Below, piece by piece: positions 1 through 64,000 of a DNA stretch of 64,000 bases. A model generated the notes under the pieces. It was not told where the DNA came from. It made no database searches and worked only from the letters and a program-made list of their open reading frames with translations. The stretch's first letter is position 1. Each line of letters begins with the position of its first letter. A program made the position numbers and the translations under genes. The DNA is from Planctomyces sp. (GTDB lineage Bacteria > Planctomycetota > Planctomycetia > Planctomycetales > Planctomycetaceae): positions 62,001 to 126,000 of the forward strand of contig JAHBXW010000010.1 in the NCBI GenBank assembly GCA_019636235.1, read 5' to 3'.

Positions 1-1331
1 AGCCGCACCAGCCGCAGAAACTCGTTTCCGAAAATCGTCCCCGCCGCGCAACGCACGCCGTCGCTCGTCTCCAGCGAAATCGAAATCATCGAAGAGAAGT
101 CCGCGGATATCGTCGACGCCGATTCCGTGATCGTGATGCCCCGCTCGCGGGCCAACAGCTCCGCGTTGATGATGTTCACGTCCTCCAGCGCGTGCTGCAG
201 CAAGCCAGCCGTGAACGCGTTGGTGATCAGCCGCGTGGGCCGCGACGCCGCCTCGCCCTGGTAGGTGATGGTGGCCGCCTTCACCGCCGACCCGCGGGTC
301 ATCTGCGCCATGAACAGGCCCAGCCGGTAACCCAGGTCGAGGTAGGGCTTGAGGCCTTCGACTTCCTTGGCCGAGATGGCCGCCATGTTGACGGCGTGCC
401 GCACCTCGTTCCGCGAGAAGAAGGCCGCGATGATCTCGGCCGCTTCGATGGCGACCTGCTCCTGGGCCTCGTCGGTCGAGGCGCCCAGGTGCGGCGTGGC
501 GAGAACCTGCGGCAGTTTCGGCAGGCGGCAATCGGATTTGGGCGGCTCATCGACGAAGACGTCCACGGCCGCCCCCGCCACCTGCTTGGCTTCGATCGCG
601 TCGGCCAGCGCGTTCTCGTCGACGATGCCCCCGCGGGCGCAGTTGATGATCCGCACGCCCTTCTTCATCGCTCCCAGCCGGGCCGCATTGATGATGCCCC
701 GGGTCTCGTCCGACAGCGGCGTGTGCACCGTCACGATGTCGCACTTCGGCAGCATCGCGTCCAGGTCGCGGAACAGTTCGATCCCCTGCTCAGCCGCCTT
801 CTCCGGCGACAGGAACGGGTCGTAGCCCAGCACGTTCATCTCCAGGCCCCGGCAGCGGCGGGCCACCGCCAGGCCGATCCGGCCCAGCCCGACGACGCCG
901 ATCGTCTTGCCGGCCAGCTGCGTCCCGGTGAAGCTCTTGCGATCCCAGCGCCCCTCGCGCATCGAGTGCGAAGCCGGGCCGATGTTGCGGACCAGGGCCA
1001 TCAGCATGGCGATGGTGTGTTCGGCCGTGCTGGTCGTGTTTCCGGCGGGCGTGTTGCAGACGATGATCCCTTCGCGGGTGGCGGCGCCGAGGTCGATGTT
1101 GTCCACGCCGACGCCGGCCCGGACGATGATTTTCAGCCGCTGCTGGCCTTCGAGCAGTTCGGGGGTGAGGCGGGTGGCGCTGCGGACGATGATGGCGTCG
1201 GCGTTTTGCAGTTCTTCGCGGACCTGGGCGGGCGAGAGCCCCGATTTGTTGACGACTTCGAGCCCCGGGGTTTCGGACAGGAGCGCCAGGCCGGCGGCGG
1301 ACAGGTTGTCGGTGATCAGGACGCGGGGCAT
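1..1331 (-). CDS. serA: D-3-phosphoglycerate dehydrogenase (3' end outside window)
   Basis: Cytosolic enzyme that oxidises 3-phosphoglycerate with NAD+ in the first committed step of serine synthesis. Reading from the ATG at 1331, about 443 residues are visible. They begin MPRVLITDNLSAAG and contain the Rossmann motif VVGLGRIG, the substrate arginine in RAGVGVDN, the acidic partner in DVFVDEPP and the catalytic histidine in TPHLGAST. The part after about residue 320 matches the intervening (ASB) domain of long-form SerA. The C-terminal ACT regulatory domain of the usual ~525-residue enzyme would lie beyond base 1. It is transcribed away from the BRCT-MerR gene start but on the same strand, 169 bases downstream of that gene's stop. 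Family assignment is secure; allosteric control by serine is inferred from the long form only. Confidence 0.96.
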   Translation of the reverse strand, partial: MPRVLITDNLSAAGLALLSETPGLEVVNKSGLSPAQVREELQNADAIIVRSATRLTPELLEGQQRLKIIVRAGVGVDNIDLGAATREGIIVCNTPAGNTTSTAEHTIAMLMALVRNIGPASHSMREGRWDRKSFTGTQLAGKTIGVVGLGRIGLAVARRCRGLEMNVLGYDPFLSPEKAAEQGIELFRDLDAMLPKCDIVTVHTPLSDETRGIINAARLGAMKKGVRIINCARGGIVDENALADAIEAKQVAGAAVDVFVDEPPKSDCRLPKLPQVLATPHLGASTDEAQEQVAIEAAEIIAAFFSRNEVRHAVNMAAISAKEVEGLKPYLDLGYRLGLFMAQMTRGSAVKAATITYQGEAASRPTRLITNAFTAGLLQHALEDVNIINAELLARERGITITESASTISADFSSMISISLETSDGVRCAAGTIFGNEFLRLVR

Positions 1332-1500
1332 CACGTGGCTCGAAGAACGGAGTCAGAAGTCGGAAACGTCCGCCGCAGCGGAATCCGTAAGGATAGGGGA
1401 CCCGGCGACGGCGGCAAGCGCGCGGGAGAACCTGCCCGAAATCGCGACATCCGAGCCTCAGGCGGCGACGGACAGGTTCCCGGGCGGCGACCTCGGGAAT

Positions 1501-2712
1501 TCATTCCCGATCGAGCGACAGGTGCTGCCGTGCGAGGTCGGCCCATGGACCGCGGGGGTTATGCGCCAGAAACGCTTCCCAGTGCGGCCGCGCTTCGCCG
1601 TCCCGGCCCTGCGTCGTCAGCAGGTCGGCCAGGTGATAATGGGCGTCCGGGAACTCCGGGTGCACGTCGAGCGCGATCCGGAACGCATCCGCCGCGGACT
1701 CCGCGTCTCCCATCTCCGTCAGCAGGCAACCGAGCTGCGTCCAGGCTTCGAGATAATCGTGATCATGCTCGACGGCCGCGTAATAACGTTCCAGCGCCCC
1801 GGACAGGGCGCCGGATCGGTACAGGCACTCCGCCAGGTGGAAATGCGCTTCCGGATAGGCCGGCGTCTGCATCACCGCGCAGCGGAAGGCTTCGACGGCC
1901 CCGTCGAGCTGTTCATCGGCGTACCGCCGACACCCCTCCTCGAACCAGTCGGTGGCGGACCAGTCGGGAACCGTCGTCCGCGCGACAAACGGCACGGCAG
2001 CCGGCTCGCTCTCCTCGTCCGGGGCCTCGTCCTCCGTCTGCGGATCGAAAGCCAGCAGCCTCTGGCCGCTGGCCGGCTCCTTCAGCCCATGATCGTCCCG
2101 CACTACGACACGCTGGTGATGCGCCAGCAGCCGCAACTGTTCGAGCGGCCGGCCCTGCCCCTGTTTCACCCCCGGCAGGTCCCTCAGGCTGCGTTCCAGT
2201 TCTTCGCGCGGCACGCCGGAGGCCAGGAGTTCCGACAGCCGCCGGGCGCTCGCCGCCTCCTGAAAATCGAAGTACGGCAGCCGATACACCTTCCGCACCG
2301 AACGGATCAGCCCGGCCCGCTCCCAACCCCGGATGACGTGCACCGATGTGTCCAGCAACTGGCTGAGCATCGCCGGCGTGTACAGCCTCCGAGACTCCTC
2401 CCGGCCTTCCGTCAGCCCCAGGAGCTGCAGAAAGTCCGATTCGCTGATGATCCGCAGTTCGCCCCCCGCTTCAAGAATCCGCTGCGCCTCCTGCAGCTTC
2501 ACCGACGGTCGGCCGTCGTTCTCCAGGGGCCAGCCCTCTTCGCCGACGACGAGCATCGTCGTCTGGCGGCTGATATGCTCGGACGCTTCGCCGCCGTGGC
2601 GTTCCGTCAGCTCGCCGGCCTGCGCGTGCGTCATCGAGGCCAGCACGCCCGTGAAGGCCACGCGCTCTCCCTGCAGGGCGGGCGAACTCGAAAGCGACGG
2701 GGGAGAGGGCAT
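1501..2712 (-). CDS. BRCT - MerR-like HTH - TPR fusion protein
   Basis: A 403-residue protein with three recognisable parts. Residues ~13-97 look like a BRCT domain (GERVAFTGVLASMTHAQAGEL, then TTMLVVGEEGW). Residues ~107-180 resemble a MerR-type winged helix (YTPAMLSQLLDTSVHVIRGW). Residues ~255-400 form tetratricopeptide repeats, with recurring AHFHLAE and AHYHLADLL patterns. BRCT domains bind phosphopeptides or DNA ends and MerR domains bind DNA, so a regulatory or DNA-linked scaffold role is plausible but inferred. The ATG at 2712 is chosen because the BRCT fold begins just after it; an earlier in-frame start at 2826 would add a low-complexity leader. It is divergent from truA across about 140 bases. 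No characterised homologue is recognised. Confidence 0.85.
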   Translation of the reverse strand: MPSPPSLSSSPALQGERVAFTGVLASMTHAQAGELTERHGGEASEHISRQTTMLVVGEEGWPLENDGRPSVKLQEAQRILEAGGELRIISESDFLQLLGLTEGREESRRLYTPAMLSQLLDTSVHVIRGWERAGLIRSVRKVYRLPYFDFQEAASARRLSELLASGVPREELERSLRDLPGVKQGQGRPLEQLRLLAHHQRVVVRDDHGLKEPASGQRLLAFDPQTEDEAPDEESEPAAVPFVARTTVPDWSATDWFEEGCRRYADEQLDGAVEAFRCAVMQTPAYPEAHFHLAECLYRSGALSGALERYYAAVEHDHDYLEAWTQLGCLLTEMGDAESAADAFRIALDVHPEFPDAHYHLADLLTTQGRDGEARPHWEAFLAHNPRGPWADLARQHLSLDRE

Positions 2713-2852
2713 ACCGCAGTGAACCAGGACTGGGCTCACTCCGCCGTCCCACCCGGGGATGCTCGCAGCGTCCGATGGGACGCGGCGAGGGCGGCGGACC
2801 AGCCTCCACGCCCCTCGATTGTTCAACCCTGGACCGGTTTCGCAACCCTCCC

Positions 2853-3644
2853 ATGACTCGCAACATCCGATTGACGCTGGCCTACGACGGCGGGGCCTAC
2901 GCCGGCTGGCAGGTCCAGCCCGATCGGCCGACGATCCAGCGGACGGTCGAGGAGGCGATTTGGAGCCTCACCGGCGAGCGAGTTTCGCTCCTGGCCGCGG
3001 GCCGCACTGACGCCGGCGTCCACGCGCTCGGGCAGGTCGCGAACTTTCGGACCGCCTCGCCCATCCCTCCCCAGAAATGGCGACCCGCCCTGCAGTCGAA
3101 GCTTCCGCCGGACATCGTCATCCGCGACAGCCGCGAGGTCCCGCTGGACTTTCATGCGACGTTCGCCGCCAAATCCAAGAGGTATCGGTATCTGATCCGC
3201 CACTCCATCGTCGACGACCCCTTTCTGCGGCGGTACTGCTGGCGGCTGGGAGGCGAGCTGGACGTCCCCGCCATGAACGTCGCGGCACAGTGTCTCGTCG
3301 GCACGCACGATTTCCGGAGTTTCGAATCGCACTGGCCGAACACGTCGACCAGCGTCCGCACGATGACCCGGGCGACCGCCTTTCGTACGTCGGCCTGGCT
3401 GCCTTGGAGCGTTCCGGAGACGGCCGATCCGGCTCGAGACTCGGGGCCGTTCGTGTGTTTCGAAATCGACGGGAACGGGTTTCTTTACAACATGGTGCGG
3501 GCGATCGTGGGGACGCTGGCGAACGTGGGCCGAGGCACGTGGACGGCCGATGATTTTCGGACCGCGCTGGCGGCGGGCGACCGTCGGCTCGCGGGAGAGA
3601 CGGCGCCCCCCCAGGGGCTGTACCTGGTGTCGGTCACATATTGA
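2853..3644 (+). CDS. truA: tRNA pseudouridine(38-40) synthase
   Basis: Cytosolic enzyme that isomerises uridines 38-40 in the anticodon stem-loop of tRNAs to pseudouridine. The 263-residue product matches the family in length. It shows the N-terminal RLTLAYDGGAYAGWQ, the catalytic aspartate in AAGRTDAGVHALGQV, the KRYRYLI strand, and the C-terminal GNGFLYNMVRAIVGTL. The start at 2853 (MTRNIRLTL) fits the family; an in-frame start 78 bases upstream would add a proline-rich leader with no counterpart. No Shine-Dalgarno sequence is visible. A strong hairpin follows the stop at 3666-3688. Confidence 0.97.
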   Translation: MTRNIRLTLAYDGGAYAGWQVQPDRPTIQRTVEEAIWSLTGERVSLLAAGRTDAGVHALGQVANFRTASPIPPQKWRPALQSKLPPDIVIRDSREVPLDFHATFAAKSKRYRYLIRHSIVDDPFLRRYCWRLGGELDVPAMNVAAQCLVGTHDFRSFESHWPNTSTSVRTMTRATAFRTSAWLPWSVPETADPARDSGPFVCFEIDGNGFLYNMVRAIVGTLANVGRGTWTADDFRTALAAGDRRLAGETAPPQGLYLVSVTY

Positions 3645-3665
3645 TTCCGGCAAAGAGACGGGCGC

Positions 3666-3688
3666 CACGGTCGGCTTGTCCGACCGTG
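3666..3688. terminator. Intergenic hairpin downstream of truA
   Basis: A perfect 9-bp stem, CACGGTCGG / CCGACCGTG, with loop CTTGT, sits 22 bases after the truA stop. There is no T-tract, so it may be a weak terminator, an mRNA 3' stabiliser, or a dispersed intergenic palindrome. Confidence 0.45.
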
Positions 3689-3850
3689 CCGACGGGGATC
3701 GTTGACCGGAGCGGCGGAGCCCTTGCTTGGACCGCCGGGGCCATCCGCACGGCCCCGCACGCTCATCGGCCAATTGCTGACTCTCGCCCCGCGTCCGCCT
3801 ACAATTCGCGCTGCCTCGTGCGACCCGCTCTTTCCCGTTACGTTCCGTCA

Positions 3851-4654
3851 ATGATCAAGCCCCGCGTCTGCGTCCTCCGAGCCCCTGGCACCAACTGCGA
3901 TGTCGAGACGGCGTTCGCCTTCGAAAACTGCGGCGCCGACGCCGAACGCGTGCACCTGTTCCGGCTGCTCGAGGACCCCTCGCTGCTGGACCGATTCCAG
4001 GTCCTGTGCGTGCCGGGCGGGTTCAGCTATGGCGACGACCTGGGCGCGGGGGTGGTGTTCGGCTCGCAGCTGCGGGGGCGGCTGGGCGATGCGTTCGGCC
4101 GGTTTCTGACGGCCGACAAGCTCGCGCTGGGCATCTGCAACGGGTTTCAGGTGCTGGTCAAAGCGGGCATCCTGCCGGACGGCGGCGAGGGCTGGTCGGG
4201 CGACGCGACGAAGCCCCGCGACATGACGCTGACCTGGAATCGGAACGGCACGTACACGGCGCTCTGGACCCGTCTGCGGGTCTGTTCGCCGAAGTGCGTC
4301 TTCCTGCGGGGCATCGAAACGATGGATGCGCCGATCGCCCACGCGGAAGGCCGGATCGCCGTGCGGGACCCCGCGATCCTCGACCGCTGGCGCGAGCGGG
4401 GCCAGGTCGCCCTGTGTTACGTCGACAGCGCTGGACAACAGTGTGCGGACGTCCTGCCCTGGCCCGACAATCCGAACGGCTCGTTCGCCAACATCGCCGG
4501 ACTGTGCGACGCGACCGGCCGCGTGTTCGGACTCATGCCGCACCCCGAGCGATTCCTGTTCGCGACTCAGCACCCGACGTGGACGCGCGACGGCCGCCAG
4601 GGGGAAGGGGACGGCATGAAGATCTTCCGGAACGCCGTTGAATACTTCGGCTGA
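3851..4654 (+). CDS. purQ: Phosphoribosylformylglycinamidine synthase subunit I (glutamine amidotransferase)
   Basis: Glutaminase subunit of FGAM synthase, step 4 of purine synthesis; it supplies ammonia to PurL with the help of PurS. The 267-residue protein has a class I amidotransferase fold: RAPGTNCD at the start, GGFSYGDDLGAG (oxyanion region), the nucleophilic cysteine in LGICNGFQVL, and the His-Glu pair in MPHPERF. The ATG at 3851 (MIKPRVCVLRAPG) matches the family N-terminus; upstream in-frame codons read as intergenic sequence. purL and purS are not in the window. Slightly longer than typical bacterial PurQ (~225-240), as in the variant used by organisms with separate PurL/PurQ/PurS. 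Confidence 0.96.
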   Translation: MIKPRVCVLRAPGTNCDVETAFAFENCGADAERVHLFRLLEDPSLLDRFQVLCVPGGFSYGDDLGAGVVFGSQLRGRLGDAFGRFLTADKLALGICNGFQVLVKAGILPDGGEGWSGDATKPRDMTLTWNRNGTYTALWTRLRVCSPKCVFLRGIETMDAPIAHAEGRIAVRDPAILDRWRERGQVALCYVDSAGQQCADVLPWPDNPNGSFANIAGLCDATGRVFGLMPHPERFLFATQHPTWTRDGRQGEGDGMKIFRNAVEYFG

Positions 4655-4708
4655 TCGGACTGCTCAGCAGGTTCCGAGGACCGGTCGGCTGGCGATTCTC
4701 CGTTCGAC

Positions 4709-6955
4709 TCAATCGCCGACAACCGCGCCGGTCCCGGACCCGGATCGCGGGTTTGCGCTGTCTGCCGCGTCGCCATCCGGCCGGGATCGCCCCGATAGCA
4801 CGACGAGCAGCAGCCCGATCGCCAGGCAGCCCGCCGACGCGACCAGCAGCCACCACGGCAGATGCGTGCGCCCTTCCATGTCCAGGCCGGCCGCCTGCAA
4901 CTCCTCGCGATAGCGCGCGATCGCCAGCAGGATGCCGTTGTGGGCCACATGGAACACGATGCCCGGCAACACGCTGCCGGACCGCAGTGCGATCGTGCCC
5001 AGCACGATCCCCAGCAACGTGCTCGGCAGAAACCGCTCCACGGCCAGCGATCCCCCAACCAGCAGATGAAACGCGCCGAAGGCGCAGGACGTTGCGATCA
5101 CGACGCCGGCGGCGCTCAGGCGCCGGGCGATCGACGCGAACAGCACGCCGCGGAAACTCAACTCCTCGAACACCGCCGGGACGACCGCCATGGACAGGAG
5201 CACGGCCGCGAACGGCACGTTGTTCCACTCCCGCAGAATCCCCGACACCCGTTCGAGCTGCTCGGGCCCCAGCGTCGAAATCCCCGCCGCCTGCTGCGCC
5301 AGCGCGACCTCATGCATCAGCGGCCACGTCAATAGACCGGCCAGCAGGCTGCCCGCGATGGCCAGTCCGGGCGCGCGATGCAGGCGGAACGCATCCAGCG
5401 CGGGTATTCGTTTCCAGACCGCGACCAGCCAAGGCCAGGCCCCGAACAGCAGCGCCGTCAGCAGTGCGTTCAGCAGCAGGCGCGTCGCAATGCTCAACCC
5501 AGCGGAGCGGCCGATCAGGCTGCCGAACACGAAGAACAATGGAAACACGATCACGAACACCGCCGCCGCGACATCGGGCGATGGTCGCGCGGGCTCGGGA
5601 GGCCGCCGGAACAGGTCGCCCCACCCGGCGCTGCTTCCCGCCAGCACGGCGTCGCTGCCGAACCACCGCGCGGCGACCGACAACGCGCCCATCCCGTACA
5701 ACAGCGTCGAACCGACCACGAGGATCGCCAGCCCCGCCGAGGCCGTGCCCAGCACCGTCGCCCGCGCCAGGAGCACAATGTTCAACAGCGGCACGACGGC
5801 GTACGCGGGGCTCAGCTCCACCCCCGGAATCAGGCTCACCACCCCCGGCGCCAGCGACACCAGCATCAAGGGAATCAGGTAGGCCTGCGCCTCCTTGAAG
5901 CTGCGGGCCACGCTCGTCAGGCACAGCAGCACCGCGGAGAAAAAGGCCGCGAACACCACCAGCAGGAAAAACAGCGCGGCGATCGCCCGAACCGTCACCC
6001 CCTGGTCGCCGAACAGCGCGGCGTCCAACCCCACCGACTGCATCGTGATCAGCATGGCCGCCATGTTGATGCCGGCCGTCAGCACCGCCACCGTCACTAC
6101 CGCCACGTACTTGGCCAGCAGAATCCCCAGCCGCGACACCGGCGCAGCGATCAGCGTCTCCAGCGTGTGGCGCTCGCGCTCTCCCGCGGTCAGGTCGATC
6201 GATGGATAGACGGCCCCCGTCACCGTCATCAACAACAACACCAGCGGCACCAGGCTGGCCAGCATCGCCCCCGCCGCTTCCCGCGAGGGCAGCACCGTCA
6301 CGATCACCTCCGCCACGTTTGTTGGCCGGCCCGATTCCACCGCCACCCGGTGCAGCCAGTTCGCGTTCACCGCTTCAATGCGGTCCAGCACGTAGCGGTA
6401 GGCCGCCGTGCTGCGCGGAGAGCCCTCGACGTACACCAGCCGCAACAGGCCGCCCGCTTCGGCGTCCCGTCCGAATTCCGGACGCTGCTCCAGGACGATC
6501 CCCAGATCGACCAGCCCCATGGCGACATGCGCATCGACGTCGTACGGCGGCTGGCCGGGATCCGGGCGGCTGGCATGCAGCACCGGCTCCTGCGACAGCT
6601 GGGCGGCGGAGTCCCCCGGATCAGTGGCAGAGCTTTGTTGCTCGAACCGGCGGCGGAACCGTTCGCGGCTGCGATGCAGCTCCCGCCCCTGCTCGATCAA
6701 CCGCTCGATGAGCCGCGCCTGTTCCTCGGTCGCGAAGGCCACGAAATACTCGGGCCGCGAGTCCGCCGACAACTGGGTCAGCAGCAGCCGTTGAAACGCG
6801 ACGCCCAGCAGCGGGTACGCCAGCACGGGCATCAGGATGAGAGTCAGCAGCGTGCGGCGGTCCCGCAGCGTCTCGCGGAGTTCTTTGCCGACGAGCCGGA
6901 ACCGTCGGGGCCAGGGCGAGCCGCGCTGACCCGCGGTCGGCGACGGTTGGTTCAC
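4709..6955 (-). CDS. ABC-2 permease fused to CPBP intramembrane protease
   Basis: A 748-residue membrane protein. The first half is an ABC-2/NatB-type permease: [17 protein letters not shown] at the cytoplasmic start, a large external loop, and the [17 protein letters not shown] signature before a cluster of membrane segments. The second half, from about residue 470, adds membrane helices and a CPBP (CAAX/Abi) protease core with EELSFRG near residue 597, GAFH near 630 and HVAHN near 669. The start is a GTG at 6955, overlapping the ATP-binding gene stop as GTGA, so the pair is translationally coupled. Longer in-frame readings upstream lie inside the ATPase gene and are rejected. Family knowledge suggests sodium or drug export; the role of the protease half is unknown. 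Confidence 0.88.
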
Positions 6956-7704
6956 GAAACGCTCCCGGCCAGCGGACCTTCCCGCAGCATCCCGACGAAC
7001 ATGTCGACCAATCCCGCCTCCCCCGTCGTCGCCTGCAGCTCCGCCAGCGTCCCCTCGTGCTGCATCCGTCCGCGAAACAAAAGTCCGAACCGGTCGCAGA
7101 GTCGCCCGGCCTCGTCCAGATGATGCGTCGACACGACCACCGCGCGCCGCTGCGACCGCAACAGGCCGACATAATCGAACACCACCTGGCTGCCGACGAC
7201 GTCCAGCCCCAGCGTCGGTTCGTCCATCAGCACCAGCGGCGGATCGTGAATCAGCGCCCGCGCCAGGTTCACCCGCTGTTTCTGACCCGTGCTCAGGGTC
7301 GCGGACCGCTGATCCAGGTAGCCGCGGAGATCGAGCAGCTTCGAAAGCTCCTCGATTCTGGGGGCGGTGTGATCGGCGGGGACGTCGTAGACGTCGGCGA
7401 AGTATTGCAGGATTTCCCGCGGCGTCAGCCACTGGTACAGCCCGGCGCTGGCCGAGACCAGCCCGATCCGCCGCTTCACTTCCTGAGGCGACTTCAGAAT
7501 GCTGCAGCCATCGACGACGACGTCTCCGGACGTCGGTTCCAACAGGCCCAGCAGGCAGCGGAGGGTCGTCGTCTTGCCGGCGCCGTTGGGGCCCAGCAGT
7601 CCGTAGACTTCGCCCGCGGCGACATGGAACGAGACATCGTTGACCGCCAGAAACGCCCGCCCGTCGCGATGAAACTCCTTCGAGAGACGGTCGACGGTGA
7701 GCAT
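6952..7704 (-). CDS. ABC transporter ATP-binding protein (NatA-like)
   Basis: A 250-residue cytoplasmic ATPase that powers the downstream permease-protease protein. Visible motifs are Walker [11 protein letters not shown]-loop region, signature [15 protein letters not shown], Walker [13 protein letters not shown] and the switch histidine in VSTHHLDEA. The signature begins STGQ rather than SGGQ, as in several NatA-type ATPases. The ATG at 7704 ([11 protein letters not shown]) is chosen because the fold begins at once; the in-frame start at 7743 adds only an Arg/Pro leader. Its stop overlaps the GTG of the permease. Divergent from the FGGY kinase gene, sharing about 150 bases that must hold both promoters. 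Confidence 0.93.
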
Positions 7705-7857
7705 GCTCGGACGCGGTCTCTGCGGTCGGCGGCCGCCGCGCACGACTTGGCGGGGCCGGGGAGGATGGCTTATGACATCAGCCTAGCCGCCAGGCGCGCA
7801 GCGGCAAGTCGCAGGCGCTCCGCAATCCCCCCGCGGCCGATGGGAGATCCTCCAGAC

Positions 7858-9180
7858 ATGACGCTGTTTCTCGGTGTGGATGTCGGCAGCAGTTCCATCA
7901 AGGCGGCGACCCTCGACCCCGAGGCGGGCACGATCGGCCCGATCCGCAGCCGGCCCTTCCCCGATCCCCAGGCGGGACCGCCGCTGCACTTTGAAATCGA
8001 GCCCGCCCAGGTCGCCGCGCGGATCCGCGAGTTGATCGATGAACTTCTGCCTCGTCCGGGCGATTGCGCAGGGCTGGTGATGTGCAGCCAGATGGGGGGG
8101 CTGCTGTTCATCGGTCCGAATGGCGAGTTTCGTTCTCCGTATTACTCGTGGCGGGATCAGCGGGTCGTGGAACCTCATCCGTCGGGAAGGGGGTCGTGGT
8201 ACGACGTCTATGCCGCGCGGCTGAACGATGCGGACTTCCGCGCCGTCGGACGCGAGCTTCGGCCGGGTTCGACCACCACGCTGTTGCACTGGCTGTGCGA
8301 AAAGGGGCAGTTGCCGGGGTCCGACGCGATGCCGGTGACGCTGACGGACGGCGTGCAGGCGCACCTGTGCGGGGCGTTTCCCGCGACCGATCCGACGCTC
8401 GCGTTGGGCACAATGAACCTTGAGTCCGGCGCATGGCATGGTCCCGTCTTTGAGGCGGCCGGAGCCGGCGCGTTCCCGCATTCCCGCCTGCAGCCGTTCC
8501 TGGAGCCGATGGGGCGCGTGCGCGTCGGCAATGCCTCGATTCCCTGCTATCCCGCGGTGGGAGACCACCAGGCGGCGCTGCGGGGCGTCGGCCTGGAAGA
8601 GGGGGAGTTGTCGATCAACTGCTCGACCGGCTCGCAGGTCAGCCAGGCGACGCGCACGCTCGTCCTGGGTGATTACCAGTCGCGTCCGTTCTTTGGGGGC
8701 CGGTCTCTGAACACGCTGACGCATCTGCCGGCCGGCCGCTCGCTGAATGTCCTGCTGGACCTGTTGCTGGAGCTTCCGAGAGCGTTGGGGCACGAGGTGC
8801 GGGATCCGTGGGACTGGATCGCGCGGGAGTCGTCCGCCGCGCCGGCCGAAGAGCTGGACGTGGACCTGTCGTTCTTCGCCGGGCCGATGGGGGACCGCGG
8901 CCGTATCGGCAACATCCGGACAGACAATCTGCGCGTGGGTCCGCTGTTTCGGGCTGCGTTTCGCAACATGGCGGAGAATTACGCGCGGTGCGCCGTGCGG
9001 ATTTCCCCGGCGCGGGACTGGTCGGCCGTGCTCGTCTCGGGCGGCCTGCCGCAGAAGATTCCGGCGCTGCGCGAGCAGATCGCGTCGCATTTCGAGACGG
9101 CCTGTCGATTCAGCTCGGAAACCGAAGAGACGCTGGCGGGGCTGCTGTCGATGGCGCAAGAAATCGCGTCCGGCGAGTGA
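7858..9180 (+). CDS. FGGY-family carbohydrate kinase
   Basis: A 440-residue cytosolic kinase of the FGGY family (ASKHA fold). It begins MTLFLGVDVGSSSIKA, the phosphate-1 loop, and has the central PAVGDHQAAL motif with the likely catalytic aspartate. The phosphate-2 stretch ELSINCSTGSQVS and the late adenosine-binding ALVSGGLPQKIP-type region follow. The overall arrangement resembles sedoheptulokinase-like members more than glycerol or xylulose kinases, but the sugar cannot be fixed from sequence alone. Start at 7858 is preceded by GGGAG about 11 bases upstream. It stands alone, with no transporter or isomerase beside it to indicate the substrate. Confidence 0.88.
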   Translation: MTLFLGVDVGSSSIKAATLDPEAGTIGPIRSRPFPDPQAGPPLHFEIEPAQVAARIRELIDELLPRPGDCAGLVMCSQMGGLLFIGPNGEFRSPYYSWRDQRVVEPHPSGRGSWYDVYAARLNDADFRAVGRELRPGSTTTLLHWLCEKGQLPGSDAMPVTLTDGVQAHLCGAFPATDPTLALGTMNLESGAWHGPVFEAAGAGAFPHSRLQPFLEPMGRVRVGNASIPCYPAVGDHQAALRGVGLEEGELSINCSTGSQVSQATRTLVLGDYQSRPFFGGRSLNTLTHLPAGRSLNVLLDLLLELPRALGHEVRDPWDWIARESSAAPAEELDVDLSFFAGPMGDRGRIGNIRTDNLRVGPLFRAAFRNMAENYARCAVRISPARDWSAVLVSGGLPQKIPALREQIASHFETACRFSSETEETLAGLLSMAQEIASGE

Positions 9181-9467
9181 CTTCAGACCCACTACTTCAG
9201 CAGCCCGGACCTTTCGTCCCATCTCGACTGCCCGCAATAGGTTGTGTGAACCGGCCCGGCGCCTGACTTGCCCCAGCCTGAGCCATAGCTCACAATCCAC
9301 GGAGGGACAGGGGGAACTTTCCGGGAATCAGATCGTTTTCCGAAAAAATCGGTGGACCCGGCTAGGAGGGCTGGTGCATCCTGAAGCGGCGATTTCAATG
9401 CGCCGCAACCTGCGCAGATCGCCAGAGTTTCCAGGTCAACACAACAGGTCGCACAACGAGGAGCCCC
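9181..9467. other. Intergenic region upstream of PEP-CTERM gene
   Basis: No gene is seen here. The stretch 9325-9355 is the most A+T-rich part and may hold the promoter of the next gene, but no clear -35/-10 pair is recognised. A good ribosome binding site, GAGGAG, lies 6-7 bases before the ATG at 9468. Confidence 0.4.
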
Positions 9468-10262
9468 ATGAGGACACTGCTGATTGCCACAGCGGCATTG
9501 CTTGCCGCCGTGCCCAGCGCCGACGCAGCGCTGGTCTCGATTTCCGACAATGGTGCGTCATTCACGTGGAATACAGACGCCACCGACAACAATGCGAGCT
9601 TCTTCGCCCCCGGCAGCAATAACATGCAGTTTGCCGAGGTCTGGATGCTCGAGGTCGGCGGCGTCCGCCAGGCGCTGACCGGCGGCACGTTGTCGGTCAA
9701 CGCTCCGAACTCCGCCTCGGTCAACTTCGGCAATGTGCTGGGCCTGAACGTCGCCATCTCGTCGACGATCACCGGCCTCGCCCCGGGCGTGGCCAGCCAG
9801 TCCATCTCGGCCGTGCTGCTGAACACCAGCGGCGGCCCGCTGTCGTACAGCCTGTACCGGTACTTCGACTACGATCTCGGCCCGGATCTCAACGCGAACT
9901 CGGGCGAAATCAACGCCGCCGGGTTCTCCGTGACGAGCGCGTACAACGCCATCACGGGGGTGCTGTCGACGCCGGCCAACGGCGCCGATCTCGGACCCTA
10001 CGATGACTTGCTCGACCACCTGAACAACGGCGGCAACCTGACGCCGGTCAACGGCACGATCAGCTTCGGGCCGGGCGACCTGACGGGCGCGTTCCAGTGG
10101 AACGGCACGCTCGGCAACGGCGGCCTCGCCGTGTTCTCGTCGGTGCACACGACGGCCGCCGGCGTTCCGGAGCCGTCCTCGCTGGCGCTGCTCGGCCTGG
10201 GCGCGGTCCCGATGGTGCTGAAGCGCCGTCGTCGTGCGAAGGCTGAACAAGCCGAGGCCTGA
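9468..10262 (+). CDS. PEP-CTERM sorting domain protein
   Basis: A 264-residue exported protein. It has a signal peptide (MRTLLIATAALLAAVPSADA), a beta-rich body with many Asn, Gly and Ser residues (for example SVNFGNVLGLNV), and a classic C-terminal sorting tail: VPEPSSLALLGLGAVPMVL followed by RRRRR-type basic residues. By family knowledge such proteins are recognised by exosortase and attached or released at the outer surface, often with extracellular polysaccharide. No exosortase gene is in the window, so it must act in trans. The gene has a good GAGGAG ribosome site and is followed by a strong terminator, so it is probably transcribed alone. Confidence 0.93.
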   Translation: MRTLLIATAALLAAVPSADAALVSISDNGASFTWNTDATDNNASFFAPGSNNMQFAEVWMLEVGGVRQALTGGTLSVNAPNSASVNFGNVLGLNVAISSTITGLAPGVASQSISAVLLNTSGGPLSYSLYRYFDYDLGPDLNANSGEINAAGFSVTSAYNAITGVLSTPANGADLGPYDDLLDHLNNGGNLTPVNGTISFGPGDLTGAFQWNGTLGNGGLAVFSSVHTTAAGVPEPSSLALLGLGAVPMVLKRRRRAKAEQAEA

Positions 10263-10295
10263 GTTTCGCTGCAGGGCCGACCCTTGGAAACTCGC

Positions 10296-10323
10296 GGGGG
10301 GGACATCCGTCCCCCCCGTTTTT
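10296..10323 (+). terminator. Rho-independent terminator after PEP-CTERM gene
   Basis: A perfect 9-bp stem GGGGGGGAC / GTCCCCCCC with loop ATCC, followed by GTTTTT, 33 bases after the stop. Confidence 0.9.
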
Positions 10324-10349
10324 GTTTTGCATGCCGGCTGCGGAGCCGA

Positions 10350-11111
10350 TCACTGCGGCGGAGCGTAGTACGGGCTGGGCCGGACCGTCGCCGCCGCCCC
10401 CTCCGGGTGCGATTCGACCGCCTGGTGCACGGCGTCCTCTTCGAGCGGCAGCGGCCTGGGCTTGGCGGAGAAGACTACCTGCGGCGGCAGCCGATCCTTG
10501 GTCACCCCCGCCGGGCCGGTCGTCGTACGCTCGATTTCCTTCTTCAGCGAGCCGCTCTGGAACGGTCCGATCCCGACGACGTAGTAATTGCTGTCGTCCG
10601 ACTGCGCGACGGACACGCCCCCCGCGCCCAGGGTCTCGTGCGACTTCGCGTCGTAGGCGGCCATGCCGATCTTGGCGAAGCCCGACTGCCGGGTCCGCGT
10701 GAACATCCGGATCTCGGGAAGCGTCAACATCCCGGGCAGTACGACTTCGGGAAAGCCCAGGAACGACGACGACGAGGTCGTCCCCACGCCGCCGCTGCGC
10801 GGCTCGAGCACAATCGCGGCGTCGTCGACCTTGTCGACCAGCTGGCCGCCGGCGCGCAGGATCCGGTGCCGGATCGAAGCGATCACGTACTGCTTGTCGA
10901 CGCAGTCCATGTACTTTTCTTCGAGATAGACCGCCTGGCCGCTGAACGGGCGGAAATCGACCTTGTCCAAGGTCTGGTCGACGGCGTTGGACAACAGCAG
11001 CTGCTCGGTGGCGGTGCGGGCCGTGTTCGAGGTCTGCGCGGAGGTGCAGCCCGCGAGGCCAGCCATCGCCAGGACTGCAACGGATTTCACGACAACGCCC
11101 AGACGCATCAC
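10350..11111 (-). CDS. Putative lipoprotein (possibly DUF6655 family)
   Basis: A 253-residue exported protein with a lipoprotein signal: MMRLGVVVKSVAVLAMAGLAGC, with lipobox LAGC and Cys22 as the lipidation site. The mature part begins TSAQTSNTARTATEQLLLSNAVDQ, a motif I associate with a planctomycete/proteobacterial lipoprotein family (DUF6655, from memory). The centre has a beta-rich stretch, LPEIRMFTRTRQSGFAKIGM, and the C-terminus is proline-rich and probably disordered. Function is unknown; the location is inferred to be the periplasmic face of a membrane. It converges on the PEP-CTERM gene and is divergent from the restriction-modification pair. Confidence 0.82.
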   Translation of the reverse strand: MMRLGVVVKSVAVLAMAGLAGCTSAQTSNTARTATEQLLLSNAVDQTLDKVDFRPFSGQAVYLEEKYMDCVDKQYVIASIRHRILRAGGQLVDKVDDAAIVLEPRSGGVGTTSSSSFLGFPEVVLPGMLTLPEIRMFTRTRQSGFAKIGMAAYDAKSHETLGAGGVSVAQSDDSNYYVVGIGPFQSGSLKKEIERTTTGPAGVTKDRLPPQVVFSAKPRPLPLEEDAVHQAVESHPEGAAATVRPSPYYAPPQ

Positions 11112-11418
11112 TGGTCTCCGAATGTCGGCCTCTGATGTTCTGCGAACCGTGCCCGGGAACGAAGGCGTCTCGGGGAACGGGCGGCCTCAGATGCCGAGTA
11201 GCCGCGGACTCGTTCGGCGGTCAAGACGCGGCCGCTGCGGGAATTTCCAATCAGCGGAATTCGCCGGTGATCGATGGGCGGCAAAGTGGCTACCGTGTGG
11301 ACCCGAAATATGTTCAAATGAACACACCGATTGTGAATTTCCAGGACTGCGGATCAGCGTCCTGGGGCACCACCTTCCGTACATCCCCGTTCCGCTTCCA
11401 AGTCTCCAAGATCAATCG
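11112..11418. other. Intergenic region upstream of the restriction-modification pair
   Basis: No protein gene is supported. The segment from about 11275 is clearly less GC-rich than the surroundings and contains the palindrome listed separately. It probably holds promoters for both the lipoprotein gene and the methyltransferase. Confidence 0.4.
11311..11324. promoter_or_regulatory. Operator-like palindrome upstream of methyltransferase gene
   Basis: TGTTCA-AA-TGAACA is a perfect 6-2-6 inverted repeat, flanked at a distance by GTGTG and CACAC. It lies 95 bases before the methyltransferase start. Type II systems are often autoregulated by the methyltransferase or a C protein binding such a site; no separate C-protein gene is seen, so binding by the methyltransferase itself is only a guess. 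Confidence 0.35.
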
Positions 11419-12387
11419 ATGATCCTTGCGGAATCAAAATCGCTCGATGCGCTATTGCCCGAGGAGCTTCGAGCTCTCGACAATCACCAAACGGCGATTC
11501 CGGCCATTGCCAAGAATGACAGGCTGATGGCGATGGTGGAGGACGCCGTTCGGCAGATTCCGACGGGCCACGACGCCTTTCTCGGGGATGCCCGGGAAAT
11601 GCGACTCGAGCCAGAATCTGTCCACCTGGTGCTGACATCCCCGCCGTACTGGACGCTCAAAGAATATCGGGACACCGAGGGCCAGCTCGGACACTTTGCG
11701 GACTACGAGGGCTTCCTGCGGGAGCTGGACAACGTCTGGTCAGCCTGCTTCAACGCACTCGTTCCGGGCGGGCGGCTGATCTGCGTGGTTGGCGACGTTT
11801 GCCTTTCGCGGCGTAAGAACCAGGGGCGGCATACCGTCGTCCCGCTGCATGCTGCGATCCAGGAACACTGCCGAAAGATCGGATATGACAATCTCGCGCC
11901 GATCATCTGGCATAAAATCTCCAACGCAGCGTTTGAAGCGTCAGGCAACGGTTCGGCATTTCTGGGAAAGCCGTACGAACCGAACGCCGTTATTAAGAAC
12001 GACATTGAATACATCCTGATGCAGAGAAAGCCCGGCGGATACCGCAGCCCATCTCTCGCGACCCGCGTTTTGAGCGTCATCAGCGATCGCAATCATAAGG
12101 CATGGTTTCAGCAGATCTGGACGGGCCTGACCGGGGCGTCGACGCGGCACCATCCGGCGCCGTATCCACTCGATCTGGCGGATCGTCTGATCCGAATGTT
12201 CAGTTTCGTCGGGGATACGGTTCTCGACCCGTTTCTTGGAACCGGCACGTCGATGCTGGCGGCTCTGCAGTGCGGTCGGAGTTCTATTGGCTACGAAATC
12301 GACCCTCATTACCTGAAACTGGCTCAAAAGCGGATCAACAACGAACGGGACATTTTCAGTACTTCGGAGATTCGGGTTCATGCATGA
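11419..12387 (+). CDS. Type II DNA methyltransferase, beta class (N4-cytosine or N6-adenine)
   Basis: A 322-residue SAM-dependent DNA methyltransferase. Catalytic motif IV, TSPPYW, is at residues 73-78 and the SAM-binding motif I, DPFLGTGTS, is at about 270-278. This IV-before-I order defines the beta class, and SPPYW is most typical of N4-cytosine enzymes. The region between them, including SLATRVLSVI and the TGASTRHHPAPYP stretch, would hold target recognition. The gene overlaps the endonuclease gene by 8 bases, so the two form one operon. The ATG at 11419 (MILAESKSLD) lacks a strong ribosome site; upstream in-frame starts would run through the palindrome region and are less likely. Base composition is lower in GC than neighbours, consistent with transfer. 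Confidence 0.9.
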   Translation: MILAESKSLDALLPEELRALDNHQTAIPAIAKNDRLMAMVEDAVRQIPTGHDAFLGDAREMRLEPESVHLVLTSPPYWTLKEYRDTEGQLGHFADYEGFLRELDNVWSACFNALVPGGRLICVVGDVCLSRRKNQGRHTVVPLHAAIQEHCRKIGYDNLAPIIWHKISNAAFEASGNGSAFLGKPYEPNAVIKNDIEYILMQRKPGGYRSPSLATRVLSVISDRNHKAWFQQIWTGLTGASTRHHPAPYPLDLADRLIRMFSFVGDTVLDPFLGTGTSMLAALQCGRSSIGYEIDPHYLKLAQKRINNERDIFSTSEIRVHA

Positions 12388-13105
12388 CCTCGACAAACGG
12401 GTCGGGGAAGCCATCAAACTGTTCTGGATGACCCGTGATCGACAAAGCGAGCGTCAGGGTTCGGCAACCGGAAGGAAGGACGCCGGGCTTCGAGCGGCCG
12501 TCACTGGTGGAAAACATCTGGACGGATTCACGGACATCTGCCGGGATCTGTTCCTAAAAAATGGCGTGCCTGAGGCTCATGTCTACTGGAAACAGAAGCG
12601 GTCTCTTCCCGGGTACTTCCGAGCCACCAAGAACTGGGACCTCATCGTCGTCGCCGACGGCCATCTGCTGGCAGTCGTGGAGTTTAAGGGCATGGTGGGG
12701 CCGTCGTTCGGAAACAATCTGAACAATCGAGCCGAGGAAGCGCTGGGTAATGCGACGGACCTGTGGGCGGCGTATCGCGAGGGTGCGTTTAAGCCATCAG
12801 CCCGGCCCTGGCTCGGCTATATCTTCATCCTCGAAGACTGCGAAGCGAGCCGTCGTCCCGTCAAAGTTGATGAGCCGCATTTTCTTGTGTTCCCAGAGTT
12901 TCAAAATGCGTCCTATACAGCGCGAGCCGAGAATCTGCTAACGAAACTGCTTCGGGAACGGTTGTACGACGGTGTTTGCTTGCTTTTGACAGGTAAGCAG
13001 GATGGGCTGAGAGGCAAGTTCCACAGCCCGACGGCAGAACTCAGCTTCAAGCACTTCGCTGCGGGGCTTGCCGCGCACGCGATGGCGTTCTCCAAAACGC
13101 ACTGA
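12380..13105 (+). CDS. Type II restriction endonuclease, PaeR7I/XhoI-like
   Basis: A 241-residue protein closely resembling the XhoI/PaeR7I family by recalled sequence: GGKHLDGFTDICRDL, RSLPGYFRATKNWDLIVV, EFKGMVGPSFGNNLNNR and EEALGNATDLWAAYREGAF are family hallmarks. The PD-(D/E)XK active site is Asp87 with Glu101-Phe-Lys103. Characterised members cut CTCGAG, so that is the predicted target. It is translated from an ATG that overlaps the methyltransferase stop by 8 bases. The length matches XhoI and PaeR7I (about 245). Lower GC and different codon use from flanking genes suggest horizontal arrival. At least three CTCGAG sites occur in the window (near 3433, 11605 and 31650), so host protection would be required. 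Confidence 0.9.
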   Translation: MHDLDKRVGEAIKLFWMTRDRQSERQGSATGRKDAGLRAAVTGGKHLDGFTDICRDLFLKNGVPEAHVYWKQKRSLPGYFRATKNWDLIVVADGHLLAVVEFKGMVGPSFGNNLNNRAEEALGNATDLWAAYREGAFKPSARPWLGYIFILEDCEASRRPVKVDEPHFLVFPEFQNASYTARAENLLTKLLRERLYDGVCLLLTGKQDGLRGKFHSPTAELSFKHFAAGLAAHAMAFSKTH

Positions 13106-13307
13106 CAGGCTCGAACCACCGCGAGATGGCCGATCAAGTCATTCGGCGAAACCTGCGATCCGCACGCTGCACTCCAAGAGACCATCCCTGAAACAGCAGT
13201 CGGCCTTCTGGTTTCCACTCGCCATCCCGCCTTCAGTTGCCGGACGTCTCGCCATCTGTTGAAGTGCGGCACGCTTCGTGCGAACGCCTCTTGGTCCAGC
13301 CCGCGTC

Positions 13308-14261
13308 ATGTCTCACGCCATCGTCTGCCGCGAGCTGGTCAAGCACTATCCGGGCAAGCCGCCCGTCGAGGCCGTCCGCGGTCTGGACCTCGAAGTTCGC
13401 GAGGGGGAATGCTTCGGCCTCCTGGGACCGAACGGGGCCGGCAAGACCACCACGCTGGAGATTCTGGAAGGGCTGCTCGACCCGACGTCCGGGGATGTGC
13501 GGATTCTGGATCGCGAGTGGAGGACCCACGAACAGGAGATCCGCGAGGCGATCGGCATCTCGCTGCAGGAGACTCGATTCTCCGACAAACTCACCGTCGC
13601 CGAAACCGTGCGGATGTTTCGCAGCTTCTACCGCGCCGGGATGGCGCCCGCGGAGGCCGTCGACGTCGTCTCGCTGGAGGAAAAGGCGGACGCCTACGTC
13701 GTTCAGCTCTCCGGCGGGCAGCGGCAGCGGCTGGCCGTCGCCTGCGCCATCGTCGGCGATCCCAGGCTGCTGTTCCTCGATGAGCCGACCACGGGGCTTG
13801 ATCCGCAGTCGCGGCGGCAGTTGTGGGACATCGTGAACTCGTTCCGGTCGTCGGGCCGGACGGTCATGCTGACGACGCACGCCATGGACGAGGCCGAACG
13901 GCTGTGCGACCGGGTTGCGATCGTCGACCACGGGCGGGTCATCGCGCTGGGCACGCCCTCGCAACTCATCGGCCAGATCGGCGGCGAGCACCTGATTGAT
14001 TTCAGCTTGATGGAAACCTCGCAACCGCTGTCTGAGGACCAGCTCCAGCGGTTGCCGTCGGTGCGGTCCGCCCATGCCAACGGCGGAACGTATCGGCTGG
14101 CGGTCGACAAGCCGCACGTGGCGCTGCCGGCGCTGCTGGCCTGCCTGCAGGACGAAGGGCGCGAGCTGTCGCATCTCACGACCCGGCATGGCACGCTCGA
14201 AGACGTGTTCCTGTCGCTCACGGGGCGACGGTTGACGGAGGACGCCGATGTCGTGGCGTGA
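13308..14261 (+). CDS. ABC-2 type exporter ATP-binding protein
   Basis: A 317-residue ATPase with Walker [11 protein letters not shown], signature LSGGQRQRLAVACAI, Walker B LLFLDEPTTGLD and switch TTHAMDEAERLCD. The C-terminal ~80 residues form the accessory region common in drug or lipid exporters of the DrrA/NodI group. The ATG at 13308 (MSHAIVCRELVKHY) is preferred to an in-frame one 30 bases upstream because the fold starts there. It overlaps the next gene by 14 bases and therefore pairs with that permease. Substrate is not predictable. Confidence 0.93.
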   Translation: MSHAIVCRELVKHYPGKPPVEAVRGLDLEVREGECFGLLGPNGAGKTTTLEILEGLLDPTSGDVRILDREWRTHEQEIREAIGISLQETRFSDKLTVAETVRMFRSFYRAGMAPAEAVDVVSLEEKADAYVVQLSGGQRQRLAVACAIVGDPRLLFLDEPTTGLDPQSRRQLWDIVNSFRSSGRTVMLTTHAMDEAERLCDRVAIVDHGRVIALGTPSQLIGQIGGEHLIDFSLMETSQPLSEDQLQRLPSVRSAHANGGTYRLAVDKPHVALPALLACLQDEGRELSHLTTRHGTLEDVFLSLTGRRLTEDADVVA

Positions 14262-15306
14262 GTCCAGCCCGTTGTGGCAGCTCGTGATGTCGCGGATCCG
14301 GCTGTTCCTGCGGGAGCCGTCGGCCGTGTTCTGGGTGTACGGTTTTCCGCTGCTGATGCTCGTGGCGCTGGGGACGGCGTTTCGGGACGATCCGCAGGAG
14401 CGGATCATGGTGGACGTGGTGGGTTCGGGGAATCGCGAGACGGTTCTCGAACGCCTGCGCCGCGAATCGCGGTTCCAGATTGCGACGCCTGCGGACGACG
14501 GCTGGCGCAAGCGCCTGCAGTACGGCAAGACGGACCTGGTCGTCGAGGCGGACGCGGCGACGCCGGTCGGCTATCGGCTGTGGGAGGAGCCGCGCCGCGC
14601 GGAGAGCCGTCTGGCGCGGTACGCGGTCGAAGCGGCGCTGAACGGCCCCGCGACTTCGACGCCGGGACCGGCATCGGGGCCGGAGGTGCGGCGGCTGGAA
14701 GGCGCGGGATCGCGGTACATCGACTTTCTGCTCCCCGGGATGATCGGCATGGGGCTGATGGGGGGCGGCGTGTGGGGCGTGGGCTTCGTCCTGGCCGACA
14801 TGCGCGTCCGCAAACTGCTGAAGCTGTTCATCGCGACGCCCATGCGGCGCGGCGACTTTCTGGCGTCGATTCTGATCAGTCGCGTGACGTTCACGGTGCT
14901 GGACGTCGTGTTCCTGATCGCGGTCGGCGCGTGGGTGTTCGACGTCCGCTGCCAGGGGAGCTACCTGGAGCTGGGTCTCGCATCGCTCATGGGGGCGGCG
15001 TGCTTCGCCGGGATCGGCCTGTTGATCGCCAGCCGGGCCCAGACGATCGAGACCGTCTCCGGGCTGATGAACCTGGTGCTGCTGCCGATGTGGGTCTTCT
15101 CAGGGGTGTTCTTTTCGTCGGAACGGTTTCCCGCGGCGATCCAGCCGGTGGTGAATCTGCTGCCGCTGACGGCCCTGAATCAGCTTCTGCGGGGCATCAT
15201 GCTGGAAGGCGCGTCGATGTTCGCGTTCTGGCCGCAGCTCCTGCTGCTGGCGGGATACGGAGTCGGGACGTTCTTCGTGGCGCTGAAGATCTTCCGGTGG
15301 CGATGA
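14248..15306 (+). CDS. ABC-2 type exporter permease
   Basis: A 352-residue membrane protein. It starts MSWRESSPLWQLVMSRIRLFLREPSAVFW, the amphipathic N-terminus of ABC-2 permeases, with one helix (VYGFPLLMLVALGTAF), a long extracytoplasmic segment to about residue 150, and then five helices. These include YIDFLLPGMIGMGLMGGGVWGVG and the conserved MNLVLLPMWVFSGVFFSSERFP before the last helix. The gene overlaps the ATPase gene by 14 bases, so coupling is strong. By family it exports drugs, lipids or polysaccharide; nothing nearby narrows this down. Confidence 0.92.
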   Translation: MSWRESSPLWQLVMSRIRLFLREPSAVFWVYGFPLLMLVALGTAFRDDPQERIMVDVVGSGNRETVLERLRRESRFQIATPADDGWRKRLQYGKTDLVVEADAATPVGYRLWEEPRRAESRLARYAVEAALNGPATSTPGPASGPEVRRLEGAGSRYIDFLLPGMIGMGLMGGGVWGVGFVLADMRVRKLLKLFIATPMRRGDFLASILISRVTFTVLDVVFLIAVGAWVFDVRCQGSYLELGLASLMGAACFAGIGLLIASRAQTIETVSGLMNLVLLPMWVFSGVFFSSERFPAAIQPVVNLLPLTALNQLLRGIMLEGASMFAFWPQLLLLAGYGVGTFFVALKIFRWR

Positions 15307-15453
15307 CGCGCTGCCGGGTCGCGACGGCGTGCGCCGTTGCCGGCGTCGAGGATTGCCGGCACGATAGGATGCGCGAACTTCGCCGGCGCGCGGACGAAGC
15401 GGCAACCGCTGACCGCGCGGGATCTCCATCAATCCCGAATGAAAGGTCGACGC

Positions 15454-17910
15454 ATGTCGCCCGCCACTGTGCTGCGGTGTGGATTGCTGGTCGTCGTCCT
15501 CGTGACGTGCGGCGGCGCCGCCTCGGTGGAGGATGAAGTCGTCCCTGTCGCCGGCCAGCCGCTCGCCGCGAATGTCGAGCGCGTCCTGCGCACGCTCGAC
15601 CTGCTCGGCGCCCCGCTCTCCGCAGATGGACCGATCCGCGAATCCGTCGACGCGCGGGACGCGGCCGAAATTCAACGGCGGCTTGATCCGCACGTCCTGC
15701 TGCACGTGCACATCAATCCCGAGCACCGCGTCAAAGTCCGGCGGGGAGACGGTCCGGCCGTCCTGCAGCAATGGGGCGCAGTCCCCGTGCTCGTCAAAGT
15801 CGCCAACGAAGGCGCGGTGGCGCGCAGCCTGCGCATCTCCAGCCCCCAGGCGGGACCGATCTACGCCGGCGAATCGGAGTTCATTCTCGGACGCCAGGCG
15901 CAGACCGAGCTCCGCGGCGGCGCGCCGGATCAGAACCTCGCCGATCGATTCCTCGACGTCTCGATCCACACCGCCCCGCCGATGACCGAACGCCTTAGCG
16001 GACTGGAGGTCGAGTACGTCATCGCCATGCTGAGTTCAAGCGAATCGGGCGCGCGGGAGGCGACAATCGCCTTCGATGTCGGCCAGGGGACGCAGGACCT
16101 GGAGTTCCGCGCCGAAGCGCCCGTCCTGTTCCAGATCGAACCCGCCCGGGCCGTGAGGATTCATGTCCGGGACGAACAGGGCCGGCCGACCATGGCCCGG
16201 CTGTCGATCCGCGACGGGCAGGGCCGCGTGTTCCCCAGCCAGTCGAAGCGACTCGCGCCGGACTTCTTCTTTCAACCGCACATCTACCGGTTCGATGGAG
16301 AAACCATCCTGCTGCCGGACGGCGAGTATTTCGTCGAGGCCGGTCGGGGGCCCGAGTATCGCGTGTTGCGATCGACGCGGCACGCCCGGGATGGCGAACG
16401 CGAATGGACGTTCGCCCTGGAACGCTGGCTCGATCCCGCGGAGTGGGGCTGGTACAGCGGCGATCATCACATTCACGGCGCCGGGTGTTCGCATTACGCG
16501 TCGCCGACGGAAGGGGTCGCCCCGGGCGACATGTTCCGGCAGGTGCAGGGAGAGGCGCTGAACGTGGGCTGCGTCCTCACCTGGGGACCCTGCTTCGATT
16601 TCCAGCGACGCTATTTCTCGGCCACGGCCGATGAACTCAGCGAGCCGTTCACCGTCCTCAAATACGACCTCGAGATCAGCGGCTTCGGTTCGCAGGCGCT
16701 GGGACATGTGTGCCTGCTGAATCTCAAGGACCAGGTCTACCCGGGCACGGACGGGACGTCGCTCCGCTGGCCGACCTGGACGGTCCCCGTGCTGAAATGG
16801 GCCAGGGATCAGGGCGGAGTCACCGGCTATCCGCACTCCTCGTTGCGCACGGAGCCGGGGCCGGCGGGGAAACGGCTGTTCGAGTCGCTGGACGCGAATC
16901 GCGACGGAATCGTCAGCCGCGACGAATCCGCAGGGCGACTGCTGCCCGAACCCTGGGAGCGAATCGACCGCGACCAGGACGGCGTGGCGACGTTAGAGGA
17001 GTTGACGGCCGCCTGCGATCGGCAACTCGACCAGCTGCCGAACCTGGTCGTGCCCGATATGGGGGGCGGCGGGGCGCTCGAGATCTGCGTGGCGACAGCG
17101 GCCGGCGTGTGCGACTTCATCAGCGCCATGGACACGCCCCGCATCGGCGAGTGGAACACCTGGTATCACCTGCTGAACTGCGGCTATCCGCTGAAGGTCG
17201 CCGGCGAGACCGACTTCCCCTGCATGAGCAGCCGCAACGTCGGCCAGGGACGCAGCTACGTCCGGCTGGGAAACATCGAACGCATTGACTTCACCGACTG
17301 GTGCAACGGCCTCGCGAAAGGGAACTCCTACTGCTCGGACGGCTATGCGCACGCGCTGGAGTTCTCGGTGAACGGAGAGGCGCCCGGCGGGGCGGCGGTT
17401 CAGCTCGCGGCGCCGGAGACCGTGCGCATCGAGGCGCTCGTGGCCTTCGCGCCGGAAATTCCCAAGGCAGTGGCGCATGGCGCACTGCCGCCGCAGGTTC
17501 AGCGCCGGCAGTCGGGCGACACGGTGGTCCTGCACGGTCCGCGGTCCGAGGAATGGCTCGTCGGCGGGGAGCGGATCGTGGAACTGGTCGTCAACGGGCA
17601 CGTGCTGCAGTCGAAGAACGTGCCGGCGGACGGGCGGCCGCACGCGGTGCGGTTCGACGTGCCGATCTCGCGAAGCAGTTGGGTCGCGGTGCGACAGTTT
17701 CCGCAACTGCACACGAACCCGGTGGACGTGCTGGTGGCGGGGCGGCCGATCCGGGCTTCACGGGACAGCGCGCGCTGGTGCGTGGAGACGGTCCGGGCGC
17801 TGTGGGACGTGCGTCACACGATGATCAGCGAGGCGGAGCGTCCGGCGGCCCGGGCGGCATACGACGACGCGATCCGCCAGTTTGAACAGATCGCCGCGGA
17901 AGCCGAGTGA
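15454..17910 (+). CDS. Secreted CehA/McbA-type metallohydrolase with EF-hands
   Basis: An 818-residue exported protein. A signal peptide (MSPATVLRCGLLVVVLVTCGGAA) is followed by beta-sandwich regions, then a PHP-like metal-binding domain opening with WYSGDHHIHGAG (Asp337, His338, His341). Two calcium-type EF-hand loops are inserted at residues 480-491 (DANRDGIVSRDE) and 505-516 (DRDQDGVATLEE). Later family features include NTWYHLLNCGYPLKVAGETDFPC. Its place in the CehA/McbA family suggests hydrolysis of an ester, amide or phosphoester in the periplasm, but the substrate is unknown. The ATG at 15454 has GAAAGG 8 bases upstream and gives a standard signal peptide; one at 15439 would add five residues. 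Confidence 0.85.
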   Translation: MSPATVLRCGLLVVVLVTCGGAASVEDEVVPVAGQPLAANVERVLRTLDLLGAPLSADGPIRESVDARDAAEIQRRLDPHVLLHVHINPEHRVKVRRGDGPAVLQQWGAVPVLVKVANEGAVARSLRISSPQAGPIYAGESEFILGRQAQTELRGGAPDQNLADRFLDVSIHTAPPMTERLSGLEVEYVIAMLSSSESGAREATIAFDVGQGTQDLEFRAEAPVLFQIEPARAVRIHVRDEQGRPTMARLSIRDGQGRVFPSQSKRLAPDFFFQPHIYRFDGETILLPDGEYFVEAGRGPEYRVLRSTRHARDGEREWTFALERWLDPAEWGWYSGDHHIHGAGCSHYASPTEGVAPGDMFRQVQGEALNVGCVLTWGPCFDFQRRYFSATADELSEPFTVLKYDLEISGFGSQALGHVCLLNLKDQVYPGTDGTSLRWPTWTVPVLKWARDQGGVTGYPHSSLRTEPGPAGKRLFESLDANRDGIVSRDESAGRLLPEPWERIDRDQDGVATLEELTAACDRQLDQLPNLVVPDMGGGGALEICVATAAGVCDFISAMDTPRIGEWNTWYHLLNCGYPLKVAGETDFPCMSSRNVGQGRSYVRLGNIERIDFTDWCNGLAKGNSYCSDGYAHALEFSVNGEAPGGAAVQLAAPETVRIEALVAFAPEIPKAVAHGALPPQVQRRQSGDTVVLHGPRSEEWLVGGERIVELVVNGHVLQSKNVPADGRPHAVRFDVPISRSSWVAVRQFPQLHTNPVDVLVAGRPIRASRDSARWCVETVRALWDVRHTMISEAERPAARAAYDDAIRQFEQIAAEAE

Positions 17911-18030
17911 CCTGCTCCTGCAGGCTCGTGCGTAAGCAGATCGCTTTCTGGTTGATTGCGGACGCCATGCTGAACGCCGTCCAGGGCCTGGCGGCAGTGC
18001 TGCAGTCGCTGGAGGCCAGCGAAGCCACGT

Positions 18031-18146
18031 GAGCCAGAGCGTGGCCGGCGTTGATCTGCGACGATGGAATTCGCCGCGTTCACAAATGCCCACCGGCCGA
18101 GGCCTCGACCATTCCCGGAGAACTCGCTGGGCCAAGGCCCAGCCTA
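18031..18146. repeat. 116-bp direct repeat, copy 1
   Basis: Starts GAGCCAGAGCGTGGCC and ends GGCCCAGCCTA; differs from copy 2 (18189-18304) at about two visible positions. It ends in the palindrome CTGGGCCAAGGCCCAG (18127-18142). Confidence 0.9.
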
Positions 18147-18166
18147 CGACAGGGGCGCGAAGTTCC

Positions 18167-18190
18167 GTAGGCCGGGTCTTGACCCGGCGA
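18167..18190 (+). repeat. REP-like palindrome between the two 116-bp copies
   Basis: GTAGG followed by CCGGGTCTTGACCCGG and CGA. Read on the other strand, the end of each 116-bp copy has the same plan (GTAGGCTGGGCCTTGGCCCAGCGAG). This element and copy 1 therefore face each other, as in paired REP (BIME-type) units. Confidence 0.7.
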
Positions 18191-18304
18191 GCCAGTGCGT
18201 GGCCGGCGTTGATCTGTGACGATGGAATTCGCCGCGTTCACAAATGCCCACCGGCCGAGGCCTCGACCATTCCCGGAGAACTCGCTGGGCCAAGGCCCAG
18301 CCTA
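18189..18304. repeat. 116-bp direct repeat, copy 2
   Basis: Second copy, offset by exactly 158 bases from copy 1. It ends 35 bases before the start of the methyltransferase gene at 18339, so its palindrome (18284-18301) falls in that gene's leader. Confidence 0.9.
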
Positions 18305-18338
18305 AGATGTTGTCCCTCGGTCTTTCATCTCCTCCCCC

Positions 18339-19064
18339 ATGTCTCCATCCGTGAAAAAATCCACCATCGATGAGATCCGGCGCCGGTTTGACAACGATGT
18401 CGATCGCTTCTCCAACCTCGAAACCGGACAGGCCGCCACCGTCGACGCCCGGCTCGCCATGGACCTCGTCGCCCAGGCCGCGGCCTGCGTCTCCCCCCAC
18501 GCCCGCGACGTCCTCGACATCGGCTGCGGCGCCGGAAATTACTCGCTCCGGCTGCTCGCCGAACTCCCCGGCCTGAACGTCACGCTGGTCGATCTCAGCC
18601 GGCCGATGCTGGACCGGGCGGTGGAACGGGTCGCCCCCGCCACCACGGGCGTCGTCGAGGCCCAGCAGGCCGACGTCCGCGAACTGGACCTCCCCGAGGA
18701 TCGGTTCGACGTGATCCTCGCCGCGGCCGTCCTGCATCACCTCCGCACGGACGACGAATGGGATGCGGTGTTCCGCGCCTTCTCCCGCTGGCTGCGCCCC
18801 GGCGGCTCCGCCTGGATCTTCGACATGGTGACCAGCAGCCTGGAACCGGTCGAAGGCCTGATGCGGGAGCGCTACGGAGCGTATCTGACCGACCTCAAGG
18901 ACGCCGCGTACCGGGACCACGTGTTCGCGTACATCGAGAAAGAGGACACGCCGCGGCCGCTGGTCGAGCAGTTGGACCGGCTGCGCCGAGCGGGGTTCCA
19001 GCAGGTCGACGTGCTGCACAAGCACGGTTGTTTCGCAGCTTTTGGCGGCGTGCGCGGAGGTTGA
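18339..19064 (+). CDS. Class I SAM-dependent methyltransferase
   Basis: A 241-residue cytosolic methyltransferase. The SAM-binding motif I is VLDIGCGAGNYSLRLL, followed by an acidic ribose-binding strand (VTLVDLSRPMLDRA) and the motif IV-like FDVILAAAVLHHL. It is a full-length stand-alone domain of the Methyltransf_25/11 type. The organisation recalls small-molecule or tRNA-modifying (CmoA-like) enzymes, but the substrate is not evident. Downstream lpxB is on the opposite strand and converges on it with 13 bases between stops. Its leader includes the end of a REP-like repeat. Confidence 0.85.
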   Translation: MSPSVKKSTIDEIRRRFDNDVDRFSNLETGQAATVDARLAMDLVAQAAACVSPHARDVLDIGCGAGNYSLRLLAELPGLNVTLVDLSRPMLDRAVERVAPATTGVVEAQQADVRELDLPEDRFDVILAAAVLHHLRTDDEWDAVFRAFSRWLRPGGSAWIFDMVTSSLEPVEGLMRERYGAYLTDLKDAAYRDHVFAYIEKEDTPRPLVEQLDRLRRAGFQQVDVLHKHGCFAAFGGVRGG

Positions 19065-19077
19065 CCGGCGGGCGCTT

Positions 19078-20259
19078 TCAGGCGGCGCGGGCGACTTCGT
19101 CGGCGACATCGGGGATGGCGAACGCGCGGCCGCGAAGGAGGGCTTCCGCGGCGCGGGCGATGCCGCCGGGCTGGGCGACCCGGTCGCGAAGTTCGACCAT
19201 GTCGCGCGCGACGGCCTGCAGCTCCTCGGGGTTCGAGAGCCAGCCGTCGAGCGTTCGGGCGATGCGTTTCGCATGCCGCCCGGCCCGGATCATGAACGGG
19301 AACTCGGGCATCATCTCGCGGTCGAGCATCAGGTTCGGCAGCGACATGTATTTGCAGTGCACCAGAAACCAGGCCAGCGAACCCATCAACAGGCCGCCGC
19401 GGTACATCACGGCCGCCGGCTTGGCGCGGGCCAGCACCTCCAGGCTGACGGAGCCCGAGACCATCAGCACGCAATCGGCCGTGTCGATGATCTCGGGGGT
19501 TCGTCCGCAATGCAGATCGACAGGCAGCGGACCGGGCTGGCGATCGAGCAGGTTCTGGCAGAACCGCCGCTGCGATTCACGGAAACAGGCGACGGGGAAT
19601 CGCAGGTCGGGATGCCGGCGGGCCAGCCTGCGCACGACGTCCAGCATGACGGGGAAGTTGCGGTGCACCTCGTGCGTCCGCGAGCCGGGCAGCAAGGCGA
19701 CGCGCCGCGGCGAGGCGTCGCGCAGGGCGCGGCAGGCGTCGGCGTCGAGCGTCTTCTCGGACAGTTCATCGAAGAACGGATGGCCGACGAAGTCGACGGG
19801 AATGTTGCGTTCGCGATACCACTCGGCCTCGAAAGGAAGCACGGAGAGCACCCGGTCGACGGTCCGACGGAGCTTCCGAAGCCGCCAGGTTCCCCAGGCC
19901 CAGAGCTGCGGCGGGCAGTAATAGACGACTTCGACGCCGGCCTGTTTCGCGGCGGCGGCGATGTGCCAGTTGAAGCCGGGGTAGTCGATGAGGACGCAGA
20001 GGTCGGGGCGTTCCCGCTGGAGGAATTCGGCGGCCTGGTCGCGGAGCCGAAAGAACTTGCGGAGCTGGGGGATGACGGCTCCGATGCCCATGACGGCGAG
20101 GTCGGTGAGCCGGAACAGGGATTCGAGTCCGGCCTGCTCCATGAGGGGCCCGCCGAACCCGGAGGCGCGGAGGTTGGGCTGGCGGCGCCGGAGTTCCTGA
20201 ATGAGGTGCGCGGCGTGATGGTCGCCGCTGGGTTCGCCGACCGAGAAGAAGACGTGCAT
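19078..20259 (-). CDS. lpxB: Lipid-A-disaccharide synthase
   Basis: Peripheral membrane glycosyltransferase that joins UDP-2,3-diacylglucosamine and lipid X to form the lipid A disaccharide. The 393-residue protein starts MHVFFSVGEPSGDHHAAHLI, the family signature SxGEpSGD, and has DYPGFNWHIA, YYCPPQLWAWG, LPFEAEWY, FVGHPFFDE, ALLPGSRTHEV and the late SGSVSLEVLA stretch. The ATG at 20259 fits the signature exactly; one 24 bases upstream is rejected. Other lpx genes are not here. Its presence supports a lipid-A-bearing outer membrane. Confidence 0.96.
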   Translation of the reverse strand: MHVFFSVGEPSGDHHAAHLIQELRRRQPNLRASGFGGPLMEQAGLESLFRLTDLAVMGIGAVIPQLRKFFRLRDQAAEFLQRERPDLCVLIDYPGFNWHIAAAAKQAGVEVVYYCPPQLWAWGTWRLRKLRRTVDRVLSVLPFEAEWYRERNIPVDFVGHPFFDELSEKTLDADACRALRDASPRRVALLPGSRTHEVHRNFPVMLDVVRRLARRHPDLRFPVACFRESQRRFCQNLLDRQPGPLPVDLHCGRTPEIIDTADCVLMVSGSVSLEVLARAKPAAVMYRGGLLMGSLAWFLVHCKYMSLPNLMLDREMMPEFPFMIRAGRHAKRIARTLDGWLSNPEELQAVARDMVELRDRVAQPGGIARAAEALLRGRAFAIPDVADEVARAA

Positions 20260-20451
20260 CCGTGCACCTCCGAGAACTTCCATGCGGAGCGGACCTTCGG
20301 GGATTCGGGAGAGGGCGTCAAGGCGAGGGGCCGGCAGTCGGCGGCCCGCGGTCCGTTCCGTCTTGAGGCGAATCGGAATTCGCGGCTAAAAGTCGGACTG
20401 GAACATGGCCCTCGCGTGCTGACGTCTCGCTTCCGCCAGGAGTGCGCTCTG

Positions 20452-21411
20452 ATGCCAGGTCGACCGCTGTTCACTGCATTGCTGTGCCTGACGGCGGCGG
20501 CCCGCCTGATGGCCGCGGAGGATGCCTCGACTCCGCTCGTGGCGGAGGGCGAGTCGCTGCTGGCAAGGCTGCCGGCGGTCGATACGAGCACGCCGGGCGC
20601 GGCGCCGTTCACTGCGACCGCGGAGATCGACTTTCCGGGGCGGCCGGCGCGAGTCTTCGTCTGGTTCGGTGGCGGCGAGCGAGTCGCGTGGCGGGTCGAG
20701 GATGCGACGGACGGCACACCCATGCTGGCGGCATCGGGCCGGCGGTTGTTCGTCTACGATCCGGTCCGCCCGGTGCTGCTGCATAACTCGGATGCGGCAA
20801 TCCGGTTCAAGCTGTCCGGCCGTGGCGGCGAGCTGCGGTTCGACGTCGCAGTCACAAACAGTCCGGAGCAGCATTCGAGCCTGGACCTGGACCTGGGCTC
20901 GCTGCTGGACAAACCCGGGGGCGAGCTGCAGGTTGTGGCGAACGAGGAGTCGCGGTTTCAGCTGGCGCGGATCTCACCGACGACCGGAAACCGGATGGTG
21001 GCGACGATGAACCCTGAAGGCGTGGTCACGATTGAACTGCGCGAAGTGGACCTGGATCGGCCGCGACTGGCAATCCGGTATGAGCCTGGAGTTCCGCCCG
21101 ATGCAGCGTTCCAGTTGCCTTCTCTCGACGAGCTGGGGGAGGTTCCGCTGCTGTCGATCGAGGGCGCGGAGTCGGTGCTCGGCAAGGCGGAGGTCGCCGG
21201 GCTGCTGATCCGCAGCGTCGCCGTGCACGCGGCGTGTGCGATTCCCGAATTGCGTGCGGAACTGCCGCTGCTGGGGAATCTCGACTGGGACAGGCTGGCG
21301 GCAAATGAATCGCGCGTGTCCGAGAGACTGCGACAGGCGTTTCAGCGTTCCTCCGACGTCACGCCTGGACCCGCGCGGCAGGCGGAGGGGGCCGCGGCGC
21401 CGATGCGCTGA
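20452..21411 (+). CDS. Hypothetical secreted protein
   Basis: A 319-residue protein with a probable signal peptide (MPGRPLFTALLCLTAAARLMAA). The body is beta-rich and acidic; it contains ATAEIDFPGRPARVFVWFGGGERVAW and regular hydrophobic strands typical of LolA/LolB-like or outer-membrane-sorting folds, but no named domain is recognised with confidence. The start at 20452 is supported by AGGAG about 9 bases upstream, although an open frame extends far upstream through the antisense of lpxB. It is divergent from lpxB across about 190 bases. The C-terminal 25 residues are Pro/Ala-rich and probably disordered. Confidence 0.72.
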   Translation: MPGRPLFTALLCLTAAARLMAAEDASTPLVAEGESLLARLPAVDTSTPGAAPFTATAEIDFPGRPARVFVWFGGGERVAWRVEDATDGTPMLAASGRRLFVYDPVRPVLLHNSDAAIRFKLSGRGGELRFDVAVTNSPEQHSSLDLDLGSLLDKPGGELQVVANEESRFQLARISPTTGNRMVATMNPEGVVTIELREVDLDRPRLAIRYEPGVPPDAAFQLPSLDELGEVPLLSIEGAESVLGKAEVAGLLIRSVAVHAACAIPELRAELPLLGNLDWDRLAANESRVSERLRQAFQRSSDVTPGPARQAEGAAAPMR

Positions 21412-21575
21412 GGCCTGTCAGCCAGGATGCCGTCGGAAGGCGCCGACCGCTCGAAACTGCCGGAGTTTGCCGTGCGGAGGTCGATTCCTGTAGGGGAATT
21501 CGTCCGGGGCGGCTACAAACCGGCGGTTGCGGCCCGCCGTCCGGGCCCGCGGCGCAGCGCCTCAGGGAGGAGGCC

Positions 21576-22304
21576 ATGGCGGCCTTTCGCGAACACATCA
21601 CATTCAGCAGCCTGCTGGGGATCGGCTACGGGATCGCCAGTTGCACGGTGCTGGGGTTCACCCCGACGCAGGGGGCGCTGGCCGGCTGGCTGACGGGCAT
21701 CGCCGGGATGCTGCCCGATCTGGACTCGGAGTCCGGACGCCCGAAGCGGGAACTGTTCAGCGTGGTGGCGGCCATTGCGCCGATGTTCCTGGTGCATCAT
21801 GTGCTGCGCTGGCTGCAACTGCCGTACGATGCCGAGACGATCCTGCTGACGATGATCCTGCTGTACATTGGCGTGCGGTTCGGGTTGTCGGAGGTTGTGA
21901 ACCGGCTGAGCGTGCACCGGGGGATGTTTCACAGTTTGCCGGCGCTGGTGATCGCCGCGGACATCGCGTACCTGGGTTATCCCGGGCGCACGGTCGGCTC
22001 GAAGCTGCTGATGGCCGGCGGCGTGGCGGTCGGGTTCCTGTCGCATCTGGTGCTGGACGAGGTCTACAGCGTGCAGTTGTCGGGCATGGCGGTGCGGTTG
22101 AAGAAATCGGCCGGCAGCGCGCTGAAGCTGGTCGGTCCGTCGTTCATGCCGAACATTGTGACATTCTCGCTGTGCGGCACGCTGACGTACGCGGTGCTGA
22201 CGCAGATGGGCGTGCTGGATCGACCGACGGGCGAGCCGGGCCGGGTGCTGCAGCAGGCGGACGAACGGGCGCGTGAGGCGGAGCGGGCGCTGGTTCCGCG
22301 GTGA
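21576..22304 (+). CDS. YdjM/DUF457-type membrane-bound metal-dependent hydrolase
   Basis: A 242-residue integral membrane protein. It begins MAAFREHITFSSLLGIGYG and carries the family's metal-ligand motifs between helices: MLPDLDSESG near residue 45, the VHRGMFHSLPAL motif near 110, and LSHLVLDEVYS near 165. The remainder is four or five hydrophobic helices and a charged C-terminal tail. Members include the E. coli YdjM/YfhO group; the substrate is unknown, though phospholipid or similar membrane substrates are suspected. A GGGAGGAGG-rich ribosome site precedes the start. It converges with manC. Confidence 0.87.
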   Translation: MAAFREHITFSSLLGIGYGIASCTVLGFTPTQGALAGWLTGIAGMLPDLDSESGRPKRELFSVVAAIAPMFLVHHVLRWLQLPYDAETILLTMILLYIGVRFGLSEVVNRLSVHRGMFHSLPALVIAADIAYLGYPGRTVGSKLLMAGGVAVGFLSHLVLDEVYSVQLSGMAVRLKKSAGSALKLVGPSFMPNIVTFSLCGTLTYAVLTQMGVLDRPTGEPGRVLQQADERAREAERALVPR

Positions 22305-22380
22305 GCGGACGCGGCGCGGTTCTGATCCCGCGGCGAATCAGCCCGCGGCCCCGGGCGGATGGGCGAATGCGGCGACGCCG

Positions 22381-23448
22381 TTACAGGTGACGTTCCAGCC
22401 CCTGCTGACGCAGGCTGTCGATCAGCGTCTTGATGGCGTTCTCATCTCCGCGGCGGGCGACGAGCGTGGCATCCGGCGTGTGGACGACGATGCAGTCTTC
22501 GAGGCCCAGCGTGGCGACGAGGTGATCGTCCGTGCTGCGGACAATGCAGCGGCGGGTGTCGACAGCGCAGGCCTTGCCCTGCAGCGTGTTGCCGGCTTGA
22601 TCGGTTCCGGACAGGCGAGGCACGGCTTCCCAACTGCCGACGTCGTCCCAGCCGAAGGGAGCTTCGAGGACGACGATCGACGATTCGCGTTCGAGAACGG
22701 CGTAGTCGATGGAGATCGACTTCATCCGGGGGAACCGTTCGGCGAGGAGCTGCCCGTACTGCGGCGAGCCGATGCCGCGCGCGATTTCATCGGTCAGCGC
22801 CCGGAGTTCGGGTTCGTGCACGCCAAGCGCTTCCAGGATGCGCGCCGCCCGCCAGACGAAGATGCCGCAATTCCAGTAGAAGGTCCCCACGCGGAGATAG
22901 GCTTCGGCGACGCCGCGATCGGGCTTTTCGCGGAACGCCTGGACCGCATAGGCGCCCGGGCCAAGCTCCTCGCCGCGCTCGATGTAGCCGAAGCCGGTCG
23001 AGGGGAACGTGGGCGTGACTCCGAACAGGACGAGTCGCCGGGGATCCTCATCGACGAGCGCGGCCGCCCGCTGTCCGGCGCGGACGAACTCGGCCGCAGG
23101 CTGAATGACGTGATCAGCCGGCAGGACGAGCATCGTCGCGTCGGGGTCCTCGGCGACGAGGTGTGCCGCGGCGAGCGCCAGACAGGGCGCGGTGTTGCGG
23201 GCGCAGGGTTCAACCAGCAGGTGGGCGGCCGGAACCTCGGGCAACTGCCCGCGCGTCGCCTCGGCCTGCGCGGCGTTCGTCACCACCCAGTGGCGCTCGA
23301 CGGGAATCCAGCCGGAGCAGCGATCGGACGTCGACTGGATCAGCGAGCGCTCGCCCACCAGCGTCAACAACTGCTTCGGAAACGACTGCCGGCTCAGCGG
23401 CCAGAACCGCGTTCCGGATCCGCCGGCCATGATGACCGCATGCAGCAT
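22381..23448 (-). CDS. manC: Mannose-1-phosphate guanylyltransferase
   Basis: Cytosolic nucleotidyltransferase making GDP-mannose from mannose-1-phosphate and GTP, a donor for polysaccharides and glycoproteins. The 355-residue enzyme begins MLHAVIMAGGSGTRFWPLSR, the nucleotide-binding signature, with FPKQLLTL, VLPADHVI, FGYIERGEEL, REKPD and YYWNCGIFVW-type (FYWNCGIFVW) motifs. It is the short form with only the transferase domain, lacking the C-terminal phosphomannose isomerase domain of long ManC. It lies downstream of a hairpin after the DUF1598 gene on the same strand and is probably transcribed separately. Confidence 0.95.
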   Translation of the reverse strand: MLHAVIMAGGSGTRFWPLSRQSFPKQLLTLVGERSLIQSTSDRCSGWIPVERHWVVTNAAQAEATRGQLPEVPAAHLLVEPCARNTAPCLALAAAHLVAEDPDATMLVLPADHVIQPAAEFVRAGQRAAALVDEDPRRLVLFGVTPTFPSTGFGYIERGEELGPGAYAVQAFREKPDRGVAEAYLRVGTFYWNCGIFVWRAARILEALGVHEPELRALTDEIARGIGSPQYGQLLAERFPRMKSISIDYAVLERESSIVVLEAPFGWDDVGSWEAVPRLSGTDQAGNTLQGKACAVDTRRCIVRSTDDHLVATLGLEDCIVVHTPDATLVARRGDENAIKTLIDSLRQQGLERHL

Positions 23449-23504
23449 GATTCACGCCTGACTGTCGACGGTCGCGGGAGGTTGTCCGGGCCGGAATGAA
23501 ATAC

Positions 23505-23531
23505 GCCTCGGACGCACATTGCATCCGAGGC
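23505..23531 (-). terminator. Terminator-like hairpin downstream of DUF1598 gene
   Basis: Perfect 8-bp stem GCCTCGGA / TCCGAGGC around an 11-base loop, 26 bases past the DUF1598 stop. On the minus strand it is followed by GTATTTCATT, a weak T-rich tail. Confidence 0.55.
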
Positions 23532-23557
23532 GCGGGTTGTTCAAGGGAGCGATCGAA

Positions 23558-25258
23558 TCAGCGGGCGGCGTCCCACCACCAGCGGCCTTCCGGCAGGGCC
23601 GAAGCCTTCGCCTTGACGGCCGTCTGCCCGACCTCGTCGGACTCACGCCGGATCTCGGGGTTCGAGACCGTGGCGAGGATGTCGGCCCGCACTCCGCCGG
23701 CCACCTGGACAACGACGTCGCGGCCGTTGAACACGCGGTGGTTCACGACGGAATCGACTTCCTTCGGGGCCATGTAGCGGGCCGGTTCGTAGGCGCCGCC
23801 CTGGGCGAACGCGCCGCGGTTCCAGCCCGTCGCCGTGTCGAGCCCTTCGTGCCGGATGATGGCCGCCGCGAGGGCGAGGTCGAACACGCCCTTCAGATCG
23901 GCGAAGACCGGCTGCTCGCGGGCGAGGTCGTTGTAATGCCGGGTGAAGTTCTCGGCGAACTGGCGGTTGATCGGCTCGGTCTTGCCGGTCGAGGCGCGCT
24001 CGCCGCTGGCTGTCAAAAACTGGTTCTCAGAGAGGCACTTCACCGAGGCGCCGCGGATCTCAAAGGCATCGCGATCCGGGCTGTACAGGACTTCGTCGGT
24101 GTTCAGCGTGAGCCACCAGCGGAGGGCGTCGAGGCTGCCCTGGGCCAGCCCGGGCTGCCTGGCGATGAGGTCGAAGTAGCTGGGGATGTCCTTGCCCCCT
24201 TCGAGCTTGCCGACGCCGATGAGCTTCATCCGGTAGTCGGCTTCCACGAGGACGCGGGCGACGCGGGAGTCGGTCGGGATGCCGTACACGGTGATGTCCT
24301 GTCGGCCGAGCAGGTCGCCGATCTGTTCCGCCCAGCGGCGGGCCTGACCGGAGGCCAGCGGGCCGCGACGCTGCGAGTCTTCGACGAACGACTTGACCGC
24401 CTTGAGTCCGTCAGCCCGGGGGTCGATCGAGCAGCCGAACATCTGCCGGGCCGCCGGCTCGAACGTCCGCAGCACGACGACGAGATCGTCCAGCCGCAGG
24501 GTCGGCCGTCCGCTCGCCGCGCCGACCGGCGCGCCGTTGGCCGCGATCGTCCAGCCCTCAGCCGGACCGGCGATCAGGATTTCGCCGGTTTCCGAGTCGG
24601 CGAAGACGTAGCGGATTTCCGACAGTCCGGCGAGTTGCTTCATCGAGTCGAGAACGCGTTCGCCGCGAGCCAGCCGGTCGGCGACTTCGCGCTCCAGCCG
24701 CGTCAGCGAGACGATTCGCAGGTCTGATGCGGCAGCGACGTCCTCATTCAGGCTGGCCTTGCGGGCGCGGACGCCGATGGCCGCCAGCCGGCCGTCCAGG
24801 TCCTGGCGTTCGACCCGGGACAGCACCCCTTGGGGATCGACGCGAACGCCGCTTTCGAACGGCGTCATCGTGCCGCCTTCGCCATCAAGTTCCTCCCACG
24901 GACCAGTGGTCTGTTCCATGATGAGGTCCATCAGCGTCTGGAAGTCCGCTCCGGAACCCGACAGCGGCCGCTGGGACTGTTCGGCCGTGGGCGTCGCGGC
25001 CCCGCTCACTCGCTGTTGCGCGGCGTAATCGCCGCCCTGCCGGGCGGCCCGGATGCGGGCCTGCGCCTCTGCGGCCTCCCCGGCGGGAAGTTCGCTGGCG
25101 GCGGCGGCCGCGGCGACGAATTCGCCGGCGGCGAGGTGCGCTTCCACCCGGGTGGACGCATCGGCGCCCCGGACGGCCGCGGACGTCGAGAGCGCCAGCA
25201 CCACGGACAGTCCGAACACTATCCCGCTGCGTGCGCGGCGGATCATTCGGGTGAGCAT
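23558..25258 (-). CDS. DUF1598-containing secreted protein
   Basis: A 566-residue exported protein characteristic of planctomycetes. After a basic N-terminus and signal peptide (IVFGLSVVLALSTSAAVRG) comes an Ala-rich helical stretch. A large conserved region of the DUF1598 type follows: EIRYVFADSETGEILIAGPAEGW, LDDLVVVLRTF, MFGCSIDPRADGL, DITVYGIPTDSRVARVLVEADYRMKLIGVG, and ANFTRHYNDLA-like (AENFTRHYNDLA). Function is unknown. An alternative ATG four codons in would still give a signal peptide. It is followed by a hairpin and has about 420 gene-free bases before it. Confidence 0.85.
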   Translation of the reverse strand: MLTRMIRRARSGIVFGLSVVLALSTSAAVRGADASTRVEAHLAAGEFVAAAAAASELPAGEAAEAQARIRAARQGGDYAAQQRVSGAATPTAEQSQRPLSGSGADFQTLMDLIMEQTTGPWEELDGEGGTMTPFESGVRVDPQGVLSRVERQDLDGRLAAIGVRARKASLNEDVAAASDLRIVSLTRLEREVADRLARGERVLDSMKQLAGLSEIRYVFADSETGEILIAGPAEGWTIAANGAPVGAASGRPTLRLDDLVVVLRTFEPAARQMFGCSIDPRADGLKAVKSFVEDSQRRGPLASGQARRWAEQIGDLLGRQDITVYGIPTDSRVARVLVEADYRMKLIGVGKLEGGKDIPSYFDLIARQPGLAQGSLDALRWWLTLNTDEVLYSPDRDAFEIRGASVKCLSENQFLTASGERASTGKTEPINRQFAENFTRHYNDLAREQPVFADLKGVFDLALAAAIIRHEGLDTATGWNRGAFAQGGAYEPARYMAPKEVDSVVNHRVFNGRDVVVQVAGGVRADILATVSNPEIRRESDEVGQTAVKAKASALPEGRWWWDAAR

Positions 25259-25678
25259 GACCGGAGTTCCTCGTCAGCCTGGAGGGAGGACGGATGCGGA
25301 TCGTCGACAGCAGCGACGGACGCCGCGGCGCGCGGATGGTCTTTCGCCATAAAGCGGCCTGTTCCTAGAGAATCGTCAGGCCGCGTTGGAGCGTCAAGGA
25401 CTTTCTGCGAAATCTGCTGGTGAGCCCCGAGTTGCGCCGCGGACCCCGAAAGATCACGAACAGCCCGCAAACTGAAAGCCCGATTGTGACGGACCTCGGG
25501 CCTGCGCCGATCCCGCTGGACTGCGGCATTCGAAGGGCCAGGTCGCCTGAGCCAGCCGGGCCGTGTGACCGGTGGTGGGAGAGCGCGACGGCGATCGCAA
25601 GGCCGAGGGACTCAACCCCTTGGCACAGGCGCGTGCGACGCCGTCCCGGGAGATCCCCTCCGGCTCAGTGCCGGAAAC
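25259..25678. other. Gene-free region
   Basis: About 420 bases between the DUF1598 gene start and the PQQ-propeller gene stop. No open frame with coding character, repeat or RNA gene is recognised. It should contain the DUF1598 promoter. Confidence 0.5.
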
Positions 25679-27457
25679 TCACGGGGTCTCCGTAGGCGGC
25701 GTGATGTCGAAACACGCCAGCTCCTCGTCGCTCCGCACGTACAGCCGGCCATGCGCGAGGATCGGGTGGTTCCAGCACTTGCCGGAGATCGCCTGAAACT
25801 CGCCGAGTTCCTCGTGCCGTTCGGGGTTCGCGGCCACCAGGATCACATTCCCCTTCTCGCCCAGGACAAGGATCCGGTCCTGATCGGGAATCAGGAGCTG
25901 CTGGCCAAATCCGTAGCGCCCCTTCTTCCAGCGGCGTTTGCCCGTCTCGGCGTCGACGCAGCAGAAGATCCCGTCATCGAGTCCGTACAGATGCCCTTTG
26001 TGCAGGGCGAAGTCATTGAACGACGGCTTGAGGGCGTTTGATGTCCACTCCTGGACGACGCTCCATTCGCCGTCGGCGGGCGTCAGCGCCAGCCGGATGA
26101 TCCCGTTGTCCCAGCCCGCGATGAGCCGACCCTCGCCGACGAGGTGCGGCTGCAGCATGGGTTGCGCGGTCTCGCTGTCGCTGGCATGCCGCCACAGGAC
26201 GCGGCCGTCGTCGACGGCGACGCCCATCAGCCCGCGGTTGTCCTGCATGACGATCTGACGGACTCCGTGGATCGTCATCAGTTGCGGCGAGCTGTAGCTC
26301 TGCGTGCCCCCCGGCGCGGCCCAGCGCTGTTCGCCAGTCTCCGCATCCAGCGCGACGAGCGACCGCCCCTCGCCGCCCCCGGCGAACAGGACGACCATCC
26401 CGTCCACAACCAGCGGCGACACCGAGAAGCCCCATTGCGGCACGGCTCCGCCCGCGGACTGGAGGGCGTTCTGCGACCACACGCAGCGTCCGTCGGCCGA
26501 TTCCAGACAGTTCAACAGCCCCGTGGCGCCCGAGGCGTAAATCCGCCCATCGGCGAATGTGGGCGTGCCGCGCGGGCCGGGACCGGACAACGCTTCATAG
26601 AACCGGAACGAGTCGTCGTGCGTCCATTGCTCCTGACCCATCGCGGCGTCGTAGCACACGATCGTTTCGACCTCTCCCCGCTGTTCCTGGGTGACCAGCC
26701 GACCGTCGACAAGGATCATGCTCGACCAGGCCGGACCGACCGCCTGCTTCCAGACGAGCCGGGGGGGATGCTGCGCCCAGTCCGCGAGCGCGACGTTGGC
26801 GACGGCCCCTTCCCGCGCGCCGCCCCGAAACGACGTCCAGTCGCCCGGCTGCTCGATCCAGTTTTCGGACGGGAGCGTGATCTCGGGAACGACTCCGGCG
26901 CGGGAGGCGAGAAACCGCTCTTCGCGGCTGGGCGTCCACCGCCAGGCGAACTGCGAAGACTGCCGGCCGTCGAGCCCCTCCCAGCGCAGCAGGGCGAATA
27001 CGCCGAACACCAGGACCGGGACGGCGCTCAACCCCAGCAGCCGGGTCAGGGGCCGGGACGATCGCGTGAGCGCCAGCCAGGCGACGCCCAGCGTGGCAAT
27101 CCAGGGGACGCCGGACAGGATCATCCCGAAAGCGTCGACGGACGGATCCGACACCCGGGAGGCGACGACCAGCGACGCCAGCGCGACGGCCGGAACCAGC
27201 AGTTTCGCCCGCCACCGGAAATGGCGGCTCGCGAACCACCAGATCAGCGTCGTCAGCAGCAACAGGGTCGTCACCGCCATGCGCGACAGGAAGCGGTGCA
27301 GCATCGCCAGTTCGACATACGGCGCGGCGAGCGTATAGGTCCAGAAGATCGCCAGCGCGATGGCGGGCGCCAGCAGACGCAACGGAGGTCGGGCGGTCGC
27401 GGTCGGTTGCGACGATGGAATCGGAGCGAGATTCGGTGCGGATTCAGGCGTGGACAT
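25679..27457 (-). CDS. Membrane-anchored PQQ-like beta-propeller protein
   Basis: A 592-residue protein with a membrane N-terminal half and an extracytoplasmic propeller. After a Pro/Ser-rich start there are about five helices up to residue ~170 (for example LLAPAIALAIFWTYTLA, LLLLTTLIWWFA, LLGLSAVPVLVFGVFALL). Then WTSFRGGAREGAV opens a PQQ_2-type WD-like propeller with repeated blades such as LVALDAETGEQRW and CVDAETGKRRW. There is no sign of a catalytic dehydrogenase motif, so a binding or scaffolding role is more likely. The ATG at 27457 overlaps the upstream PadR gene by 14 bases, so both are cotranslated. Confidence 0.86.
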   Translation of the reverse strand: MSTPESAPNLAPIPSSQPTATARPPLRLLAPAIALAIFWTYTLAAPYVELAMLHRFLSRMAVTTLLLLTTLIWWFASRHFRWRAKLLVPAVALASLVVASRVSDPSVDAFGMILSGVPWIATLGVAWLALTRSSRPLTRLLGLSAVPVLVFGVFALLRWEGLDGRQSSQFAWRWTPSREERFLASRAGVVPEITLPSENWIEQPGDWTSFRGGAREGAVANVALADWAQHPPRLVWKQAVGPAWSSMILVDGRLVTQEQRGEVETIVCYDAAMGQEQWTHDDSFRFYEALSGPGPRGTPTFADGRIYASGATGLLNCLESADGRCVWSQNALQSAGGAVPQWGFSVSPLVVDGMVVLFAGGGEGRSLVALDAETGEQRWAAPGGTQSYSSPQLMTIHGVRQIVMQDNRGLMGVAVDDGRVLWRHASDSETAQPMLQPHLVGEGRLIAGWDNGIIRLALTPADGEWSVVQEWTSNALKPSFNDFALHKGHLYGLDDGIFCCVDAETGKRRWKKGRYGFGQQLLIPDQDRILVLGEKGNVILVAANPERHEELGEFQAISGKCWNHPILAHGRLYVRSDEELACFDITPPTETP

Positions 27458-28139
27458 GGCGGGTCGGGGGATCGGTGTCGTGTGGGGGACCGGGCGGATC
27501 GGGACGGTGTGGAGACTCGGGGCCACGGGCCGCGTCGAGCAGTTCCTGGGGGCTCCAGGCGAGACGTCCTTCACGCAGCTCGTCGCGAAGTGCGTCGATC
27601 CAGTCGCGTTCAGCGCGCTTCATCGCGGCGGCGTACTCGACTTCAATCAGGCACAGTCGCCCGATCTGGGGCTGCAGCGATTTCAGCAGCGCGTCGAGGG
27701 CGACGAGTTCGCATTCGAGCGCGCGGCTGCGGAGTTCGAGGTGGTCGGCCGCCTCCTCCGGATCGAGATGCGGCAGAAAACTGAGCGCGGCCACGAATGA
27801 TGAGGGTTCGCGAATGGGAGTCGCCAGGAGGTGGCGGAGCCATTCCAGCACATGGGCTTCGCCGTCGGCGGTGATGGCGTAGACCGTGCGTTCGGGCCGC
27901 CGTCCTTCGCGGGACGTGGCGACTTCGTCGATGAGTCCGTCGGCGCGAAGGCGGCTGATCGCGTGGTAAAGCGATCCGCGTTTCAGGGACAGGAAGTCCT
28001 CGTTATGCCGTTCGAGGATCAGCTTCTGCATCTGATAGGGATGCATGGGCTGCTCGCGGAGCAGACAGAGGACTGTCAGTGACCAGAGGTTTCCAAAGGA
28101 TGCGGACACGGTTTCCGATCGGAACGGCGAATAGCTCAT
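27444..28139 (-). CDS. PadR-family transcriptional regulator
   Basis: A 231-residue cytosolic repressor-type protein. The winged helix is at residues ~15-95: LTVLCLLREQPMHPYQMQKLI, then LKRGSLYHAISRLRADGLI and the wing GRRPERTVYAITADGEA. A helical C-terminal dimerisation region follows (residues ~100-195), then a Pro/His-rich tail. The ATG at 28139 (MSYSPFRSETV) is chosen over a TTG three codons upstream. The stop lies inside the next gene, a membrane PQQ-propeller protein, so the regulator and its presumed target share one transcript. Autoregulation is typical of the family but no operator is obvious. Confidence 0.9.
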   Translation of the reverse strand: MSYSPFRSETVSASFGNLWSLTVLCLLREQPMHPYQMQKLILERHNEDFLSLKRGSLYHAISRLRADGLIDEVATSREGRRPERTVYAITADGEAHVLEWLRHLLATPIREPSSFVAALSFLPHLDPEEAADHLELRSRALECELVALDALLKSLQPQIGRLCLIEVEYAAAMKRAERDWIDALRDELREGRLAWSPQELLDAARGPESPHRPDPPGPPHDTDPPTRHVHA

Positions 28140-28298
28140 GTGAACCAATTCGCACGAGCCATGCGGATCTTAAACGAATTCCTCCGAAATCGCCAATCCG
28201 CAAAGCTGGACCTGCCCAGCCGACAGCAAGCATTCGCGACCGCGCTGACCGCTCCCATGACCCCGGGGCCGTCAACAGCAAAACTCGACCCCGCCCAT

Positions 28299-30497
28299 TC
28301 AATATCGCCGAATCTTCGCGTCCATCGGCGTCAGTCGGCACGGACGCAGGATCCGCTGTTCCACCGAGAGCACTTCATAGATCGCAATCTCGTTTTCCCC
28401 TTCGTGGAACAGGTCCTCCGAAACGATCGCGCTGAACCAGCCGGCCGCGCGTTCGTCGTCATACGTCCGCGTCACCGCACCGATTCCTCCGTTCACCGCA
28501 ATCACGATCGACTGCGGCGGCCAGCTCAGGTCCCAGGCCACATTGCAGCCCTCGAACACGCAAGGCACGACCGTCTCCGTGGCCAACGAGCCCCCCAGCG
28601 CCAGCGCCAAGCTGTGTTGCGGGACGCCCTCCACTCGAAAGTCTTCGAGGTCCGCGCCCACCCAATCCGGCATTCCGCCCAACCCGTATTCCTCCGGGAT
28701 CGGGGTCTGAAAGTCCGCGTGCAGACGCTTAAGCGTGTCGAACCGCTCGGCGAAGTCGGGGCGGAGCAGGACCGCGTGATTATCGACCTCGAGCGTCTTG
28801 CGGGGACGGTCGCTCCGCGCAGCGTCGAGAATCGACTGTCCGTCAACCGGTCCGGAGAGGGGCATGTCGATCACCTCCGCGATCGTCGGCAGTATGTCGA
28901 TGATCTCGACGTTCCGGTTCCGTAGCGCATCCGGCAGCCGCTCATTGCCGGGCAGCTTGATGAACAGCGGCACGCCGGCGATTTCGGGGACGTTGTCGCG
29001 CATCGGCTCGCGACGGTTCAATCCGGGCGCGAACGCCGCCCCATGGTCGGCCGTGACGATCAGCAGGCAGTCATCCCACAGGCCCCGCTCCTGCAGCGTG
29101 TCGATCAGGCGTCCAATGAAATGGTCGGCGTAGCCGACCTGCAGTTGATAGCGCTCGCGGCAGTTGCGGACCCCGAGCTTGTCGTCGATCCACTCCTCCT
29201 GCCGCCACATTGCGGCCGCGAATTCACCGAACCGCAACTCGGGGGCATAGGTTCGTCCGGACGGCAGGTTTGCCCAGGGGTAATGCGGGACCGCGACATG
29301 CAGAAAGTCGATGCGCGGCCGGTCGGCGGGTTGCAGCCCCTCAAGGAAGTCCCTGAACTGCCGCTCGTGCTGGCCGTCCCAGGGGAACCGCACGACGTCG
29401 GGATCGACGCCGCCGTCGAGCGAAGGCATTTCGCCCATATTGAAGAACGCGCGCGGGACGGGAGTTTCCGGCAGCGGCGTGTCGATCGGCAGGGTGATGT
29501 GCCGGTACACGGCGGCCAGCGTCCAGGCGATCTCCGCAGGCCGCGGCCGGGCGGCGCGCTGCAGGTCATCGGGCCCCGGCTGTTTGGGCGTGCACAGCCG
29601 GGTGAAAGGTTCAAACACCTTGCGGTCGTAGGCGCTGGTGCGGCGGAGGAGCGCGAACAGATTGTCGGGGAAGTAAGCCTCCGTCGACGGGCTCGTCTTC
29701 TCGTTGATCATGCCGGTCATCATCGCCGGCAACGCCCGCTCCGTCCGGTGGTGCACGGTTGTCGCGGCGGGAAACCAGTTCGCCTGCTGTTCGAGCCGTG
29801 CGAAGTTCGGGAAGGTCGCCGCGTCAATCCGCCCTTCGACATCCAGGATCGCCAGTCCGCTGAACTCGTCGAATACGACCATCACGATCGGAACCGGGTT
29901 CGCGGCGTGCATCGTCGCCGGAGGAACTTCGGGCTCGGGCACGAGGATCCGGTAGGCCGGACTCGCAAACAGGCATTTCGCGGGAAAGGCCAGCACGCCC
30001 ACAGCCGCAATCGTTAGAAACAGATGCAGCTTCCGCGACCGGCGATACAGGCGCCAGACGACCGCCGCCCCGGCCGTCGCCAGAAACAGCGAAACGAACC
30101 AGGGGACGCCGGCGTCCCGCAGCGTCGAATCGACAATGGACCGGACGGCGCCGCAGAACGCCAGCCAGGCCAGCAGAAACACGAATACGAGATGCGCCCG
30201 CCACGCCCCCCGTGCGGCGATCCGTTCAATGAGTTCCTCGATCGCGAACAACAGCAGCGGCGCGGCGAACAGCAGCGCGGCGACGATCAGCAGCAGACCC
30301 GCAGGGGGCAGATTCTGATCCGTGAAGTACATCGTCCTGCGAGAAATCTGCTCCAGCAACGGCTGAGCGATGGCGAAGCCCGACAGCGCGAACAGATGCA
30401 GGAACCGCACCAGGCGCGAGGGCGCCGGGGTCACGGTCGCATCGGCGGCGCCGGGACGAGCCGCGGCGGCTGGCGGTTTCACAGTCGCGATTGTCAT
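28299..30497 (-). CDS. Membrane-anchored sulfatase-fold enzyme (alkaline phosphatase superfamily)
   Basis: A 732-residue protein with five N-terminal helices (residues ~29-180) and a periplasmic catalytic domain. The domain begins IVMVVFDEFSGLAILD with metal ligand Asp210, then TTVHHRTERALPAMMTG, where Thr252 is the likely nucleophile, and later LIVTADHGAAFAPG with Asp and His ligands. This plan matches LtaS/EptA-like phosphoglycerol or phosphoethanolamine transferases more than soluble sulfatases, as no Cys-x-Pro-x-Arg sulfatase motif is seen. Start at 30497 overlaps the methyltransferase gene stop as ATGA. With the upstream methyltransferase and microprotein it forms one operon, suggesting modification of a surface glycan or lipid. 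Confidence 0.87.
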   Translation of the reverse strand: MTIATVKPPAAAARPGAADATVTPAPSRLVRFLHLFALSGFAIAQPLLEQISRRTMYFTDQNLPPAGLLLIVAALLFAAPLLLFAIEELIERIAARGAWRAHLVFVFLLAWLAFCGAVRSIVDSTLRDAGVPWFVSLFLATAGAAVVWRLYRRSRKLHLFLTIAAVGVLAFPAKCLFASPAYRILVPEPEVPPATMHAANPVPIVMVVFDEFSGLAILDVEGRIDAATFPNFARLEQQANWFPAATTVHHRTERALPAMMTGMINEKTSPSTEAYFPDNLFALLRRTSAYDRKVFEPFTRLCTPKQPGPDDLQRAARPRPAEIAWTLAAVYRHITLPIDTPLPETPVPRAFFNMGEMPSLDGGVDPDVVRFPWDGQHERQFRDFLEGLQPADRPRIDFLHVAVPHYPWANLPSGRTYAPELRFGEFAAAMWRQEEWIDDKLGVRNCRERYQLQVGYADHFIGRLIDTLQERGLWDDCLLIVTADHGAAFAPGLNRREPMRDNVPEIAGVPLFIKLPGNERLPDALRNRNVEIIDILPTIAEVIDMPLSGPVDGQSILDAARSDRPRKTLEVDNHAVLLRPDFAERFDTLKRLHADFQTPIPEEYGLGGMPDWVGADLEDFRVEGVPQHSLALALGGSLATETVVPCVFEGCNVAWDLSWPPQSIVIAVNGGIGAVTRTYDDERAAGWFSAIVSEDLFHEGENEIAIYEVLSVEQRILRPCRLTPMDAKIRRY

Positions 30498-31924
30498 CGG
30501 GGCCGGACGTCGAACAGGGTGCGGGTCCCGGATGGCAGGTCCAGCGTCTGCAGCACGTCGAACCGCAGGCGGAGCTCCCGCTCGAAATTCTCGCGGGAAT
30601 AGTCCTCGCACCCGTCGGTGCGGTTCTTCAGCAGCGAGCGGACCTGCGGATCCTCGCGGTCGACGAACTCGATGACGCTGCGGTCTCCCGCCAGCCGGAA
30701 CCACTCCAGAAGTTCGCCCAGCCGCAGGTTCTCCCGGATGACCAGGTGGTGAATCAGCGCCAGCGCCAGAATCAGGTCCGGTCGTCCGCGGCGCTCCAGC
30801 GGGCGGCGTTCCGCGCCGCGCCAGCCCAGCCCGGGCGAAGCGTCCGCCAGGTTGACCACCAGCGGCAGGATCAATGTCTGGCCTTCATCGCCAAGATCGC
30901 GATACAGGCGCTCGATGGTCCAGTGGTCGAAATCCATGGCGACCACGTGCGCCGCGCGGCGGGCGGCGATTCGCGAATAACGCCCCAGGTTGCAGCCCAG
31001 GTCCCAGGCCAGTTTCCAACGACCGGATTCGACGACGCGGCCGACGAAGTCCTCTTTGGCGACGGCGTCCTGGCGGACCGGCTCTGATTCCGCGTCGTAT
31101 TCCGACCATGCGGAGCCGGATTCCTGCCAACTCAGTCGCGATACGGTCCGGCGGAGCTTGGAAACGTTCGCCAGGATCAGCGACCGGTTGAACCCGCTTT
31201 GCTGCAACCCCTGGCGCGTCGACTTCCCCTCGCGATCGGCCCGGCCCTCCAGCGCCGCGTGCAGCACGACATGCGTCAGGACGCCGCGCCGCAGCCAGTC
31301 CCGAATCGACAGCAGCCGAACGAACTGCCCCGGTGCGATGCCGCTGATCCGACCCCTCAGCCAGGGCTGAAAATCGATGCCGCGGTAGGCCTGCAGCATC
31401 AGCGGATACAGCATCGTCTGGCAGAACTGGCGATAGCCGATCCAGGGCTCCGCAGGATGGTGCTGGACGAACGACCCGAGATCGATGAAGCAGGGGCGGA
31501 CGCCGCGGAACTGCACGTTGAACGGCGTGGCGTCCTTGAGTATGAGTTCCTCGGCAAGGGCCGCCTGCAGGAGATCGAGGTGCAGGAGGGCCGCGTCGCG
31601 GAGCATTCCAAAGCACCATTCGTACGGATAGGAGACGAATGGCAAGGGGTCGTGCTCGAGGACGGCCGCCCAGCCGCTGTCCTCGCCGGAGCGCGCGTCC
31701 CGAGGAGGCGGCACGTCATCGACCAGGCGCGTGCGGACGATGCGGCCCGTCTGCATGTCGTGTTTAAGAAACGACGCCGCGCTCAATCGTCGCCAGTCCT
31801 GAAGCGCAGTCTCGCTGAGGGCGCGGTACAACCCGCTCCCGCGACGAAAGACCCGGCTGTCCCGATCACGAAATGAGCCGGGATCGAATTCGGCCGAGTC
31901 GCGCGCAGCGACGACAGCACTCAT
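30494..31924 (-). CDS. NoeA-like SAM methyltransferase with N-terminal kinase-like region
   Basis: A 476-residue protein in two parts. The N-terminal half has features reminiscent of protein-kinase-like folds: VSYPYEWCFGMLRDAALLHLDL, LILKDATPFNVQF (residues 128-139) and RPCFIDLGSF (residues 143-152), resembling catalytic-loop and DFG-type positions. The C-terminal half is a class I methyltransferase with AWDLGCNLGRYS (residues ~306-317) and VVAMDFD. This two-part plan is known in proteins annotated as NoeA-like (nodulation factor) methyltransferases. It lies 29 bases downstream of a 55-codon membrane protein and overlaps the sulfatase-fold gene by 4 bases. Substrate is unknown; a membrane-linked glycan is inferred from context. 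Confidence 0.83.
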   Translation of the reverse strand: MSAVVAARDSAEFDPGSFRDRDSRVFRRGSGLYRALSETALQDWRRLSAASFLKHDMQTGRIVRTRLVDDVPPPRDARSGEDSGWAAVLEHDPLPFVSYPYEWCFGMLRDAALLHLDLLQAALAEELILKDATPFNVQFRGVRPCFIDLGSFVQHHPAEPWIGYRQFCQTMLYPLMLQAYRGIDFQPWLRGRISGIAPGQFVRLLSIRDWLRRGVLTHVVLHAALEGRADREGKSTRQGLQQSGFNRSLILANVSKLRRTVSRLSWQESGSAWSEYDAESEPVRQDAVAKEDFVGRVVESGRWKLAWDLGCNLGRYSRIAARRAAHVVAMDFDHWTIERLYRDLGDEGQTLILPLVVNLADASPGLGWRGAERRPLERRGRPDLILALALIHHLVIRENLRLGELLEWFRLAGDRSVIEFVDREDPQVRSLLKNRTDGCEDYSRENFERELRLRFDVLQTLDLPSGTRTLFDVRPR

Positions 31925-31953
31925 GCGAACCAGTTTCCGCGACGAGGGGCGGA

Positions 31954-32121
31954 TCAGCGGGAGAGATCATCCAGCGGGCTGGGCGCGGCGAACGTGCGGC
32001 GCACGGCATCCCAGATGTACTTGCCGAACACGACAAGTCCGGCGCCGCCGCCGACCAGCGCCTGCAGCAACAGACTTCCCGAACCGGGATCCAGGTAGCC
32101 AAGCGTGTTGAACGGTTCCAT
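31954..32121 (-). CDS. DPGSGS-type single-span membrane microprotein
   Basis: A 55-residue protein beginning MEPFNTLGYLDPGSGSLLLQ. After the DPGSGS motif comes one hydrophobic helix (LLLQALVGGGAGLVVFGKYIW) and a short basic-acidic tail ending DDLSR. A good AGGAG ribosome site lies about 7 bases before the ATG. From memory, short proteins with YLDPGSGS plus one helix occur beside NoeA-like methyltransferases and sulfatase-fold enzymes in other bacteria. This is the first gene of the same arrangement here, 29 bases upstream of the methyltransferase gene. A role as membrane anchor or cofactor of the enzyme pair is inferred, not shown. Confidence 0.8.
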   Translation of the reverse strand: MEPFNTLGYLDPGSGSLLLQALVGGGAGLVVFGKYIWDAVRRTFAAPSPLDDLSR

Positions 32122-32586
32122 GTTGGCTGCTCCTGACGGCGCGCAGTTCCACCGCGGCGCCGCATGTTGGCTGGTTTCTGCGGTTCGGCATCGGCCTGCC
32201 CGACTTGGCCGCCGACCGCACTGTTCAGGGAATGTGTTGAGTGTTCAGTTCGAACACCGCCCGCATAGCCCTGGTTCCGGAAAACGGACGGCTTTTGGAG
32301 AACTTTTCAGTGAGTTTTTCTTGGGTTTTCATAGATGTGAATGCGCGCTTTCATAAATGCGAGCGCGGGCCGGAAAACCGTGCGATTCGCGCGCTGCAGC
32401 CTGCGGCGATGCGCCCGAGATCGCCGCATCGGCAATGTCCGCCGGAGATCGCGCCCAGGTCAGCAAGCCGATGTCGCCGGCCGCTGGAATGAAGCAGCAG
32501 CGACCGCGGCCGCTCAGCCCCGCGACCGCCGCGCACGGGGCCGCCGTGGATTGCCGGGCGGCGTCCACTATAGTCTCGTTGCCCAG
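32122..32586. other. Divergent promoter region
   Basis: Gene-free stretch between the microprotein and moxR. Bases 32276-32350 are distinctly A+T-rich and hold an imperfect tandem pair (TTTTCATAGATGTGAATGCGCGC at 32327-32348 region and TTTCATAAATGCGAGCGCG at 32349-32367). Open frames across it are not supported. Confidence 0.45.
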
Positions 32587-33549
32587 ATGCACTCCCCGGA
32601 GCCGCTCGTGATTGCCGAGTCCGTCGCCCTGATCCGCAGCCTCGAAGACAACATCGCCTCGGCGCTGCTCGGGAAGCCGGAAGTCATCCGTCTGGCGGTT
32701 GTTGCGCTGGTTTCCGAGGGGCACCTGCTGATCGAGGATGCGCCCGGCGTCGGCAAGACGTCGCTGGCCAAGGCGCTCGCCCAGAGTCTCAACGCGAAAT
32801 TCGTCCGGCTGCAGTTCACGCCCGACATGCTGCCCAGCGACATTCTCGGTTCGTCGGTGTTCCTGCCGAACCGGGGGGAGTTCGAGTTTCGCCGCGGACC
32901 GATCTTCACGCAGGTGCTGCTCGCGGACGAAATCAATCGCACGTCGCCCCGCACCCAAAGCGCGTTGCTCGAAGCGATGATGGAGCGGCAGGTGTCGGTC
33001 GAGGGCGTGACGTATCCGCTCGATCGCCCGTTCTTCGTCCTGGCCACGCAGAATCCGTACGAGTTCGAAGGCACCTATCCGCTGCCGGAGAACCAGCTCG
33101 ACCGCTTCACGCTGTGTCTGGAGATCGGCTACCCGGATCGAACTCACGAGCTGCAGGCACTGTTGAACCATCGCCATGGCGAACCGGTCGACCGCCTGCG
33201 TCCGGTGCTGACCGTCGAACAGTTGTTCCAGATTCAGGCCGCGGCCCGCGACGTCCGTGTCGATCCGGCGATCAACGACTATCTGTTGAACATCGTCGAG
33301 GCCACGCGCCGGCATCAGGAACTGCTGCTGGGCGTCAGCACGCGCGGCGCCCTGACGTTCGCGCGCACGGTCCGCAGTCTGGCGCTGGCGGAGGGGCGGG
33401 ACTATGCGGTTCCGGACGACGTCAAGCGGCTGGCCGCCCCGGTATTGGCACACCGGGTTCAGCCGGCGGGCCTGATCCGCGAAGGGCAGCGGAAGCGAGC
33501 CCAGGCCGTCATCCGGCAGATCGTGGGGGAGATTCCGCCTCCTTTGTGA
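32587..33549 (+). CDS. MoxR-family AAA+ ATPase
   Basis: A 320-residue cytosolic AAA+ chaperone-like ATPase. It has Walker A DAPGVGKTS (residues 51-59), Walker B VLLADEINRTSPRTQSALLEAM, sensor 1 FVLATQNPYEFEGTYPLPENQLDRF, and a C-terminal AAA lid containing STRGALTFARTVRSLALAEGRDYAVPDDV. MoxR proteins act in assembly or activation of protein complexes, normally with VWA and DUF58 partners encoded downstream. None is found here; the next gene is a small regulatory-domain protein after about 200 bases. The start at 32587 (MHSPEPLVIAES) fits the family. Confidence 0.94.
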   Translation: MHSPEPLVIAESVALIRSLEDNIASALLGKPEVIRLAVVALVSEGHLLIEDAPGVGKTSLAKALAQSLNAKFVRLQFTPDMLPSDILGSSVFLPNRGEFEFRRGPIFTQVLLADEINRTSPRTQSALLEAMMERQVSVEGVTYPLDRPFFVLATQNPYEFEGTYPLPENQLDRFTLCLEIGYPDRTHELQALLNHRHGEPVDRLRPVLTVEQLFQIQAAARDVRVDPAINDYLLNIVEATRRHQELLLGVSTRGALTFARTVRSLALAEGRDYAVPDDVKRLAAPVLAHRVQPAGLIREGQRKRAQAVIRQIVGEIPPPL

Positions 33550-33746
33550 CGGGCGGCCCGCCGGCCGGAAATGCCGTTCGGAGCGACTTGGCAAGCTGTG
33601 ACGGTCCTGCCGTCGAATCCCGGCGAAACGCTTTATCGTGACGGGAATCGGCAGACTTGATGCCATGCCATGGTCCGGTCCGTCCGATTCTGACTCGGGA
33701 ACCAGATCTCCGCTGGAGGGCCCAGCGGTTTCTACAGGAGCACTCC

Positions 33747-34286
33747 ATGCAGCTCAAACTGAGTTGGGCGAAGACTGCGGCGATTGTTGCCGGGCTGAAT
33801 GTCGCCGCGCCGCAGGCCATGTCGTTTGCCGCCGAACCGACGGCTCCGGCGAAGCGTGTTGTCGCCGCGCCGACCGATGTCGTTTTGACTTCGGCCGGGG
33901 AACTCCGCGGCCGGGTGATCACGGCCGAGGGGCAGGCCGTGGACGGGGCGGCGGTGTCGCTGCAGCAGAACGGCAAGACGGTCGGTCGGGCGACGACGAC
34001 GGAGTCGGGCGACTTCCGTCTGGAGAATGTGCGCGGCGGCGTGTACCAGGTGTCGGCCGGCCAGTCGTCGCGGGTTGTCCGCGCCTGGACCGAGGAATCG
34101 GCGCCCCCCGCGGCCCGTCCGACGACGACCCTCGTGCAGGGCAACCTGGTCCGCGGCCAGGACGAATGGGACTACTTCGAGACCGACGAGATGGTGATCG
34201 CCGGCATTGCGACCGCCGCGCTCATCGTGGGCATCATCGCCCTCGTCGAAGCCAACGACAACAACAGCCGCCCCGCGAGCAACTGA
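33747..34286 (+). CDS. Exported carboxypeptidase-regulatory-like domain protein with C-terminal helix
   Basis: A 179-residue protein. A signal sequence (MQLKLSWAKTAAIVAGLNVAAPQAMSFAA) precedes one carboxypeptidase-regulatory-like beta-sandwich repeat (GRVITAEGQAVDGAAVSLQQNGKTVGRATTTESGDFRLENVRGGVYQV). A hydrophobic segment near the C-terminus (MVIAGIATAALIVGIIALVEA) then anchors it, with a short NDNNSRPASN tail. Similar small proteins with a C-terminal helix are frequent in planctomycetes. The start at 33747 is supported by CAGGAG 7 bases upstream. A hairpin terminator follows. Function is unknown; an envelope structural role is inferred. Confidence 0.82.
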   Translation: MQLKLSWAKTAAIVAGLNVAAPQAMSFAAEPTAPAKRVVAAPTDVVLTSAGELRGRVITAEGQAVDGAAVSLQQNGKTVGRATTTESGDFRLENVRGGVYQVSAGQSSRVVRAWTEESAPPAARPTTTLVQGNLVRGQDEWDYFETDEMVIAGIATAALIVGIIALVEANDNNSRPASN

Positions 34287-34317
34287 TCGCTCTCCGCTAC
34301 GGACGCTGCGACATCCC

Positions 34318-34348
34318 ACACCCGCGCCGGTTGGCCGCGGGTGTTTTC
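34318..34348 (+). terminator. Rho-independent terminator
   Basis: Perfect 8-bp stem ACACCCGC / GCGGGTGT with an 11-base loop, then TTTTC. It ends the 33747 gene; the Feo operon converges from the other side. Confidence 0.8.
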
Positions 34349-34616
34349 ATTGGCGGCGCGGGTCCGTCGAGCGCGGCGCCGCGGCAGCCCCAGGGCTCTC
34401 CCCGCGCCGCGGCAGGTCCAGATTCACCAGCGGCAGCGACTCCCCGGGCCGCGCTCCGGATCGGCGGCCGACCGCGCCGCCCGACGGGCACGTGCCGCAC
34501 CCAGTCCCGCAGCCGGAATCCGCCGGGGCGGGACGCGTCAGTCGCCGCACCCACCAGCCGGCCGCGCCGAGCACGCAGGCCAGGGCGACGATCGTCTGCC
34601 AGTCAAAGTCGGGCAT
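34347..34616 (-). CDS. FeoB-associated Cys-rich membrane protein
   Basis: An 89-residue protein with one N-terminal membrane helix (FDWQTIVALACVLGAAGWWV) and a cysteine motif, SGCGTGCGTCP. This is the hallmark of the small FeoB-associated Cys-rich proteins found downstream of feoB. The tail is Pro/Arg-rich. It lies 36 bases after feoB on the same strand, completing the operon. The cysteines could bind iron or another metal, by family inference. An alternative ATG four codons upstream (34628) would add only MALP. Confidence 0.8.
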   Translation of the reverse strand: MPDFDWQTIVALACVLGAAGWWVRRLTRPAPADSGCGTGCGTCPSGGAVGRRSGARPGESLPLVNLDLPRRGESPGAAAAPRSTDPRRQ

Positions 34617-34652
34617 GGGCAATGCCATCCTGCGAGTCGGCCGCGCCGTCGA

Positions 34653-36857
34653 TTATCCCAGAAGTCGACTGGAAAGGGCATACGTTCCCCACGCCGCCAG
34701 CCAGGCCAGCGCCGTCATGTAGACGAACGTGACGACCGGCCACGTCCAGCTTCCGGATTCCCGCCGGATCACCATCAGCGTCGCGCCGCACTGCGCGCAC
34801 AACGCGAAGAACACCATCACCGACAGCGCCACCGGCAGCGTGAACAACGGACGCCCGTCGGGCCAGGTCGCCGACTGCAGCGCCGACGCCAGGCTCGGAT
34901 CGTCGGCCTCGGTGTCTCCCCCCAGGCTGAAGATCGTCCCCAGCGAGGCCACCACCACCTCCCGCGCCGGGAACGAGGAGATCACCGCCACGCCGATCCG
35001 CCAGTCCCAGCCCAGCGGCGTGAAGACCGGTTCCACGGCCCGGCCCGCCCGGCCCAGGTAGCTGCTCTCGGTCAACGCCGCGCTCATGGCGTTGCGCTCC
35101 TCTTTCAGCGACGCCAGCGTCTCGTCGTCCTCGCCCGACTCCTCTTCGAGCCGTTCAATGCGGACGTCCAGGTCATGGACGGCCGATCGATCGCCCGGAA
35201 AGTAACCGGCCGCCCACACCAGCACGGTCGTGAAGAAGATCAGCGTCCCGGCCTCCTCGACAAATCGCCGCACCTGCGAAATCACCCGCTGCGCCACGAT
35301 CCACGGCGATGGCCACTTGTATTCCGGCAGCTCCATCACGAAGGGGGGCGTCGGCCCGCGAAACACCGTCTTCTTCAACAGCCAGGCGATCGGCACGGCC
35401 ACCACCGCGCCCAGCGAATACATCGCGAACAGCGTCAGGCCCTGCAGCGGAATCCAGCCGCCCGCCAGCGCGATCGCCGGCACGAACGCCCCGATCAGCA
35501 TCGTGTACACCGGCAGCCGCGCCGAGCAGCTCATCAGCGGAGCCACCAGCATGGTCGTCAACCGGTCCCGGCGGTTCTCAATCGCCCGCGTCGCCATGAT
35601 GCCCGGAATCGCGCATGCGAACGACGACATCAGCGGCAGGAACGATCGACCGCTGAGCCCCAGCCGCAGCATCAGCCGGTCGATCAGATACGCCGCCCGC
35701 GCCATGTACCCGCAGTCCTCCAGAAGCGCGATGAACAGGAACAACAGCCCGATCTGCGGAATGAACACCAGCACCGAGCCGACGCCCGCGACGATTCCAT
35801 CCACCAGCAGACTGCGGAGCATGCCCGGCGCCAGCGCGCTCGAAATCACCCCCGCCGCCGCTTCCTGCGCTCCCTCGACCGCCGACATCAACGGCTGGGC
35901 GGCCGTGTACACCGCCTGAAATACGAGAAACATGACGGCCAGGAAGATCAGCAGGCCGCTGGCCCAATGCGTAACGACCGCATCGATGCGATCCGTGGTC
36001 GCGCGCGGCGGAACAGCGGACTCCCGGACGACGCCATCCAGCTGCTGGCGGATCCAGGCGTAGCGGGAGATGGATTCGACGGCCGCCAGCCGCAGGCCCG
36101 CCTCGGCCAGCCGAGTCCGGGCGCCCTTCAGGCGCTCCGCAGTTTCTCGAGGTCCGCCGTGGATCAACCGCTGTTCCGCTTCCCCCTCGACATCCAGCAA
36201 CGCGCGCGTCGCAAGGAAGCCCTCGGTCGCGGTTCCCTGGCCGTCCAGCCAGCGGGCGAGTTCGTCGGCCTCCGCGCGGACGGGCTCGGGGAGAATGGCC
36301 GGAGCGTCGGCGGGAGGTTGTCCGGCCGCCTGAAGAATCGCGCCGCGGAGCTCCTCGAGCCCCACGCGATGATGGGCCGTCGTCGTGACGACCTGGACGC
36401 CCAGCCGAGAACTGAGTTCAGCGAGATTGATCTCCTGACCGTGCCGCGCGACGGCGTCCCACATGTTCAGGCACAGAACGATCGGAATCCGCAGCTCGCG
36501 GAGCTGCGTGAACAGAAACAGGTTACGCTCCAGGTTGGCGGCATCGACGATGCACACGATGACGTCCGGGCGGCCGACGTCGGCGACGCGGCCCAGGAGG
36601 ACGTCGACGGCCAGCATCTCATCCGGCGAGCGGGGCGCGAGGCTGTATGTTCCGGGCAGGTCGACGAGCCGGACGGAGCGTCCCTGAATGGACAGCCGCC
36701 CGACTTTCTTCTCGACGGTGCAGCCGGCGTAGTTGCCGATGCGCGTCTGCACTCCGGACAGGCCGGTGAACAGCGTGCTTTTGCCGGTGTTGGGATTCCC
36801 CAGCAGCGCGACGGTGAGCGGGGGGGCGATCGGGGGCGCGGCGACAGGTGCGGACAC
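34653..36857 (-). CDS. feoB: Ferrous iron transport protein B
   Basis: A 734-residue inner-membrane Fe(II) transporter. The N-terminal GTPase has G1 GNPNTGKST (residues 20-28), G3 DLPGTYSL, G4 LNMWD and a helical GDI-type region. The membrane part shows two Gate motifs, including SFLPLMSSFACAIPGIMATRAI, and about eight helices ending LAWLAAWGTYA. A coiled-coil-like acidic insert (residues ~550-590) lies between helices. Operon with feoA upstream (123-base gap) and the Cys-rich gene downstream. Regulation by iron is expected, but no Fur box is evident in the visible leader, which has been altered by a transposase unit upstream. Confidence 0.96.
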   Translation of the reverse strand: MSAPVAAPPIAPPLTVALLGNPNTGKSTLFTGLSGVQTRIGNYAGCTVEKKVGRLSIQGRSVRLVDLPGTYSLAPRSPDEMLAVDVLLGRVADVGRPDVIVCIVDAANLERNLFLFTQLRELRIPIVLCLNMWDAVARHGQEINLAELSSRLGVQVVTTTAHHRVGLEELRGAILQAAGQPPADAPAILPEPVRAEADELARWLDGQGTATEGFLATRALLDVEGEAEQRLIHGGPRETAERLKGARTRLAEAGLRLAAVESISRYAWIRQQLDGVVRESAVPPRATTDRIDAVVTHWASGLLIFLAVMFLVFQAVYTAAQPLMSAVEGAQEAAAGVISSALAPGMLRSLLVDGIVAGVGSVLVFIPQIGLLFLFIALLEDCGYMARAAYLIDRLMLRLGLSGRSFLPLMSSFACAIPGIMATRAIENRRDRLTTMLVAPLMSCSARLPVYTMLIGAFVPAIALAGGWIPLQGLTLFAMYSLGAVVAVPIAWLLKKTVFRGPTPPFVMELPEYKWPSPWIVAQRVISQVRRFVEEAGTLIFFTTVLVWAAGYFPGDRSAVHDLDVRIERLEEESGEDDETLASLKEERNAMSAALTESSYLGRAGRAVEPVFTPLGWDWRIGVAVISSFPAREVVVASLGTIFSLGGDTEADDPSLASALQSATWPDGRPLFTLPVALSVMVFFALCAQCGATLMVIRRESGSWTWPVVTFVYMTALAWLAAWGTYALSSRLLG

Positions 36858-36980
36858 GGGACGGTGCGCCGGGCCGAAGCCTGGCGTTCACAGGAGGAAA
36901 TTGAAGTCCAGGGGTTGGTCCGCGGGCTGGCTTCAGGCTGGCGGCAGGACGCAAGGCACTTGCGAATCAGCGGGGAGGGT

Positions 36981-37214
36981 TCATGTCGGCTGGATGGAGA
37001 CTCGCCGCGCTTCGGTAGCACGCAGCGAGAGTCGGAATCCGCGGACGAGGTATTCTCGAGGGTCCCCGAAGGGCGCCGCTCCCAGCACTTTGACGGGCGT
37101 GCCGTCGATCAGTCCCATTTCCATCAGTCGGACGGCGAGCGGATCTTCGCCTTCGACGTGCAGGATGGCGCCCTGAGCGCCGACAGGAAGCTGGTCGAGA
37201 GTGACGGGCGGCAT
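36981..37214 (-). CDS. feoA: Ferrous iron transport protein A
   Basis: A 77-residue SH3-like cytosolic protein that assists FeoB. It begins MPPVTLDQLPVGAQGAILHV and has the RLMEMGLIDGTPVKVLGAAPFGDP motif and a C-terminal beta strand (YLVRGFRLSLRATEARRV) of the family. It precedes feoB on the same strand. A 20-bp repeat copy lies 20 bases upstream of its start, so the natural promoter may have been displaced. Confidence 0.94.
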   Translation of the reverse strand: MPPVTLDQLPVGAQGAILHVEGEDPLAVRLMEMGLIDGTPVKVLGAAPFGDPREYLVRGFRLSLRATEARRVSIQPT

Positions 37215-37234
37215 GCCGAATTTGAGACGGTCCC

Positions 37235-37254
37235 CGCGGCTCCGTCAACTGGCG
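37235..37254. repeat. 20-bp direct repeat, left copy (bounds transposase unit)
   Basis: CGCGGCTCCGTCAACTGGCG, identical to 38207-38226, 972 bases apart. The two copies bracket the REP-associated transposase unit. Confidence 0.9.
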
Positions 37255-37263
37255 CGAGAGGTT

Positions 37264-37337
37264 TCCGTGTGGCACGTCCCTGAAGTGCCGTAAATGATCC
37301 TCCACGCCGAAGAACTTCACCGGCCTGAAGGGCGTGG
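37264..37337. repeat. Approx. 73-bp direct repeat, left copy
   Basis: TCCGTGTGGCACGTCC...CGGCCTGAAGGGCG. About 80% identical by eye to 38032-38106, in the same orientation, on the other side of the transposase gene. Confidence 0.8.
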
Positions 37338-37371
37338 AGAACGCCTTCGACGACATCCCGATCGCCCGTCG

Positions 37372-37989
37372 TCACACCTCGCCCCTTGTCGGCAGCGTTG
37401 GGTCAATCTCCACGCGCACTGGGCGAATCCCCGCGTACCATCGCGCGCTCGACCATTCCCACTCTTCCGGACGTTCACACAATCCGCGTCGGACCGGGTT
37501 CATGTGGAAATGCGTGATCATCGATTCGAGCGTCCGTGCCTGTTCCACGTTCCGGTCGAAACCGCCCCCCGGCTGCCAAAAGCGGCGGCGTGTGATGGCC
37601 CCTTCCTGAACCGTCAGCGTCCGCAGGAACTCCGGCGAGTGCTCGGCCAGCCACCGCATCGCCGGCCGGGCCGTGCGCTCCTTAATGGCGCCCAGAAATC
37701 GGCCAATCGAAACCTGAATCTCCCGCGGCCTGACGAGAAGATGCACATGCTCGGGCATGATCACCCACGCCCACAGGTCGACTGGCCAGCGCATTCGCGC
37801 CTCTTCCAGCGCCTGCAGAAACCACTCGCGCGTGCGGTCCTTGTCCAGGAGTCGCAAGCCACGAAAGCACGAAAACGTCAGTTCCCGAGGAGAACCATCG
37901 TCGCAGCGCTTGCGGCGCTTGCTGAAAAATGTCTGGCCCGCGCGGGGATCGCGGACGCGAATCGACTGGCCCTCGGTCGAGTGATTGAT
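37372..37989 (-). pseudogene. REP-associated tyrosine transposase (RAYT), decayed
   Basis: An IS200-like/Y1 transposase domain of the REP-associated class. Residues read back from 37860 show LTFSCFRG, then RLLDKDRTREWFLQ, the metal-binding PEHVHLLV (HUH) motif, RRFWQPGGGFDRNV, and the C-terminal EWEWSSARWYAG. Homology extends upstream of the first usable start (TTG at 37857) to about 37980, but no ATG, GTG or TTG opens that part and an in-frame TGA sits at 37990-37992. The usual YIHxNPV tyrosine position reads HFHMNPV, so the catalytic tyrosine seems replaced. It is therefore called a broken gene, bracketed by direct repeats. Confidence 0.78.
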
Positions 37990-38031
37990 TCACACAATTG
38001 TAACGATCTTCTCCATGACCACGCCCTTCCT

Positions 38032-38106
38032 TCGTGTGGCACGTCCTTGAAAGGCCGCAGATGGTTCTCCACGGCGAAGAACGTGATCGGCCTGAAGGGC
38101 GCGTGG
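38032..38106. repeat. Approx. 73-bp direct repeat, right copy
   Basis: Second copy of the TCGTGTGGCACGTCC...GGCCTGAAGGGCG element, 768 bases from the left one. Confidence 0.8.
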
Positions 38107-38206
38107 CGTGTGTCTGACTCGACCTTGCCACGCCCTTCGGGCTCTGAACGGCGCTCGGGCTGCGACGGTTTCCCAGCGCCCTCAGGGTCGTGCCACACAC
38201 TCGGAG

Positions 38207-38226
38207 CGCGGCTCCGTCAACTGGCG
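38207..38226. repeat. 20-bp direct repeat, right copy
   Basis: Same 20 bases as 37235-37254. It includes the stop codon of the response-regulator gene (38217-38219), so the last residues of that protein may be altered. Confidence 0.9.
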
Positions 38227-39137
38227 TTGCAGAGTTCCCGCGCGGGCGATCGCTCCGATCGCACCAGCTTTGTCAGCGTCACCTCGTTCCCCGAGGGGTT
38301 GTACTCGACGCGGTCCATGAAGGTCCGCATCAGCAGCACGCCCCGGCCGCTCGAGCGTTCGATGTTCCGCGGGTCGCAGGGGTCGGGCAGCGACCTGGGG
38401 TTGAAGCCCTGCCCCTCGTCTCGAATGACGTACCGCACGCCCGAGGGGGACAGATCGACCTGCACCTGGACGCGGCGATCGCGATACGGCGTCGCCTTCG
38501 CCCGTTGCCGCGCCGTCTCGTAGTACAGTGCGTAGTCGTGTTCGCGGAGTTCCGAGCTGACCTCCAGATTGCCGTGGTACGCGGCGTTGAGCAGCGCCTC
38601 CTCGAGCGCCACGCCGATTCGCAGACGGTCCGCCTCGCTGAACAGCGCGAGTTCCTGAAGGAACGTCTGCAGCTCGCCAACCAGCGCCGTGAGCAACGCT
38701 GGATCGTTGCCCAGCACGTATTCGCAGCGCATGGTTTGCAGGCAGCGCCGCAGAGTGGCCTTCTGACGGCGCTCGCCAGCGATCGCCAGCACGCGCTCGA
38801 CCGTGTCGGGCAGCAGGCTGAGTTCCCCCTTGGGAACGTAACTGGCCGCGCCCGCCTCCAGCGCCTGAACGGCGACCGATTCGCTGCCCTGGCCGGTCAT
38901 CAACACGACAGGCAGCAGTGGAAAGTCGCGCGACAGCGCACGGACGAGTTCCAGCCCGTCGAGTTCCGGCATCTGCAGGTCGGTGACCACGACGTCCGGA
39001 ATCCGACCGCGGATCAACATCAGCGCTTCGGCGCCGTTCTCAGCGAACTGCAGGTTCCACTCCCCGGAGCGTTCCAGAAGACCCCCGGCTCTCCGGCGAT
39101 CCACGAGGGAGTCATCAACAACGAGAACGGCTGTCAT
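38217..39137 (-). CDS. Response regulator fused to RsbW-like ATPase/anti-sigma kinase domain
   Basis: A 306-residue cytosolic signalling protein. Residues 1-120 are a receiver domain with VLVVDDS, phosphoacceptor Asp53 in VTDLQMPELDG, and lysine in SYVPKGEL. Residues ~150-295 are a HATPase_c domain of the RsbW/SpoIIAB kind: RIGVALEEALLNAAYHGN (N-box), RYVIRDEGQGFNPRSLPDP (G1) and GRGVLLMRTFMDRVEYN (G2). Such fusions act as phosphorylation-controlled anti-sigma or serine kinases for STAS proteins; no STAS partner is nearby, but the ECF sigma gene starts 370 bases away divergently. Its C-terminus overlaps a 20-bp repeat, so the final few residues (ARELCNAS) may be recent. Confidence 0.9.
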   Translation of the reverse strand: MTAVLVVDDSLVDRRRAGGLLERSGEWNLQFAENGAEALMLIRGRIPDVVVTDLQMPELDGLELVRALSRDFPLLPVVLMTGQGSESVAVQALEAGAASYVPKGELSLLPDTVERVLAIAGERRQKATLRRCLQTMRCEYVLGNDPALLTALVGELQTFLQELALFSEADRLRIGVALEEALLNAAYHGNLEVSSELREHDYALYYETARQRAKATPYRDRRVQVQVDLSPSGVRYVIRDEGQGFNPRSLPDPCDPRNIERSSGRGVLLMRTFMDRVEYNPSGNEVTLTKLVRSERSPARELCNAS

Positions 39138-39506
39138 GGCGAGCGTCTTCGCAGCGTGTCCGAACTCGTAACCGCTTCACAAAGTTCACCATACTTGGGC
39201 GGCTGGCGATTGCCAAGCCGCGAAAACTGAGCAAGCCTGCGCGTTTCTTCCGCGACCGAGGGCTGACCTTTGCGATTCTCGGAATCTTTCCGATGGACGG
39301 ACGGAAAACGCCGGGAGTGTGCCGCCCCGGGAGAAGACTTTCCCTGAGCCGCGAAGACTCTCCGTGCGGCACGCAGGGTTTTCCCGCGATTGGAGTGAAT
39401 CCCCGCCAGCGCCCGTGTAAGGCCGCTGGAGCGGCTCCGTATTGCTGTTTGCAGGGAGGGTTCTTGTCGACGAGCGACATCACTCCCTCCCCAGACCGGC
39501 GACTCC
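39138..39506. other. Divergent promoter region
   Basis: Gene-free 369 bases between the response-regulator and ECF sigma genes. Nothing specific is recognised. The run TGCAGGGAGGGTT at about 39452-39464 is the best purine-rich tract but lies too far from the ATG to be a ribosome site. Confidence 0.4.
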
Positions 39507-40097
39507 ATGCCTCAGACTCGACCCTCGCTGCTGTTGCGGATGCGACGCCCCGAGGATGGGCTCGCCTGGGCGGAGTTTGACGGACAGTACCGTCCCTTTC
39601 TGCTTCGCGTCGCGACGCGCTCGGGCGTGACACTGTCGGATGCCGTCGACGTCGTGCAGGACGTCTTCGTGTCGATCGTCCGCGCGCTGCCCGGATTCAC
39701 CTACGACCCCCGCCGCGGCCGGTTTCGAGCGTGGCTCGCCCGGCTGACCCGCAACGCCGCGGTCGACTGGCGCCGGGGCCGCACGAAACTGCAGCGGGCA
39801 GCCGACCGGTTCGCTGAACGTCAGCCCCCCGCATCGCCGGCTCTGGAAGACAACGCATTGGAAGCCGAGGACCTGTCGAGCCATGCCGCCCTGCATGCGG
39901 CGATCGAATCGCTCCGCCGGTCAAGTCGCCACGACAGCTGGCGGTGCTTCGAGCAGCACCTGCTGCGGGGTCGTCCGGCCCGGGACGTCGCCTCGGAACT
40001 CGGCGTCACCGCAAATTCCGTGTACGTCAATGCGTCGCGGATGCTCGTGCGACTGCGGCGCAGCTTGCGGTCTGAACCGGGAGTTCCCCGCCGATGA
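39507..40097 (+). CDS. ECF-type RNA polymerase sigma factor
   Basis: A 196-residue sigma-70 family protein. Region 2 spans ~15-85 (WAEFDGQYRPFLLRVATRSGV, DVVQDVFVSIVRALPGFTYDPRRGRFRAWLARLTRNAAVDWRR) and region 4 is near 150-185 (CFEQHLLRGRPARDVASELGVTANSVYVNASRMLVRLRR). It lacks regions 1 and 3, as for ECF factors. The stop overlaps the start of a Ser/Thr kinase gene as ATGA, the arrangement described for planctomycete ECF groups linked to kinases. A kinase with an N-terminal H-x3-C-x2-C motif could serve as its anti-sigma regulator. Confidence 0.92.
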   Translation: MPQTRPSLLLRMRRPEDGLAWAEFDGQYRPFLLRVATRSGVTLSDAVDVVQDVFVSIVRALPGFTYDPRRGRFRAWLARLTRNAAVDWRRGRTKLQRAADRFAERQPPASPALEDNALEAEDLSSHAALHAAIESLRRSSRHDSWRCFEQHLLRGRPARDVASELGVTANSVYVNASRMLVRLRRSLRSEPGVPRR

Positions 40098-41656
40098 TCG
40101 CCACGCGCAGGTGCCCGAAGGATCGCGATCTCTGGCCGGTGATCATCGGCGATGAACCGCCTGCGCGACTGGCCGCGCACGCCGCCCGCTGTTCGCGCTG
40201 CCGGACGCGCGTCGAGCGTCGCCGCGCCGAAGTGACGCATCTCCGAGATCATTTTCGCGCGTGCGCGCCCGCGGTCGGCGCTCGCGTGGGTCGATATCGG
40301 ATCGTCGACAGGCTCGGAGCCGGCGGCCAGTCGGTCGTTTCGCTGGCCTGGCATCCCACGCTGAGCTGCCACGTCGCCCTGAAGCAGATTCGCTGCGATG
40401 CGCCGGACTCCGCCGGACGCGCCCGCCTGCAGGCCGAAGGGGAGTGCCTGGCGCGACTGCGGCTGCCCGGCCTGGCGGCGGTTCTGGATTTCGACTTTGA
40501 CGACGACCGGCCATTTCTGGTCCTGGAATGGATCCGCGGCACGACGCTCGCCGCGGCGCGCGACCGCCTGACGATTCTCGACATCGCGCGGATCATCCGC
40601 GACCTCGCGCTGATCGTCGCCGCCGTGCACGCCGCAGGTCTGATTCATCTGGACCTCAAGCCCGAGAACGTCATGCTGACCGACGCCGGCCTGCTGAAGC
40701 TGATCGATTTCGGATTGGCGCGGCGGCTCTCTGACGCCGTCAGCGACTCGCCGGCCGAGTCCCCTGTCGGCGGCACGCCCGGCTACATCGCCCCCGAAGC
40801 CTGGAGAGCCGGAGACCGCCGCAATGAGGGAGCGGATGTCTACGGCCTGGGCGCCATTCTGCACTTCCTGCTGACAGGCCGGCCTCCGGGCGAGCCGGAG
40901 CCCCCTCCGCGCGACGGCTCCGTTCCGTCCATGACGATTCGCCGCTGTCGACGGTTCCGCCAGTTGTGGGCCATCAGCGTCCGGGCCCTCTCGGCTGCCC
41001 CCCAGGACCGGCCGCCCTCGGCGCTGGCCTTCGCGCGGGAAGTGGACCGCGCGCTGGCGCCCCGACGTTGGCGCTGGCCGCTGGTTGCCGTCGCGCTGGC
41101 CGCCGCCGGTCTGGCAGCTCTGGGGTTCTCGCGGGCGAACCCGCCGCGCCCCGCGCGGATGTCCGTCTCCGTCGAGCGCGCCGGTTTCAGCCTGCCGCTT
41201 TTCAGTCGAGGCCCCGTGCGCCTGGGCGACAGCCTCCGCATCGGGATCGATGCGCCGGCCGCTTGGCCAGGGGTGCTGCTCGCGCGGACGCCCTGTGGCC
41301 GAGTGCTCCAACTGGCGCCGCTCGCCGCCGAGAGCAACGGCTCGAGAGCGAAGCTGCGCTGTCCCCCCTGGGGGCCGGGGATCCGTCTGCGGGACGAGCC
41401 GGGCGTGTACGTCCTGATCTATCTGCCAGCGTCCGCCGCCGGGTACGCCGCCCGCACGGCGCTGGCCGCGATTCAGCCGCCGCCGCTTGCGGCTGACGAG
41501 TCGATCGCCTGGGAATCAGGAGACGCCGCCGCCTGGCGGGACGGCGACGAGCAGCCTCGCGCGACGCCTGCGGCGCAGCAATGGTGGGACACCCTCGGCG
41601 ACCGGTTTGGGGAAGCATCCTCGGCGTCCGCCGGCATCGCCTTTCACGTTCACTGA
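40094..41656 (+). CDS. Ser/Thr protein kinase with anti-sigma-like Zn motif and membrane helix
   Basis: A 520-residue protein. Residues 29-36 carry HAARCSRC, an H-x3-C-x2-C zinc motif like that of ZAS anti-sigma factors. The kinase domain (residues ~68-320) has glycine loop RLGAGGQS, Lys97 in VALKQI, catalytic HLDLKPEN (Asp187; the usual Arg is Leu) and DFGLA (Asp205). The sequence GTPGYIAPEAW is an activation-segment motif. A membrane helix (WPLVAVALAAAGLAALGF) follows, with a ~170-residue extracytoplasmic part. It is coupled 4 bases to the ECF sigma gene and 1 base (TGATG) to the next, so the three are cotranslated. Signal detected outside is unknown. Confidence 0.92.
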   Translation: MIATRRCPKDRDLWPVIIGDEPPARLAAHAARCSRCRTRVERRRAEVTHLRDHFRACAPAVGARVGRYRIVDRLGAGGQSVVSLAWHPTLSCHVALKQIRCDAPDSAGRARLQAEGECLARLRLPGLAAVLDFDFDDDRPFLVLEWIRGTTLAAARDRLTILDIARIIRDLALIVAAVHAAGLIHLDLKPENVMLTDAGLLKLIDFGLARRLSDAVSDSPAESPVGGTPGYIAPEAWRAGDRRNEGADVYGLGAILHFLLTGRPPGEPEPPPRDGSVPSMTIRRCRRFRQLWAISVRALSAAPQDRPPSALAFAREVDRALAPRRWRWPLVAVALAAAGLAALGFSRANPPRPARMSVSVERAGFSLPLFSRGPVRLGDSLRIGIDAPAAWPGVLLARTPCGRVLQLAPLAAESNGSRAKLRCPPWGPGIRLRDEPGVYVLIYLPASAAGYAARTALAAIQPPPLAADESIAWESGDAAAWRDGDEQPRATPAAQQWWDTLGDRFGEASSASAGIAFHVH

Positions 41657-42117
41657 TGAACGCTCCGATGCCGACACGCGAACTGCTGGACAGGCTCCGA
41701 CGACTCGTGCCGATTCGTGACTGCCCCGCGTTCCCGCCCGGTCTCGTGATTCAGCTCGATGCGACGTCCCGCGGTCTGCGGATCGCCGCGGGCACGGACG
41801 GTTCGCGCGGAGCGCAGCCGGCGACGAGGACACTGCGTCCCCGCGGCGCGACGGTTCGGGTCACGCGCTGGCTGCTGAGCCGAGACGCGGACGTGGCCTG
41901 TCTGGCGGCGGAGGCGCGGCGATTCGCAGAGTTCGCCGCAAGACGCCCTTGGTCGGCGACCGTCCTCCGCGCGCTGCCGCTGTATGGCGCGGCCCTCGCG
42001 GCCGAGCGGGATCGCCAGGCGCTGGAGTTGCTGCGCCGCGAAATCGACGCCGCGGCCCGTCGCCAGCGCCGCACATTCCGGGCTGCGGTGCGGCGCGCGC
42101 TCGAGCGGAATCGATGA
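41656..42117 (+). CDS. Hypothetical protein of the sigma-kinase operon
   Basis: A 153-residue, strongly basic protein starting MNAPMPTRELLDRLRRLVP. It is Arg/Ala-rich with a helical C-terminal half (AAERDRQALELLRREIDAAARRQRRTFRAAVRRALERN) and a few beta strands before it. No domain is recognised. The ATG overlaps the kinase stop by one base (TGATG), so it is translated with sigma factor and kinase and probably belongs to the same signalling unit. The composition is typical enough of the genome that a spurious reading cannot be wholly excluded. Confidence 0.65.
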   Translation: MNAPMPTRELLDRLRRLVPIRDCPAFPPGLVIQLDATSRGLRIAAGTDGSRGAQPATRTLRPRGATVRVTRWLLSRDADVACLAAEARRFAEFAARRPWSATVLRALPLYGAALAAERDRQALELLRREIDAAARRQRRTFRAAVRRALERNR

Positions 42118-42232
42118 GCGTTTCAGCCCGCACTGTTCCGCAATGCAGAGCCGCCGCGAACAGAAATTCAAGGCCCCGCGTACGAGTGCGGAATTGCGAC
42201 AGGCGTCTCGGGATGCGGAACGTCCGCCGGCG

Positions 42233-42793
42233 TCACTTTGGCGTCGCCGTTTCCGTCTTCTGGTCCGCGTCCGGGCTGACGGGCGGCGTCTCCGGTTCGT
42301 CGAACCGCAGGTCGATGATCGGCGTGTCCGGCGGGAGCCGAATCCGGTTCAGGTCGACGATCTCGCCATCCACCGCCACCTCCAGGTAGCGCGTCCACAT
42401 CCAGCGATCATGCACGCTCGTTGCGCGGTCGATCGGCTTCTCGGCCTGGCGGCTGTCGCGGGGCGGGGCGTGCACCAGCACTCCGGCGGGAATTTCGCCA
42501 AAATGCCAGTGCGTCATCGGGCTCTTCCGCAGAATGATGGGCGCGCCCGGGCTCTTCACCTTCAGCAGATGCGGCCAGGCCCGCTCGAACTCCTCGCGAC
42601 TCTGAAAGACCAGCAGGTGCTTCTCCAGTTCGACAAGTCCTCCGATGATGGTGCGGGACTGCCCCCGCAGCGAGTCGAGTTCCGCCGGCCAGTCCTTCGA
42701 CCACGCGCCCACGTCGGAAACGCTCCAGTCCGCCCGCAGGAGCGAAGCGGTCACGAGCGCCAGAGCGCCCAGCGGAATCATGAGACGTTTCAT
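42233..42793 (-). CDS. Hypothetical secreted protein
   Basis: A 186-residue protein with a signal peptide (MKRLMIPLGALALVTASLLRA). The body contains WSKDWPAELDSLRGQSRTIIGGLVELEKHLLVFQSREEFERAWPHLLKV and a beta-rich KSPMTHWHFGEIPAGVLVHAPP segment, ending in a Pro/Asp-rich tail. No named domain is recognised. The ATG at 42793 gives a standard signal; an in-frame start 75 bases upstream would precede it with Arg/Pro. It is the only gene on its strand here and probably monocistronic. Confidence 0.75.
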   Translation of the reverse strand: MKRLMIPLGALALVTASLLRADWSVSDVGAWSKDWPAELDSLRGQSRTIIGGLVELEKHLLVFQSREEFERAWPHLLKVKSPGAPIILRKSPMTHWHFGEIPAGVLVHAPPRDSRQAEKPIDRATSVHDRWMWTRYLEVAVDGEIVDLNRIRLPPDTPIIDLRFDEPETPPVSPDADQKTETATPK

Positions 42794-43077
42794 TGTCGAT
42801 GCTCGCGCTGGCGGACGGATTCCCCTCGGACAACCTCCCCGCGGCAACGACGGTTTCGAGGCCGCCACGTTTAGGTCAAATGTCCGCCAGCTCGTCCGAA
42901 AATCCGAGATTCCAGTGGTTGGTCGCCAATCCGGGCTGTGGAACAGTTTGAGGATTCGGACGTTGCGAAATGCGTCCCCCGGTTGTCGGCGTCACTGCAA
43001 CCGCTGTAAAACTGATGGTCCGTCCGTGGTCCGCCGCGGGCCGTCCCGCCTTGCTTCCCCGCCCAGGTTTGCCCGAC

Positions 43078-44382
43078 ATGCTCCGCCCAGCCGCTGCCGC
43101 AATCCTCGCTGTCCTGTCGCTGACCCAGACGGCCCTCGCCGAGAACTGGCCTCAGTGGCGGGGACCCACGCACAACGGCATCTCCACGGCGAAGAACATC
43201 CCCACCGAGTGGGTCAAGGCGGCGAAGAACGTCGCCTGGCGGGCGAAGCTGCCGGGACCCGGCGGGGCGACGCCCGTCATCTGGGACGACCGCATCTATG
43301 TGACCAGCGCCGAGGGCGACAACCTGGTCCTGATGTGCTTCTCGACCGACGGCCAGGAGCTGTGGCGGAAGACCGTCACCGACGGCAACTACAGCGCCCG
43401 GGCCGGCGAAGGGAACGCGGCTTCCCCCTCTCCATCCACCGACGGCGAGCATGTCTGGTGCTTCTTCGGCACGGGCGTGCTGGCCTGCTACACGAAGGAC
43501 GGCGACGAGGTCTGGAAGTTCGACGTCCAGGACCGGTACGGCAAGTTCGACATCCAGTTCGGCATGACGTCCACGCCCGTCCTGCATGAGGATGGCCTGT
43601 ATCTGCAGTTGATCCACGGCACCTGGGGCGGCCCCTACAAAGTCGGCAAGGTCATTCGTCTCAACAAGGCCGACGGCAGCGAAGTCTGGGCCGTCGACCG
43701 TCCCAGCCAGGCGGACGACGAATGCAAGCATTCCTACGCTTCCCCCATTCTGTATGACTTCGGCGGCCAGACGTTTCTTGTGACGCACGGCGCCGACTGC
43801 ACCGTCGGACATGACCTCGCGACCGGCGCCGAGCTGTGGCGCCTCGACGGCCTGAACGGCCCCTCGCCGCTGAACCAGCGCCGCTACGACAATACCTTCC
43901 GGATGGTGTCTTCCCCGGGCGTGGCCCCGGGCGTCGTTGTGGTGACAACGGCCAAGGCCGGGCCGGTCGTCGCCGTGAAGTCCGGCGAAAGCCTCTCCGG
44001 GGAAATCCTGAACTCGCCGGCCATCCAGTGGGTCGTCGACAAGACGCCCGACGTCGCCTGCCCGCTGATCATCGACGGCCTCGTCTACCTGCTGATGAAC
44101 GAAGGCCGCATGCTGTGCGTCGACCAGGCGACCGGCGCCGAGGTGTACTTCCAGCGCGTCCATAACGCGCAGCACCGCACCAGCCCGCTGTACGCCGACG
44201 GGCATGTGTACTTCGCTTCCAAGGATGGCATCGTGACGGTCCTCAAGCACGGCCGCGAGTTCGAGATCGTTGCCGAAAACGATATGAATGGCGAAGGCAT
44301 CACGGCGTCGCCGGTCGTCGCCAACGGGACGCTTTACCTGCGCAGCGCCGACGCGCTGTACGCGATCCGCGCAGCGGACTGA
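43078..44382 (+). CDS. Secreted PQQ-like beta-propeller protein
   Basis: A 434-residue exported protein. A signal peptide (MLRPAAAAILAVLSLTQTALA) is followed by the planctomycete propeller opening ENWPQWRGPTHNGIS and seven or so blades, with repeats such as LMCFSTDGQELWRK, LACYTKDGDEVWKF and LNKADGSEVWAVD. It closes with VANGTLYLRSADALYAIRA. Related domains are common in planctomycetes and generally lack the residues for quinone catalysis. The ATG at 43078 is preferred because it gives the signal peptide. It precedes an aldehyde dehydrogenase gene by 84 bases on the same strand; whether they function together is unknown. Confidence 0.9.
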   Translation: MLRPAAAAILAVLSLTQTALAENWPQWRGPTHNGISTAKNIPTEWVKAAKNVAWRAKLPGPGGATPVIWDDRIYVTSAEGDNLVLMCFSTDGQELWRKTVTDGNYSARAGEGNAASPSPSTDGEHVWCFFGTGVLACYTKDGDEVWKFDVQDRYGKFDIQFGMTSTPVLHEDGLYLQLIHGTWGGPYKVGKVIRLNKADGSEVWAVDRPSQADDECKHSYASPILYDFGGQTFLVTHGADCTVGHDLATGAELWRLDGLNGPSPLNQRRYDNTFRMVSSPGVAPGVVVVTTAKAGPVVAVKSGESLSGEILNSPAIQWVVDKTPDVACPLIIDGLVYLLMNEGRMLCVDQATGAEVYFQRVHNAQHRTSPLYADGHVYFASKDGIVTVLKHGREFEIVAENDMNGEGITASPVVANGTLYLRSADALYAIRAAD

Positions 44383-44466
44383 GCGTCCCCTGATTCTCCC
44401 CGGGAGGCCGCAGTTCCTCCCGGCATTAGCGCATCCCTTTCGACAACGTCCTGGAAAGTCCGTTTC

Positions 44467-45903
44467 ATGCTTGAAATCCCCGTCATCCGCTGGGGCCAGC
44501 CGTACGAATCGATCGACAAGCAGCCCGTCGTCCATTTCGAGACGGGCGAAGAGCTGGCCGTCATGCATCAGGCCAACGCCGGCCTGATCAAGATGGACAT
44601 GCGCAAAGCCGGCAAGGCCCGCGACATCCTGCGGCAGTTCAGCGTCGAGCAGCTCTGCGAGATGTGCAGCCAGGCGGCTGACCTGTACCTCGAAGGCACG
44701 CTGCCGCTGGGCAACGGCGTCCAGTCGCCGCAGGACTTCTGCCGGATGCAGTCGGCGACGACCGGCCTGCCCGAGCACATGTGCGCCGCGAACATGCGGA
44801 AAAACGCCTACGTGCTGCGGCATATGAAGGAAGTGCTGGAGGCGCTGACCCGGGGCCTGCCGTTCGACATTCTGTCGAACGGCTACGGGACGGAGTCGCG
44901 GGGCATCATGGTCAGTTACCAGGCCCAGACGACCGTGCTGGGCATGGTGCTGCCGTCGAATTCGCCCGGCGTGCACACGCTGTGGATGCCGGTGATTCCG
45001 CTGCAGTTCGGCCTGGTGCTGAAGCCCGGTCCGCAGGAGCCCTGGACGCCGTATCGGATGTTCGAGGCGTTCGCGCAGGCCGGCGTGCCGCGGGAAGTGT
45101 TCTGCCTGTACCCGGGCGGTCCGGAATGCGGCGCCGCGGTGCTGGAAACCTGCCCCCGGGCGATGATCTTCGGCGGCACGGCGACGGTCGACCGCTACAA
45201 AGGGGATCCCAAGGTGCAGGCCCACGGGCCGGGCTTCTCGAAGATTCTGTTCGGCGACGACGTCGTCGACCGCTGGGAGGACTACCTCGACCTGATGGCC
45301 GACAGCGTGTTCGTCAACAGCGGCCGCTCCTGCATCAGTTGTTCGGGCATCTGGGCCAGCCGGCACACGGAGGCCATCGCCGAGGCGCTGGCGAAGAAGC
45401 TGGGGCCGGTCGCCCCGTTGCCGATGACCGATCCCAAGTCGCCGCTGGCGGCCTTCACGATTCCCGGCGCGGCGCAGGCGATCAACGATCAGATCGACGG
45501 CCTGGTGAAGTCCCCCGGCGTGACGGAAGTCACCGCGAAATATCGGGACGGCAGCCGGATTGTCTCCAAGGAACGCTGCGATTACCTGCGGCCGACCGTC
45601 GTGCACTGCGCCAGCACCGAACCCGAGATCGCGAACACGGAGTACATGTTCCCGTTCGTGTCGGTCGTGCAGTGCGAGCAGAAGGACATGCTCAGGAAGA
45701 TCGGCACGACGCTTGTCGCGAGCTGCCTGACGAACGACGAGAAGTGGTCGCGCGAACTTCTGGACGCGACGAACATCGACCGGTTGAACATCGGCCCGGT
45801 GAAGACGATCCAGTTGCACTGGATGCAGCCGCACGAGGGGAACATCATCGACTTCCTGTTCCGGAATCGAGCGTTCCAGAACAGCCCCCCGCCGGCACAT
45901 TGA
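44467..45903 (+). CDS. Divergent aldehyde dehydrogenase family protein
   Basis: A 478-residue cytosolic ALDH-superfamily protein. Family features are the VLGMVLPSNSPGVHTLWMPVI active-site approach, GGPECGAAVLE, IFGGTATVDRYKG, and the thiol stretch NSGRSCISCSG with the probable catalytic cysteine. Where most ALDHs carry a catalytic glutamate in LELGGKSP, this sequence reads VQAHGPGFS, so the general base appears to be absent. That is usual for CoA-acylating members (methylmalonate-semialdehyde type) and could mean a thioester, not hydrolytic, product. It follows the PQQ-propeller gene. Substrate not predictable from sequence. Confidence 0.87.
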   Translation: MLEIPVIRWGQPYESIDKQPVVHFETGEELAVMHQANAGLIKMDMRKAGKARDILRQFSVEQLCEMCSQAADLYLEGTLPLGNGVQSPQDFCRMQSATTGLPEHMCAANMRKNAYVLRHMKEVLEALTRGLPFDILSNGYGTESRGIMVSYQAQTTVLGMVLPSNSPGVHTLWMPVIPLQFGLVLKPGPQEPWTPYRMFEAFAQAGVPREVFCLYPGGPECGAAVLETCPRAMIFGGTATVDRYKGDPKVQAHGPGFSKILFGDDVVDRWEDYLDLMADSVFVNSGRSCISCSGIWASRHTEAIAEALAKKLGPVAPLPMTDPKSPLAAFTIPGAAQAINDQIDGLVKSPGVTEVTAKYRDGSRIVSKERCDYLRPTVVHCASTEPEIANTEYMFPFVSVVQCEQKDMLRKIGTTLVASCLTNDEKWSRELLDATNIDRLNIGPVKTIQLHWMQPHEGNIIDFLFRNRAFQNSPPPAH

Positions 45904-46246
45904 GGCGCGAGCGGCGGCCGGCGCTGTACGAGCGCCACGCAGTGCAGCGCCGCATAACGAGGAATCGCAAGTCACTGGCGAAGCCAGCAGCCGACACGCT
46001 GATCGTCGCCGTGATTCGCATTACGCCGGCCAGGCCGACTTCAGCGTCCGGCCCAGCGACGACGGGATGGGTTCGCAAAGCGACTGGGAATCGCGGCCGG
46101 GCCTCGCAAACGGCGCGAACCAAGTCGACTTGTTCGCACTCCAGATTCCGATAGACTTGCTGCTCGTGGCTGCGGTCTCCGGGGCTTGTCTCCGGAGGGG
46201 TGCTGTGGGGTCTTTCCCTGCGGCGGCCTGCGTGGGCGACGATCGG
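45904..46246. other. Gene-free region upstream of tRNA
   Basis: About 340 bases without a supportable gene. The part before the tRNA holds TTGTTC (46133) and GATAGACT (46151-46158), a possible but weak -35/-10 pair about 17 bases apart. Confidence 0.35.
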
Positions 46247-46319
46247 GCGGGGTAGCTCAGTCGGTTAGAGCACCGGCTTCATAAGCCGGTTGTCGGGGGT
46301 TCAAGTCCCCCCCCCGCTA
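46247..46319 (+). tRNA. tRNA-Met (anticodon CAT), elongator type
   Basis: Full cloverleaf: acceptor GGCGGGG with CCCCGCT (first pair is G-U, as in elongator Met tRNAs of many bacteria), D-arm GCTC...GAGC, anticodon arm CCGGC TTCATAA GCCGG, and T-arm GGGGG TTCAAGT CCCCC. Discriminator is A; CCA is not encoded. The paired G1 rules against the initiator form. Modified tRNA-Ile(CAT) is the less likely alternative. Confidence 0.93.
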
Positions 46320-46572
46320 CTTCTCTGTACGGGCGATTCGCGCCCGCATTCTGGCGCGGGCGACGTGGAACGCCCCCTGCCGGCCCCCTCGGCTGTCGGG
46401 CAAACCGGTCTTGACTCATTTTTTCAAACGCCCCTATAAGCCGCGCGGACTCGTGGGGGAGTCTTCTCGCGACGACGTCGACTGGCGCGCAGGCGCCGCG
46501 TCGCTCGCACCGGAACTACGCTTCGCCGACCCGGCCGAGTGCCGTCCATCCCCCGACCAGGGAGAACACGCC

Positions 46573-47703
46573 ATGAGTGAACGGAATCACTCCCCGGACG
46601 TCGCGTCCGGACCTCGCTCCGCCATTCGTCGCCGGCTCACGCCGGTCTTCGCCGGAACCATCGGCGCCGTCGTCGGCGCCGCCATCCTGTTCCAGTTCCT
46701 GCGGGCCGAACCCGCGCATTCGCAGACCCAGCCGCCCGCAGGCAAGGCCGCTGCGCAGCCGGCCGCCGGGCAACAGGTGCTGGCGCGCGTCAACAATCAG
46801 CCCATTCACTACGACGCGGTCGCTCGCGAATGCGTCGCCCGGCACGGCAAGGAGGTGCTGGAAAACCTCATCAACCGCCTGCTGATCCAGCAGGAATGCG
46901 ATCGCCAGGGGGTCACGGTCTCGCGCGATGAAGTGGGCCGCGAAGTGCAGGAGATCGCGAAGAAGTTCAACCTGCCGGCGGAAACGTGGTACCAGATGCT
47001 GCAGTCCGAGCGGGGTCTGACGCCGCAGCAGTATCAGGACGACGTGATCTGGCCGATGCTGGCGCTGAAGAAGCTGGCCGGTTCGGAGTTCAAGCCGACG
47101 AAGTCGGACATGGAGCTGGCGTTCAAGCGGGACTATGGTCCGCGCGTCAAGGCCCGTCTGATCCTGATCGAGGGCAACATCCGTCAGGCGAACCAGACGT
47201 GGGAGGAGTGCAACGCGAATCCGGACGACTTCGATCGCCTGGCGCGTGAGAAGTCGGCCGATGCGAACACGCGTCCGCTGGGGGGCGTGATTCCGCCGAT
47301 CCGGATGTCGGGCGGGGCCGATCCGATCGAGGCGGCCGCCTTCCGGCTGCACGAGGGAGAGATCTCCCCGGTCGTCGAGATCGGCCAGAGCAAGTACGTC
47401 ATCCTCAAGTGCGAAGGCCGCACCGAGCCGGTGGTGACGGACATCAAGGACGTGTGGGACGAGCTGTACAAACAGGTCGTCGAGGAGAAGACCCAGACCG
47501 CCGTGGCGAAGGTCTTTGAAGGCGTCCGCGACAAGGCTCAGATTCAGAATTTCCTGGCGGACACCGCGACCGGCCGGCCTCGCACCGCGGCGCCGAACGG
47601 CGTCAAGCCGGCCTCCGGGGAAGCGCCCGGGGCCGCGCGGGCCCGACCCGCCGCGAGGACCGCCGACGGCGAAGCCGCGGGAGTTCAGCGAGTCACTGAG
47701 TGA
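46573..47703 (+). CDS. SurA-like parvulin peptidyl-prolyl isomerase
   Basis: A 376-residue envelope foldase. After a short cytoplasmic start (MSERNHSPDV) there is a single membrane anchor or uncleaved signal (LTPVFAGTIGAVVGAAILFQFL). A SurA-type N-domain follows (VLARVNNQPIHYDAVARECVARHG, LLIQQECDRQGV), then a parvulin domain (KARLILIEGNIRQANQTWEECN, DFDRLAREKSADANTRPLGGVIPPI, AAFRLHEGEISPVVEIGQSKYVILKCE). A Pro/Ala-rich tail ends it. The ATG at 46573 has GGGAG about 8 bases ahead; upstream in-frame codons would enter the tRNA-side region. It is followed by a hairpin. Confidence 0.9.
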   Translation: MSERNHSPDVASGPRSAIRRRLTPVFAGTIGAVVGAAILFQFLRAEPAHSQTQPPAGKAAAQPAAGQQVLARVNNQPIHYDAVARECVARHGKEVLENLINRLLIQQECDRQGVTVSRDEVGREVQEIAKKFNLPAETWYQMLQSERGLTPQQYQDDVIWPMLALKKLAGSEFKPTKSDMELAFKRDYGPRVKARLILIEGNIRQANQTWEECNANPDDFDRLAREKSADANTRPLGGVIPPIRMSGGADPIEAAAFRLHEGEISPVVEIGQSKYVILKCEGRTEPVVTDIKDVWDELYKQVVEEKTQTAVAKVFEGVRDKAQIQNFLADTATGRPRTAAPNGVKPASGEAPGAARARPAARTADGEAAGVQRVTE

Positions 47704-47729
47704 CGTCGCAGTGGAGTGCGCAGCTGAAG

Positions 47730-47762
47730 CACGGGACGTCGCCCTCGGGGCGGCGTCCCGTG
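47730..47762 (+). terminator. Terminator-like hairpin after parvulin gene
   Basis: Perfect 9-bp outer stem CACGGGACG / CGTCCCGTG enclosing an additional CGCCC/GGGCG pairing, then TTCG. The T-tract is poor, so termination strength is uncertain. Confidence 0.55.
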
Positions 47763-47939
47763 TTCGCGCGCGGGGCCGAGCCCTCGCGGGATGTCGACGA
47801 TTTCCCCGCGCGGCGGAATGCGGCGCTTCTCGCAACCGCCCGGCCGCGTATACTTGGCGCGTGATATGGGCCTGTGCCAAGCAGGACTCGCGCGTCGCTC
47901 GGCGGCGCTTCGAACAACACCGTCGTGGGCGTCTCGCGA

Positions 47940-48503
47940 ATGTCTGAATCGCTGAAGGGGCAGTTGCTGATCGCCGGCTACCGGCTGCGCGACGCCAACT
48001 TCTTCAAGACGGCCGTGCTGCTGGTCGAACATTCCGACACGTCGGCGATGGGCCTGGTGATCAACCGGCCGTCGTCGATCACGGTGGCGAATGCGCTGGC
48101 CGGGCACTTCGAGTTCCCGGAAGGCAACGAACTGGTGTATGTCGGCGGCCCGGTCGAGCCCGCGGCGCTGTTCATTCTGCACGACTCGATCAAACACGGC
48201 AGCGAAGAGGAGCACGTCGCCCCCGGGCTGTATGTGGCGTCGTGCGCCGAGAGCTTCGAAGGGGTCATCGAGGCGGCCGTCAACGACGATCCGCTCCGCT
48301 GCCGGGTTTACTCCGGATGTGCGGGCTGGGGGCCGGGGCAGCTCGAAGAGGAACTCGGCCGCGGCGACTGGATGCTGCTCGACGACCCCGAGGACTTCGT
48401 GTTCCACGACGACCCCTACTGCGTGTGGGAGGAGCTCGTGAACGCGGTCTACGCGCGGCACCGGCTGCTGCCGCATCCGTCCGTCAGCCCCGAGTGGAAC
48501 TGA
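47940..48503 (+). CDS. YqgE/AlgH family protein
   Basis: A 187-residue cytosolic protein of the YqgE/AlgH (DUF179) family. It has the typical N-terminus MSESLKGQLLIAGYRLRDANFFKTAVLLVEHSDTSAMGLVINRP, the GGPVEPAALFILHD strand, and CRVYSGCAGWGPGQLEEEL near the end. AlgH regulates alginate genes in Pseudomonas, but the biochemical role of the family is still unknown. The start at 47940 fits the family; an in-frame ATG at 47874 adds a leader. It follows a terminator and precedes the NagB-like gene by about 130 bases on the same strand. Confidence 0.9.
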   Translation: MSESLKGQLLIAGYRLRDANFFKTAVLLVEHSDTSAMGLVINRPSSITVANALAGHFEFPEGNELVYVGGPVEPAALFILHDSIKHGSEEEHVAPGLYVASCAESFEGVIEAAVNDDPLRCRVYSGCAGWGPGQLEEELGRGDWMLLDDPEDFVFHDDPYCVWEELVNAVYARHRLLPHPSVSPEWN

Positions 48504-48632
48504 CGCGGACGCAGGCGCGTGCCGGCGGGCATCGGGTTTGAAATCGCGGGCCGGTCCGGGTCCAATCCATCTCCGGCGCGGCGACGTCGTGAGCGCGCCG
48601 CCGTCTCCGACCGCACCCCTGGATGCCCGCCG

Positions 48633-49583
48633 ATGAATCTGCTGACGACGCTGTCCGGCTCGCTGATGGAAGGCTTTTTTCCCCGGGGCTGGGACCTCGC
48701 GAAGATCGACGCCTGCGTCGACGACGACCCCGCCGGCGTCGCCCGCCGTCAGAAGTGGTGGCACCGCCGGTTCGAACCCGTCCTGTGCGAGACGTTTGCT
48801 GATTTCGACGTCCTGATGGGGCACGAAATCGCCCAGACGATCCGCCGCAGCCGCGATGCCGGCGAGAAGCTCGTGCTGATCCTGCCCGTGGGGCCGATGG
48901 GCATGTATCGCTGGGCCGTCTACTTTCTGAAGGAATGGGGCGTGGGCTGCGACCACGTCTTCGGCTTCAACATGGACGAGTGGAGCGACCGGGACGGGAA
49001 CACGCTTCCGGCCAGCAATCCGGGCGCGTTCCAGTACGCGATGGAGCACGCCTTCTACGGACCGCTGGGGAAGCTGACGGTCCCGGTCCGGCAGCGCCAT
49101 TTCGCGCTCAAGAAGGTGCTGCCGACGTACGCGGACCGGATTGGCGAGCTGCGCGCCAATGGGGCCAAACTGACGGTCATCTTCGGCATCGGCCGGGTCT
49201 GTCACATCGCGTTCTGGGAGCCGCAGTTCGCCGGCGAGTACGCCAGCGCGGCCGAATGGAAGAAACAGACGCATCGCATCGGCGCCAGCCTGCACCCGCT
49301 GACGATCGAGCAGAACGCGATCACCAGCTTCAAGAGCCGCACGACGCTGGTTCCGGCCTTCGCGAACACGATCGGCCCGGCGCTATTCCTGGGCGCCGAT
49401 TCGATCATCGGCGGCGCGGATGGCTCGCTGGCCCGGGGCATGATGTGGCAGGGCCTGAGCCTGTGGATGACGCTCCGCCACGAGCCGACGCCCTGGATTC
49501 CGTCGACCTACATGCCGACGCAGCCGGGGCGGCTGTTCGTCCTGCGGGAGCTGGCCGGACCGCTGGTCGCCGACTGCAACTGA
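48633..49583 (+). CDS. NagB-like glucosamine-6-phosphate deaminase/6-phosphogluconolactonase fold protein
   Basis: A 316-residue cytosolic protein of the NagB/RpiA/PgL superfamily. It has [21 protein letters not shown], the DEWSD motif ([14 protein letters not shown]) in place of the typical [19 protein letters not shown] in the region of the usual GIGxDGHIAF, and a late [14 protein letters not shown]. The substitution of the DG pair by RV near the active site makes deaminase activity uncertain. The ATG at 48633 (MNLLTTLS) is family-consistent. Likely amino-sugar or sugar phosphate metabolism, but not certain. Confidence 0.78.
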
Positions 49584-49608
49584 GGGCGTCGCCGGGGGCG
49601 CGGGGCCG

Positions 49609-50469
49609 TCAGTTCATCTCCTCGGCGCCGAACTCCCCGGACTTGTAGAACTTCGACAGGTCCAGCGAGCCCTTGCCCTCCTGCTCCAGCAGCGCGATCC
49701 GCGCCTCCAGCCGCTGAAACCGCATCTCCACGGGCGGGTCGAACAGGGGCGAGGAGCGTGGCGGGCGCGGACGCGGCACGGACGGATAACCCAACTGACG
49801 CTGCAGCGCCGCGAACATGTGCAGCGGATCCTTGCCGCGGTTGGCCTTGGCGATACGCCCCTCCTGGACTCCGAACAGGATCGGAAACGAGGGCTGGTAC
49901 TCGGCATTGCCCGTCCGCCGGCGGATCTCGTCGATGCGGTGCTGCGATCGCATGTACAGCAGATCGGCGAAGTCGACCGTGCCGAGCTGGCGTCGGATCT
50001 TGAGGATCCATTCGCGCCAGCCTTCGTCGTACATCACGTCGGCGGCGATCGCCGCCATGCCGGCCTCGTAGCCCAGCCGATTCCGGGAGAGGCACTCGAA
50101 CTGGAAGATGAACAGCCCCTGGCGGTGGGGCGCGTTCGACCGGAACTCGGCTTCGCGTTCGAGGATCTGCAGGGCCAGCCGCATGTCGAACTTCGACTCG
50201 TCGTCCTCGGCCCGGCTGACGACGAACGCCTGGAAGGGCGTGAAGTAGTGGGGCAGCCGCGTCATGCCCTCGCCGATGCGTCCGCGGAGCTGCAGTTCGC
50301 CGGCCAGGAAGTCGATGGCGAAGGGCAGCTTGGTGGTGGCGAGGATTTCCTCGCGGACGTGCGTGAGAACTTCCTGGGCGGGGACGTTCTCGATGATCCG
50401 CTCGCGGTAGACGCGGAAGAAGTACGCCTGCTCGATGTATTCCTCGCGTTCGAGTGGAGCGGCGGGCAT
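49609..50469 (-). CDS. Conserved hypothetical protein
   Basis: A 286-residue cytosolic protein without recognised domain. It begins MPAAPLEREEYIEQAYFFRVYRERIIENVPAQEVLTHVREEILATTKLP and has a cohesive helix-rich fold (GEGMTRLPHYFTPFQAFVVSRAED, RLALQILEREAEF, SDEGWREWILKIRRQ-like) and a proline-rich linker before a C-terminal coiled coil (MRFQRLEARIALLEQEGKGSLDL). The orderly codon use and length make it a real gene, and it looks like a planctomycete-conserved family. An alternative start at 50523 would add 18 residues. No function is proposed. Confidence 0.75.
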   Translation of the reverse strand: MPAAPLEREEYIEQAYFFRVYRERIIENVPAQEVLTHVREEILATTKLPFAIDFLAGELQLRGRIGEGMTRLPHYFTPFQAFVVSRAEDDESKFDMRLALQILEREAEFRSNAPHRQGLFIFQFECLSRNRLGYEAGMAAIAADVMYDEGWREWILKIRRQLGTVDFADLLYMRSQHRIDEIRRRTGNAEYQPSFPILFGVQEGRIAKANRGKDPLHMFAALQRQLGYPSVPRPRPPRSSPLFDPPVEMRFQRLEARIALLEQEGKGSLDLSKFYKSGEFGAEEMN

Positions 50470-50938
50470 GAGCGGGGGCCGGGGGCGAAGACGCGAGGAA
50501 CGTGGTGCGAGGGACCCGTTCATGGTACCGACGGCCGGTCGAGCCCGCCCGGGTGAAACCGGCAGCGACGCCGCCCGGGGGCGGACGGCCGGCCCGTCGG
50601 ACAGACGCTCGGGCGGCCAATCTCCAACGGGACTGATGTCGCCGGACGTTCCCCGCGCGCCTGCCCCGGACACTGTTCGGCCTCTGGTTTCAGCCGGGTC
50701 GAAACCACGACAGTCGAGACGTCGCATCCCGATGCCGGCGTCCGGGCCGCGAGGCCCCGTGGCGAATTGTTCTTCGAAACAATTGCCATTTCTGCGGCGG
50801 CCTGTTAGTTTTCGCGGTTTCGACGAGGCTCGGCCTCGTGCCTGCGCGGACGGTGTCGCCGCCGTGCGCGGGCGACAGTGCTCCCGCAGCTGCCGGAACC
50901 CTTCGGGCGGCGGCGTATTCCCGGTTCAGAATCGAGAC
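50470..50938. other. Divergent promoter region upstream of rplY
   Basis: Gene-free, apart from a possible 18-residue extension of the preceding gene. At 50765-50784 there is an A+T-rich imperfect palindrome, AATTGTT-CTTCGA-AACAATT, in an otherwise GC-rich stretch. Confidence 0.45.
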
Positions 50939-51571
50939 ATGTCCACCGCCACCAAGCTCACCGCCAACCAGCGTTCAAAGTCCGGGTCGCGGAACGCCCA
51001 CCGCCTGCGCCTTGAGGGGATCGTCCCCGCCAACGTGTACGGCCACGGGAAAGATCCTCTCCAGATTTCCGTTCCCGCCGAGACTGCCCGGCCGCTCGTG
51101 GCCTCCGGACACAAGGTCGTCGACCTCGAGATCGACGGCGCGACCGAGAAGGTGCTGCTCCGCGAAGTCCAGTGGGACACCTTCGGCAATCACCTGCTGC
51201 ACCTGGACTTCATGCGGATCGACGCCGAGCAGCGGATCCTCGTCGACGTCCCGATCCACCTCCGGGGCACGGCCCCGGGCATCGTCGCCGGCGGCATCCT
51301 GGAGCAGCCCCTGCACGCGCTGCACGTCGACTGTCTGGCGATCGAAGTTCCAGACGAAATCGCCGTGCGGATCAACTCGCTCGACATCGGGCAGTCCATC
51401 CACGTCCGCGATCTGACCGACCTGCCGCCGTCCGTGGTCATCAAGAACCCGGCCGATGCGGTCATCGTGCACTGCGTCAAGCCGTCGGCCGTCGAGGATG
51501 TCGCCGCCCCGACGCCTGGCGGGGTCGAACCGGAAGTCATCGGCAAGAAGAAGGACGACGGCGAGGGCTGA
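50939..51571 (+). CDS. rplY: 50S ribosomal protein L25 (Ctc form)
   Basis: A 210-residue 5S-rRNA-binding ribosomal protein, long (Ctc/TL5) form. The L25 domain spans residues 1-90 (KLTANQRSKSGSRNAHRLRLEGIVPANVYGHGKDPLQISV, then EVQWDTFGNHLLHLDFMRID) and the extra C-terminal beta domain spans 91-185 (GTAPGIVAGGILEQPLHALHVDCLAIEVPDEI). A short Lys/Asp-rich tail ends it. Start at 50939 fits the family. A strong terminator follows, so it is monocistronic here. Confidence 0.96.
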   Translation: MSTATKLTANQRSKSGSRNAHRLRLEGIVPANVYGHGKDPLQISVPAETARPLVASGHKVVDLEIDGATEKVLLREVQWDTFGNHLLHLDFMRIDAEQRILVDVPIHLRGTAPGIVAGGILEQPLHALHVDCLAIEVPDEIAVRINSLDIGQSIHVRDLTDLPPSVVIKNPADAVIVHCVKPSAVEDVAAPTPGGVEPEVIGKKKDDGEG

Positions 51572-51603
51572 GGCCCGCTTCGCCGACTGGCGCTCGCATT
51601 CGA

Positions 51604-51630
51604 CGGCCCCCGACCCCGGGGGCCGTTTTC
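51604..51630 (+). terminator. Rho-independent terminator after rplY
   Basis: GC-rich stem GGCCCCCG / CGGGGGCC followed by GTTTTCGTTT, about 33 bases past the stop. Confidence 0.85.
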
Positions 51631-51813
51631 GTTTCATGCCGGTCCTTTCGAATCGGCCGGTTCTTCCGGTCCGAGCGCCGCGCTTCCCGCGCCGAACGGC
51701 CGATCCGGGCCGCGGCCCCCGCCACCCGATTTGACAGCTCCCGGCTGCGGCCTAGCTTTGCAGCGGGCGAACCGCCCCGGTCCCGCTGACTCCCCGCGCC
51801 CGTCGACGCCTCC

Positions 51814-53325
51814 ATGCCGCTCCGCAATCCGGGTCCGCCCGCCGAGTCTCCCTCTGCCCGGACTTCCTCCCCGGCCGCTGCCGCTGCCGCGTCCGACCAC
51901 GAGGCGGCGGAGTCGAGCGCCTGCGAATACGTCAATTCCGGCCGCGGCGGAGTCGTTCGCAGACGCCGCGTGGAAACGCCCGAAGCCATCCGCGGGCACG
52001 AACACCTCGCCGCGCTGTTCGAACGTGTCAATTCCCTGCTGGGGGATGCCGTCGGCGAGCAGGAAGAGGGCTTCCGCCCGCGCGTTCCGCAGACCCTGCA
52101 GGAATCCGGCCTGACCGAAGAGGACGTCCAGCGGCTGGTCCTCAAGTACCTGATGCAGAAGGGTTCGGGCAGCGGCCGCGAGATCGCCATCCAGATCAAG
52201 CTGCCCTTCGGCCTCGTCGATCCGCTGCTGCGGCAGTGGAAGCACGAGCAACTGGTGGCGTTCAAGTCCGCGGCGGAGATGGGGGACTACATCTTCACGA
52301 TCACCGACGTCGGCCGCGAGCGAGCCCGCCGGTACACCGAGGAGTGCACGTACTTCGGCGCCGCACCGGTCTCGCTGCGGGATTACCTGCGGTCGATGGA
52401 GGCGCAAAGCGTGGCCGGACTGGAGGTCACCGAGGCCGCCCTCAAACGGGCCTTCAACGATCTGCTGGTCCCGGAGGACCTGATGGAACAGCTCGGCCCG
52501 GCGATCAACTCGGGCCGGGGCATGTTTCTGTTCGGTGAGGCCGGCAACGGCAAGACGAGCATCGCGGAGCGAGTGACACGCTGCTTCGGCGACACGATCT
52601 GGATTCCCCGGGCGTTGGGAATCGACGGCGAGATTATCCGGCTGTTCGATCCTGGAGTGCACGAGGAGGTTGAGACCCCCACGACGGACGGGCTGTTCGA
52701 CCTGTCAGGGGTCGATCCCCGCTGGGTTCGCGTTGTGCGTCCGACGGTCGTCGCCGGCGGCGAACTCACGATGTCCGAACTCGAGGTCACGCAGAACCCG
52801 CAGACAAAGATCTGCGAATCGCCGCTGCAGCTCAAAAGCAACGGCGGCACGCTGGTGATCGACGACTTCGGCCGCCAGACGATGCCCGTCAACGTGCTGC
52901 TCAACCGCTGGATCGTCCCGCTCGAAAAGCGGTACGACTTCCTGAACCTGCCCAGCGGCAAGAAGATCCAGGTGCCATTCGACCAGCTGATCATCTTCTC
53001 GACGAATCTCGAGCCGAAGAACCTTGTGGACGGGGCCTTCCTGCGGCGAATTCCGTACAAGATCAAGGTGCCCGACCCGTCGCCGGCGTTCTACCGGCGG
53101 CTGTGCGAGATACTCGCGCCCAAGCTGGGGCTGATTCACGATCCGGACGCGGTCGACTATCTGCTGGAGACGCATTACGCCGCGGTGGGACGGCCGCTGC
53201 GGAGCTGCCAGCCGCGGGACCTGCTGCTCCAGGTGCGGAACTACTGCACCTACAAGCAGATTCCGAAGCGCGTCACTCGTGAGAGTTTCGATTACGCGGT
53301 GGCGAATTACTTCTCGGTGATGTAA
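51814..53325 (+). CDS. AAA+ ATPase with N-terminal winged-helix-like region
   Basis: A 503-residue cytosolic ATPase. Residues ~95-175 look like a winged-helix domain ([51 protein letters not shown]). The AAA+ core then has Walker [10 protein letters not shown] (residues 241-249), Walker [10 protein letters not shown], sensor-1 [10 protein letters not shown] and arginine-containing [14 protein letters not shown]. The C-terminal lid ends [14 protein letters not shown]. Proteins of this plan are common in planctomycetes and are of unknown function; some related ATPases lie near type IV pilus genes elsewhere. The first 50 residues are Ala/Ser-rich and disordered. It is monocistronic between L25 and ppa. 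Confidence 0.86.
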
Positions 53326-53478
53326 GACTCATGCGGCGACTGTCGCTGGCCCCGGCGCCGGGGGCCGGCCGCGACTGCCCGGGAATTCCCGTTTTACCAC
53401 CGGCCTCGGGTCGCCCCCTGCGGTCCCCCGCCAGCGCCCCTCCTCAGGCGTGACTGTTCCTTCCGTTGGCCCTGCTCC

Positions 53479-54039
53479 ATGACTCATCCCTGGCATGACG
53501 TGACCCCCGGCGAGCGGCTCCCCCGCGAGTTCACCGCCGTCATCGAGATCCCGATGGGGTCCAGCGTCAAATACGAACTCGACAAGCAGACCGGTCTGCT
53601 CAAGATGGACCGGGTGCTGTATTCCGCCGTGTACTATCCGGCGAACTACGGGTTCATTCCGCAGACCTGGGCCGACGATGACGATCCGCTGGACGTGCTG
53701 GTTCTCTGCCAGGAGCCGGTCGCCCCGCTGACGCTGGTCAGCGCCCGGGCCATCGGGCTGATGACGATGCTCGACAGCGGCAAGATGGACCACAAAATCC
53801 TGGCGGTCGCGATCAACGATCCCGAGTACGCGGGATTCCAGCAGGCCCAGGAGCTGCCGTCGCACCGGCTGATGATGCTGCGGCGCTTCTTCCAGGACTA
53901 CAAGACGCTGGAAGGCAAGGAAGTGGAGGTCGAGGAGTTCGCGCCGGTCGAAGCCAGCCTGCCGATCATCGAGCAGTCGCTGGAGCTGTACAGCGCGCGA
54001 CGGCGTCGCGGGTTCGGGCGCGGCAGCTCCCTGCACTGA
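53479..54039 (+). CDS. ppa: Inorganic pyrophosphatase (family I)
   Basis: A 186-residue cytosolic soluble PPase that hydrolyses pyrophosphate to phosphate with Mg2+. Visible are EIPMGSSVKYELDKQTGLLKMDR, YYPANYGFIPQTWADDDDPLDVLVL (the D-x-x-x-P-x-D metal site), and KMDHKILAVAINDPEY. A longer C-terminal tail (SARRRRGFGRGSSLH) follows the usual end. The ATG at 53479 (MTHPWHDVTPGE) is family-consistent. Stands alone. Confidence 0.96.
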   Translation: MTHPWHDVTPGERLPREFTAVIEIPMGSSVKYELDKQTGLLKMDRVLYSAVYYPANYGFIPQTWADDDDPLDVLVLCQEPVAPLTLVSARAIGLMTMLDSGKMDHKILAVAINDPEYAGFQQAQELPSHRLMMLRRFFQDYKTLEGKEVEVEEFAPVEASLPIIEQSLELYSARRRRGFGRGSSLH

Positions 54040-54102
54040 CGACCCTGCTGCGAGGGAAGCCCCGGGACGGACCTGGATTGGTCATTGGTCATCAGCAATT
54101 AG

Positions 54103-54474
54103 GGCGCCAGCGAGGTCGACTGCGTCGTCGTCGACCTCCCGCTCCCGCGCGAGCAGGCCCTCAACATCGCGCTGAACAACAGCGAAGTTGGCGGCGACTG
54201 GGACCCCGGATCGCTGGCCAGCCTGCTGACCGAACTCGAGGACCTGCCCGACTTTGATCCCACGCTGACCGGTTTCGACGAACAGCAGCTCCGCGACCTG
54301 TTGTTCGTTCCGACGGACGAGGAATTCGACGACGACGAGGGGGACGAGGAATCTGGCCTGCTGACGATCCGCGTCGAGTTTCCGCCGAATCTCCGGGGGG
54401 TGGTGGAAGCGTCGCTGAATGGCCTTCTGGCCCGGGCGCCGGGCGTGCGGGTGCATGGTCCGCAGGGGGGCTGA
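54103..54474 (+). pseudogene. ParB-like nuclease-domain protein, C-terminal remnant
   Basis: An open stretch of 123 codons that lacks a start codon and is entered directly after a TAG at 54100-54102. It reads GASEVDCVVVDLPLPREQALNIALNNSEVGGDWDP, then LPDFDPTLTGFDEQQLRDLLF, a Asp/Glu-rich linker, and LLTIRVEFPPNLRGVVEA. The first part is the characteristic end of a phage-type ParB-like nuclease domain, whose N-terminal catalytic half is missing. It is therefore a truncated relic of a mobile element or genomic island gene. A short tandem ATTGGTC repeat (54077-54090) sits just before the break, and the intact ppa gene ends 63 bases earlier. Confidence 0.72.
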
Positions 54475-54652
54475 ACCCTCGGCCATTGGCGCGCTGGAAC
54501 GGCGGGAGGAAGTGTTCTCGGCGTGTTGGAAAACGGTGTGACGTGCCGGTAGGATGCCGCGTCTTGACATTTTCCGCGCGGCTGATGCGCGGCGCTCACG
54601 ACGTGTACGAAACACACTCGACCAACATTCAGCCTGGCGGAGACGATCTCCA

Positions 54653-56293
54653 ATGAGCAACGGCAATCAAGTGACCCTGGCGCCGAATGCGTATCGGCTG
54701 CTCTGGGCCGGTTTCATGGCGATCCTTGCTGCGGGCATCGGATTCGCCATTCGCGCGGGCGTGTTCGACATCTGGCGCGCGAAGTACGGCTTCACCGGGC
54801 TGGAAGTCGGACTGATCAACGGCGCGGGATTCACCGGGTTCTGCTTCGGGATCATCATTGGCGGGATCATCGCCGACAAGATCGGCTACGGGAAGCTGGT
54901 CGTCGCTGCGTTCCTGTTCCACGTCTTGTCAGCGGTCGTCACATTCGCCGTTGGCGACGACACGGCTCCCAAGGCGGCGTTTACGTACCTGTGGGCCGGA
55001 ACGTTCATCTTCGCGGTCGCCAACGGGACGCTGGAGGCTGTCGCCAATCCACTGATCGCGACGCTGTTCCCCAATAACCGCACGCATTACCTGAACATTC
55101 TGCACGCCAGTTGGCCCGCGGGCCTCGTGTTGGGCGGCCTCGCCGGCGCATATCTCGGCGAAGACCTCCAGTGGGGCTGGAAATCGCAGCTCGCCTTGTT
55201 TCTCGTGCCGACGGCTGTCTACGGCCTGATGTTCCTCGGCCAGCACTTCCCGAAATCCGAGGCGTCGGAGAAGGGCCTGAAGCTGGGCGACATGCTGAAG
55301 GATGTCGGCATCCTCGGCGCGGGCGTGATCGGTCTGTTCGTTGGACTGTTCGTCTACTACAGCCTCGGCGATCTGCTGTACGGCTTCACCGACAACGCCT
55401 TCTTCCAGCAAAGCCAGGGCTGGACCTACGTCGCCATCGCCACAGGCGCCATCGTGTGGGCCATTTTCAGCGGCCTGAGCGGCTTCGCCCTGGGGTCCGG
55501 TCTGCTGTTCATTCTGTTCATCACGCACGCCCTGGTCGGCGCCGTCGAACTCGGAACCGACAGCTGGGCTCAGAACATCACCGGCAACATTCTGACGCCG
55601 AAGGAAGGCAAGATTCTGTTCGTCTTCACCTCGGCGATCATGTTCGGCCTGCGGTTCTGCGCCGACTTCATCGAGAAGAACTTGAAGCTGTCGCCGATCG
55701 GCATTCTGCTGGTCTGCTCGATTCTCGCCTGCGTCGGACTGAACGCCGTCGCCGCGATCCAGACGTTCGGCGGGGCCCTCGGTGCGCTCGCGATCTACGC
55801 CGTCGGCAAAACTTTCTTCTGGCCCACGATGCTGGCCGTCGCCAGCGACCGGTTTCCCCGTACAGGCGCCATTGCGATCAGCGTCATGGGAGGCATCGGC
55901 ATGATGTCATCCGGGCTTCTCGGCTCACCAGGCCTGGGCTACTTCAAAGACCGCTACGCCGGTGAAGAACTCAACCAGGCGTCTCCCGAACTGTACGCGG
56001 AATACAAAGCGGAAAAGGAAAGCTCGTTCCTGCCGTTCGTGTTCCCCAAGGCGACCGGCCTCGACGGCAAGAAGATTGCCGACATCAAAGCGAAGACGCC
56101 AGAAACGCAGTCTGATGCCGAAAAGCAGGTCCTGGCGTCCGACATCAAGGGCGACCGGCGCACGCTGATCGCCGACTCCTGGATTCCCGCCACGATGGCG
56201 GTCATCTATCTGCTGCTGCTCATTTACTTCCGGGCGATTGGCGGGTATCGACCCGTCCACATCGACGGAGAGCCGCAGTCGTCGTCACACTGA
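54653..56293 (+). CDS. MFS sugar transporter (FGHS/FucP-like)
   Basis: A 546-residue inner-membrane transporter of the major facilitator superfamily. It has about 12 helices with the start [55 protein letters not shown] (motif A-like), [20 protein letters not shown] and [28 protein letters not shown] soluble insert near residues ~430-520 ([33 protein letters not shown]) interrupts the last helices. The sequence resembles fucose/glucose-type transporters seen in planctomycetes and Bacteroidetes. The start at 54653 is preferred to one 99 bases upstream. A terminator follows. Confidence 0.9.
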
Positions 56294-56311
56294 TCGCCGC
56301 TCGAACGCACA

Positions 56312-56350
56312 ACAGCCGGTCGGGACTCGCTCCCGGCCGGCTGTCTTCCT
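56312..56350 (+). terminator. Terminator hairpin after MFS gene
   Basis: Stem ACAGCCGG-T-CGGGA / TCCCG-G-CCGGCTGT (13 pairs and one mismatch), loop CTCGC, followed by CTTCCT. Confidence 0.8.
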
Positions 56351-56519
56351 GCGCAATCAGCGACTTGCACACGCGGAGCCCGCAATTCGTACAAAGACCG
56401 CAGCGCATCGCACCCGCGGCACATCACTGACCCGACCCGGAATTCGCCCCACTGATCGGCGACGCGGAACCCCGTCTCCCGAAACTCGCACTGACAATTC
56501 CGATCGCCACTTCATCTCT

Positions 56520-56885
56520 TCACTCCGAGGGGGTCTGGCCAGGCTCCGAACCAGGCTCCCGAGGCGTCTCCGGCGCGGGAATCGGCACTGTGGCCACGAC
56601 GAAGAAGGGGGCCTGTCCGTTGCGAGTCTCCTCCCCGTACACCGCTTGTGCGGTCCGCTCGAGATTGAGGCGCACGACAGAGAAACCCGGGGCGGACACG
56701 GAGATTGACAGGCCCTGCAGGGTCAATCTTCCCTCGCCGGACGAACAGCCGATCGCGCTGCCAGAGCGGCACGTCGTCCACCGACAGCGGCACGGTCCCT
56801 TGCTGGTCCGTCGTCCCCGCTGCGCGGACTCTGCGTTCGCATTCGTCACCGCGACCCACTCTGGAGAATCGGCGCGCCGACTCAA
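56520..56885 (-). pseudogene. Possible frameshifted carboxypeptidase-regulatory-like gene
   Basis: Two reading frames each carry parts of one recognisable sequence. One frame reads WVAVTNANAES near the start and TLQGLSISVSAPGFSVVRLNLERTAQAVY later. The other, between them, reads RAAGTTDQQGTVPLSVDDVPLWQRDRLFV. Joined in order they resemble a single carboxypeptidase-regulatory beta-sandwich (AN-E...GTTD..G...L, PGFS). Two frame changes are therefore needed, so decay seems the simplest explanation. The C-terminal tail is Pro/Glu-rich. A spurious shadow in GC-rich sequence is the alternative. Confidence 0.35.
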
Positions 56886-56904
56886 CCCCTGGCGCTCGTG
56901 TCCG

Positions 56905-57480
56905 TCAGCCTTGAGGTCCGCCCTGCTGCGACAATCTCAGCCCTTCCGCGTACACACGTTTCAACACCGGATGTTCCAGCCACTTCTCAAACACGACATC
57001 GACGCCCGGCATCGGCAGCAGATGTTCCAGCACGACTAACAGCACCAAGTCGGATGCGTCGCTCGGCCATTTCTTCAGTACGCCCTCTAATCCAGTGGCG
57101 ATTGCATTGACTGCCTTGCTGGATGATTTGCGACGCCTCCAGCAGATGACGAACAGCGCGCGTATGTACAACAGTGCATCAAATGCGCTCAACGCAGCCG
57201 TGGCGCATTCGACAACCTTGAACAGGCGAAACGCCAGCCGGCGAGACGCGTGTTCCACAACGTCCTCGTCGATGGAATCAACGTTGGACGTCATCAGCCA
57301 GGCCACTGCGTCTGTTGCGGACGGGCTCTCGTCGCGCAGCCAACGGTCGACAATGTCCGAAGTGATCGTTTCGCACCCGGCTGCAGCAAGCCGCACTTCC
57401 TTCCACACCGGATTTTCTGACTCACGCTCCCAGCCTTCATCAGTCGATCCGCCGCCACATGCATAATCACCGCGGTTCAT
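56905..57480 (-). CDS. Low-GC orphan hypothetical protein
   Basis: A 191-residue protein from an ATG at 57480 (MNRGDYACGGG); an ATG at 57495 would add five residues. It is mainly helical: DIVDRWLRDESPSATDAVAWLMTS, ASRRLAFRLFKVVECATAALSAFDALLYIRALFVICWRR, and LEGVLKKWPSDASDLVLLVVLEHLLPMPGVDVVFEKWLEHPVL. No known domain is recognised. Its GC content and codon choices are noticeably below the genome's, and it lies in a stretch with a truncated ParB-like gene and a frameshifted remnant, suggesting horizontal acquisition. The opposite strand has an open frame too, so it is called with caution. Confidence 0.52.
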   Translation of the reverse strand: MNRGDYACGGGSTDEGWERESENPVWKEVRLAAAGCETITSDIVDRWLRDESPSATDAVAWLMTSNVDSIDEDVVEHASRRLAFRLFKVVECATAALSAFDALLYIRALFVICWRRRKSSSKAVNAIATGLEGVLKKWPSDASDLVLLVVLEHLLPMPGVDVVFEKWLEHPVLKRVYAEGLRLSQQGGPQG

Positions 57481-57647
57481 CACTGCCCCGCCCATCGGGG
57501 TTGAGTTGGACCATATTCGCCCTGTTGCCGGGCCAGGCGCGCGGTGGCTGAGTTCCGCTGGCCCGGTTCCCAGTTCAGATTCTCAAGGCTTCGCCGGTGT
57601 CCGTCCGACGCACTTCGATCGTTGGCCGCGCATCCCGCGCCCCGCCG

Positions 57648-60122
57648 TCAATGGTTGAACAGGAACTCCTTCGTGTTCACCAGCGCCCACAGGATGTCCT
57701 CCCACGCCGTCTGAGGGGCGTCCTTGTGCTTCTCGATGTGCGTCAACGCGATCTGCACTTCTTCGGCCACCGGCTCCCGCGCGTACACCCAGCGGTACAG
57801 CTCGCGGACCTTCTCTTCCGTCGACCGGGAGGCGTCCGCCGCCAGCGTCGCCGCCCGACCGCCGCCGCCGCCGATCTTGTTCTGCACTTCGCTGCTGTTC
57901 AGCAGGTGCAGGCTCTGCGCGAGGTTCGCCTCCTGCGAGCGTTCGCATTCGCAGGCGGTGTCTCCCTGCGGCTGGCCGAAGACCTTCAGGAAGTAGGGCG
58001 CCGCCGAGGTTTCCGGCAACTGCACGGCCCGGGTTCCCGCCGGCAGGCCGCTGTAGCCCTGGCTGCTGTTCGTCACCTGGTGGAAGGCGTCGTACAGGAC
58101 TTCGGCCGTCAGGCGTTTGGGGTAGTACCGCGAGAAGTTCTGCTTGTCGCGGAGGTTGTCGTCGTTCGGCAGGGCCGTGAGCTGGTAGCTGGACGACTGG
58201 CAGATCGTCCGCACGAGCTGCTTCAGGTCGAATCCGCTGTCGACGAAGTGCTGCGCCAGCGCTTCGAGCAACTCGGGGTTCGTGGGGGGGTTCGTCTCGC
58301 GCATGTCGTCTTCAGGTTCGACGATGCCGCGGTCGAAGAAGTGCTTCCAGTAACGGTTGACGAGGGCCCTGGCGAAGAACGGGTTCTCGGGCTCGGCCAT
58401 CCAGTGCACGAGGTCCAGCCGCGGATCTCGCTCCTCGCCGACGGACAACGGCTCGCTGCCCAGCCCGGTCGGCGGCAGGGGCTTGCCGCTGCGGGGATTG
58501 GCCGCCTGGGCCAGCCCGACGTTGTGGAACACGCGGCGGTCGCGCGACTGCGTGGAGTTTCCGGCCGCGAGATTCTTCTTGCCGACCCGGCTGAAAAACG
58601 CCGCGAAGCCGAAGTAGTCGTCCTGGCTCCACTTCTCGAACGGGTGGTGATGGCAGCGGGCGCACTGGATGCGGATGCCCAGGAACAGCTGCGCCACGTC
58701 CTCGACCTGCTGGTTCGTCTCCGCGACCTCGCGGTACCACACGACGGGAGGGCTGTCCGAGACGTCGCCCGAGGCCGTCAGCAGCTCGCCGACGAACTCA
58801 TCGTAGGGCTTGTTCTCGTACAGGCTGTTCCAGATCCACTGGTGGAACGCCAGCGTGCCGGGCGCGTCCTCGTCCTGCCGCTTCTTGTTCCGCAGGACCG
58901 CGTTCCATTTGTTGGCGAACAGGTCGGCGTACTCGGGGCTGTCCAGCAGTCGATCGACCAGCCGGGCGCGCTTGTCCGGCAGCGGGTCCGACAGGAACTC
59001 GCGAACCTCCTGCTCGGTCGGCAGCCGCCCCGCGACGTCGATCGACACGCGGCGGAGGTACGTCGCATCGTCGGCCAGCGGCGAAGGGGGCACGCCCAGC
59101 ACCTTCAGCTTGCCGAACACATGTTCGTCGACAAAGTTGGCGACCGGCGGCGTCTCGGCCACCTGCAGCCCCAGCGGGATCGTGGCCCGGAACGTCGAGA
59201 CCTGACCCTGGTAGCGGGCCATGATGGCGACTTCGCCCGCGAGGTCGTGAGTGGACACCAGCCCCGTGACGCTGGACTCGGCAAGTTCCGTGTCGTTCGG
59301 TTCGAACAGCGCCATGCGGGTCACGTCGTCCACCGACCCGTCGCTGTACGTCGCCAGCACCGCCAGTTGCTGACGGCCGTTGCGGTCCAGCACGCGCTGC
59401 GAGGGATAGCATTTGATGCCCGTCACGACGGGGTCGTCCGCCTGGCCGTGGGGCATGCCCTGTTCGATCCAGCGATACAGCAACCGGTATTCGTAGCTGT
59501 CGGCCTCCATCCGCTTGCCGCCGCCGTGGGGCGACTGACCGGCCCCTTTCTGCAGCAGCAGGCTGCGCTCGGGAGCGTTCGGAAACAGCCGCCGGCCGCG
59601 TCCTTCCTTCACCAGGAATTCGTAGTCGTCCTCGGGATAGAAGCCGAGCAGCGACAGCTTGAAGCCGTTCTGCCCGCTGGCCTTGCCGTGGCAGCCGCCG
59701 CCGTTGCAGCCCAGCTTGGTGAAGACGGGAACCACCTGATTCGTGAAGTGCACCGGCACCTGCGTGGCCACGTCGGAGACCTGCACTTCGACGCGGCTGG
59801 CGTTGCCGGCGGCGGCTGCGGTGATCGTCGTCACGCCGTCGGCCAGCGGAGTCATCAAACCGGTTTCGTCGATGCGGACGATGCCTTCCGGTTCGGCCGT
59901 CCACTGGGCGCGGTCCGTCACGTCGAGCAGCCGCCCGCCCGCGGCTTCGCCGGTGACCAGCAACTGGACGCGGGCGTCCCGCCCCCGCAGGGACAGCTTC
60001 CCGGTTCCGAGGTCCGGTTCGATCCGCAGTGCGGACAGTGAAACGTCCTCGGCGGCGATCGCGGGGGCCGCGGGAATCAGCAGGAGGGCGAATGCGGCCA
60101 GTGGCCAGAGCCAGCAACGCAT
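57648..60122 (-). CDS. Secreted DUF1549/DUF1553 protein with Ig-like and haem-type motifs
   Basis: An 824-residue exported protein of the planctomycete PSCyt type. A signal peptide (MRCWLWPLAAFALLLIPAAPAIA) is followed by a Big_2-like Ig domain (ALRIEPDL, ITAAAAGNASRVEVQV), a CX4CH motif CNGGGCHGK (Cys139, Cys144, His145) resembling haem-attachment sites, and another Ig-like strand set (NGRQQLAVLATYSDGSVDD). The DUF1549 domain (NFVDEHVFGKLKVLGVPPSPLADDATYLRRVSIDVAGRLPTE) and a CxxCHHH pair (IQCARCHHHPF) come next. The C-terminal DUF1553 domain includes PFFARALVNRYWKHFF. Partner DUF1501 genes usually follow, but none is present. Function is thought to concern extracytoplasmic redox or polymer handling but is unproven. 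Confidence 0.93.
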   Translation of the reverse strand: MRCWLWPLAAFALLLIPAAPAIAAEDVSLSALRIEPDLGTGKLSLRGRDARVQLLVTGEAAGGRLLDVTDRAQWTAEPEGIVRIDETGLMTPLADGVTTITAAAAGNASRVEVQVSDVATQVPVHFTNQVVPVFTKLGCNGGGCHGKASGQNGFKLSLLGFYPEDDYEFLVKEGRGRRLFPNAPERSLLLQKGAGQSPHGGGKRMEADSYEYRLLYRWIEQGMPHGQADDPVVTGIKCYPSQRVLDRNGRQQLAVLATYSDGSVDDVTRMALFEPNDTELAESSVTGLVSTHDLAGEVAIMARYQGQVSTFRATIPLGLQVAETPPVANFVDEHVFGKLKVLGVPPSPLADDATYLRRVSIDVAGRLPTEQEVREFLSDPLPDKRARLVDRLLDSPEYADLFANKWNAVLRNKKRQDEDAPGTLAFHQWIWNSLYENKPYDEFVGELLTASGDVSDSPPVVWYREVAETNQQVEDVAQLFLGIRIQCARCHHHPFEKWSQDDYFGFAAFFSRVGKKNLAAGNSTQSRDRRVFHNVGLAQAANPRSGKPLPPTGLGSEPLSVGEERDPRLDLVHWMAEPENPFFARALVNRYWKHFFDRGIVEPEDDMRETNPPTNPELLEALAQHFVDSGFDLKQLVRTICQSSSYQLTALPNDDNLRDKQNFSRYYPKRLTAEVLYDAFHQVTNSSQGYSGLPAGTRAVQLPETSAAPYFLKVFGQPQGDTACECERSQEANLAQSLHLLNSSEVQNKIGGGGGRAATLAADASRSTEEKVRELYRWVYAREPVAEEVQIALTHIEKHKDAPQTAWEDILWALVNTKEFLFNH

Positions 60123-60238
60123 GGACGGGTCTCCAGCGAAATCGGCGGGTGGCCGCGATGTCCATTCGGCGGCCGAATTCAGGCAGGATCGATCGGCCGG
60201 CAGCAGGCGGGACAGGAAACGCGGCCGATCTGTTCTCC

Positions 60239-60266
60239 AACATATCAACGGCTGTTGTTATGTCAA
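60239..60266 (-). promoter_or_regulatory. Probable sigma-70 type promoter of the DUF1549 gene
   Basis: On the minus strand TTGACA (60266-60261) is followed after 16 bases by TATGTT (60244-60239). The -35 is a perfect consensus and the -10 matches 4 of 6. It lies about 117 bases upstream of the start. Confidence 0.6.
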
Positions 60267-60394
60267 TCAGGAACGGTGTTTAGGGAGGGATCGATCAGGG
60301 AAATCCGGGGGCGGGGGCCGGTTGGACGAAAGACTCCGGATGCGGACCGGCCCGGGGCGCGGCGTCCGCGGAAGCGCCTGAGTGACGGGCGCAC

Positions 60395-60428
60395 GAAAAA
60401 ACCCGGCGGGACGCCTGTCCGGCCGGGT
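60395..60428 (-). terminator. Rho-independent terminator after rpsI
   Basis: On the minus strand a stem ACCCGGC / GCCGGGT with a short inner stem is followed by TTTTTTCG. It ends the rplM-rpsI operon about 33 bases beyond the stop. Confidence 0.87.
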
Positions 60429-60460
60429 CGAAGATGCGATGGCGAGGGAAGCAGCCGCGA

Positions 60461-61027
60461 TCAGCGCTTCGAGAACTGGAAGCTGCGGCGGGCCTTCTTG
60501 TGGCCGTACTTCTTGCGTTCGACCATGCGGCTGTCGCGGGTCAGGAAACCGCCCTCGCTGAGACGCTGGTGGAACGTCGAGTTGCGGGCCTGCAGGGCGC
60601 GGGCGATGCCGAGGACGGTGGCGCCGGTCTGACCGGTGGGGCCGCCGCCTGAGACGCGGACCCAGACGTCGACGGTGCTGGCCGATTCGGTCGCTTCGAG
60701 CGGGGCCAGGACCATCCGCTGGTCGCGTTCGAGGGTGAAGTACTCGGTGAGGTCGCGTTCGTTGATCACGACGCGGCCGGTGCCGTCCTTGATGCGGACG
60801 CGGGCGACGGACGTCTTGCGGCGGCCGGTGCCCATGGCGACGCCGAACCGGTCCAGCTTGCCGCGGATGACGGGCGCGGGGCGCTCGACGACCTCTTCGG
60901 TGGAGGCTTCGCTGCCGATCTCCAGGTTCAAGTGCGTAACGGCCGAAGAGGTTTCGACTTCGGGCGTTTCCGGGGGAAGCGCCAGATCGTCCTCATCCTG
61001 GTTCTGCGGGGCCGGATCGTCAGACAT
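60461..61027 (-). CDS. rpsI: 30S ribosomal protein S9 with acidic N-terminal extension
   Basis: A 188-residue protein. The conserved S9 fold begins near residue 60 (GVAMGTGRRKTSVARVRIKDGTGRVVINERDLTEYF) and ends with the rRNA-binding SRMVERKKYGHKKARRSFQFSKR. The first ~58 residues are an acidic, Glu/Asp/Pro-rich extension (DPAPQNQDEDDLALPPETPEVE) that standard ~130-residue S9 lacks. The ATG at 61027 has no nearer alternative that keeps the fold intact. It is downstream of rplM in the classic L13-S9 operon, with a terminator after it. Confidence 0.96.
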   Translation of the reverse strand: MSDDPAPQNQDEDDLALPPETPEVETSSAVTHLNLEIGSEASTEEVVERPAPVIRGKLDRFGVAMGTGRRKTSVARVRIKDGTGRVVINERDLTEYFTLERDQRMVLAPLEATESASTVDVWVRVSGGGPTGQTGATVLGIARALQARNSTFHQRLSEGGFLTRDSRMVERKKYGHKKARRSFQFSKR

Positions 61028-61099
61028 TGCAGTTCTCGTCGTCTACCGCTGAGTATTCGAAATCCAGATGCCGCCCAGCCTGCCCGGCCGGCGGAACGG

Positions 61100-61600
61100 T
61101 CACTTCAACAGCACGTCCGGGCAGTCCTGCGGGAGCTGCGCCTGGTGCGGATGATTGGGCCCCTTGTAGAGCTTCAGACGGCTCAGCATGTGGCGGCCGA
61201 GCTTGTTCTTGGGGAGCATCCGGCGGACGGCCTCGCGGAGAATGTGGTCCGGGCGGCGCTTGAGGTACTCGTGCGCCTTCACGAACCGCTGCCCGCTGGG
61301 GTAGCCGGTGTAGTACTCGTACTCCTTGGTCAGCATTTTGCTGCTGAAGTACGGCGATTCGCTGTTCGCGAGGGGCTTGCCGCTGAACCGGACTTTCTCG
61401 CAGTTCACGACGATGACGCCGTCGCCGCACTCGACGTGGGGCGTGTAGGTCGGCTTGTGCTTGCCCATCAGAATCGTGGCGATCTTCGTCGCCAGGCGAC
61501 CCACGATCTGCCCTTCCGCATCGACGACCAGCCATTGGCGGTCGACGGTCTGGGCATTGGCCATGTATGTCTTTGACACGACTGTCCGTTCCTCAGTCAC
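61100..61600 (-). CDS. rplM: 50S ribosomal protein L13
   Basis: A 166-residue ribosomal protein of typical length for the family plus a short N-terminal extension. Visible are RQWLVVDAEGQIVGRLATKIATILMGKHKPTYTPHVECGDGVIVVNCEKV, SSKMLTKEYEYYTGYPSG, REAVRRMLPKNKLGRHMLSRLKLYKGPNHPHQAQ and a C-terminal QLPQDCPDVLLK. The usual start lies near an internal Met (MANAQTVD), so the first 12 residues could be untranslated; the ATG at 61600 is kept because no ribosome site decides it. First gene of the L13-S9 operon; 72 bases before rpsI. Confidence 0.96.
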   Translation of the reverse strand: MTEERTVVSKTYMANAQTVDRQWLVVDAEGQIVGRLATKIATILMGKHKPTYTPHVECGDGVIVVNCEKVRFSGKPLANSESPYFSSKMLTKEYEYYTGYPSGQRFVKAHEYLKRRPDHILREAVRRMLPKNKLGRHMLSRLKLYKGPNHPHQAQLPQDCPDVLLK

Positions 61601-61750
61601 TCTCGCTGAACGCCCGCGGCGGCAATGGGTTAGAGCCCGGCCGGCGCAAGGGAAACGGGCAGTGTAGCGAACCCGCCGCCGACGATCAACGCCGCGAAAT
61701 CGGAAATTCCGGGCCGCGGGCTCAGCTCCGAACCCGCGGCCTGCGAGATA

Positions 61751-63403
61751 TCAGCGCTGCGTCCCCGCCGGCCCGCCCGGCGGCACGCTCGACGAGGTCT
61801 GCCCCGCCTGCATCTGGCGGCCCAGCATCGTCTCCGTGAAACCCTTCAGGTCCGTCCAGAACGTCCCTTCGCCGGCGTACAGGAACCGCAGTTCGATGTC
61901 CGAAGGCAGGCCGTTCGCGAACACCCACTGGTTGTACGCCGTGCCGCCGCCGAACGCATCCACCGCCAGCTGGAACTTCGACGCCTTGGACTCCTCGAGC
62001 ATCTTCTGAGACTTCGCCTCGGCCTCGCCCAGGACGACCGTCGCCTGCTGATCGAGCAGCGCCGTCTCCCGGTCGATCTTCGCCAGGAGCTTGGCCGTCT
62101 CGGCGCGGGTCTCGGCCGCCTTCTTCTCGCCGTCCGCTTTGACCTTCGCGACCTTCTTCTCCGTCTCGACCTTGACCGTCTCGACCGCCAGGTCGACCTG
62201 CTTCTCCGCCTCGCGCAGCTCCCCCTCGGTCTTGGCGGTCAGCTCTTTCTGGTCGCTGGTCAGCTTCAGTTCGTTCGCCAGGTTCGCCAGCTGGATCGGC
62301 TCGCGGACCTTGGCGGGAATGTAGATGTAGCGCACCAGCCCGTTGAGCAGGCTGATGTTCTTCGCCTTCATCGCCGACTGGAACGCCTCGGTGATCTGCT
62401 GCTGGAACTTTTCGCGGGTGTCTCCGGCGAGCAGATCGGGCGCGCCGAACTGCGAGCCCTGGTTGCGGCAGATGCTTTCGATCTGCGGGACGATGATCTT
62501 CGTCTCGACGGCGGCCAGGTTGCCGAAGTTGCGGACGATTTCCACCGCCTGGTCGGGCATCACGCCCCAGACCGTCGTGAAGTCCATCTGAATGTTGAAG
62601 CCGTCGGCGGACGGGAATGAGATCCCGCTGCCGTCATGCGCGGCCATCGGCTCGCCGCTGGCGTCCAGCTTCAGGTGGCCGTCGCTGGCGGTCAGCAGGT
62701 TGGTGACGATGCTCTTCTCGTAATAGCCGACGTACATCACGTCGATCTGTCGGGCCTTGGGATTCAGGACGTAGATGCCGGGCTGCAGCACGGCCTGCTG
62801 GATCCCGGCGCGGATGTTGAACGCCGGATCGTCGACCAGATTCGTGACGACGCCGATGGCCCCGGTGGGGATGTCGACCCAGCCGCTGGACTTCGCCTGG
62901 TTGTAGTCGTTCGAGACGTGGGTCTTGACGACCTCCACGGCGTAGCCGAAGGGATTGACGCGATACTTGCCGGGGATCAGGACCCGCCGCAGGTTGCCCT
63001 TGTGCGCGGCCTCGCCGATCGTGCCGTCGACGAGCAACTGGCCGGCCGGCAGGCGGTCGCCCAGCTTGCTCGTCACCAGCCCGACTTCGCCCGTTTCGAT
63101 GGCGACGTTCGGCACGAGTGTCCGCTCCCACCAGATGGGCGAGTAGAAGTGGCGGCCCGGGCCGGGCATTTCCTCAATGACGCCGATCTCCTGGACGCCG
63201 TCCACGACCTTCGCGAAGCGCCCCACGGCGTTGACGCGTTTGCCGAACACCAGCGGCCCCTTGTAGCGGAGCATCAGGCTCTGCCCCTCGGGGACCCAGA
63301 CGCGGTCGATCATCCATCGCCAGCCCCCCAGCCCCAGGCCCAGGATGAGGATGGCGACGACCAGGGGGCCGATCGGCAGGCGGTTCGGGCGGACTTCGTT
63401 CAT
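61751..63403 (-). CDS. SPFH/band-7 membrane protein
   Basis: A 550-residue protein with an N-terminal helix (LPIGPLVVAILILGLGLGGW) and a long SPFH (stomatin-prohibitin-flotillin) domain, residues ~60-380: GPGRHFYSPIWWERTLVPN, VLNPKARQIDVMYVGYYEKSI, NIQMDFTTVWGVM. A coiled coil follows at about 400-480 (ELREAEKQVDLAVETVKVETEKKVAKV), rich in Ala/Glu/Lys, and a C-terminal globular segment. Such proteins form membrane ring assemblies in other bacteria. The ATG at 63403 (MNEVRPNR) is four codons into an earlier in-frame Met. It lies 55 bases downstream of another SPFH gene. Confidence 0.9.
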   Translation of the reverse strand: MNEVRPNRLPIGPLVVAILILGLGLGGWRWMIDRVWVPEGQSLMLRYKGPLVFGKRVNAVGRFAKVVDGVQEIGVIEEMPGPGRHFYSPIWWERTLVPNVAIETGEVGLVTSKLGDRLPAGQLLVDGTIGEAAHKGNLRRVLIPGKYRVNPFGYAVEVVKTHVSNDYNQAKSSGWVDIPTGAIGVVTNLVDDPAFNIRAGIQQAVLQPGIYVLNPKARQIDVMYVGYYEKSIVTNLLTASDGHLKLDASGEPMAAHDGSGISFPSADGFNIQMDFTTVWGVMPDQAVEIVRNFGNLAAVETKIIVPQIESICRNQGSQFGAPDLLAGDTREKFQQQITEAFQSAMKAKNISLLNGLVRYIYIPAKVREPIQLANLANELKLTSDQKELTAKTEGELREAEKQVDLAVETVKVETEKKVAKVKADGEKKAAETRAETAKLLAKIDRETALLDQQATVVLGEAEAKSQKMLEESKASKFQLAVDAFGGGTAYNQWVFANGLPSDIELRFLYAGEGTFWTDLKGFTETMLGRQMQAGQTSSSVPPGGPAGTQR

Positions 63404-63457
63404 GGCTCGACTCACGGTTCTGGCGCTGCCGGGGAAATCACGGATTGGGAAGGACCC

Positions 63458-64000
63458 TTACGGGGCATGCACGGCGGTCTGGTCGACCGTCGGCGCTGCG
63501 GGCTGCGTCGCCAGCGACGACGAACTCGTTCCGCGCCGCCGTTCCGGGGCGAAGTCCTCGAAGACCTTCATGATCGGGCTGTCGGCGGTGTTCACCATCA
63601 GCGACCGGTAGGCGCTGGACAGCTTCTGGTACATCACGAACCGGGCGTACTCGGCGCCATCGCCGTTGAAGGCCGACACGGCCGTCTTCCAGCCCGCGGC
63701 CTCCGCCTCGTTCTTGAATCTCACCACGTCCGCCGCCCCCTGCCCGCGCGACAGAATCGCTTCCGACTCGTCCCGCGCGGCGTCCAGCTTCAGCTCTGCC
63801 ACGGCCAGATCCTGCTGTCCCTTGGTGACGGCGACTTCCTGCGCCTGGAGCGCCTCTGTCGTCACCCGCACCACGGACTGCTCGGCCTGAACGATGGACT
63901 GCTTCTGCTTGACCATCTCTTCTTCCACCTTGCGGCGGCGCTCCGACTCCTGCTGCAGGATCTGCTGCTGATACTGCTTCTCGGTCTGGCGGGCGATTTC
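63458..64000 (-). CDS. SPFH/band-7 protein, second member (5' end outside window)
   Basis: Only the last ~181 residues are visible. They begin EIARQTEKQYQQQILQQESERRRKVEEEM, a coiled coil typical of SPFH proteins, then ALQAQEVAVTKGQQDLAVAELKLDAARDESEAILSRGQGAAD, and a C-terminal region (RFVMYQKLSSAYRSLMVNTADSPIMKVFEDF) ending in an Ala/Thr/Pro-rich tail. The SPFH domain should lie beyond base 64000. With the 550-residue protein it likely forms a hetero-oligomeric membrane complex, as for paired prohibitin-type genes (inferred from adjacency). Confidence 0.82.
   Translation of the reverse strand, partial: EIARQTEKQYQQQILQQESERRRKVEEEMVKQKQSIVQAEQSVVRVTTEALQAQEVAVTKGQQDLAVAELKLDAARDESEAILSRGQGAADVVRFKNEAEAAGWKTAVSAFNGDGAEYARFVMYQKLSSAYRSLMVNTADSPIMKVFEDFAPERRRGTSSSSLATQPAAPTVDQTAVHAP

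Follow-up and report, generated by a model that had tools for sequence, protein, structure and literature searches.

A conserved microprotein, NoeA-type kinase-methyltransferase, and membrane alkaline-phosphatase-superfamily protein form a putative envelope phospho-modification locus in Planctomyces sp.

Three closely packed genes on the minus strand of the window (the whole 64,000-nt stretch of Planctomyces sp. DNA analyzed here) raise the question of whether their products act together and, if so, in what chemistry. They encode a 55 a.a. microprotein, a 476 a.a. kinase-methyltransferase (MT), and a 732 a.a. alkaline-phosphatase-fold protein with five transmembrane helices (SULF). The layout given in a first-pass annotation, with three products, a 29-base gap between the microprotein and MT, and a 4-base ATGA overlap between MT and SULF, was confirmed on the window ORFs. 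The features of the locus are:

32130..32134, minus strand: putative ribosome-binding site AGGAG, 8 nt upstream of the microprotein ATG (consensus match only)
31954..32121, minus strand: DPGSGS microprotein gene, 55 a.a. (ORF, purifying selection in relatives, adjacency to MT)
32074..32097, minus strand: YLDPGSGS motif, predicted outer-face N-terminal octapeptide (conserved in relatives, often after a signal peptide ending in Ala)
32020..32073, minus strand: single transmembrane helix with a conserved small-residue face (GG.AG)
30494..31924, minus strand: NoeA-type kinase-methyltransferase, 476 a.a. (homology; AlphaFold pLDDT 88.9)
31481..31534, minus strand: kinase catalytic segment D131..N136..D148 (LKDATPFN...FID; 124/124 sequences; aligned with WbdD N356 and D369 at a sub-threshold score)
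30746..30751, minus strand: H392-H393, methyltransferase site (aligned with WbdD H132-H133; H392 in 122/124, H393 in 123/124)
30521..30523, minus strand: R468, possible counterpart of WbdD R203 (122/124; equivalence from spacing only)
30494..30497, minus strand: ATGA overlap of the MT stop and SULF start (4 bases)
28299..30497, minus strand: SULF, membrane alkaline-phosphatase-superfamily protein and NoeB homologue, 732 a.a. (Pfam, profile, structure)
29967..30416, minus strand: SULF five-helix N-terminal membrane part (AlphaFold model helices, residues 28–177)
28725..29900, minus strand: SULF alkaline-phosphatase-fold catalytic domain with Thr252 (structure matches over residues 198–591; conservation)
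28311..28613, minus strand: SULF C-terminal beta-rich domain (AlphaFold strands, residues 629–729)

The microprotein starts with ATG and reads MEPFNTLGYLDPGSGS, followed by one hydrophobic helix, while SULF starts at the ATG at 30497, a longer GTG ORF reaching 30704 not being needed. No sigma-70-type promoter was found upstream of the trio. A tRNA-Asp called by ARAGORN inside the microprotein gene was rejected; Rfam at the gathering score gives only a tRNA-Met. Pfam gave no match to the microprotein and NCBIfam no credible one, the only hits being to beta-lactamase, sub-threshold and over a helix (E 0.005 or worse). A search with the single 55 a.a. sequence was dominated by noise, with hits at E ≤ 1 in 109 of 199 genomes, and a profile was needed instead; the motif written as a degenerate DNA pattern, in which Ser could be encoded only by TCN, had no match in the genome itself. 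The pN/pS ratio was ~0.03–0.13 for the closest relatives of the microprotein (median 0.31 over 143 looser pairs). Given this low ratio and its adjacency to MT in 76 of the 78 MT loci that could be tested (the exceptions being L081 and L105), the microprotein is a real gene, under purifying selection in its relatives.

The adjacency was seen in a survey of around 80 named MT loci from at least nine phyla, in which SULF lies ≤2.6 kb from MT in 39 of 51 loci, about 20-fold above background. No other recurring neighbor around the MT loci was comparable to the microprotein and SULF, and no glycan gene or O-antigen cluster recurred beside the trio among the surveyed loci. A search that began from the microprotein, in three other phyla, turned up 37 new loci, of which 36 had MT and/or SULF as neighbors, and the pairwise distances of the three proteins correlate (r 0.72 to 0.83, 25 loci). 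The trio thus stands as a conserved unit from both sides, as had been proposed. Its description as a three-part system holds less well: SULF is present and MT absent in 16 of 65 microprotein loci, several of which carry a Glyphos_transf-type enzyme in place of MT, and the microprotein and SULF are therefore the tightest pair, forming a core of two whose cytosolic enzyme can be exchanged.

The distribution of the trio is patchy (24/392, 8/299, 23/198, and 4/198 genomes, each count including a centre genome known beforehand to carry it). The MT tree largely tracks phyla, with 11 changes against a possible minimum of 8 and a shuffled mean of 35.7, and the window copy groups with Planctomycetota (6-row set, SH-aLRT 99). 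Horizontal transfer of the window copy is not favored given this grouping, despite the absence of the trio from the congener G087. An anti-phage or toxin-type system would fit the patchiness, and a PADLOC search returned a single weak model, mads_2, whose match lies in the methyltransferase portion of MT (E 0.002 and 1e-4); however, that match covers a generic methyltransferase fold, the tree largely follows phyla, and conservation is strict at the kinase site as well as at the methyltransferase site, making a defensive role very improbable.

MT aligns with the rhizobial protein NoeA across both domains (32% identity over 464 aligned positions, E 9e-70), which bears out the NoeA-like relation first noted from the sequence. 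The kinase-like N-terminal half was likewise upheld, as R34 (in place of Lys) and the triad D131, N136, and D148 are present in 124/124 sequences; assignment of the kinase fold draws on these motifs, secondary structure, a sub-threshold alignment to WbdD, and the account in PMC9758233. In the methyltransferase motif, D308 and G314 are each kept in 123/124 and N312 in 124/124 sequences. Among solved structures, the best matches to the MT family profile were four entries of WbdD (E 1.3e-4 to 3e-3), the methyl-phosphate capping enzyme of E. coli O9a, in which mutation of H132/H133 abolishes phosphate methylation but not phosphorylation (PMC3482155). The profile alignment sets the invariant H392-H393 pair of MT on H132/H133, and the region of N136 and D148 on WbdD N356 and D369, the latter match being below significance (-3.7 bits). 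R468, conserved in 32/32 sequences of a smaller set and 122/124 of the larger, lies 75 residues past the HH pair compared to 70 for WbdD R203, and falls outside the HMM alignment. Kinase triad, HH pair, and R468 occur together in 121/124 sequences.

HH pairs are not confined to enzymes that methylate phosphate, being present in NodS and RebM too (PMC3482155), and WbdD was absent among the top 50 of the MT structural re-ranking, a fold search that covered the methyltransferase half. Both WbdD and MT combine a kinase and a methyltransferase with matching catalytic residues in a single chain, and WbdD methylates phosphate. The domain order differs, however: methyltransferase, kinase, and coiled-coil in WbdD, which works on polyprenol-linked O antigen (PMC3482155), but kinase first and methyltransferase last in MT. 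Given this reversal, we suggest that MT may work like WbdD, rather than be WbdD.

SULF carries a Pfam Sulfatase domain (E 2.4e-21) and, in its AlphaFold model (pLDDT 82), has five membrane helices in the N-terminal part. Alignment of 67 sequences places Thr252 at the nucleophile position (T in 90%) and D210 (99%), H405 (99%), D484 (100%), and H485 (82%) as metal ligands, and the earlier description of a five-helix, Thr-nucleophile alkaline-phosphatase-superfamily enzyme is therefore well founded. Formylglycine sulfatases use a Cys or Ser nucleophile in a C/S-x-P-x-R motif. The SULF nucleophile context, TERALPAMMTG, holds no such Cys or Ser, and the presence of Thr rather than Cys argues for a predicted phosphotransferase rather than a formylglycine sulfatase. 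Formylglycine sulfatases are nonetheless the structurally closest proteins (Z up to 30.1, rmsd 3.4, 312 aligned), a likeness that is the shared superfamily fold; EptC also matches (Z 26.6, rmsd 3.7, 310 aligned), as do lipoteichoic acid synthases/primase by profile (E 2.6e-16 to 9e-14). LtaS and EptA combine a five-helix membrane part, an alkaline-phosphatase-fold domain, and a Thr nucleophile. SULF shares this layout with the Thr-type membrane phosphotransferases (LtaS, EptA/EptC), but differs in having a microprotein partner and an extra C-terminal beta domain, for which a Pfam search found no family.

Given that the closest structures are sulfatases and the best profile matches phosphonate monoester hydrolases (E 2e-29, 4.9e-26, and 8.8e-24), hydrolysis instead of transfer is possible for SULF. 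It could then be a hydrolase that trims phosphorylated lipids of the envelope, or a regulator that senses them, like these hydrolases or like YejM/PbgA, whose structures match SULF in the membrane part as well as in the catalytic part (6xlp, Z 26.0, rmsd 11.8, 408 aligned). We consider this unlikely, since Thr and the metal ligands are conserved, phosphonate monoester hydrolases use formylglycine derived from Cys, and transferases are usually laid out as Thr-type enzymes embedded in the membrane.

Conservation in the microprotein is highest in the outer octapeptide, while the predicted cytosolic tail varies. Across 76 microproteins (one more, L106, was skipped by the motif pattern), the Tyr and Asp of the motif are present in 76/76, the last residue is S/T in 73/76, and residue 5 (counting the motif Tyr as 0) is S or T in 66/76 and Ala in 9/76; on the helix face, G16 is kept in 70/76 and A18 in 73/76. 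A signal-peptide-like N-terminus ends directly before the Tyr in 33/76, and there are two natural fusions: L187 to a cytosolic phosphotransferase (Glyphos_transf), and L232, which Pfam did not recognize, to a SULF-like protein. Given these variants and fusions, the topology is predicted to be N-out, C-in, which puts YLDPGxGS on the outer face and leaves the tail cytosolic. The conserved outer Ser/Thr (YLDPG[ST]GS) could itself be an acceptor of a phospho-group or phospho-glycan from MT/SULF, the product being a decorated membrane peptide, and no other conserved gene around the trio supplies a substrate. Yet the Y, D, G, and helix face are conserved too and look structural, residue 5 is Ala in nine sequences, and the enzyme fusions fit a subunit better than a product; we find an acceptor role unlikely.

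We therefore favor, at a probability of only about 40%, a self-contained envelope phospho-modification module in which MT phosphorylates and methylates, SULF acts outside, and the microprotein joins the two. In the cytosol, the N-terminal kinase domain of the NoeA-type enzyme would phosphorylate a hydroxyl group, whose carrier is most likely a sugar or lipid linked to the membrane, and the C-terminal domain would then methylate that phosphate to a methyl phosphodiester, as WbdD does. On the outer side, SULF, with its outward-facing Thr nucleophile, would take a phosphodiester as its substrate and probably pass the group on to a final acceptor. As a single-span subunit, the microprotein would place its YLDPGxGS end beside the SULF active domain and its tail within reach of the cytosolic enzyme. 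Such a joining role fits both fusions and so agrees with the assembly factor first suggested, although the complex itself is only inferred. DltX is likewise small, with a single membrane span, and is required alongside a membrane enzyme for the decoration of teichoic acid (PMC10903887), but it has different partner enzymes. Given the loci that carry SULF without MT, SULF must also act on something other than the MT product. A broader and more doubtful reading is of a general outer-face transfer system for methyl-phosphate (or small phosphonate), in which methyl phosphodiesters, made by NoeA-type enzymes from phosphate monoesters, would be the substrate class of Thr-type alkaline-phosphatase-fold transferases, N-out YLDPGxGS peptides would be their obligatory transmembrane couplers, with CDP-glycerol-type and phosphonate pathways as further partners (L187, L232, L236, and L069), and nodL-noeA-noeB would hide a fourth gene, its host-range effect arising from methyl-phosphate decoration.

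The same arrangement is seen in Sinorhizobium meliloti, including strain 1021, where an unnamed 71 a.a. ORF between nodL and noeA (pSymA 419091–419306 in 1021) is a YLDPGTGS microprotein directly before noeA, whose start overlaps the end of the ORF, and MT and SULF homologues follow in the gene order of the window. SULF aligns with NoeB at 96.6% hhalign probability (E 6.6e-10, 313 columns), with Pfam Sulfatase in both; by these comparisons, MT and SULF are homologues of NoeA and NoeB. The two loci also differ: NoeA sits on a long branch of the MT tree, NoeB has 553 a.a. compared to 732 in SULF, and the gene maps made of the window place no nodL beside the trio. The genes noeA and noeB have reportedly been named as host-range genes since 1995. 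These host-range nodulation genes are hypothesized Nod factor modifiers (PMC9048898, PMC10945364, and PMC9758233), from which it might be supposed that the trio modifies secreted, lipochitooligosaccharide-like signals. This is improbable, as the trio is spread over at least nine phyla, most of which are not known to make Nod factors, and the gene maps made of the window show no nod genes.

In Legionella, a conserved Lani_1193/1194/1195 neighborhood of NoeA/NoeB type was reported in 2022, in which the Lani_1194 family is a NoeA homologue with kinase and methyltransferase domains and an alkaline-phosphatase-fold neighbor; it was read as a putative effector set, and the main text does not describe the DPGSGS peptide (PMC9758233). 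We infer that Lani_1193 is this microprotein. The view that the trio is not functionally described thus stands for biochemistry, no function of any member being found in the searchable literature, but not for the genes themselves, given that noeA/noeB are named and the Legionella neighborhood reported. No description of a DPGSGS/DPGTGS microprotein was found in the literature searched.

New here are the MT–WbdD active-site matches at both sites (sub-threshold on the kinase side) and the microprotein topology suggested by signal-peptide variants and two fusions. To our knowledge, no biochemical function has been assigned since 1995 to the host-range genes noeA and noeB. The trio probably adds methylated phosphate groups to a cell-surface molecule, which proposes a concrete chemistry for NoeA-type enzymes, phosphorylation followed by methylation of the phosphate. 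It also adds a small gene beside noeA, conserved there and present in the model alfalfa symbiont S. meliloti 1021, and extends the module far outside rhizobia. If true, the model would define both a modification of the envelope and a coupler-peptide family.

Three genes in the window form the locus, all on the minus strand:

31954-32121, minus strand, microprotein gene (55-aa YLDPGSGS protein)
30494-31924, minus strand, MT gene (NoeA-type kinase-methyltransferase, 476 aa)
28299-30497, minus strand, SULF gene (membrane alkaline-phosphatase-superfamily protein and NoeB homologue, 732 aa)

The gene order, the 29-base gap between the microprotein and MT genes, and the 4-base MT/SULF overlap reported in the first-pass annotation were seen again; the overlap reads ATGA. 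Via Pfam, SULF matched the Sulfatase family (E 2.4e-21), MT gave sub-threshold methyltransferase matches only, and the microprotein had no match. The AlphaFold model of SULF opens with five membrane helices at the N-terminus, followed by a domain of alkaline-phosphatase fold and a beta domain at the C-terminus; that of MT has a pLDDT of 88.9. A tRNA-Asp called by ARAGORN within the microprotein gene (31973-32065) was unsupported by Rfam at the gathering score and was rejected as a false positive. Downstream on the same strand lie genes for a PadR-type regulator (27444-28148) and a BamB/PQQ-type beta-propeller protein (25679-27574).

The first-pass annotation proposed a check of whether these genes stand together elsewhere, and counted from MT, they do. 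Public genomes were scanned with an MT profile and the best 80 of 572 confirmed stretches, which are not a random sample, were analyzed (loci L-numbered); by record title they span at least nine phyla. Two stop at a contig edge, leaving 78 testable, among which a script filter placed a microprotein upstream of MT (same strand, ≤700 nt) in 73. Adding by hand, from tables, L125 (microprotein overlapping MT), L131 (adjacent but on the other strand), and L148 (at a distance of one gene) brings the count to 76/78; L081 and L105 lack it. SULF lay within 2.6 kb of MT in 39 of the 51 loci among these 80 with sufficient sequence either side, at a density of 0.17 hits per kb close to MT versus 0.008 farther off (5 in 602 kb). 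When all neighbors of the best 80 were clustered, only MT, the microprotein, and SULF recurred in more than eight loci. In L148 (4228-8367), two near-identical microprotein genes, with SULF genes between them, represent a local duplication.

The neighborhood was also counted from the microprotein. Within the phylum, its profile matched 28 places in 24/392 genomes, with MT adjoining in 19, SULF without MT in 6, and neither in 3, a count that is partly circular as all 12 seeds came from the same phylum. A second profile, biased toward MT-linked microproteins by seeds mostly from MT loci, matched 8/299, 23/198, and 4/198 genomes in three other phyla (each figure including a center genome already known to carry the gene). 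The 37 new loci there, viewed with a 1.5 kb flank that usually cuts off, and so undercounts, a SULF beyond MT, comprised 26 with MT, 10 with SULF without MT, and one (L211) with neither, where a YVGPGAG variant (1408-1722) adjoins an arylsulfotransferase gene. The proposed three-part system stands insofar as MT or SULF flanks 36/37 new microproteins; of the 65 pooled microprotein loci, 16 have SULF without MT, which makes MT the exchangeable part.

Part of this arrangement has precedent. In S. meliloti, the gene order is nodL, an unnamed 71-aa ORF, noeA, and noeB; NoeA shares 32% identity with the window MT, and NoeB is homologous to SULF. The ORF, intact in strain 1021, contains ...AHA-YLDPGTGS..., and its DNA occurs in 58 Sinorhizobium/Ensifer plasmid records, 56 at ≥99% identity (in a few the stretch measures 215 or 218 bases, and a shifted frame is possible there). 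Lani_1194, which is homologous to NoeA, carries both a kinase and a methyltransferase domain and is accompanied by Lani_1193 (65%) and Lani_1195 (38%) across 816 neighborhoods (PMC9758233). Given that report, the MT/SULF-type pair is already published as a neighborhood, and the trio probably so; the peptide motif is not described in the consulted passages of that account. Our literature search turned up no account of what the peptide is, of a WbdD-like phosphate-methyl site, or of the module occurring independently of MT.

Across 76 microprotein relatives (L106, missed by the motif pattern, was left out), the YxD element never varies in its Tyr or Asp, and 73 end the motif in Ser or Thr. Conservation is also strong for a helix face of small residues (GG.AG) and for a K/R at the cytosolic edge, and pN/pS is ~0.03-0.13 in close pairs (median 0.31 over 143 looser pairs). 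Since a signal-peptide-like segment ends directly before the Tyr in 33/76 (by a heuristic rather than a trained predictor), the motif should lie outside and the tail in the cytosol. Two natural fusions agree with this predicted topology: in L187, a Glyphos_transf domain is fused to the signal peptide, motif, and helix, and in L232 a YVDP variant of the motif is joined to a SULF-like protein (SULF profile E 8e-14; not recognized by Pfam). Beside the L187 fusion lies a 988-aa protein (1782-4748) that combines a YidC-like domain (60KD_IMP) with a Sulfatase match too weak for Pfam's cut-off (E 0.003). L189 (8123-8452) and L190 (1726-2031) carry a MYIDPGTGG variant, followed in L189 by a type I phosphodiesterase.

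For MT, the best solved-structure matches of the family profile were entries of WbdD, the methyl-phosphate capping enzyme of E. coli O9a (E 1.3e-4 to 3e-3). The invariant H392-H393 pair falls on WbdD H132/H133. Together with R203, these two residues form the lining of the phosphate site, and WbdD needs them to methylate the phosphate though not to phosphorylate (PMC3482155). A second, non-significant segment (-3.7 bits) covers the kinase catalytic loop and places N136 and D148 on WbdD N356 and D369, and spacing suggests that R468 is the R203 counterpart. Among 124 sequences (the same locus possibly reached twice), R34, D131, N136, and D148 occur without exception. The full set of kinase triad (D131, N136, D148), His pair, and R468 is shared by 121 and incomplete in L125, L137, and the truncated L145. 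The pair alone is no proof of WbdD-like chemistry, as NodS or RebM have one too (same paper). A kinase/phosphate-methyltransferase is a well-supported hypothesis for MT. In L054 (9504-10913), an in-frame TAG splits MT, which reflects either a disrupted gene or an error in sequencing.

In SULF, the Thr nucleophile named by the first-pass annotation held up: Thr252 occupies that position in 90% of 67 sequences, with conserved metal ligands. In fold, SULF comes nearest to sulfatases (Z up to 30.1, rmsd 3.4, 312 aligned), followed closely by EptC (Z 26.6) and YejM/PbgA (Z 26.0-26.4). Profile matches ranked phosphonate monoester hydrolases first and sulfatases second, and lipoteichoic acid synthases/primase came farther down. 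Thr in place of Cys argues against a formylglycine mechanism, and we infer that SULF performs transfer rather than hydrolysis. L069 (4321-12693), where a microprotein accompanies a PEP-mutase/cytidylyltransferase gene and two SULF genes, is likely a phosphonate-transfer version of the module; further genes, likely a phosphonopyruvate decarboxylase and a dehydrogenase, resemble by eye the remaining phosphonate pathway.

The MT tree (79 rows) required 11 phylum-label changes (least possible 8; shuffled mean 35.7), with the window MT grouping with planctomycetes. L139 and L140, titled Bifidobacterium breve, fall among Ilumatobacteraceae-type Actinomycetota and are probably mislabeled. Across 25 loci, the three proteins show correlated pairwise distances (r 0.72-0.83), a correlation to which shared ancestry contributes. 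The trio is a genuine two-plus-one gene module of the NoeA/NoeB type with a wide distribution.
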